Origin: Gammaproteobacteria bacterium
GTDB lineage: Bacteria; Pseudomonadota; Gammaproteobacteria; UBA9214
DNA length: 33,728 bases
Assembly (NCBI GenBank): GCA_003230545.1
Contig: QIFB01000220.1
Location: 1 to 33,728, forward strand
Direction: 5' to 3'
The position numbers were made by a program, and so were the translations under genes. Positions 1 through 33,728 of this stretch are shown here, one piece after another (positions within the stretch are counted from its first letter, which is position 1; each line of letters starts with the position of its first letter). Under the pieces are notes generated by a model, which was not told the DNA's origin, ran no database searches, and was given only the letters and a program-made list of their open reading frames with translations.

Positions 1-800
1 GCCGGCACCGGGCGCAGCGCGTCGATGCCGGATTCGAGCCCGACGGCACGGTCAATGGTGACCAGCCAGCGCGACAGTTCCAGGGTCTCGAGATGGTCCC
101 GCAGGTTTTCGCCGACCTTGCCCTGGAGGTCGGCCGCGTGTTCGATCACGCCATCCAGTGAGCCATAGCGGTCCAGCCACTTCACCGCCGTCTTGGGTCC
201 GACCTTGGGGATGCCGGGAATGTTGTCCGAGCTGTCGCCGGTCAGTGCCAGCAGGTCGATGATGCGTTCCGGCGGTACCCCGAATTTGGCCTTCACCCCC
301 GCCACGTCCAGCGTGCCGGGCGGACGGTCCATGGTATTCACCAGGCTGACATGGGCGTCCACCAGTTGCGCCATGTCCTTGTCGCCGGTGGAAATCACCG
401 TATCCATGCCGGCCCTGGATGCCTGGCTGGCCAGTGTCCCGATGACGTCGTCCGCCTCCACCCCCGGTACCTGCAGTAATGGCAGCCCCAGGGCGCGCAC
501 CACGGCATGCAGGGGCTCGATCTGGTCGACGAGCTCTTCCGGCATGGGTGGGCGGTTGGCCTTGTACTCCGGGTAGCGCTCGTGGCGGAAAGTCTTGCCG
601 CGCGCATCGAATACCACGGCCAGGTAGTCCGGCCGGTACTCCTTCAGCAGGCTGCGTAGCATGTTGATAACGCCGTAGACCGCACCGGTCGGCATGCCGT
701 CCCGCGTGGTCAGGCGCTGCAGGTTGGGAACATGAAAGGCCCGGTACAGGTAGGACGATCCGTCTACCAGTAACAGGGTTTTGATTCCGTTATCGCTCAT
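1..800 (-). CDS. polA: DNA polymerase I, N-terminal 5'-3' exonuclease part (cut by window edge)
   Basis: This is the first 266 codons of a gene that continues beyond the left edge. The reading frame is open from the ATG at 798-800. The translation begins MSDNGIKTLLLVDGSSYLYR and is a typical FEN-like 5'-3' exonuclease domain. It contains the metal-binding acidic clusters DG-SS near the start, VFDARG, EADD, STGDKD and TGDSSDN. These are followed by the helix-hairpin-helix GIPKVGPKTA, which grips duplex DNA. The family removes RNA primers and fills gaps in replication and repair. The 3'-5' exonuclease-like and polymerase domains would lie outside the window. It is divergent from the LOG-family gene, and a large palindromic repeat lies just upstream of its start. 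Confidence 0.95.
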   Translation of the reverse strand, partial: MSDNGIKTLLLVDGSSYLYRAFHVPNLQRLTTRDGMPTGAVYGVINMLRSLLKEYRPDYLAVVFDARGKTFRHERYPEYKANRPPMPEELVDQIEPLHAVVRALGLPLLQVPGVEADDVIGTLASQASRAGMDTVISTGDKDMAQLVDAHVSLVNTMDRPPGTLDVAGVKAKFGVPPERIIDLLALTGDSSDNIPGIPKVGPKTAVKWLDRYGSLDGVIEHAADLQGKVGENLRDHLETLELSRWLVTIDRAVGLESGIDALRPVP

Positions 801-820
801 AATGCGCAGGTCATTCTCAT

Positions 821-900
821 CATTGCGTGCGCAGCGAAGCAATCTCCTGATTCGGAATCAATTACTTGGAGATTGCTTCGTCACTACGTTCCCCGCAATG
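821..900. repeat. Large intergenic palindrome (GAAGCAATCTCC type)
   Basis: The left arm (821-847) ends in GAAGCAATCTCC. The right arm (868-900) starts with GGAGATTGCTTC. Both outer ends carry a CATTGCG/CGCAATG pair, and about 20 bases of loop separate the arms. It lies between the divergent polA and LOG-gene starts, so it is not a simple terminator. The form is that of a dispersed chromosomal inverted repeat. Copy number cannot be judged from one window. Confidence 0.75.
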
Positions 901-1033
901 ACATGTTAATCAAAGTTTCCTTGGTTTACGGCCGCTTAGCGTGCGGTTGCGGGTGAACATGGTATCATCATTAGTGTGTGTATCCCGTGCACACCATTAA
1001 CAAAAACGGAACGGATCAACCGGCAGATTAGCA

Positions 1034-1759
1034 ATGACTGACTACCAGGGGCCAAAGCATCATGGCATGCTGCCCAAGAACGACACCCAGCTGACGCGTG
1101 AATCATGGAAGATTTTCCAGATCATGGCGGAATTCGTGGAGGGCTTTGAGCGCCTCGCCCACATCAAGCCGTCCGTCAGCGTATTCGGTTCCGCACGTAC
1201 CCCGGAAGAGCACCCGCATTACCAGCTGGCCGAGGACATCTCCAGGGCGCTGTCCGATGCCGGGTTTGCCGTCGTCAGTGGCGGCGGGCCGGGCATCATG
1301 GAGGCCAGCAACCGGGGCGCATTTGCCGGCAAGTCGCCAAGCATCGGCCTCAACATCCAGTTGCCCAACGAGCAGGCCGGCAACGAGTTCCAGGATATCG
1401 GGCTGAACTTCCGGCATTTCTTTTCACGCAAGGTCATGTTCGTGAAGTATGCCTCGGCCTACGTCGTGCTGCCGGGCGGCTTCGGCACACTCGACGAACT
1501 TGCCGAGATCCTCACGCTGGTGCAGACCGGCAAGACCCGGCGCATCCCCATTATCCTGGTCGAGTCCGGCTTCTGGAAGGGATTGCTGGAGTGGTTCAAG
1601 GACACGCTGGTTCGGGAAAACACCATCTCGGCCGAAGACCTTGACCTGTTCCAGGTACTCGACACGCCGGAGGAAGTTGTCAATGCCATCTTTGATTACT
1701 ATGAGCACATCAGCTTCGAACCCTCCGAGCAGGAACAGGAAAAACTGATGGAGCTTTGA
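1034..1759 (+). CDS. LOG-family (TIGR00730) Rossmann-fold nucleotide 5'-monophosphate phosphoribohydrolase-like protein
   Basis: 241 aa, the usual length for this family. The two signature motifs are present: SGGGPGIMEA (residues 82-91) and PGGFGTLDE (147-155), with the glutamate two residues further at the base-binding/catalytic loop. Characterised LOG proteins cleave nucleoside 5'-monophosphates or cytokinin ribotides into base and ribose 5-phosphate. In most bacteria the real substrate is unknown. The protein is soluble with no signal peptide. The ATG at 1034 has no strong Shine-Dalgarno sequence. The stop TGA (1757-1759) shares its A with the ATG of the next gene, so the two are translationally coupled. 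Confidence 0.9.
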   Translation: MTDYQGPKHHGMLPKNDTQLTRESWKIFQIMAEFVEGFERLAHIKPSVSVFGSARTPEEHPHYQLAEDISRALSDAGFAVVSGGGPGIMEASNRGAFAGKSPSIGLNIQLPNEQAGNEFQDIGLNFRHFFSRKVMFVKYASAYVVLPGGFGTLDELAEILTLVQTGKTRRIPIILVESGFWKGLLEWFKDTLVRENTISAEDLDLFQVLDTPEEVVNAIFDYYEHISFEPSEQEQEKLMEL

Positions 1760-2118
1760 TGAACATTTACAGACTGCTGCTTACACTGTTACTGATCACG
1801 CCGCTCAACAGCCTGGCGCAAGCACCGGATGCACCCCCGCCACCACCACCGGCGCCGGCAACCGAAGCGCCCCCGCCACTACCGGCCGGTATCGAGGCGG
1901 GCGAGGAATTCGAGCCGGAGGTCAAGATCATCAAGCGCATCGAGTCGACTATCTATGAATACAGCATCCATGGTCAGGTCTACATGGTCAGGATCGTGCC
2001 AAGCGTCGGCTTCCCCTATTACCTGATCGATACGGACGGTGACGGCTCGCTGGAATCACGTTACAACAATCTGGAACCGAACCTGATGGTGCCCAGCTGG
2101 ATCATCTACCGGTGGTAA
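1759..2118 (+). CDS. DUF2782 family secreted protein
   Basis: 119 aa from the ATG at 1759, whose A is the last base of the upstream stop codon. A TTG one codon earlier is in frame but less likely. Residues 1-21 (MNIYRLLLTLLLITPLNSLA) form a signal peptide. A Pro/Ala-rich linker follows, then a small domain with IHGQVYMVRIVP, YYLIDTDGDGSLESRYN and a C-terminal PSWIIYRW. These are hallmarks of the gammaproteobacterial DUF2782 family, often found beside polA. A periplasmic location is inferred. The function is unknown. The DTDGDGSLE stretch resembles a calcium-binding loop, but binding is not established. Confidence 0.85.
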   Translation: MNIYRLLLTLLLITPLNSLAQAPDAPPPPPPAPATEAPPPLPAGIEAGEEFEPEVKIIKRIESTIYEYSIHGQVYMVRIVPSVGFPYYLIDTDGDGSLESRYNNLEPNLMVPSWIIYRW

Positions 2119-2128
2119 GAAGTCGACT

Positions 2129-2200
2129 GTAGGATCGGCCCTTTATGCCCATTGGGGTGCTTGGCCGGGAATGCCTTTCCCCGCGAGGCGCGGGTCCTAC
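2129..2200. repeat. GTAG-type REP pair (outward-facing)
   Basis: Two imperfect palindromes face each other with the conserved tetranucleotide at the outer ends. GTAGGATCGGCC starts at 2129, and the second unit ends GCGCGGGTCCTAC at 2200, which is GTAGGACCCGCGC on the minus strand. It lies downstream of the DUF2782 gene. The units match the stem types at 4871-4933, 9159-9212, 10134-10210 and 26389-26440. The form resembles the GTAG/GTGG REP elements mobilised by RAYT transposases. Confidence 0.75.
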
Positions 2201-2268
2201 ACGGTATCGCGAACACCCGTTATTTTATGTCCATGGACCGACAGTGCATTGATCATTGTGAACCACCG

Positions 2269-2283
2269 GGCGTGTAACACGCC
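2269..2283. promoter_or_regulatory. Short inverted repeat upstream of dctQ, possible operator
   Basis: GGCGTGT-A-ACACGCC is a perfect inverted repeat with one central base. It ends 14 bases before the dctQ ATG at 2298. Position and symmetry fit a dimeric regulator site controlling the TRAP genes, but no matching regulator lies beside it and no promoter is clear. It could also be chance or a small hairpin. Confidence 0.3.
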
Positions 2284-2297
2284 TGCCTCTTATATCC

Positions 2298-2846
2298 ATG
2301 CTGGAAAAACTGCAACAAATTGCTCACGGCATTGACACCCTGTCTGAAAAAACCGGACGCGCAGTCGCCTGGCTGACACTGGCCACTGTCCTGGTCACCG
2401 TTGTCGTGGTCGTCCTGCGTTATGTTTTCCAGACCGGCTCGATTGCACTGCAGGAATCGATTTCCTACCTGCATGCCGCGGTGTTCCTGCTCGGTGCCGC
2501 CTACACCCTGAAGCACGATGGTCACGTGCGCGTGGATATCTTCTACCACCGGTTAACGCAACGCGGCAAGGCCTGGGTCAATCTCGTCGGCAGCCTGCTG
2601 CTGTTGCTGCCGGTGTGCCTGTTCATCCTGATTGCCAGCCTCGAGTACACCGGCAATGCCTGGTCGGTCCTCGAGGGTTCGCAGGAGGCCGGCGGACTGG
2701 ATGCCGTGTTCCTGCTGAAGACCCTGATCCCGGTGATGGCCGTGCTGCTGCTGCTGCAGGGCGTGTCCATGTGCCTGCACAGTATCCTGCTGCTGTCCGG
2801 CGCACCGGCAGACGCTGACGACAGCGGTCTGGATCGCGAACTGTGA
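2298..2846 (+). CDS. TRAP transporter small permease (DctQ/TakQ-like)
   Basis: 182 aa with four predicted membrane helices (about residues 22-41, 56-72, 93-116 and 138-158). It has the TRAP small-subunit pattern, including the pair of short motifs LQESISYLHA and WSVLEGSQEAGG. In this family the small subunit joins the large DctM-type subunit in the inner membrane, and the pair performs sodium-driven uptake of a substrate delivered by a periplasmic binding protein. The stop overlaps the next start (GTGA at 2843-2846), so expression is coupled to dctM. The partner binding protein is probably the TakP-like gene at 4945-6042, which is on the other strand. Confidence 0.9.
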   Translation: MLEKLQQIAHGIDTLSEKTGRAVAWLTLATVLVTVVVVVLRYVFQTGSIALQESISYLHAAVFLLGAAYTLKHDGHVRVDIFYHRLTQRGKAWVNLVGSLLLLLPVCLFILIASLEYTGNAWSVLEGSQEAGGLDAVFLLKTLIPVMAVLLLLQGVSMCLHSILLLSGAPADADDSGLDREL

Positions 2847-4219
2847 TACCGCTGCTGCTGTTCCTTGGCGTCTGTCTGCTGCTGATGGCGGGTTACCCGG
2901 TTGCGTTTACCCTGGCGGGCACCGCGCTCGGCTTTGCCTTCATCGGGCAACTGGCCGGCAGCTTTGATGCCGCGTTCCTGGGTGCCATGCCGAACCGCCT
3001 GTACGGCATCATGACCAACATCACCCTGATCGCGGTGCCGCTGTTTGTCTTCATGGGTGTCATGCTGGAGCGTTCGCGCATTGCCGAGAACCTGCTCGAT
3101 ACCATGACCTCCCTGTTCGGGCGTCTGCGCGGCGGACTGGGTTACTCCGTTACCATCGTCGGCATGCTGCTCGCGGCGAGTACCGGCATCGTCGGCGCCA
3201 CCGTGGTTACCATGGGCATGCTGTCGTTACCCACCATGCTGCGCCATGGCTATGATCCGCGTATTGCCGCCGGCACCATCTGTGCATCCGGCACCCTCGG
3301 GCAAATCATTCCACCCTCCATCGTGCTGGTACTGCTCGGCGACGTGCTGTCATCCGCCTACCAGCAGGCACAGCTCGACATGGGCATTTTCTCACCGGAC
3401 ACGGTGTCCGTTGGCGACCTGTTCAGCGGTGCGCTGTTGCCGGGGTTGCTGCTGGTCGGCCTGTACCTGGCCTACCTCGCCGCGATGGCCGCGTGGCGTC
3501 CCGCGAGCATGCCGGCACTGGCGGAGTCCAGCATGCATCGGGAATCCGGTGCCAGTCTGACGCGCCAGGTGCTGCAGGCCCTGTTGCCCCCGCTGCTGCT
3601 GATCATCGCGGTACTGGGATCCATCCTCGCGGGCTATGCCACACCGACCGAGGCCGCATCGGTCGGCGCCACGGGCGCTATCCTGCTGGCCGTGTCGCGG
3701 CGGCGTTTCAACCTGACCATGTTGCGCGAGGTGATGCGCACCACCACGCGCGTGACCAGCATGGTGTTCCTGATCCTGGTCGGCGCCTCGGTGTTCTCAC
3801 TGGTATTCCGCGGCTTTGGCGGTGACGACATGGTTGCGGAACTGCTGAACAACCTGCCGGGCGGTGTCTTCGGCGCCATGCTGGCGGTCATGCTGTTGAT
3901 GTTCCTGCTTGGTTTCGTGCTCGATTTTATCGAGATCACCTTTGTTGTTGTCCCGATCGTCGGCCCGGTGCTGCTGGCCATGGGCCTGGACCCGGTGTGG
4001 CTTGGCATCATGATCGCACTGAACCTGCAGACCTCGTTTCTGACACCGCCGTTCGGCTTTGCCCTGTTTTACCTGCGTGGCGTGGCGCCGGTGGAGGTCA
4101 CTACCGCGCAGATCTACCAGGGAGTATTGCCGTTTATCGTGCTGCAACTGGGCATGTTGATCCTGCTCGCCCTGTGGCCGCAACTGGCCACCTGGTTGCC
4201 CGGGGTTATCTACAACTAA
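2843..4219 (+). CDS. TRAP transporter large permease (DctM/TakM-like)
   Basis: 458 aa starting at a GTG (2843) that overlaps the dctQ stop by four bases. It is very hydrophobic, with about 11-12 membrane segments. It contains the DctM-family signatures ASTGIVGATVVTMGML and ASGTLGQIIPPSIVLVLLGD, the latter in a re-entrant loop region. The family forms the sodium-coupled elevator that moves the substrate. An insert mentioning DMGIFSPDTVSVGDLF is typical of the branch that pairs with 2-oxoacid-binding TakP proteins, which agrees with the nearby TakP homologue. No frameshift or truncation is seen. Confidence 0.93.
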   Translation: MIPLLLFLGVCLLLMAGYPVAFTLAGTALGFAFIGQLAGSFDAAFLGAMPNRLYGIMTNITLIAVPLFVFMGVMLERSRIAENLLDTMTSLFGRLRGGLGYSVTIVGMLLAASTGIVGATVVTMGMLSLPTMLRHGYDPRIAAGTICASGTLGQIIPPSIVLVLLGDVLSSAYQQAQLDMGIFSPDTVSVGDLFSGALLPGLLLVGLYLAYLAAMAAWRPASMPALAESSMHRESGASLTRQVLQALLPPLLLIIAVLGSILAGYATPTEAASVGATGAILLAVSRRRFNLTMLREVMRTTTRVTSMVFLILVGASVFSLVFRGFGGDDMVAELLNNLPGGVFGAMLAVMLLMFLLGFVLDFIEITFVVVPIVGPVLLAMGLDPVWLGIMIALNLQTSFLTPPFGFALFYLRGVAPVEVTTAQIYQGVLPFIVLQLGMLILLALWPQLATWLPGVIYN

Positions 4220-4283
4220 GCCGTGACAGGCGGCTTTGAATCATGCGATTATTTACCATCAGATTTTGCGCACGAGGTTTGTA

Positions 4284-4850
4284 ATGACAGTCTTTACCCG
4301 CATCCTGCCAGTCATTTTCGCTGGTCTCTGCATACTCGCACCGGCCCAGGCCACGGAAACCCGCTGGATCGATTCCGTATCCGCCACCATTGGCAAGGAT
4401 GACAATTCCAACAATACGGATCTCTACCGGCTCGGCCTGCAGAACAAGTGGAACCGCACCTGGTTTAATGATGGCGCCTGGTACCTCGGTGGCTACTGGG
4501 ATCTGGAGGCGGCGTACTGGGATTCCGATTACGAGACCGATAACTCACTCTATGAGGTCAGCCTCACCCCGGTCCTGCGTCTGCAACGCGACACCGGGTT
4601 GTCACAAACCGTGAGCCCGTTTACCGAGCTCGGCGTTGGCGGGCATCTGCTATCCGATCGTGAAATCGGTAAACGCGATCTCTCGTCAAAATTCCAGTTT
4701 GGTCTCCACATGGGACTCGGGCTCGGCTTCGGTGACAAGGGCCGCTACAATTTGATGTACCGCTACCAGCACCTGTCCAACGCCAATACCAAGAGTCCGA
4801 ACCAGGGCATCAATTTCCACCTGGTGAGTTTCGGTTACGCCTTCGAATAA
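4284..4850 (+). CDS. PagL-like acyloxyacyl hydrolase / lipid A 3-O-deacylase family outer-membrane protein
   Basis: 188 aa from the ATG at 4284, which has GAGGT at 4274-4278 five bases upstream. A longer in-frame start at 4236 has no such site and would bury the signal peptide. Residues 1-23 are a signal sequence ending AQA. The rest alternates as a small beta-barrel and ends in an aromatic C-terminus (GYAFE). The C-terminal motif YRYQHLSNAN...PNQGINF is diagnostic of PagL. His163 and Ser165 match the known His and Ser of the catalytic triad. The expected Glu, 14 residues after the His, is Asn177. PagL enzymes remove the 3-O acyl chain of lipid A; with Asn at the third position, activity here is uncertain. 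Confidence 0.82.
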   Translation: MTVFTRILPVIFAGLCILAPAQATETRWIDSVSATIGKDDNSNNTDLYRLGLQNKWNRTWFNDGAWYLGGYWDLEAAYWDSDYETDNSLYEVSLTPVLRLQRDTGLSQTVSPFTELGVGGHLLSDREIGKRDLSSKFQFGLHMGLGLGFGDKGRYNLMYRYQHLSNANTKSPNQGINFHLVSFGYAFE

Positions 4851-4870
4851 CCTTCACGGGGAATTTTTGC

Positions 4871-4933
4871 CATTCCCGGCGTGGCGCCGGCCCTACGATT
4901 CGCGTTTGTAGGACCGGCGCCACGCCGGGAATG
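4871..4933. repeat. Near-perfect 26-bp inverted repeat between convergent genes (GTAG REP pair, inward-facing)
   Basis: The arms are 4871-4896 and 4908-4933, with one mismatch over 26 bases and an 11-base loop. The right arm begins GTAGGACCGGCGCC and ends GCCGGGAATG. In this copy the GTAG ends face inward. It lies between the convergent pagL-like and takP-like genes, where transcripts from both strands would form a strong hairpin. It may therefore act as a bidirectional terminator or mRNA 3'-end protector, although no T-run follows. Confidence 0.8.
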
Positions 4934-4944
4934 GATTCGTTCGG

Positions 4945-6042
4945 TTAACTCCCGCGCACGTTCAGATAGGCACGTTCGGAAATATCACTCCAGGCGGTAA
5001 CCTGTTCACGGAAACGGCTGAACGATTCATACACCTTGCCGGACAGCGCGTCCTCCCCGGCAAGTTCCGCAACCACTTCATCGGACAATGCACGCAGCCG
5101 CTCAAGTACCTTGTCAGGCAGGCGGCGCACGTCCACAGCGTGTTCCTCGACCAGCGTTTTTAATGCCGCATTATTACGCGCAGTATATTCCGCCAGCATG
5201 TCCCCGTTCACTACGTGGCAGGCATTGATCACGATGTGCTGCAGATCCCCGGGCAATGCGGCAAACGCCTCGCGGTTGAGCAACGCCTCCAGCGTGGTAC
5301 CCGGTTCATGCCAGCCCGGGTAGTAATAATATTTCGCGGCCTTGTGCAGGCCAAGGGCAAGGTCGTTATACGGGCCGACCCACTCGGTTGCATCGATGAC
5401 GCCGGTCTGCAGTGCCGTGAAAAGTTCTCCACCGGCAATCTGGACCGGTACCCCGCCGGCGCGACTGAGCACTTCACCACCGAGTCCCGGGATGCGCATC
5501 TTCAATCCACGCAAATCCTCGACACGGTTGATCTCGCGGTTAAACCAGCCGGCCATCTGCACACCCGAGTTGCCGGCCATCACCGGGATCACGCCGAACG
5601 GCGCATACACCTCGCGCCACAGTTCCATGCCGCCGCCATACATCAGCCAGGCATTCATTTCCTGTGCCGTCAGTCCAAACGGTACCGCGGAAAAGAACTG
5701 TGCCGTCTCGATCTTGCCTTTCCAGTAATAGGCGGCACCGTGTCCCATCTCGGCCGTGCCCTGCATCACGGCCCCGAAGACCTCCATGGGCGGCACCAGT
5801 TCACCGGCACCGAACACCTTGATCTGCAGGCGTCCGCCACTCATCTCGCCGATCAACCGTGCCAGGTTATTGGCCCCGGTGCCCAGTCCGGGAAAATTGC
5901 GCGGCCAGGTTGTCACCAGTTTCCAGTGAATGGTTTCCTGTGGTGTGGAGACCGCGTCCGCGGTGGCCGCGGAGTCCTGCTGCCCGCAGCCGGCCAACAG
6001 GGCCGCACCGCCGGCGCTGCCGAGAAAATCACGCCGTTTCAT
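4945..6042 (-). CDS. TRAP transporter substrate-binding protein, TakP-like (2-oxoacid/monocarboxylate), Tat-exported
   Basis: 365 aa from the ATG at 6040-6042, which is preceded by GAGGGAG at a good spacing. ATGs at 6048 and 6078 are in frame but fit less well. The N-terminus has a twin-arginine signal (KRRDFLG) followed by LLAGC at residues 15-19, so a Tat-exported lipoprotein is likely. The mature protein closely follows the TakP type: WPRNFPGLGTGA, YGAGELVP-like FGAGELVPP, GTAEMGHGAAYYWKGK, MRIPGLGGEV (Arg183), ATEWVGPYNDLALGLHKAAKYYYYPGWHEPG. Known TakP proteins bind pyruvate, other 2-oxoacids or lactate, often with a divalent cation. It probably feeds the DctQM pair at 2298-4219, although it is on the opposite strand. 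Confidence 0.9.
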   Translation of the reverse strand: MKRRDFLGSAGGAALLAGCGQQDSAATADAVSTPQETIHWKLVTTWPRNFPGLGTGANNLARLIGEMSGGRLQIKVFGAGELVPPMEVFGAVMQGTAEMGHGAAYYWKGKIETAQFFSAVPFGLTAQEMNAWLMYGGGMELWREVYAPFGVIPVMAGNSGVQMAGWFNREINRVEDLRGLKMRIPGLGGEVLSRAGGVPVQIAGGELFTALQTGVIDATEWVGPYNDLALGLHKAAKYYYYPGWHEPGTTLEALLNREAFAALPGDLQHIVINACHVVNGDMLAEYTARNNAALKTLVEEHAVDVRRLPDKVLERLRALSDEVVAELAGEDALSGKVYESFSRFREQVTAWSDISERAYLNVRGS

Positions 6043-6307
6043 AGCCATTCTCCCTCGTGACAGTGTAAAAAAGACCATGATTGTACGCCGCCCCCCGGGG
6101 GCAGTGCGAATACGGATGTGTCACAAACACAACAAATATATTCGGCCAAGAGTCTTGTAATTACGGGTAGTTATGCAATAGTATTCAGTGAACGCATACA
6201 GTATTAGAGCTAGTCCTTTAATAATACAACTATAAATTATTGGCTTTTTTGCAACACATATAGCACATCAAGAGGCTGCGTTGCGCGGAGGTTCCCGGGG
6301 CAGAATC

Positions 6308-9152
6308 ATGTTGAGTGAGCTTAAGAGGATTCGTACACGGTTCACTGCGCTCATCGTCACCGGGCTGCTGCTCGCCCCACTGGCCGGTCTGGCCAGCGCC
6401 CTGCTGTTCGGGCTGATTAGCCCCGCAGATCTGCACAGTCACCGCATCCCGGTTATCCTGGGCGCCTTCGTGGCAGCCTCTGTCTTCTGGGCAGTATTCT
6501 ATTTTTCTAGTTATTTCAATCCGTTAAGTGACTGGGCCGGGTACAGCCCGGACACACCACTACCGGCCCACCAGCAGCACCGGCTGGCTCGTTTCAGCCG
6601 GGATTACTGGAGCTTTTTCCTGCTCTATGCACTGGTCATACCGGCGTTGCTGTTCGTTGCCATCGGCAAATCCATCGGTGGCGCTGCTGCAGCTCTCCGT
6701 CGCCACCCTGGTGGGCCTGCCCAGCTATCAGCTGGCGCTGGACCAGATCGGGAAGCTGGCCGGCCACCTGAGCCTGCACAAAATCCAGGTCAGCCTGAAA
6801 TCGAAAATCATGCTGCTCGGCGGCTTCGTACCGCTGCTGTCCTACTCGGTACTGATGAACTACCACTGGCAGCAGACCGGCAACCTGTCACCCGGTCACA
6901 TGGCCATCTGGCTGACGCTGGTGGTAATCACCGGCATGGTCACACTGTTCTCGATCCGCAGCATTACCCAGGCACTGGCGCCGGTGCAGGAACTGTTCCT
7001 GCGCAGTGGCGCCTCGAGCACAGCCGAGCTGGCGCAACTCAGCCCGCAGTCAACCGATGAAATCGGTTTTATGACACAGGCACTCGGCAAGCTGTTCCGA
7101 CGTCTCGGTGAACAGGAAACGCACATGCGCGCCGTGGTCGAGAATGCCGCCGAGGGCATCATCGTAGTGGATGAACAGGGGCGTGTGGAAACCTTCAACC
7201 CGGCAGCTGAAAAACTGTTCGGTTACCTCGCCGCGGAAATCTGCCAGCGGCCACTGAAGTGGCTGTTGCCCGACCTGGTCGGTGACGACAACCGGCTGCA
7301 CCCGGTAAACGATGAATATGAGGTAGAGGGCTTTCACCGCAATGGCGTAGCCATGCAACTGTCAGTGCGCATCAGTGCAATGGTCATTAACGGCCAGCAC
7401 CTGCACACTTGCCTGGTCGCCGACATCACGCGGCGAAAGGCCACTGAAGACCAGTTGCGCGAGGCCGAGAGCCGCTACCGCGATCTTGTCGAAACCGCGC
7501 ATGACCTGGTATGGACCATGGATGAACAGGGCCGGTTTACCTACGTCAACCGCGCCTGCCAGACCATATACGGCTTCGAGCCGGCAGAAATGCTGACCCG
7601 TCAGCTGCAGGAATTCCGCTCACCCGACCACCCCCCGGTTGACCAGCAGGCCATCGAGGAACTGCTGGCCGGCAAGGAACGTGTCAAGTTTGAAACCGTG
7701 CATCTCGATGCCGAAAGCAAACCGCACTTCCTGAGCTTCAGCGCCAAGACCCACACGGATGAAACCGGCAAGCTGGTCCATATCAGCGGCACGGCGCGTG
7801 ACATCACCGAGCAAAAGGCCTTCCAGCACCAGCTCTCCTATCATGCCGAACATGACTCGCTCACCGGCCTGTTCAACCGCAATTATTTTCAGCAGGAACT
7901 GGAACGCACCGTGGCGCGCGTCGCGCGCAGCGGTTCGGGTTGTGCACTATTTTATATCGATCTCGACCAGTTCAAGTACATCAACGACACCCTTGGCCAT
8001 GCCACCGGTGACCGCCTGCTGGTCGATATCGCCGCACTGCTGGCGTCGCATGTGCGTGAGGGCGACCTGCTGGCACGCTTTGGCGGCGATGAATTCACGC
8101 TGCTGCTGTACAACATCGAACGTCACGATGTACTGAGTACAGCGGAGAAGTTCCGCACCCTGTGCGATGACTACAAGTTTGTCGAGGAGGACGCCAGCTA
8201 CAACATCTCGCTCAGTATCGGCATCGCGATGATCGACAGCCAGGTCACCTCCGCGGAAGAAGTGCTGTCACATGCCGACCTCGCCTGCCACCTTGCCAAG
8301 CAGCATGGCCGCAATCGCACCAACCTGTATGACCCGTCGGAGAGCGACAAGGCCGGCATGGCGGCCGACATGGGCTGGGCGGCACGCGTGCGGGAAATGC
8401 TCGAGCACGACCGTTTTCAGCTGGTCTACCAGCCGATCGTATCAATCGCAGACGGCCATGTGCTGGACTACGAAGTGCTGGTGCGGATGATCTGTGACGA
8501 CGGCCAGGTGATCCTGCCCGGTGGCTTCATGCCGGCCGCGGAACGCTTCGGGCTGATTCACAGCGTCGATCGCTGGATCGTCCAGCGGGCTATCCGCCAG
8601 CTCAGCAGCCTGCATGTACAGGGGCAACAGGTCAGCTTCTCCATTAACCTGTCCGGCAAGGCCTTTGAGGACCCGACGCTGCTCCCGATGATCCAGGAGT
8701 TACTGAGCGAGACCGGGCTGGACCCCACCTGGGTCACGTTTGAGATCACGGAAACCGCCGCCATCGCCAACCTGGCCGCTGCCGATGGTTTCATCGGCGC
8801 ACTGAAAGACATTGGCTGCCAGTTCGCCCTCGATGATTTTGGTTCCGGGTTCTCGTCATTCGCCTACCTCAAGCACCTGCCGATCGACAAGCTCAAGATC
8901 GACGGTGGCTTCGTCAAGGGCATGGCCCACAGCAGCGTCGACCAGGCCATGGTGGAATCGATGAACCAGATTGCACATGCACTCGACAAGCTGACCATCG
9001 CGGAATGCGTGGAAAACGAGGAAACCCTGCAGTTACTGAAAGGCATGGGCGTCGATCGTGCCCAGGGCAATTACATTGGCCAGCCGCGCGAGGCACTGCT
9101 AAGCCTCGCCCAGAACAGCATCCCGGCCGAGGCCAACGCACAGTCACTCTGA
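6308..9152 (+). CDS. Membrane PAS-PAS-GGDEF-EAL cyclic-di-GMP signalling protein, disrupted by a +1 frameshift near 6668
   Basis: The N-terminal membrane region reads in one frame from the ATG at 6308. An in-frame TTG at 6281 has AGAGG upstream and is an alternative. The reading then continues, with membrane segments intact, in the next frame from about 6670 to the stop at 9152. The span has one surplus base; removing one A from AAA at 6668-6670 gives a 947-aa protein. Domains by position: about five or six membrane helices (6330-6970), a HAMP-like linker, PAS (about 7110-7430), PAS (about 7470-7820), GGDEF (about 7840-8335) and EAL (about 8385-9110). GGDEF is intact (8082-8096), with an RxxD inhibitory site five residues before it. 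The EAL motif reads EVL (8472-8480), but FEITET, DDFGSG, KLKIDGGF and AECVEN are kept. Both synthesis and hydrolysis of c-di-GMP are therefore possible if the frame is restored. Confidence 0.85.
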
Positions 9153-9158
9153 TCCCCG

Positions 9159-9212
9159 GCAGGACCGGCCCCCCGGCCGGGAATGACTTTCCCCGCGAGG
9201 CGCGGGTCCTAC
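9159..9212. repeat. GTAG/GCAG REP pair (outward-facing)
   Basis: The left unit starts GCAGGACCGGCC with inner partner GGCCGGGAA. The right unit ends CGCGGGTCCTAC. It begins seven bases after the stop codon of the GGDEF-EAL gene and overlaps the extended upstream reading frame of the next gene, which argues against using that gene's earliest in-frame start at 9183. Confidence 0.72.
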
Positions 9213-9275
9213 CCGTTCTCCGGTGACAGAATCATGTATTCTTGGCGACTGAAATTCACCGGGAAGAAAACCATT

Positions 9276-10127
9276 ATGCATGGACGCAATTTGCTACTGC
9301 TGATACTCCTGTTTTGCCAGCCAGTCATCGCCGGCCAGCCAGCCGACACCCTGGGGGCCATTAAAAAATCCGGCACCATCCGGATCGCCCATCCCGTGAC
9401 GGCACCCCCCTTCAGCTTTATGCAGGATGACGAACCGGTCGGCTATTCCATCGACCTGTGTCGGGAAGTCGTCGATCACATCGCAGCACAACTCGGACTG
9501 GACAACATCAACATCAAGTGGCGCAGCGCCGATACCCTGGAGGGACTACGCCTGGTCGCGGACGGCGTGGCAGACATGGACTGTGGTATTACCACCATCA
9601 CCCTGTCACGCCAGGAGCGCATCGCTTTCAGCAACGAGATCTTTGTCGCTGCCGGTGGCGTACTGGTGCTGAATGAATCCGGCATCGAGGGACTCGTCAG
9701 CCTGGCGGACCGCAAGGTGGCCGTGATGCATGGCACCACCACGCACAAACGCCTTGAAAAGGCCCTCGAGCGTAAAAACGTCAAGGCGAAACTGGTTCCG
9801 ATCAAGAATACGGATGATGGAATGCTGGCGCTCGACAGTGGCAAGGCAGATGCCTATGCCGCGGACCGCATGGTACTGATTGCCAGGGTAACCGGCTCAA
9901 AGGATCCGACACGCTACACCATGCTGACCGAGATGTTCTCCGCCGACCCCTATGCGCTGGTGCTGCCGCGCGGGGATGACGGGTTCCGGCTGGCGGTAAA
10001 CCGGGCACTGTCAGACATCTACAGAGGCCCGGCGCTCGACCAGATCTTCCCGCGCTGGTTCGGACCCGGCGCCAAGCCGTCCGAGCTGCTGAAAACCATG
10101 TACCTCCTCAACAGCTACCAGGATTGA
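9276..10127 (+). CDS. Periplasmic substrate-binding protein, polar amino acid ABC type (SBP_bac_3)
   Basis: 283 aa from the ATG at 9276, with GGGAAG upstream. Earlier in-frame starts (9183, 9234) precede the signal peptide and the first lies inside a repeat. Residues 1-20 are a signal peptide (MHGRNLLLLILLFCQPVIAG). The mature part has family-3 features: KSGTIRIAHPVTAPPFSF, VGYSIDLCREVVDHI, DGVADMDCGITTITLSRQERIAFS and KVAVMHGTTTHKRLEK. The DxDCGxTT...ER..AFS pattern is closest to glutamate/aspartate-type binders, but the ligand is not certain. No permease or ATPase gene is adjacent, so it either serves a transporter encoded elsewhere or acts as a sensor-type binding protein. Confidence 0.88.
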   Translation: MHGRNLLLLILLFCQPVIAGQPADTLGAIKKSGTIRIAHPVTAPPFSFMQDDEPVGYSIDLCREVVDHIAAQLGLDNINIKWRSADTLEGLRLVADGVADMDCGITTITLSRQERIAFSNEIFVAAGGVLVLNESGIEGLVSLADRKVAVMHGTTTHKRLEKALERKNVKAKLVPIKNTDDGMLALDSGKADAYAADRMVLIARVTGSKDPTRYTMLTEMFSADPYALVLPRGDDGFRLAVNRALSDIYRGPALDQIFPRWFGPGAKPSELLKTMYLLNSYQD

Positions 10128-10133
10128 ATGGAC

Positions 10134-10210
10134 ATTCCCCGCGAGGCGCGGGTCCTGCATAACATCTGCTCTCTGATCATCCTGTAGGACCGGCGCCCTC
10201 GCCGGGAACG
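10134..10210. repeat. GTAG REP pair (inward-facing)
   Basis: The left unit is ATTCCCCGCGAGGCGCGGG then TCCTGC (GCAGGACCCGCG on the minus strand). The right unit is GTAGGACCGGCGCC then CGCCGGGAA. It lies between the convergent ends of the binding-protein gene and uvrD, in the same kind of position as the 4871-4933 copy. It may serve as a two-way transcript end. Confidence 0.72.
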
Positions 10211-10235
10211 GCAGGGTGCGCACGGGGTACTCTGT

Positions 10236-12413
10236 TCAAACGCTGACGCGTTCGAGGTTGGCGTAACCGACCACCAGCCACTTGGCGCCGGCGCGGTTGA
10301 AGTTGACCTGTACGCGGGCGTTGCTGCCCTGGCCTTCGTAGTTGACCACCACGCCTTCACCAAACTTGTTATGGCGCACGTGGCTGCCAAGCTTGAGTGC
10401 GCCATGCGCGGCGTCGGGGCTGACACTGTGGCTGGTGCGCGGCGCGGCGTAAGCAGGCGTGGCGGTGACGCTGACCTTTGGCCGAATCTCGTCCAGCAGT
10501 TCCGGCGGTATTTCGCTGATAAACCGGGACGGCAGGCAATAGGTCTCGGAACCGAACAGACGCCGGCGCTCGGCACAGGTCAGCACCACTTGCTGGCGTG
10601 CCCGGGTAATGCCGACGTAGCACAAGCGACGTTCTTCCTCCAGGCGGCCGGGTTCCTCGACGGAGCGCTGGTGCGGAAACAGGCCTTCCTCCATGCCGCA
10701 CAGAAAGACCAGCGGAAATTCCAGCCCCTTGGCGGAATGCAGGGTCATCAGTTGCACACAGTCCTCCCAGGCGTCGGCCTGTCCCTCGCCCGCTTCAAGG
10801 GCCGCGTGCGACAGGAATTCGGAGAGTGGCTCCATGTCTGCATCCGGGTCGATTTCAAATTCGCGCGCGGCATTGACCAGCTCGCGCAGGTTCTCGATAC
10901 GCGCCTGGCCCTTCTCGCCCTTGTCCTTCCCGAAGTGGTCCGGCAATCCGCTGGCATGCACCACATGTTCCACCTGTTCGCCAAGCGTCAGCGGCGCAAT
11001 GTCACCGGTGAGGGTGTTAACCAGCACGAGAAACCCCTGCAGGGCATTCATGGCCCGCGCCGGAACGGCCTGCTCACCGATCACCCGTTCCGCGGCCTGC
11101 CACAGAGAGCTGCTATTTGCGCGCGCGGTCTGGCGGACCACGTCGAGGGTGCGCTCACCGATGCCGCGCGTCGGATGGTTCACCACGCGCTCGAACGAGG
11201 CGTCATCATCATGGTTGCTGGCAAGGCGCAGGTACGCCAGTGCGTCCTTGATCTCGGCGCGTTCGAAGAAGCGCAGCCCGCCGTAGACCCGGTACGGCAT
11301 GCCACACTGGATCAGGCGTTCCTCGAACACGCGCGACTGCGCATTGGAACGGTAGAGGATAGCGACGTCACTGCGGCGCCGTCCCTGGTCGACCCAGGAC
11401 TGGATACGCTCGATGATGTAACGCGCCTCGTCCTGCTCGTTGTAGGCGGTATACAGCTGGAGCTTTTCGCCGTCACCGTCCGCGGTCCATAACTGCTTGC
11501 CCATGCGCTCGGCGTTATGGGTAATCACCGCATTGGCAGCCTTGAGTATGGTACCGGTGGAGCGGTAGTTCTGTTCCAGGCGCTGCACGCGGGTGCCGTG
11601 AAAATCCTTTTCAAAGCGCTGGATGTTCTCGACGCGGGCACCGCGCCAGCCGTAGATCGACTGGTCGTCATCGCCCACCACCGTGATGCGCGCCTGGTTG
11701 CCGGCCAGCAGGCGCAGCCAGGCGTACTGGATGGTGTTGGTGTCCTGGAACTCGTCGACCAGGATGTGGTGAAACCGCTGCTTGTAATGCTCCAGCAGGT
11801 CCGGGTGCTGCAGCCAGAGTTCGTGCGAGCGCAACAGCAGCTCGGCAAAATCCACCAGTCCGGAACGCTGGCACAACTCTTCATAGGCCGCGTAGATTTT
11901 CACCTGGCGCTGCAGGTGCGGGTCGTTGCGACACTCGATGTGCTGCGGCCGGCGGCCCTCGTCCTTGCAGCTGTTGATAAACCACTGCAACTGACGTGGC
12001 GGCCACTTCGCCTCATCCAGGTCCATGGCTTTCAGCACGCGCTTGACCAGGCGCTGCTGGTCCTGGGAATCGAGAATCTGGAAGCCCTGCGGCAAGTTCG
12101 CTTCCTGCCAGTGCCGGCGCAGCAGCCGGTGCGCAAGACCATGAAATGTGCCGACCCACATTCCCGAGGCCGGCACGTCGATGAGCTGCTCGATGCGGCC
12201 GCGCATTTCACCGGCCGCCTTGTTGGTGAAGGTCACCGCCAGGACGGAATACGGCGACAGCCCCTCGACATCGATCAGCCAGGCGATGCGGTGCACCAGC
12301 ACCCGCGTCTTGCCGCTGCCGGCGCCGGCCAGTACCAGCAATGGATCGGCGCTCGCACACACCGCCTCACGCTGTGCTTCGTTCAGGGGTTCGATTATGC
12401 GGGACACGTCCAT
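10236..12413 (-). CDS. uvrD: DNA helicase II
   Basis: 725 aa from the ATG at 12411-12413. Upstream in-frame codons to 12458 add residues not typical of the family, while MDVSRIIEPLNEAQREAV matches the known UvrD start. All superfamily-1A helicase motifs are present: Walker A AGAGSGKT (29-36), motif II DEFQDTN, motif III GDDDQSIYGWRGA, motif IV LEQNYRS, motif V MTLHSAKGLEFPLVFL and motif VI YVGITRA. A C-terminal Tudor-like tail (VRHNKFGEGVVVNYEG...) follows. The family unwinds DNA 3' to 5' in nucleotide-excision and mismatch repair. I found no clear LexA box upstream. Confidence 0.96.
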   Translation of the reverse strand: MDVSRIIEPLNEAQREAVCASADPLLVLAGAGSGKTRVLVHRIAWLIDVEGLSPYSVLAVTFTNKAAGEMRGRIEQLIDVPASGMWVGTFHGLAHRLLRRHWQEANLPQGFQILDSQDQQRLVKRVLKAMDLDEAKWPPRQLQWFINSCKDEGRRPQHIECRNDPHLQRQVKIYAAYEELCQRSGLVDFAELLLRSHELWLQHPDLLEHYKQRFHHILVDEFQDTNTIQYAWLRLLAGNQARITVVGDDDQSIYGWRGARVENIQRFEKDFHGTRVQRLEQNYRSTGTILKAANAVITHNAERMGKQLWTADGDGEKLQLYTAYNEQDEARYIIERIQSWVDQGRRRSDVAILYRSNAQSRVFEERLIQCGMPYRVYGGLRFFERAEIKDALAYLRLASNHDDDASFERVVNHPTRGIGERTLDVVRQTARANSSSLWQAAERVIGEQAVPARAMNALQGFLVLVNTLTGDIAPLTLGEQVEHVVHASGLPDHFGKDKGEKGQARIENLRELVNAAREFEIDPDADMEPLSEFLSHAALEAGEGQADAWEDCVQLMTLHSAKGLEFPLVFLCGMEEGLFPHQRSVEEPGRLEEERRLCYVGITRARQQVVLTCAERRRLFGSETYCLPSRFISEIPPELLDEIRPKVSVTATPAYAAPRTSHSVSPDAAHGALKLGSHVRHNKFGEGVVVNYEGQGSNARVQVNFNRAGAKWLVVGYANLERVSV

Positions 12414-12572
12414 GGGCGGGCATTCTAGCAATGAATCCGGTACCACGCTTTCACGCAAAAAACGGCCACCGGTCCTGTCCCGGCTACCGCCCGTCCTGCT
12501 TTCTGTTGCCCGGATCTCCTGAAACTGCTATTTATAAGTGCATGAGTAATATCAATAATGGAGTAAGATCAC

Positions 12573-12995
12573 ATGACAGAAAATGCGCTCATACTGGTTG
12601 CCGGTGCGGCTATCGTGGCAATCCTCGGCCTGGCCTTCCCCTGGTCGGGGCGCAACAAACAGCGTCTTACGAATAAAAAATCCGGTGCCCTGGAAAAGCT
12701 GCGCCATGCAGGCATCTACCGGGGTGTGACCATCCGGCCCGGCAAGTGCGCAGTTGCCAGGCGCTTCAGAGGCAAGTTGTTCAGCTTTGACCAGGCACCG
12801 CCACTCCCGCTGGCTGGTTGCAACACACTGCACTGTGCCTGCAACTACCGCGGCCTGCCGGAACACCGCAAACAGGCGCGGCGTAATGCCCTTGACCGCA
12901 GGGACTCGTTACGTTTTGACGCCGAACGCCCGGAGCGCCGTGTCGGCAAGGAAAACCGCCAGGGCAACATCAACTGGCGGGATCCCGGCGACTGA
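12573..12995 (+). CDS. Uncharacterised membrane-anchored protein with four conserved cysteines (paralogue 1)
   Basis: 140 aa with GGAG about ten bases before the ATG. One membrane helix spans about residues 5-23, then a basic soluble part. Cys59, Cys83, Cys88 and Cys90 form a C-x23-C-x4-C-x-C pattern (RPGKC, LAGCNTLHCAC), with His87 and His98 nearby. A highly charged tail rich in Arg follows (RRNALDRRDSLRFD). The next gene is a clear paralogue with the same cysteine spacing, so the pair is a tandem duplication. Metal binding or disulfide formation is plausible, but no function is recognised. With a single N-terminal helix and a positive stretch after it (GRNKQR), the Cys domain probably faces the cytoplasm. 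Confidence 0.75.
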   Translation: MTENALILVAGAAIVAILGLAFPWSGRNKQRLTNKKSGALEKLRHAGIYRGVTIRPGKCAVARRFRGKLFSFDQAPPLPLAGCNTLHCACNYRGLPEHRKQARRNALDRRDSLRFDAERPERRVGKENRQGNINWRDPGD

Positions 12996-13002
12996 ACCCT
13001 GA

Positions 13003-13025
13003 CGGCCGGGGTGCCATCCCGGCCG
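13003..13025. terminator. GC-rich hairpin after paralogue 1
   Basis: The stem is CGGCCGGG (13003-13010) with CCCGGCCG (13018-13025), around a 7-base loop, starting eight bases after the paralogue 1 stop. No T-run follows, so an intrinsic terminator is doubtful. It could instead attenuate read-through into paralogue 2 or stabilise the mRNA. Confidence 0.35.
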
Positions 13026-13085
13026 GCTTCGAAAATACCGGGCAGCTCTGGTATTCTTTACCATCGCTGATCACACGGCATCCCC

Positions 13086-13550
13086 ATGGTAAAGACCCTT
13101 GTCCTGCTGGCCATACTTGCAATTCTTGTGGGTATCTTCTGGCTGTTGCGTGGCAAAGGCGTGCAACGTCTGGGGCAGCTGAGACACCAGCACCAGCAGC
13201 CGGACGAGGAAGATGAACTCATCGGGCTGTCCAGCAAGGAAAAAGCACTGGAGAAACTGCACAACAGCAGGAAATTCTGGGGTGTTGAGATCCTGCAAGG
13301 CGGTTGCAAGGCCTCAACTGCACTGGCGGGTAAACGCTTTGCATTCGAGGAAGCCCCCGCCCTGCCACTGGAGGGCTGCACGGCACATAACTGCCCGTGC
13401 CAGTACAAGGGCCTGAAAGAGCATCGCGGGGGTCACCGCCGCGCCCAGGAAGACCGTCGTGAAGGTTTACGGTTTGATGTAAAAAAACCGGACCGCCGTG
13501 CACTGAAAGACCGGCGTAGCCGGTTTGACCAGTGGAAAGGAAGGGCCTAG
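13086..13550 (+). CDS. Uncharacterised membrane-anchored protein with four conserved cysteines (paralogue 2)
   Basis: 154 aa. One membrane helix spans about residues 4-21, followed by RGKGVQR and an acidic stretch (PDEEDE), then the conserved domain. Cys74, Cys98, Cys103 and Cys105 repeat exactly the C-x23-C-x4-C-x-C spacing of the upstream gene. The two also share LEKL, GV-I, GK-F-F, AP-LPL-GC, Y-GL-EHR and DRR-LRFD. The tail is strongly basic. The similarity is in the soluble domain; the linker differs. No function is recognised. The stop lies three bases from the end of a convergent small gene, leaving no room for a terminator between them. Confidence 0.78.
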   Translation: MVKTLVLLAILAILVGIFWLLRGKGVQRLGQLRHQHQQPDEEDELIGLSSKEKALEKLHNSRKFWGVEILQGGCKASTALAGKRFAFEEAPALPLEGCTAHNCPCQYKGLKEHRGGHRRAQEDRREGLRFDVKKPDRRALKDRRSRFDQWKGRA

Positions 13551-13553
13551 CCG

Positions 13554-13817
13554 TCAGGCGACTTCCGCCAGCAGCTTCTTGTACCTGGGTGAGTTCAAGT
13601 TGGCCGACTTCGGCTTGGAACCACCGAGATAGGCCTCCAGCGTGACCGTCGGGATTTTGGACATGTCAACCAGCGGGTGCATGATGCACTTCTCGCAGGC
13701 GATCAGTTTAGGTGGCGCACCGGCGGGTGCCTTGCCGACCGGACGTTCACGCAGGTTCTTGCAGGTTGCCACACTCAGGTAGGCTTGCTGGGGAATGCAG
13801 TGAAACATAGAATCCAT
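13554..13817 (-). CDS. Small Cys-containing protein of unknown function
   Basis: 87 aa with AGAGGAAG upstream of the ATG at 13815-13817, a convincing ribosome-binding site. Four cysteines (7, 19, 41, 44) include a CEKC pair, followed by MHPLVDMSKIPTVTLEAYLGG and a basic C-terminus. There is no signal peptide or membrane helix. A small metal-binding protein is possible, but I do not recognise the family. It converges with paralogue 2 at a three-base gap, and hemH follows downstream on the same strand after 145 bases. Confidence 0.7.
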   Translation of the reverse strand: MDSMFHCIPQQAYLSVATCKNLRERPVGKAPAGAPPKLIACEKCIMHPLVDMSKIPTVTLEAYLGGSKPKSANLNSPRYKKLLAEVA

Positions 13818-13962
13818 ACTTTCTTCCTCTTACTCCGTCGCCGACACGTGCACTCACCAGACAAGGCTGGGTGAAATAGCCGACCAGAAAAACGGTGGAG
13901 TATAGCACATTCTGGCGGCATATCTAATTACAGCTGGATTTTCAGCAAGTTAGCGGAAGTAT

Positions 13963-15036
13963 TCAGTCCGTTGCGCCCAGCTTCATGGCACGCTGGCGGC
14001 GATCTGCCAGTGCGCTTGCAGCGGGGCCGGGGTGCGCCAGCCAGTCGCCGGCATGCTGTCCAACCAGCTGCAGCAGTGCCGTGATATGCGCGGGGTCCGC
14101 GTTCAGGCAGGGGATGTAACCGAAGTGTTTCCCGCCGGCGGCAAGAAACAGGTCGCGATTCTGCATACCGATTTCCTCGAGTGTCTCGAGGCAGTCCGCG
14201 CTGAAACCAGGGCAGATCACATGGACATTGTCGACCCCGTCCTTGCCGAGTGCCTTGAGGGTCTTGTCAGTATAGGGCTTGAGCCACTGCTTCGGCCCAA
14301 GCCGTGACTGGAACGTCAGCTGCCAGCGCTCTGTCGGCAGGCCCAGTGCCGACGCCAGCAGGCGCCCGGTCTTCCGGCATTCGCAGTGGTAGGGGTCGCC
14401 GGCACGAACACAGTCTTCCGGGATGCCATGAAACGACATCAGCAGCCGATCAGGCTCGCCGTGTTCACTCCAGTAGTTACGCACGCTGTCCGCGAGCGCG
14501 GCAATGTAGGCCGGGAAATCGTGATAATGATTGATAAAGCGCATCTCGGGCAACCAGCGCCAGCCCTGCAGTTGCTGCGTTACCGCGTCAAAGGTCGATG
14601 CGGTGGTTGTGGCGGAATACTGCGGGTACAGCGGCAGTACCAGCAGGCGCCGCGCACCGGCCCGGCGCAGTTCCTCCAGTCCCGCGGCAATCGACGGATT
14701 GCCGTAGCGCATTGCAAGCGCCACCCGGACACCTGTCCCGAACTGCTCCTGCAGCCCGGCCTGCAGTGCTTCATGCTGGCGCCGTGAAATGACCAGCAGT
14801 GGTGAGCCCGCATCGGTCCAGACTTTCGCATAGGCATGGGCCGAGCGCCGCGGCCGGGTGTTGAGGATGACCAGGTTCAGTATCAGCCACCAGATCGGCC
14901 GCGCCATCTCGACCACTCGCGGGTCCCACAGGAACTCCTTCAGGTAGCGGCGTACGGCCACACGATCCGGCGCATCCGGGGTGCCGAGGTTGACCAGCAG
15001 TATCCCGGTGATGTCAGGTTCATCGTGCTGAAACAT
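13963..15036 (-). CDS. hemH: Ferrochelatase
   Basis: 357 aa, full length. It catalyses insertion of ferrous iron into protoporphyrin IX, the last step of protohaem synthesis. Family motifs in order: GILLVNLGTP (11-20), LPLYPQYSATTTAST (135-148), SFHGIPEDC with the metal-handling His203, FQSRLGPKQWLKPYT, and CPGFSADCLETLEE with the conserved Glu284. The C-terminus ends in a short basic tail. It is followed upstream by a repeat-containing gap and then glmS on the same strand. Confidence 0.96.
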   Translation of the reverse strand: MFQHDEPDITGILLVNLGTPDAPDRVAVRRYLKEFLWDPRVVEMARPIWWLILNLVILNTRPRRSAHAYAKVWTDAGSPLLVISRRQHEALQAGLQEQFGTGVRVALAMRYGNPSIAAGLEELRRAGARRLLVLPLYPQYSATTTASTFDAVTQQLQGWRWLPEMRFINHYHDFPAYIAALADSVRNYWSEHGEPDRLLMSFHGIPEDCVRAGDPYHCECRKTGRLLASALGLPTERWQLTFQSRLGPKQWLKPYTDKTLKALGKDGVDNVHVICPGFSADCLETLEEIGMQNRDLFLAAGGKHFGYIPCLNADPAHITALLQLVGQHAGDWLAHPGPAASALADRRQRAMKLGATD

Positions 15037-15097
15037 TACGGTATGTAGTTTACCAGTATCACTGCTGTCACTTGGAGGCTGTACCCTGATCGACTGT

Positions 15098-15119
15098 GGC
15101 CGAATGAATTCGGCCCTAC
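15098..15119. repeat. REP-type hairpin, GGCCGAAT-NN-ATTCGGCC stem
   Basis: GGCCGAATGAATTCGGCC followed by CTAC, which is GTAGGG plus the hairpin on the minus strand. Units with the same stem occur at 31600-31621 and 32751-32772. Confidence 0.75.
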
Positions 15120-15147
15120 AACGGTCATCTGCTCGCTCGACCGGATC

Positions 15148-15167
15148 GGGTCGAATTTATTCGACCC
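15148..15167. repeat. REP-type hairpin, GGTCGAAT-NN-ATTCGACC stem
   Basis: GGGTCGAATTTATTCGACCC is a perfect palindrome apart from its two central bases. It is the same hairpin design as the neighbouring unit but with both arms changed together (C to T paired with G to A). The GTAG end is not preserved here. Confidence 0.7.
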
Positions 15168-15204
15168 ATTGAGAACAATGGTTGAATACAGTCCGGGATA
15201 TAGT

Positions 15205-17040
<1,836 letters not shown>

Positions 17041-17075
17041 GGGTAATCCACCACCATGAATGAATACAAGACCAT

Positions 17076-17100
17076 CCCCTCTCCCTTGCAGGGAGAGGGG
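17076..17100. repeat. CCCCTCTCCCT / AGGGAGAGGGG hairpin between glmU and glmS
   Basis: Perfect 11-base arms around TGC. It sits 31 bases after the glmU stop (going along the minus strand) and 36 bases before the glmS start. Without a T-run it is not a textbook terminator. The sequence has the look of a dispersed repeat, but only one copy is in this window. It could separate glmU and glmS messages. Confidence 0.6.
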
Positions 17101-17131
17101 ACGTAATACCAGGCATTTCGATACAGCAGAT

Positions 17132-18496
17132 TCATTTTTTCTTTACCGGTCGTTGCCAGCCCTTGCGGGTTTCCTGGGGTGCGCGACTCAGGGTCAGCTC
17201 ACCTGCCGGTGCGTTGCGGGTTATGGTCGAACCCGCGCCAATGGTAGCGCCGTCCGCCACGGTCACCGGTGCAATCAGCTGGGTATCCGAGCCGATAAAC
17301 ACACCGTCACCGATCACTGTGCGATGCTTGTTGGCGCCGTCGTAGTTGCAGGTAATGGTACCGGCACCGACATTGACATCACGCCCGATACCGGTGTCGC
17401 CGATATAGCTCAGGTGATTGACCTTGGAACCGTTTCCGATTTCGGAATTCTTTATCTCGACAAAATTACCGATATGCGTCGACTGCGCCAGCCGGGTGCC
17501 GGGCCGGATGCGTGCAAACGGGCCAATGCGGGTGCCGGCACCGATGTCGGCCTCCTCGATCACGCAGTTTGGCAGGATGGTGACATCGTCAGCAATGCTT
17601 GTATCACGCATGACCACGTTCGGACCGATGGTGACCCGGTTACCGAGGCTTATGTTGCCTTCCAGCACGGCATTGACATCGATGACCACATCCTGGCCGG
17701 CAGCCAGTCGGCCGCGCAGATCAAAGCGTGCCGGGTCGATGAGGGTCACACCGTCATCCATGCAGGCCATGGCCTGGCGCAACTGGTAGCACCGCTCCAG
17801 GGTGGCAAGCTGGGCGCGGGTATTCACGCCGAGCACTTCATTGCGGTCTTTGGTGGTGACGCCGCGCACGATAATGCCGTCTGTAACCGCCCTGGCAATG
17901 ATATCCGTCAGGTAAAATTCGCCCTGGGCATTGTTATTGTCGAGCGACTCCACCCAGTTGCGCAGGCTGCCGGCCTGTGCCGCGACAAAACCGGTATTCA
18001 CTTCCCGGATCCGGCGCTGCTCGTTGGTGGCATCCTGTTCCTCAACACTGCCGGTAATACTGCCATCAGCCGCGTACAGGATGCGCCCGTAACCGGTGGG
18101 ATCGTCGAGCTCGGCCGTGAGCAGCCCCACCTCGTTGTTCAGGGCAATCACCTGCAATGCCCCCAGCGTTTCCTTGCGGATCAACGGCACATCACCGTAC
18201 ATCACGAGGACTGCATGCTCGTCCGGGATAGCGGGCAGTACCTGTGCAACCGCGTGACCGGTGCCCAGCTGCGGTTGCTGGGTGAACCAGTGGATAGCGG
18301 GGTCCGGAAAGGCAGCGCGCACCTGTTCGGCACCATGGCCGACGACGACATGCAGGGCGGCATCGTCAAAGCGTCGCGCCGTATCGAGCACATGAGCCAG
18401 CAGTGGCCGCCCGCCCAGCGGGTGCAGGATCTTGGGCAGGTCGGAACGCATGCGCGTTCCCTGGCCGGCGGCAAGAATAATGATGCTGAGGTTCAT
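17132..18496 (-). CDS. glmU: Bifunctional UDP-N-acetylglucosamine pyrophosphorylase / glucosamine-1-phosphate N-acetyltransferase
   Basis: 454 aa, the normal length. The N-terminal uridylyltransferase domain begins [23 protein letters not shown], the nucleotide-binding GxGTRM...K signature. The C-terminal half is a left-handed beta-helix of hexapeptide repeats (for example [20 protein letters not shown]) carrying the acetyltransferase. It catalyses the last two steps to UDP-GlcNAc in the cytoplasm. Its partner glmS follows directly. The slyD-like gene separates it from the atp operon. Confidence 0.97.
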
Positions 18497-18599
18497 TCGG
18501 GAGATTCGGTTAACTCAATATATGAAGGTTAACGACAGCAAACCGCGACTCTGGAGTGGATATGATCATATCACGGCCATGTGAAATGTAGCCCAATTC

Positions 18600-19071
18600 T
18601 CAGTGCAGCACCGGCATGGGCATGGGTTCCACGCCGTTGGCCATTTCATCCTCGCTGGCTGCGCGCACCTCGACCACCTTGATATTGAAAGTGATGACCT
18701 TGCCGGCCAGTGGATGATTGCCATCCACCGTCAGTTTGCCATCACTGATATGCGTAACGGTGAATTTACGCGCCTCGCCCGCATCGTTCGTCATTTCCAC
18801 CTCGGCCCCGATATGGCGAAACTCGGGTGGAACATTATCGATATTGTCAGTATAGGCCAGACTTGCATCGTATGGCCCGAAACCCTCCCTGGATGCTGTC
18901 ACCGACCACGCAACTGTCGAGTGCCTGCTCGATTTTCTCGAACAGGTCATGCTTGCCGCCATGAACATAACTGATCGGCAGGTCGGACTGTTCCACGACC
19001 TCACCGGACTCATCCTGGATTGAATAGGTGAATGATACGACGTTGCCGTCACTGACCATGGTTGCCGTCAT
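18600..19071 (-). CDS. slyD: SlyD-type FKBP peptidyl-prolyl cis-trans isomerase, +1 frameshift near 18887
   Basis: Two frames together make one protein. The first, from the ATG at 19069-19071, encodes MTATMVSDGNVVSFTYSIQD through LDSCVVGDSIQ. The second continues EGFGPYDASLAYTDNIDNVP to the stop at 18600. The span has one extra base; dropping one G from the GGG at 18887-18889 (minus strand) joins them into 156 aa, the usual SlyD size without a long His-rich tail. It has the FKBP core interrupted by the insert-in-flap domain (GAEVEMTNDAGEARKFTVTHISDG). SlyD proteins act as proline isomerase and chaperone, sometimes as nickel carriers. The symbol follows the family; as sequenced the frame is broken. 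Confidence 0.82.
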
Positions 19072-19086
19072 CGGGGTTCGATCAGC

Positions 19087-19512
19087 TTATTGGCGCGCTT
19101 TCTCGCGCAGTTTCTGTATTGCCCGCAGTTGCGCGACCGATTGTGCCAGTTCGGCCTGGGCCTTGGCATAATCGATATCCGCTATCTTGTCGGTGAGCAT
19201 CTTCTCGGCACGTTCCTTCGCCTCGAGTGCCTGTGCCTCGTCAATATCGGCAGCGCGGATTGCCGTGTCGGCCAACACGGTAACTACGTGCGGCTGCACT
19301 TCGAGCATGCCGCCGGAGACAAAGAATGACAGCTCCTCGCCGCTTTCGGCCTGCACCCGTACCTCGCCTGGTTTGAGACGGGTCAGCATCGGGGCATGGC
19401 GCGGTGCAATGCCGACCTCGCCCATTTCGGCGGGCGCAAAGATCATCGTTGCCGTACCCGAGAAGATCTCGGTCTCGGCACTGACAATATCAACGTGCAG
19501 GGTTATTGGCAT
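19087..19512 (-). CDS. atpC: F1Fo ATP synthase subunit epsilon
   Basis: 141 aa. The N-terminal beta-sandwich starts [19 protein letters not shown] and contains the conserved [25 protein letters not shown]-terminal helical hairpin ([26 protein letters not shown]) is known in this family to regulate rotation. It is the last atp gene, 21 bases after atpD. The slyD-like gene begins 15 bases further and may be co-transcribed. Confidence 0.96.
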
Positions 19513-19533
19513 CTTTTAAGCCTGTAATCCAGG

Positions 19534-21833
<2,300 letters not shown>

Positions 21834-21862
21834 CGATTTACCCTCGGCAAACGGCAGGTGCT

Positions 21863-21954
21863 GTAGCCCGGATGCAGGCCCGGAGGGCCGGAATCCGGAG
21901 ATTTCGATTAACCTGTTTCCCGGATTCCGGCCTTGCGGCCTCCATCCGGGCTAC
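21863..21954. repeat. GTAGCCCGGAT...ATCCGGGCTAC inverted repeat inside the atp operon
   Basis: The left end GTAGCCCGGATGCAGGCC and right end GGCCTCCATCCGGGCTAC pair with each other. Inner arms GGCCGGAATCCGG and CCGGATTCCGGCC also pair, around a loop near 21900-21918. It fills most of the gap between atpA and atpG. The GTAG ends face outward as in REP pairs elsewhere in the window, but the stem sequence is different. Confidence 0.78.
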
Positions 21955-21974
21955 GACTACGACTGCATTCAGCA

Positions 21975-23516
21975 TTACCATGTACCGGTCGCCTTGAAGT
22001 CCTCGATGGCGGCCTTCATGCCGGACTCGATCTCGTCGTTGAAGTCGCCGGTCTCGTTGATCCTGTCCAGCAGCACCTGCTGGCTGGCGTGCATGTAGGA
22101 ATGCAGAGCAGACTCAAAATCCACGATCTTGTTGATCTCTACGTCATCGAGAAAACCCTGTTCCGCCGCAAACAATGACACGGCCATCTCGGCAACCGAC
22201 AATGGCGAGTACTGTTTCTGTTTCATCAGCTCGGTTACCCGCTGACCGCGTTCCAGCTGCTTGCGGGTGGCCTCGTCGAGATCGGACGCAAACTGCGAGA
22301 ACGCCGCCAGCTCACGATACTGCGCCAGCGCGAGACGCACTCCACCGCCCAGCTTCTTGATGATCTTCGTCTGGGCGGCACCACCAACGCGTGACACCGA
22401 CAGGCCGGCATTGATAGCCGGGCGAATACCGGCATTGAACAGGTCAGACTCCAGAAAAATCTGCCCGTCGGTAATAGAAATAACGTTGGTCGGTACGAAT
22501 GCCGACACATCACCGGCCTGGGTTTCAATGATCGGCAATGCGGTCAGCGAACCGGTCTTGCCCTTCACTTTGCCGTTGGTGAGTTTCTCGACCTCATCGG
22601 CATTGATACGCGCGGCACGTTCCAGCAGGCGCGAGTGCAGGTAAAACACATCGCCCGGGTAGGCCTCGCGTCCCGGCGGGCGGCGCAGCAGCAGGGACAC
22701 CTGGCGATAAGCCCAGGCCTGCTTGGTAAGATCGTCATAGATGATCAGTGCGTCTTCACCGCGGTCACGGAAATACTCGCCCATGGTGCAACCGGCATAC
22801 GGCGCAATGTACTGCATCGCCGCCGATTCAGCGGCGGGGGCGGCGACCACGATAGTGTGATCCATGGCGCCGTGCTCTTCGAGCTTGTGCACCACGTTGG
22901 CAATGGTGGAATTCTTCTGGCCAATGGCTACGTAGATGCACTTGATGTCGGTGCCCTTCTGATTGATGATGGTATCGATGGCCACCGCACTCTTGCCGGT
23001 CTGGCGGTCACCGATGATCAGTTCGCGCTGGCCGCGACCGATCGGCACCATGGAGTCGATCGATTTCAGGCCGGTCTGCACCGGCTGGTCAACCGACTGG
23101 CGCGCAATCACGCCCGGGGCAATTTTTTCGATCGGCGAGGTTGCCGTGGACTCGATCGGGCCCTTGCCGTCAATCGGGTTGCCGAGCGAGTCGACCACGC
23201 GACCGAGCATGGCTTCACCGATCGGCACCTCGAGAATACGGCCGGTACACTTGACGCTGTCGCCTTCCGTAATGCCCTTGTAGTCGCCAAGGATAACCGC
23301 ACCGACAGAATCACGTTCCAGGTTGAGCGCCATACCGAACACATTGCCGGGAAACTCGATCATCTCGCCCTGCATGACATCGGCCAGGCCGTGAATGCGG
23401 GCGATGCCATCGGTCAGGCTGACGACCGTGCCTTCGGTGCGCGCCTCGGCAACGACATCGAACTGCTCGATGCGGCTCTTGATCAGATCGCTGATTTCAG
23501 TGGGGTTGAGTTGCAT
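21975..23516 (-). CDS. atpA: F1Fo ATP synthase subunit alpha
   Basis: 513 aa, full length, starting [20 protein letters not shown]. Walker [10 protein letters not shown] lies at 169-177, with the regulatory-site segment [10 protein letters not shown] carrying the Arg that reaches into the catalytic site of beta. It forms the alternating hexamer with beta. It is 30 bases downstream of atpH. Confidence 0.98.
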
Positions 23517-23546
23517 AGCTTGTGCTTCCTGTATCAGTAAATTCTT

Positions 23547-24083
23547 TTAATGCATCAGGGCAGTGCCCAGCCGTTCGAGCTTGCCGCGCACGGAACCGTC
23601 TATCACCAGATCACCGGCGCGGATAATTGCGCCGCCCAGCAGTGCCGGGTCGGTGCTGCATTCCAGCTCGATATCAAGCTGCAGGCGCTTTTTCAGTGCC
23701 TCGATAACAGCAGTCTGCTGGGACTCGCGGGCCGGGAAAGCGGTGACCAGTTCCGCTTTGACGGTCTGCTCGGCCGCGCGGCGCTGGATTTCAAACAGGG
23801 CCGCAATATCCGGCAGTACATGCAGTCGCCGGTTCTCGGCCAGCAGGCGAATGAAGTTGTGACATTTCTCATTGAGACGGTCACCACCGACACCGACAAA
23901 CAGATCAGCCACCTGTACCTCGGTCAGCTGCGGGTTGTCGATCATGTCCGCCATTTGCGGGTTCGCGGCAGCCGCGGCCAGCAGTTGCAGCATCTCCGAC
24001 CAGTCTTTCAGCGTGTGATGCTGGCTGGCGAACAGAAATACTGCCTGTGCATAAGGCCGGGCAACTGTCAGTGATTCGGCCAT
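23547..24083 (-). CDS. atpH: F1Fo ATP synthase subunit delta
   Basis: 178 aa, starting [20 protein letters not shown] with the conserved RPYA-AVF signature of the N-terminal helical bundle. It ends with the C-terminal GGAIIRAGDLVIDGSVRGKLERL. It links the top of F1 to the b-subunit stalk. The ATG shares its A with the TGA of atpF (at 24083), which indicates coupled translation. Confidence 0.96.
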   Translation of the reverse strand: MAESLTVARPYAQAVFLFASQHHTLKDWSEMLQLLAAAAANPQMADMIDNPQLTEVQVADLFVGVGGDRLNEKCHNFIRLLAENRRLHVLPDIAALFEIQRRAAEQTVKAELVTAFPARESQQTAVIEALKKRLQLDIELECSTDPALLGGAIIRAGDLVIDGSVRGKLERLGTALMH

Positions 24084-24553
24084 CAGATCTCGGCTGCCAG
24101 TTTATTCATGAGCTCGGCATGGGTTGCTTCATCGACTTCGCGCTCCAGCACCTTGCCGGCACCGGCCACGGCAATCGAGACCACCTTGCCACGCAGGTCT
24201 TCCCTGGCGCTGTTTACTGCCTGGTGAATCTCGGCACGGGCAGCGACCAGCAGGCGCTCACCTTCGGCGCGTGCATCGTCTTTGGATTCATCGACGATCT
24301 CGGCAGCACGTTTCTCTGCACGATTGATGATTTCGCCCGCCTGGCCCTTGGCTTCACGCAGGATATCCTTGGCACGCTCCTCGGCCAGTTCCTGTTCGTG
24401 CTTGCCATGCTCGGCGGCGGCCAGGCCATCGGCGATTTTCTGCTTGCGCGCTTCCAGTGCATTCATCAGCGGCGGCCAGATAAACCGGTAACAGAACCAG
24501 ACAAATACGAAGAACGTGATCGACTGGCCGATCAGTGTCATATTGATATTCAT
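24083..24553 (-). CDS. atpF: F1Fo ATP synthase subunit b
   Basis: 156 aa, the same length as the E. coli protein. One N-terminal membrane helix ([20 protein letters not shown]) is followed by a long charged alpha-helix rich in Ala, Glu, Lys and Arg that forms the dimeric peripheral stalk. It lies between atpE and atpH in standard order. Confidence 0.97.
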
Positions 24554-24586
24554 GCGTGTATCCCGTCCCGGGTTGAACGGCGGCTG

Positions 24587-24850
<264 letters not shown>

Positions 24851-24869
24851 TCAGATCGCAAAATCAAAA

Positions 24870-25781
<912 letters not shown>

Positions 25782-26171
25782 TCAGTTTTTCCTTCCGGTT
25801 CCTGTCACAAAAAGGCCAAGCTGGCCTGCAATAAATCCAATCAGCAACGGCATCGGTTCCAGCCGCAGCACACCTATGCCCAGCGCGAACAGGGCCAGTA
25901 CCAGGGCGAAGCGCTCAATGGCACTGCGGTACAACGCCCACAGGCTCTGGCCTGCGCTCAGGGCCCGGCCGCTATCGGCCTGGTAACGGCGCCATTCCAG
26001 CAGCACCTGATTGAACGCGGCCATGGCACCACCGAACAGCACGGACAGCGCCGGGAAGCGCCCGGACAGGGCATAAAAAACGCCTGCCGCCAGTCCCACC
26101 AGTACCAGCTGGAGGCGCAACGCGGTACCGATCCTGTCCCGGAAAGACCCTGAATTCGACCTGTTAATCAA
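25782..26171 (-). CDS. atpI: ATP synthase subunit I (AtpI), assembly factor
   Basis: 129 aa if it starts at the TTG at 26169-26171. The reading frame is open to an ATG at 26276, but that ATG and the one at 26261 lie in or before the near-consensus promoter -10 box, so they are upstream of the expected transcript start (about 26253). The shorter form gives the usual AtpI size. Other starts (GTG 26225, TTG 26120) cannot be excluded. The protein has four hydrophobic segments (LQLVLVGLAAGVFYAL, ALSVLFGGAMAAFNQVLL, FALVLALFALGIGVL, PLLIGFIAGQLGLFV). The family helps c-ring assembly. It is the first gene of the operon. Confidence 0.8.
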   Translation of the reverse strand: MINRSNSGSFRDRIGTALRLQLVLVGLAAGVFYALSGRFPALSVLFGGAMAAFNQVLLEWRRYQADSGRALSAGQSLWALYRSAIERFALVLALFALGIGVLRLEPMPLLIGFIAGQLGLFVTGTGRKN

Positions 26172-26259
26172 TGGCTTATGGCCTATCTGCTGTGGCCATA
26201 CACGGCCTGGTACGGTCGGCTGCACGCGAGCGAGCAACCCCGGGGCAGTCGGGGCGGGC

Positions 26260-26289
26260 ATTATAAAGATGACCAACGGGCAGGGTCAA
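26260..26289 (-). promoter_or_regulatory. Sigma-70 promoter of the atp operon
   Basis: On the minus strand, TTGACC (26284-26289) and TATAAT (26260-26265) are separated by 18 bases. This is one mismatch from the -35 consensus and a perfect -10. Transcription should start around 26253, upstream of atpI. This placement rules out the two most upstream in-frame ATGs of atpI. Confidence 0.8.
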
Positions 26290-26304
26290 TAATATTAATG
26301 GCTT

Positions 26305-26373
26305 GCAGGGCGCAATGAATTGCGCCGTGCGCGGATAGCTTGCGGTGCAATACGCTGCACTATAGCGCCCTGC
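26305..26373. repeat. GCAGGGCGC...GCGCCCTGC repeat pair
   Basis: The left unit GCAGGGCGCAATGAATTGCGCC (shown as two arms, GGCGCAAT and ATTGCGCC) is a REP-type hairpin with a GCAG end. The right end, GCGCCCTGC at 26365-26373, is its reverse complement. Between them lies another small hairpin, GTGCAATACGCTGCAC. The pair lies between the atp promoter and the end of parB. Confidence 0.65.
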
Positions 26374-26388
26374 AATTTCTGTGGTCGG

Positions 26389-26440
26389 GCAGGACCCGCG
26401 CCCCGCGGGGAAAGGTTCCCGGCCGGGGGGCCGGTCCTAC
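26389..26440. repeat. GCAG/GTAG REP pair between parB and atpI
   Basis: The left unit is GCAGGACCCGCGCC then GCGGGGAA. The right unit is TTCCCGGCC then GGCCGGTCCTAC (GTAGGACCGGCC on the minus strand). The two stem types match those at 2129-2200 and 9159-9212. Confidence 0.75.
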
Positions 26441-26470
26441 AGGCCCACACCCGAAATTATCGTCGGCTGG

Positions 26471-27376
26471 TCAGCGAATGTGTTCGAGGATACCGTCGAG
26501 TTCATCGAGGCTGTTGTAATGGATCTCGAGCTTGCCCTTGCCGCCGCGCGCTGTATGTACGATCACGCGCGCGCCGAGCGTGTCCGAGATTTTTGCTTCG
26601 AGCTGCAGCACGTTCGGATCTTTGCTTGCGGCCACGGCTTTTCCCCCGCGTTTCGTTTGCTGCACCAGCGCCTCGGTGGCGCGTACCGTCAGTCCCCTGC
26701 CGATTACGTGGCGGGCAGCATCGACCTGTTTGCGGCCGGTGAGTGCCAGCAGCGCGCGCGCATGGCCCATCTCCAGCTCGCGGCGTTCGACCATTTCCCT
26801 GACCGCGGCCTCCAGGTCCAGCAGGCGTAGCAGGTTGGACACCGCGGCACGTGAACGGCCCACGGCCTGTGCCGCTTCCTCGTGCGTTATCTCGAACTCA
26901 TCCACCAGGCGATTCAGTGCGCGCGCCTCTTCAATCGGGTTGAGGTTTTCACGCTGAATATTTTCAATCAGAGCAATGGCAATTGCGGAACGGTCATCCA
27001 CATCGCGGATGACCGCGGGAATCTCGTGCAGACCGGCGAGTTGCGCAGCACGCCAGCGTCGTTCACCGGCGATGAGCTCGTAACGCCCGTCACCGATGCC
27101 GCGCACGACGATCGGCTGCACCACGCCCTGCTCACGGATGGAATCGGCGAGGTCCTGCAATGATTCCTGGTGCATATCGACTCGCGGCTGGTACTTGCCG
27201 CGCTCGATTATATCGACTGGCAGGGTGCACAGTGCGCCATCGGCGGGGGGTACCGGTTCCGCCGTCGGCACGGCCTTGAGTGCCGGTACCGCGGCCGGTT
27301 CCTGCCGGTTTGCCTGTGCCGCCGGTCCGAGCAGTGCTTCCAGTCCCCGGCCCAATCCGCGTTTTTTAGCTGCCAT
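26471..27376 (-). CDS. parB: Chromosome-partitioning protein ParB (Spo0J family)
   Basis: 301 aa. It has the usual N-terminal KKRGLGRGLEALLG tail that contacts ParA, and the CTP-binding ParB/Spo0J core with ELIAGERRWRAAQLAGL. A helix-turn-helix for parS binding (ITHEEAAQAVGRSRAAVSNLLRLLDL) and a C-terminal dimerisation region ending LDELDGILEHIR follow. ParB loads on parS sites and works with ParA to segregate the origin region. No parS copy (GTTTCACGTGAAAC type) is seen in this window. It follows parA by 29 bases. Confidence 0.96.
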   Translation of the reverse strand: MAAKKRGLGRGLEALLGPAAQANRQEPAAVPALKAVPTAEPVPPADGALCTLPVDIIERGKYQPRVDMHQESLQDLADSIREQGVVQPIVVRGIGDGRYELIAGERRWRAAQLAGLHEIPAVIRDVDDRSAIAIALIENIQRENLNPIEEARALNRLVDEFEITHEEAAQAVGRSRAAVSNLLRLLDLEAAVREMVERRELEMGHARALLALTGRKQVDAARHVIGRGLTVRATEALVQQTKRGGKAVAASKDPNVLQLEAKISDTLGARVIVHTARGGKGKLEIHYNSLDELDGILEHIR

Positions 27377-27405
27377 AGTAATGTCCGTTGCTGTTCAGTG
27401 AATGA

Positions 27406-28245
27406 TTACATCGTCGGGTGATGCGGTACCGGCTGTTCCGCCGGGGTGTCATCGACCGCCATTTCCTGCACTGTCTCCGGCGGTGTGTGCCGGCGTACGT
27501 ACTCGCCTGCCAGCGCCAGGTAGGCCGCTGCGCCACGCGATGACCGGTCGTAATGCAACACCGGCAGTCCGTGGCTGGGCGCCTCTGCAAGCCGCACATT
27601 GCGCGGGATGATGGTGCGATACACCTTGTCGCCGAAGTGCTGCTGCAACTGGGCAGACACGTCATTGGACAGGTTGTTGCGTGCGTCGTACATGGTGCGC
27701 AGCAGACCCTCGATTTCCAGTTCCGTGTTCACCGCAACCCGCACCTGTTCAATCGTCTCGAGCAGCGCCGACAGTCCTTCCAGCGCGTAGTACTCGCACT
27801 GGATCGGTATGAATACGCCGTGCGCCGCTGCCAGTGCATTAATCGTCAGCATGCTGAGTGATGGCGGGCAGTCGATGATGATGACGTCGTAATCCTGTTG
27901 CACGTAGGCCAGTGCGGAACGCAGCCGGCGCTCGCGGTTATCGCGGCCCATCAACTCCACTTCGGCAGCCGTCAGGTCGCTGTTGGCGGGCAGCAGGTCA
28001 TAGCCGGCTTCCGGTGCATACACAATGACGTCACGAATCCCGGCGTGCCCGAGCAACAGGTCATAGCCGGTCTTGATGACCTCGGCCTTGTTGATACCGC
28101 TGCCCATGGTGGCATTGCCCTGGGCATCGAGATCAATCAACAGCACGCGGCGGCCGGTTTCGGTCAGTGACGCGGCAAAATTGATACTGGTCGTGGTCTT
28201 GCCGACCCCGCCTTTCTGGTTGGTTACCGCGAGTATATTGACCAT
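27406..28245 (-). CDS. parA: Chromosome-partitioning ATPase ParA (Soj family)
   Basis: 279 aa, starting MVNILAVTNQKGGVGKTTTS. The deviant Walker A is KGGVGKTT (11-18) and the switch region is LIDLDAQGNAT. Walker B follows as VIIIDCPPSLSMLT. This is the chromosomal Soj type without an N-terminal DNA-binding extension. It lies 11 bases downstream of rsmG and upstream of parB, in the standard origin-proximal order. Confidence 0.96.
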   Translation of the reverse strand: MVNILAVTNQKGGVGKTTTSINFAASLTETGRRVLLIDLDAQGNATMGSGINKAEVIKTGYDLLLGHAGIRDVIVYAPEAGYDLLPANSDLTAAEVELMGRDNRERRLRSALAYVQQDYDVIIIDCPPSLSMLTINALAAAHGVFIPIQCEYYALEGLSALLETIEQVRVAVNTELEIEGLLRTMYDARNNLSNDVSAQLQQHFGDKVYRTIIPRNVRLAEAPSHGLPVLHYDRSSRGAAAYLALAGEYVRRHTPPETVQEMAVDDTPAEQPVPHHPTM

Positions 28246-28256
28246 GCTGTACCTGC

Positions 28257-28931
28257 CTATTGTGTTGAAGGGTGCATCAGGACCAGGTGTCGTTCCGCAT
28301 CCAGCCCCGGGACCTGCAGCGCAACCACTTCATCGATTACGTCCTTGTTTTCCAGGCCCTCGATTTCGGCCATCGGATAGACGCCCTTCATGGCAAGCAT
28401 CCTGCCATCTGCCGTGCACAGGCGCGTGGCATGCCGATAAAGATCGCGCAGGTCCGAGAATGCCCGGCAGATGACGGTACCGAACTGTTCGTCCGGCCGG
28501 TAATCCTCGATCCGCGAATGTTCAAGGATGACGTTGTCCAGTTCCAGGATGCCGAGGGTCTGCTGGATAAAACGCAGTTTTTTGCTGCTGCTGTCGAGCA
28601 ACACAAACTCGCGCTCCGGGCAGGCAATCGCCAGCGGTATGCCGGGCAGGCCGGCGCCGGTGCCGATATCCAGGATCCGGTCGCCAAACAGGTGGGGTAT
28701 CACCGACAGGCTATCGAGGATATGCCGCGGTACGATCTCGGTCGGCTTGCGCACCGAGGTCAGATTGTAGACCCGGTTCCAGTTCATCAACTCGGTGATG
28801 TATTCCATCAACCGGTCATCGCCCGCCAGCTCTTCATTCAGCCCGAGCTCGCACAGGCCGTCCTCCAGCAAATCCGCCGGATCAACGAACTTGCCGTGTT
28901 GTGACTTGCCCCTGTAGGTTCTGTTGTACAT
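28257..28931 (-). CDS. rsmG: 16S rRNA (guanine-N7)-methyltransferase RsmG
   Basis: 224 aa. The SAM-binding motif DIGTGAGLPG (88-97) and the RsmG signatures WNRVYNLTSVR, HILDSLSV and LLDSSSKKLRFI are intact. It methylates G527 of 16S rRNA (E. coli numbering). The start at 28931 gives a slightly long N-terminus (about 15 residues more than E. coli); no better start is obvious. It lies 16 bases after mnmG. Confidence 0.95.
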   Translation of the reverse strand: MYNRTYRGKSQHGKFVDPADLLEDGLCELGLNEELAGDDRLMEYITELMNWNRVYNLTSVRKPTEIVPRHILDSLSVIPHLFGDRILDIGTGAGLPGIPLAIACPEREFVLLDSSSKKLRFIQQTLGILELDNVILEHSRIEDYRPDEQFGTVICRAFSDLRDLYRHATRLCTADGRMLAMKGVYPMAEIEGLENKDVIDEVVALQVPGLDAERHLVLMHPSTQ

Positions 28932-28947
28932 ATTTTAACGGACGGTG

Positions 28948-30843
28948 TCAGGCACTCCTGCGTTCAACGGGGTTGCGTTTTTTCAGATGAATCAGTAACA
29001 GTGAAACCGCTGCCGGGGTGACGCCCGGTATCCGCGTCGCCTGGCCAATGGTCTCCGGTCGCACTGACTGTAATTGTTCCGATACCTCGTTTGACAGCCC
29101 GTGCACGGCATTGTAATCCATATCTGCCGGCAACGGTTGTTCCTGGTGGCGTTGCAGGCGTGCAATCTCCGACTGCTGGCGCTCGAGATACCCGGCGTAT
29201 TTCGCCTGGATCTCGACCTGCCCGGCGACCTGTGCGTCGGCCACCGCGGGGCCGATGCCGGTGATCGCCATCAGCGCAGCATACGACACCTCCGGCCGGC
29301 GCAGCAGGTTTGCTGCAGGCTGTTCGCGTGACAACGGGCGTTCCAGCAGGCTGGAGACGGCGGCGCCGGTGCCGGATTCCGGGCGCACCAGCAGCGCATC
29401 AAGACGTTGCTGTTCGCGGGCAATGGCCTCGCGTTTTTCGCTGAAGACCTGCCAGCGCCGATCATCGATCAGCCCCAGCTCCCGTCCGGCCGGGGTCAGG
29501 CGCAGGTCCGCATTGTCCTGGCGCAGCAGCAGGCGATACTCGGCGCGACTGGTAAACATGCGATACGGCTCGCGGGTGCCGCGGGTGACGAGATCATCGA
29601 TTAACACCCCGATGTAGGCCATGTCACGCCCCGGGGACCAGGGCGCCTGGCCCTGCACCTGGCGCGCGGCATTGAGTCCGGCAATCAGCCCCTGTGCCGC
29701 GGCCTCTTCATAGCCGGTGGTGCCGTTGATCTGGCCGGCAAAATACAGTCCGCGAATGACTTTGGTCTCCAGCGAGGCGTACAGGTCGCGCGGATCAAAG
29801 AAATCATACTCGATGGCATAGCCCGGCCGCGTGATGCGGGCCTGCTCGAATCCACGGATCGAGTGCACCAGCGCCTCCTGCACGTCCAGGGCAAGGCTGG
29901 TGGAAATTCCATTGGGATAGACTTCGTAAGTATCAAGACCCTCCGGTTCCACGAACACCTGGTGGGACGAGCGGTCGGCAAAGCGCACCACCTTGTCCTC
30001 GATCGAGGGACAGTAGCGCGGCCCGTTTGACTGAATCGCACCGCTGTACATCGGCGAGTCATCAAGCCCGCCGCGAATAATGTCATGGGTCGCTTCACCG
30101 GTATGGGTGATATGGCAGGACACCTGGCGCGGGTGGTCTGCCGGCGCGCCAAGAAATGACATCACCGGCACCGGGTCATCCCCCGGCTGTTCCTGCAACT
30201 TGCCAAAATCGATACTGCGGCCATCGAGGCGCGGCGGTGTCCCGGTCTTCAGGCGCTCGACCCGTAGCGGCAGTTCCCGCAGGCGCGCGGCGAGCGCGTT
30301 TGCCGGCGGGTCACCGGCACGTCCACCGGCCTGCTGCTGCGTCCCGATATGCATACAGCCACCCAGAAATGTGCCCACGGTGAGTATCACTGCCGGCGCA
30401 TGAAAGCTCAGCCCCGTGTGCGTCACCACACCGGTGACTCGCTCCCCGGTAACGACGAGATCGTCAACGGCCTGCTGGATGATGGTCAGGTTGGGTGCCT
30501 GCTCCAGCACCGAACGCACGGCCTGCCGGTACAACACCCGGTCCGCCTGGGCGCGGGTGGCGCGTACGGCCGGACCCTTGCTGGCATTGAGCACCCGGAA
30601 CTGGATACCGGCCCGGTCGGCAGCACGCGCCATCAGCCCGCCAAGAGCATCGATTTCCCGTACCAGGTGGCTCTTGCCAATCCCGCCGATGGCCGGGTTG
30701 CAACTCATCTGGCCAAGGGTTTCGACCTTGTGGGTCAGCAACAGGGTGCGGGCGCCCAGCCGGGCGGCCGCGAGCGCCGCCTCGGTGCCGGCATGGCCGC
30801 CACCGATTACGATTACGTCATAGCTTCTGCCCGGATGTGTCAC
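28948..30843 (-). CDS. mnmG: tRNA uridine-5-carboxymethylaminomethyl modification enzyme MnmG (GidA)
   Basis: 631 aa from the GTG at 30841-30843, a length matching the E. coli protein (629 aa). An ATG at 30915 is in frame but adds 24 atypical residues. It has the FAD-binding GGGHAGTEA (14-22), the conserved [13 protein letters not shown] segment, and a C-terminal helical domain ending in [11 protein letters not shown]. With MnmE it modifies the wobble uridine of several tRNAs. MnmE is not adjacent, unlike in many gammaproteobacteria. It heads the rsmG-parA-parB cluster. Confidence 0.96.
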
Positions 30844-31183
30844 CGTACGGATACCGCAAGAAAAACCAGCGGGCAGTTTACGCCCATGGAAAACACCAGG
30901 CGAATCCCCTGCCATCGCTTGCCGCCTGCATCGTTACCGTCCCCCGGAAACAGACTATATAGTATAAATCGTATATGTTGTGATAGGATACCCGAATATA
31001 CACAATATGGGGTAGCCGTTGAGATTACTTGAGTTTACCCGGGATGCCGGGGGCGCCAACCCGCGGCGCACTGCAGTCGCGGCCGCCGCAAAGCCGGCAG
31101 CCGCTACCCGGGTGGTCAGGCCGCCAGCCGGGCAGACCGGCAGACCGGGCAGCCAGCGGTTTCCGCCGAAAGGCCATACCGCA

Positions 31184-31585
31184 ATGAAACCGGCCCGGCG
31201 CAACCCGGTCGATCTCGAGGCACTGCAATCACGCATCCATGCCCTGGAGCAGCGGGTACAACAGCAGACCGGCCGGATCGAGCACCATGCCAGGCTGGCG
31301 GATCTCGACACGTTGCAAATGCGTATCAAGCGTGTCGAGCAGACTCTCAACAGTGAACTCTGGGCAGCCCGGCAGCGCGAACACACCATGCTGGAGATGC
31401 TCAGCACACCGCCGCTGAAAACGGCGGTCCTTAAACGGTTCAAAGAGTTTTGGCAAACCGGTGTGCCAGCCATCAAGCGCTGGTTGCAGCAGGCCGCAGC
31501 CAGCTGGTGGCGGGATACCCGGCCTGGCTGGTGGCCGCAATTTGCGGCCGCCTGGCAGGAAGCCCTCGACCAGGCACGGCGCTGA
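31184..31585 (+). CDS. Trp-rich coiled-coil protein of unknown function
   Basis: 133 aa from the ATG at 31184, with GAAAGG about 11 bases upstream. The frame stays open back to a TTG at 31019, but that stretch is an Ala/Pro/Arg-rich low-complexity sequence with little sign of a fold. Residues about 10-75 form heptad-like helices (LEALQSRIHALEQRVQQQ; LDTLQMRIKRVEQTLNSEL). The C-terminal half is basic and has eight tryptophans overall, including WWRDTRPGWWPQFAAAW. It has no signal or clear transmembrane helix. It is divergent from mnmG. I do not recognise a family. Confidence 0.6.
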   Translation: MKPARRNPVDLEALQSRIHALEQRVQQQTGRIEHHARLADLDTLQMRIKRVEQTLNSELWAARQREHTMLEMLSTPPLKTAVLKRFKEFWQTGVPAIKRWLQQAAASWWRDTRPGWWPQFAAAWQEALDQARR

Positions 31586-31599
31586 CCCGACCGGTGCCA

Positions 31600-31621
31600 G
31601 GCCGAATCAGTTCGGCCCTAC
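31600..31621. repeat. REP-type hairpin, GGCCGAAT-NN-ATTCGGCC stem
   Basis: GGCCGAATCAGTTCGGCC followed by CTAC, fourteen bases after the coiled-coil gene stop. It has one mismatch in the inner stem (AAT opposite GTT). Same type as 15098-15119 and 32751-32772. Confidence 0.7.
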
Positions 31622-31655
31622 AAAGAACGGTATAGTGGGGCGGATGAACGGTGTT

Positions 31656-31677
31656 GCAGGGCGGAATTCATTCCGCC
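31656..31677. repeat. REP-type hairpin, GGCGGAAT-NN-ATTCCGCC stem
   Basis: GCAGGGCGGAATTCATTCCGCC, on the plus strand with a GCAG end, eight bases from the corrected tetR stop. The arms match those of 32716-32737. Confidence 0.72.
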
Positions 31678-31684
31678 AAACAAA

Positions 31685-32351
31685 CTATTTCGCTGCCACA
31701 TTGCGTAGCCCCGCCCAGAGCAGTTCCAGCTGTTGCCGGTACATGGCCCCGATACTCGCCGGGTTGCTATGCTGGATGGCCAGCGGGACACTAGAAGATC
31801 GACACCAGGCCGACCATGGCGGCCGGCATCAGGGTATTCTCCGGTAATTCGCCCCGCTTCATCGCCTGCTGCAACGCGGCTTTGAACAGCGTTTCCAGGC
31901 TGTCCTGCTCGCTTGCATCAATCCCCTCCAGGTCCGGAAACGCCATGACCCGTTCGGCCAGGGTAATCTCCGGGCGCGGGGCATGTTCCCGGTCGCGCGC
32001 CTCGTAGGCAATGATCTCCGCCATGAGCCCGGGTTTCTTCTGGATCTGGATGGCGGTATAGCGGAACAGTGCCTCGATCACCGCGAGCCCGTGTTGCTGC
32101 TGCGCCGCCTGACCGCCATACCAGTTGAGCTCGAGCGACCAGAGCTTGTCGAGGTAGGCCACCAGGTCATCCTTGCGGGGAAAATAGTTGAAGAAGGTGG
32201 CCTCGGAAATCTGCACCTGGTCGCACAGGGCCTTGACCGAGAGGTTGTCCAGGGGCGCGGACTCGAGGTGGCGGGTCACGGCTGCGGCCAGTGCCAGGCG
32301 GGTGCGGGCAAATTTTCGCTCACGCAGGGTCGGCTTGGCGGCATCGGACAT
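31685..32351 (-). CDS. TetR-family transcriptional regulator, +1 frameshift near 31794
   Basis: The ATG at 32349-32351 opens a frame with a TetR N-terminus: RERKFARTRLALAAAV and the helix-turn-helix VKALCDQVQISEATFFNYFPRKDDLVAYL. That frame stops at TAG (about 31791) after VSIF. The next frame carries on with LAIQHSNPASIGAMYRQQLELLWAGLRNVAAK to a stop at 31685-31687. One extra base explains this: removing the G of TAGTG gives FYVPLAIQ and a 221-aa protein, a normal TetR size. The ligand is unknown. An imperfect palindrome just upstream suggests autoregulation. Confidence 0.8.
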
Positions 32352-32360
32352 TGCTGTAGC

Positions 32361-32387
32361 TTACTATATAATTTTATAAAACAGTAA
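32361..32387. promoter_or_regulatory. Imperfect 27-bp palindrome, likely TetR operator
   Basis: TTACT and AGTAA at the two ends, with partial symmetry inside (about 8 of 13 pairs). It lies 10-36 bases upstream of the tetR ATG in an AT-rich promoter-like region. Position and size match the autoregulatory sites usual for TetR proteins. No binding evidence is available. Confidence 0.45.
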
Positions 32388-32663
32388 TAAATTAATTTTA
32401 AGGAAATTCAGTGACTTCCAGCCTGTGTCGGGCTCCGCCAGCCAGGCAAGCGGTTATTCCACAATAAACCCGTAAAATATCTGTGGAAAGGGCAATTTGC
32501 GGTGATTTCCAGGCTACCGGGACGCCACGAGATTCCAGAAATTCATCATAATTAAAAATTATTACAATAAGTTAGAATATTTTATGGCAATATATAAAAT
32601 TAGAGATCTCATTAATAAATAACCCTGAGACCCGGGAATCCGGATGATTCCAGATCATGCGCT

Positions 32664-32677
32664 CTCTATTAATAGAG
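32664..32677. promoter_or_regulatory. Perfect 14-bp palindrome CTCTATTAATAGAG
   Basis: Fully symmetric and AT-rich, lying 86 bases past the methyltransferase stop codon, in the gap before tetR. A dimeric regulator could bind here. No promoter or gene start is close, so the role is open. Confidence 0.35.
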
Positions 32678-32715
32678 TAAACCTTAAATAGTTAGCAAAA
32701 ACCCGTTTTTTACCC

Positions 32716-32737
32716 GGCGGAATAAATTCCGCCCTAC
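32716..32737. repeat. REP-type hairpin, GGCGGAAT-NN-ATTCCGCC stem
   Basis: GGCGGAATAAATTCCGCC followed by CTAC, so the GTAG end is on the minus strand. It pairs in orientation with the next unit, 13 bases away, with the GTAG ends facing inward. Confidence 0.75.
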
Positions 32738-32750
32738 AGCGCTGTTCTGT

Positions 32751-32772
32751 GTAGGGCCGAATTTATTCGGCC
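32751..32772. repeat. REP-type hairpin overlapping the end of the methyltransferase gene
   Basis: GTAGGGCCGAATTTATTCGGCC on the plus strand. Its last ten bases overlap the methyltransferase reading frame. The TAA stop (32763-32765) and the final Ala-Glu codons come from the repeat. Confidence 0.75.
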
Positions 32773-33635
32773 GGAATGGATCGACTCAACACCACCAGCC
32801 GGTAGCTCTTGTAGCGTTCAAACACGGCCTGGCTGCGGTTACCGGACAGGTACTTGTAATTAAATCGCGCCAGCTGTTTGCGCAGTAGCCATTTGAGCAC
32901 CCGGGTCTTGAGCGGGTGCTGGTCCAGCAGCCAGCGGTTCAGGGTGGCCGTCGCCGGCACCAGCCGTTCATCCAGCCAGTCATCGAGCAGGGCAATGCCG
33001 GGGCTGACCCGTCGGGTCAGGTCTTCATCCAGCTCAATGGCAAACCCGGATGCTCCGACCCGCCGGTAGAACTCCGCCAGGTCATGGCCACCGCCGAAGC
33101 TCCGGTCGCCGGCACCGCCCTGGCCGTGGGCAGCCGTTTTGAAAAAATCACAGATGACGGCCTGGCCGGCAGGTGCCAGCAACCCGGCCAGGACCTCGAA
33201 TCCGGCTGCCATCGGAATGTACTGAAAACTTTCGCTGAACAGGACCAGGTCATACTGATTCTGCCGGTGTGCTGCCGGGATGGATTCAAAACCGGTTTCC
33301 AGTAACAGCGTGTCATGATCGTCATGCGCCCCGAGGCGTTCGCGCACCAACCGGTTCAGGGCAGTGGACGGGTTGACTGCATCCGCGCGGTAACCGCGCT
33401 CGCGTAACTGCTGCAACAGGTGCCCGGTACCACAGCCAACATCCAGGATGCGCGCATCACGGATGCCGGCCGTTTGCCGGCTGATGAGATCCAGCAACAT
33501 ATCCGAGTAACGCTGTTGGGCAATGCCGAGGTTCGACAGTGACAGTGGCAGATCGTCATCCCACAGGCCGTAATGCAGGTCATCCACATCCAGCAGCTGC
33601 TGTGCCAGCACCAGCCCGAGTTCCCGGCTGTTCAT
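32763..33635 (-). CDS. Class I SAM-dependent methyltransferase
   Basis: 290 aa. Motif I is LDVGCGTG (64-71), followed by the motif-II-like acidic stretch and the motif-IV-like YDLVLFSESFQYIP. The substrate is unknown. The N-terminal region (DDLHYGLWDDDLPLSLSNLGIAQQRY) and the basic C-terminus (ARFNYKYLSGNRSQ) look like a small-molecule or lipid-type methyltransferase, but this is only a guess. The start codon follows the upstream gene's stop directly (TAAATG), so the two form an operon. The last two codons and the stop lie inside a REP hairpin. Confidence 0.85.
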   Translation of the reverse strand: MNSRELGLVLAQQLLDVDDLHYGLWDDDLPLSLSNLGIAQQRYSDMLLDLISRQTAGIRDARILDVGCGTGHLLQQLRERGYRADAVNPSTALNRLVRERLGAHDDHDTLLLETGFESIPAAHRQNQYDLVLFSESFQYIPMAAGFEVLAGLLAPAGQAVICDFFKTAAHGQGGAGDRSFGGGHDLAEFYRRVGASGFAIELDEDLTRRVSPGIALLDDWLDERLVPATATLNRWLLDQHPLKTRVLKWLLRKQLARFNYKYLSGNRSQAVFERYKSYRLVVLSRSIPAE

Positions 33636-33728
33636 TTATTCATGGCTGAGCTTGTCGGCATACAACTCGCTGATCCGCTCTTTCGCTGTACGCAGCATAT
33701 CGGCGTGTTTGATCAGGTAATCCTTCAG
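33636..33728 (-). CDS. C-terminal end of an unidentified protein (cut by window edge)
   Basis: The last 30 residues (LKDYLIKHADMLRTAKERIS, then ELYADKLSHE) of a gene entering from the right, with stop TAA at 33636-33638. The stop touches the ATG of the methyltransferase gene, indicating an operon. The fragment is helical and charged and too short to identify. Confidence 0.65.
   Translation of the reverse strand: MKDYLIKHADMLRTAKERISELYADKLSHE

Follow-up and report, generated by a model that had tools for sequence, protein, structure and literature searches.

Tandem membrane-anchored Cys4 proteins of Gammaproteobacteria with a probable remote likeness to the C-terminal CxC knuckle of phage MuF proteins

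What are two adjacent genes that each encode a short membrane-anchored protein with four identically spaced cysteines, and what might these cysteines hold? The question is raised by the window, the whole 33,728-nucleotide stretch of gammaproteobacterial DNA analysed here, in which genes A and B follow each other on the + strand with a gap of 90 bases (Table 1). BLASTP aligns their products over 103 ungapped residues with 44% identity (E=1e-28), as expected of real paralogues, and the cysteines at positions 59/83/88/90 of A and 74/98/103/105 of B share the spacing 23-4-1 (C-x23-C-x4-C-x-C). Each protein features a single hydrophobic segment at its N-terminus (KD19 maximum 2.5-2.6), which AlphaFold models as a helix and which is followed by positive charges. 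The tandem paralogy, common cysteine spacing and one-helix anchors put forward in the first-pass annotation are thus all borne out. A third copy is absent from the window's genome, where the one extra match (E=0.35) is interrupted by stops and can be put down to chance.

Table 1. Positions of genes A and B and of their predicted parts in the window
Feature	Position	Strand	Basis
Gene A, membrane-anchored Cys4 protein, 140 aa	12573..12995	+	ORF; paralogue of B
Gene A membrane helix, residues 2-21, predicted	12576..12635	+	KD19 maximum 2.54; AlphaFold helix
Cys4 (MuF-C-like) domain of A	12696..12884	+	Profile A6, E=1.4e-22 (A itself in profile)
Gene A Cys codons	12747, 12819, 12834, 12840	+	
Gene A Arg-rich DRR tail	12843..12992	+	pI 11.1; 14 K/R, 9 D/E in 50 residues
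Gene B, membrane-anchored Cys4 protein, 154 aa	13086..13550	+	ORF; copy retained by most relatives
Gene B membrane helix, residues 2-22, predicted	13089..13151	+	KD19 maximum 2.6; AlphaFold helix
Cys4 (MuF-C-like) domain of B	13254..13442	+	Profile A6, E=5.5e-25 (B itself in profile); pLDDT about 80-89; Foldseek to MuF proteins
Gene B Cys codons	13305, 13377, 13392, 13398	+	
Gene B Arg-rich DRR tail	13401..13547	+	pI 11.4; 18 K/R, 8 D/E in 49 residues

The family is without a name in curated libraries. Pfam, NCBIfam and PHROGs scans of A and B gave nothing above noise, and the MuF HMMs PF04233 and TIGR01641, whose cut-offs are not reached, match neither protein at E up to 10; the PADLOC anti-phage defence models returned no match at E up to 1, and no PDB entry was matched by sequence. 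L053, which belongs to the family but comes from a different genome, does give weak matches to TIGR01641 (E=0.004) and PF04233 (E=0.011), and PF04233-related matches cover only the last part of that profile, from about 50/70 to 110 of 112. The earlier statement that no family with this arrangement is known consequently stands as far as Pfam, NCBIfam and PHROGs are concerned, and gives way in that a distant kinship of the Cys4 domain with the MuF CxC knuckle is probable, as detailed below.

The distribution across Gammaproteobacteria, which had been proposed as a check, proved patchy. Within the window's own bacterial family the proteins are present in 20 of the 23 genomes searched (own genome counted), with the tandem pair in six genomes (G000, G002, G004, G015, G019 and G021), an additional copy elsewhere in G004, and usually one gene otherwise; relatives of A occur in five other genomes of this family. 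Those relatives that carry a name are either uncultured Ectothiorhodospiraceae or metagenome-assembled genomes labelled Gammaproteobacteria, isolate UBA9214 among them. Profiled alone, the Cys4 domain is detected in 23 of 370 gammaproteobacterial genomes from many families (E <=9e-14, some of these sequences being in the profile), and a phylum-wide sample adds one more genome, G655. Outside the Gammaproteobacteria, the two stronger matches that were read (L280 and L281) are MuF-type proteins of a different architecture. A contig scan with a single protein query found no match, and a search of viral contigs with the family alignment retrieved no relative.

Over the extent of their contigs, the fetched relatives keep the order uvrD - [A] - B - small orphan - [hemH] - glmS - glmU - atp, which argues for vertical inheritance over a recent mobile element. 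The genes thus sit among the uvrD ... glmS-glmU-atp housekeeping genes, with no phage portal or terminase gene in their context. No neighbour gene recurs among 20 distant loci, in one of which (L094) glmS-glmU-atp is still nearby. Upstream of uvrD, the window also carries a GGDEF-EAL gene (6528-9152, +), which occupies the same place in the family relatives at 72-90% identity.

The first-pass annotation had tied its case to the survival of the cysteines in close homologues, and all four are retained in 27 of 27 sequences of an alignment that includes other bacterial families, together with P91, P94 and several arginines. The histidine of the EHR block, claimed at the same time as conserved, does not hold: its position is taken by R, K, Q, V or G in relatives. 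Measured against L061, the nearest relative with both genes and our reference for dN/dS, the values are about 0.54 for A and about 0.22 for B, with the neighbours uvrD, hemH, glmS and the small orphan at 0.09-0.14, and identity to the relative is 51-62% for the pair versus 80-90% for the neighbours. By these measures both proteins look constrained, A only loosely. The argument that duplication implies two functional copies is therefore weak, because most relatives carry B only and A is under the weaker constraint, even if each copy bears marks of constraint. A tree built from both sets of copies gave no clear answer as to whether A forms a single clade.

Structure prediction, another check proposed at the outset, gave models whose Foldseek matches are dominated by MuF proteins. 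The AlphaFold models of B and A concur: a helix and a strand come first, then a short helix where the first cysteine lies, an APxLPL loop, the CxC and a final strand, with a domain pLDDT of about 80-89 and 73-84, respectively, and with poorly predicted tails and linkers. Against viral structure models, the matches of both queries were mainly to minor capsid, MuF-like and head morphogenesis proteins of phages, the best of them with probability 1.00 and an rmsd of 2.1 Å over 68 columns, all matches being to predicted models with E above 0.001; against the PDB, Foldseek matched no structure. The likeness to MuF proteins (PF04233, TIGR01641; SPP1 gp7-type) follows the pattern C-x(5-8)-G-x-x-[FY]-x4-[AV]P-x2-P-..-[H or C]-..-C-x-C, the predicted order of helix, strand, loop and strand being the same too, and the C-terminal MuF motif (G-x-x-F, P-x2-P, ligand, C-x-C) is found with Cys98 in place of the histidine. 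The window proteins differ from MuF in that they appear to comprise its C-terminal part only, have a cysteine for the histidine, add a membrane helix and an arginine-rich tail, and lack an adjoining portal gene; the B model has one helix ahead of the strand, which bears on the N-terminal helical half of MuF. As the HMM cut-offs are missed and phage context is lacking, we do not file A and B as MuF proteins.

Profile comparison points in the same direction. Aligned by hhalign with MuF domains from viral contigs, the Cys4 family reaches a probability of 70% and a score of 29.0, rising to 88% and 34.5 once the bridge proteins described below are added, where the best of 100 column-shuffled controls with the bridged profile scores 20.3; the MuF values are single comparisons, and MuF was picked on earlier hints. 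With Mu-type MuF from proteobacterial genomes the hhalign score is near the shuffled null. HMM cross-scores are weak singly, yet shifted above those of shuffles, with p-values that are inflated by related sequences.

Two proteins with a SAP domain connect the families. The first, encoded on a Marinobacter shengliensis plasmid, was found by tblastn of the domain with a weak initial match (E=0.8) and ends in CEACKSIDGKKF...VPELPLAEC...CRC. Its domain matches PF04233 (E=0.009) and, used as a query, retrieves B (2e-4), A (1.2e-3) and further members of the Cys4 family, the best of them at 3.3e-6. The second, L280, has a clear SAP domain (1.3e-9) and is matched by TIGR01641 (1.3e-6) and PF04233 (1.4e-4), each below the curated cut-off, while a Cys4 HMM built without the bridges scores 26.9 bits on the same C-terminal residues. 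Column by column, the bridges (Marinobacter plasmid P0003 and L280) share CxxC..DGK.F..[VA]P.[LI]P...C....CRC with the Cys4 domain: the first cysteine of CxxC corresponds to Cys74, the final CxC to Cys103/105, and there is a direct match of G-K-x-[FY] and of [AV]P-x-[LI]P. They differ from the window proteins in their length of 326-347 aa, their SAP domain, the extra cysteine of CxxC and the lack of a DRR tail.

Taken with the predicted fold, these alignments make remote homology likely between the Cys4 domain and the CxC knuckle at the C-terminus of the MuF minor-capsid proteins of phages (PF04233/TIGR01641). The strongest competitor, which we regard as unlikely though deserving of serious thought, holds that A and B are zinc-stabilised membrane docking modules that converged on a small CxC knuckle without common descent. 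The shortness of the domain speaks for such convergence, as do the near-null score against Mu-type MuF, the weakness of individual HMM cross-scores and the Foldseek E-values. It is countered by a likeness that reaches past the cysteines, into G-K-x-F and [AV]P-x-[LI]P, by bridges that are matched independently from both sides, and by an hhalign score that exceeds all 100 shuffles. What is probably new here, in place of a wholly unknown arrangement, is a variant that is anchored in the membrane and akin to the C-terminal knuckle of MuF, by which an unnamed family of gammaproteobacterial chromosomes gains a fold hypothesis, predicted metal ligands (Cys74, 98, 103 and 105) and a modular description. 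If homology is true, a phage-head module persists in the cell as a protein tethered to the membrane, and the C-terminal knuckle of MuF, itself poorly understood, acquires small relatives more amenable to study. No further function of the MuF domain is known (PMC5576092), and the word 'cysteine' is not mentioned in that source.

For the proteins as a whole we favour, with a probability of roughly 0.45, a bitopic inner-membrane protein in which an N-terminal helix would tether an otherwise cytoplasmic chain, composed of a cell-resident relative of the MuF C-terminal CxC knuckle followed by the arginine-rich DRR tail. The four cysteines would most likely hold a single structural Zn2+ and so fold a small docking module, which together with the polybasic tail would bind something anionic at the membrane, for which nucleic acid and proteins attached to it are the most likely candidates.

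A metal site in the Cys4 domain is likely, and zinc would be the predicted metal. Many MuF domains carry a histidine (P-H-P-x-C-x-C) at the position where Cys98 would stand in this family, and this apparent replacement of histidine by cysteine favours zinc. The alternative of an iron-sulfur cluster held by the cysteines, or of a redox pair formed by them, would make A and B membrane redox proteins and draws on the invariance of the cysteines and on the predicted exposure of the domain to the reducing cytoplasm; we think it improbable, considering the histidine of MuF at one ligand position and the lack of recurring redox neighbour genes. Moreover, a CxC with two distant cysteines is not known as a usual ferredoxin spacing. 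In the phage MuF domains themselves (L158-L237), a near-invariant P-x-K-P-H-P-x-C-x-C with an upstream cysteine looks like a metal site.

The predicted cytoplasmic C-terminus rests on the positive charges that follow the helix, in keeping with the positive-inside rule. A single N-terminal helix may also serve as an export signal anchor, and with an orientation that is itself a prediction the soluble part could instead be periplasmic, its cysteines paired in two disulfides; with the charges lying after the helix and not before it, we give this arrangement slightly less credit still than the redox one.

The arginine-rich tail is a separate module by sequence. It is also found free-standing in other genomes, as proteins of about 60-90 aa with the pattern GPERR..RR..DRRxxxRFE..DRRxxxDRR...W, which fits the tails of A and B; these stand-alone proteins of Gammaproteobacteria (L055-L060) differ in having no Cys4 domain, and the one that was scanned has no Pfam or NCBIfam match. 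Five of them (L055, L056, L057, L058 and L060) are small DRR proteins of an orphan family. On the side of the membrane-tethered docking module, the tail pI above 11 and the SAP domain of the bridges point to an anionic partner, and our leading guess for this putative partner is nucleic acid or else a protein attached to nucleic acid. The SAP-containing CxxC...CRC proteins (L131 649-1629; L280, a 359-aa frame) may possibly represent an undescribed nucleic-acid-binding family in their own right; the Marinobacter gene (L131 649-1629) lies on a conjugative plasmid with an HNH endonuclease gene near it.

Alternatively, the tail could be a PilZ-like c-di-GMP element and the proteins second-messenger sensors, given that DRRxxxRF presumably resembles the start of a PilZ domain, and that GGDEF-EAL genes lie beyond uvrD in the window's family and are matched in 3 of 20 distant loci. 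We set this link aside as very improbable: PilZ was not matched in Pfam scans of the window proteins and of one stand-alone DRR protein, GGDEF genes are widespread, and a single genus accounts for two of the three distant loci. Least probable of all is that a phage-head MuF module, domesticated and duplicated at the inner membrane face, blocks or senses infection in a superinfection-exclusion-like manner by meeting incoming phage DNA or ejected capsid proteins, since vertical inheritance at one locus speaks against such a role and the faster divergence relative to the neighbours, which would fit an arms race, fits relaxed constraint too.

Finally, B is adjoined in all fetched relatives by the small orphan of the conserved gene order, which in the window is an 87-aa protein (13554-13817, -) without a Pfam match. 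It contains four cysteines, including a CEKC, and is 82-90% identical across the family; 2 of 55 further gammaproteobacterial genomes encode relatives of 54-62% identity.
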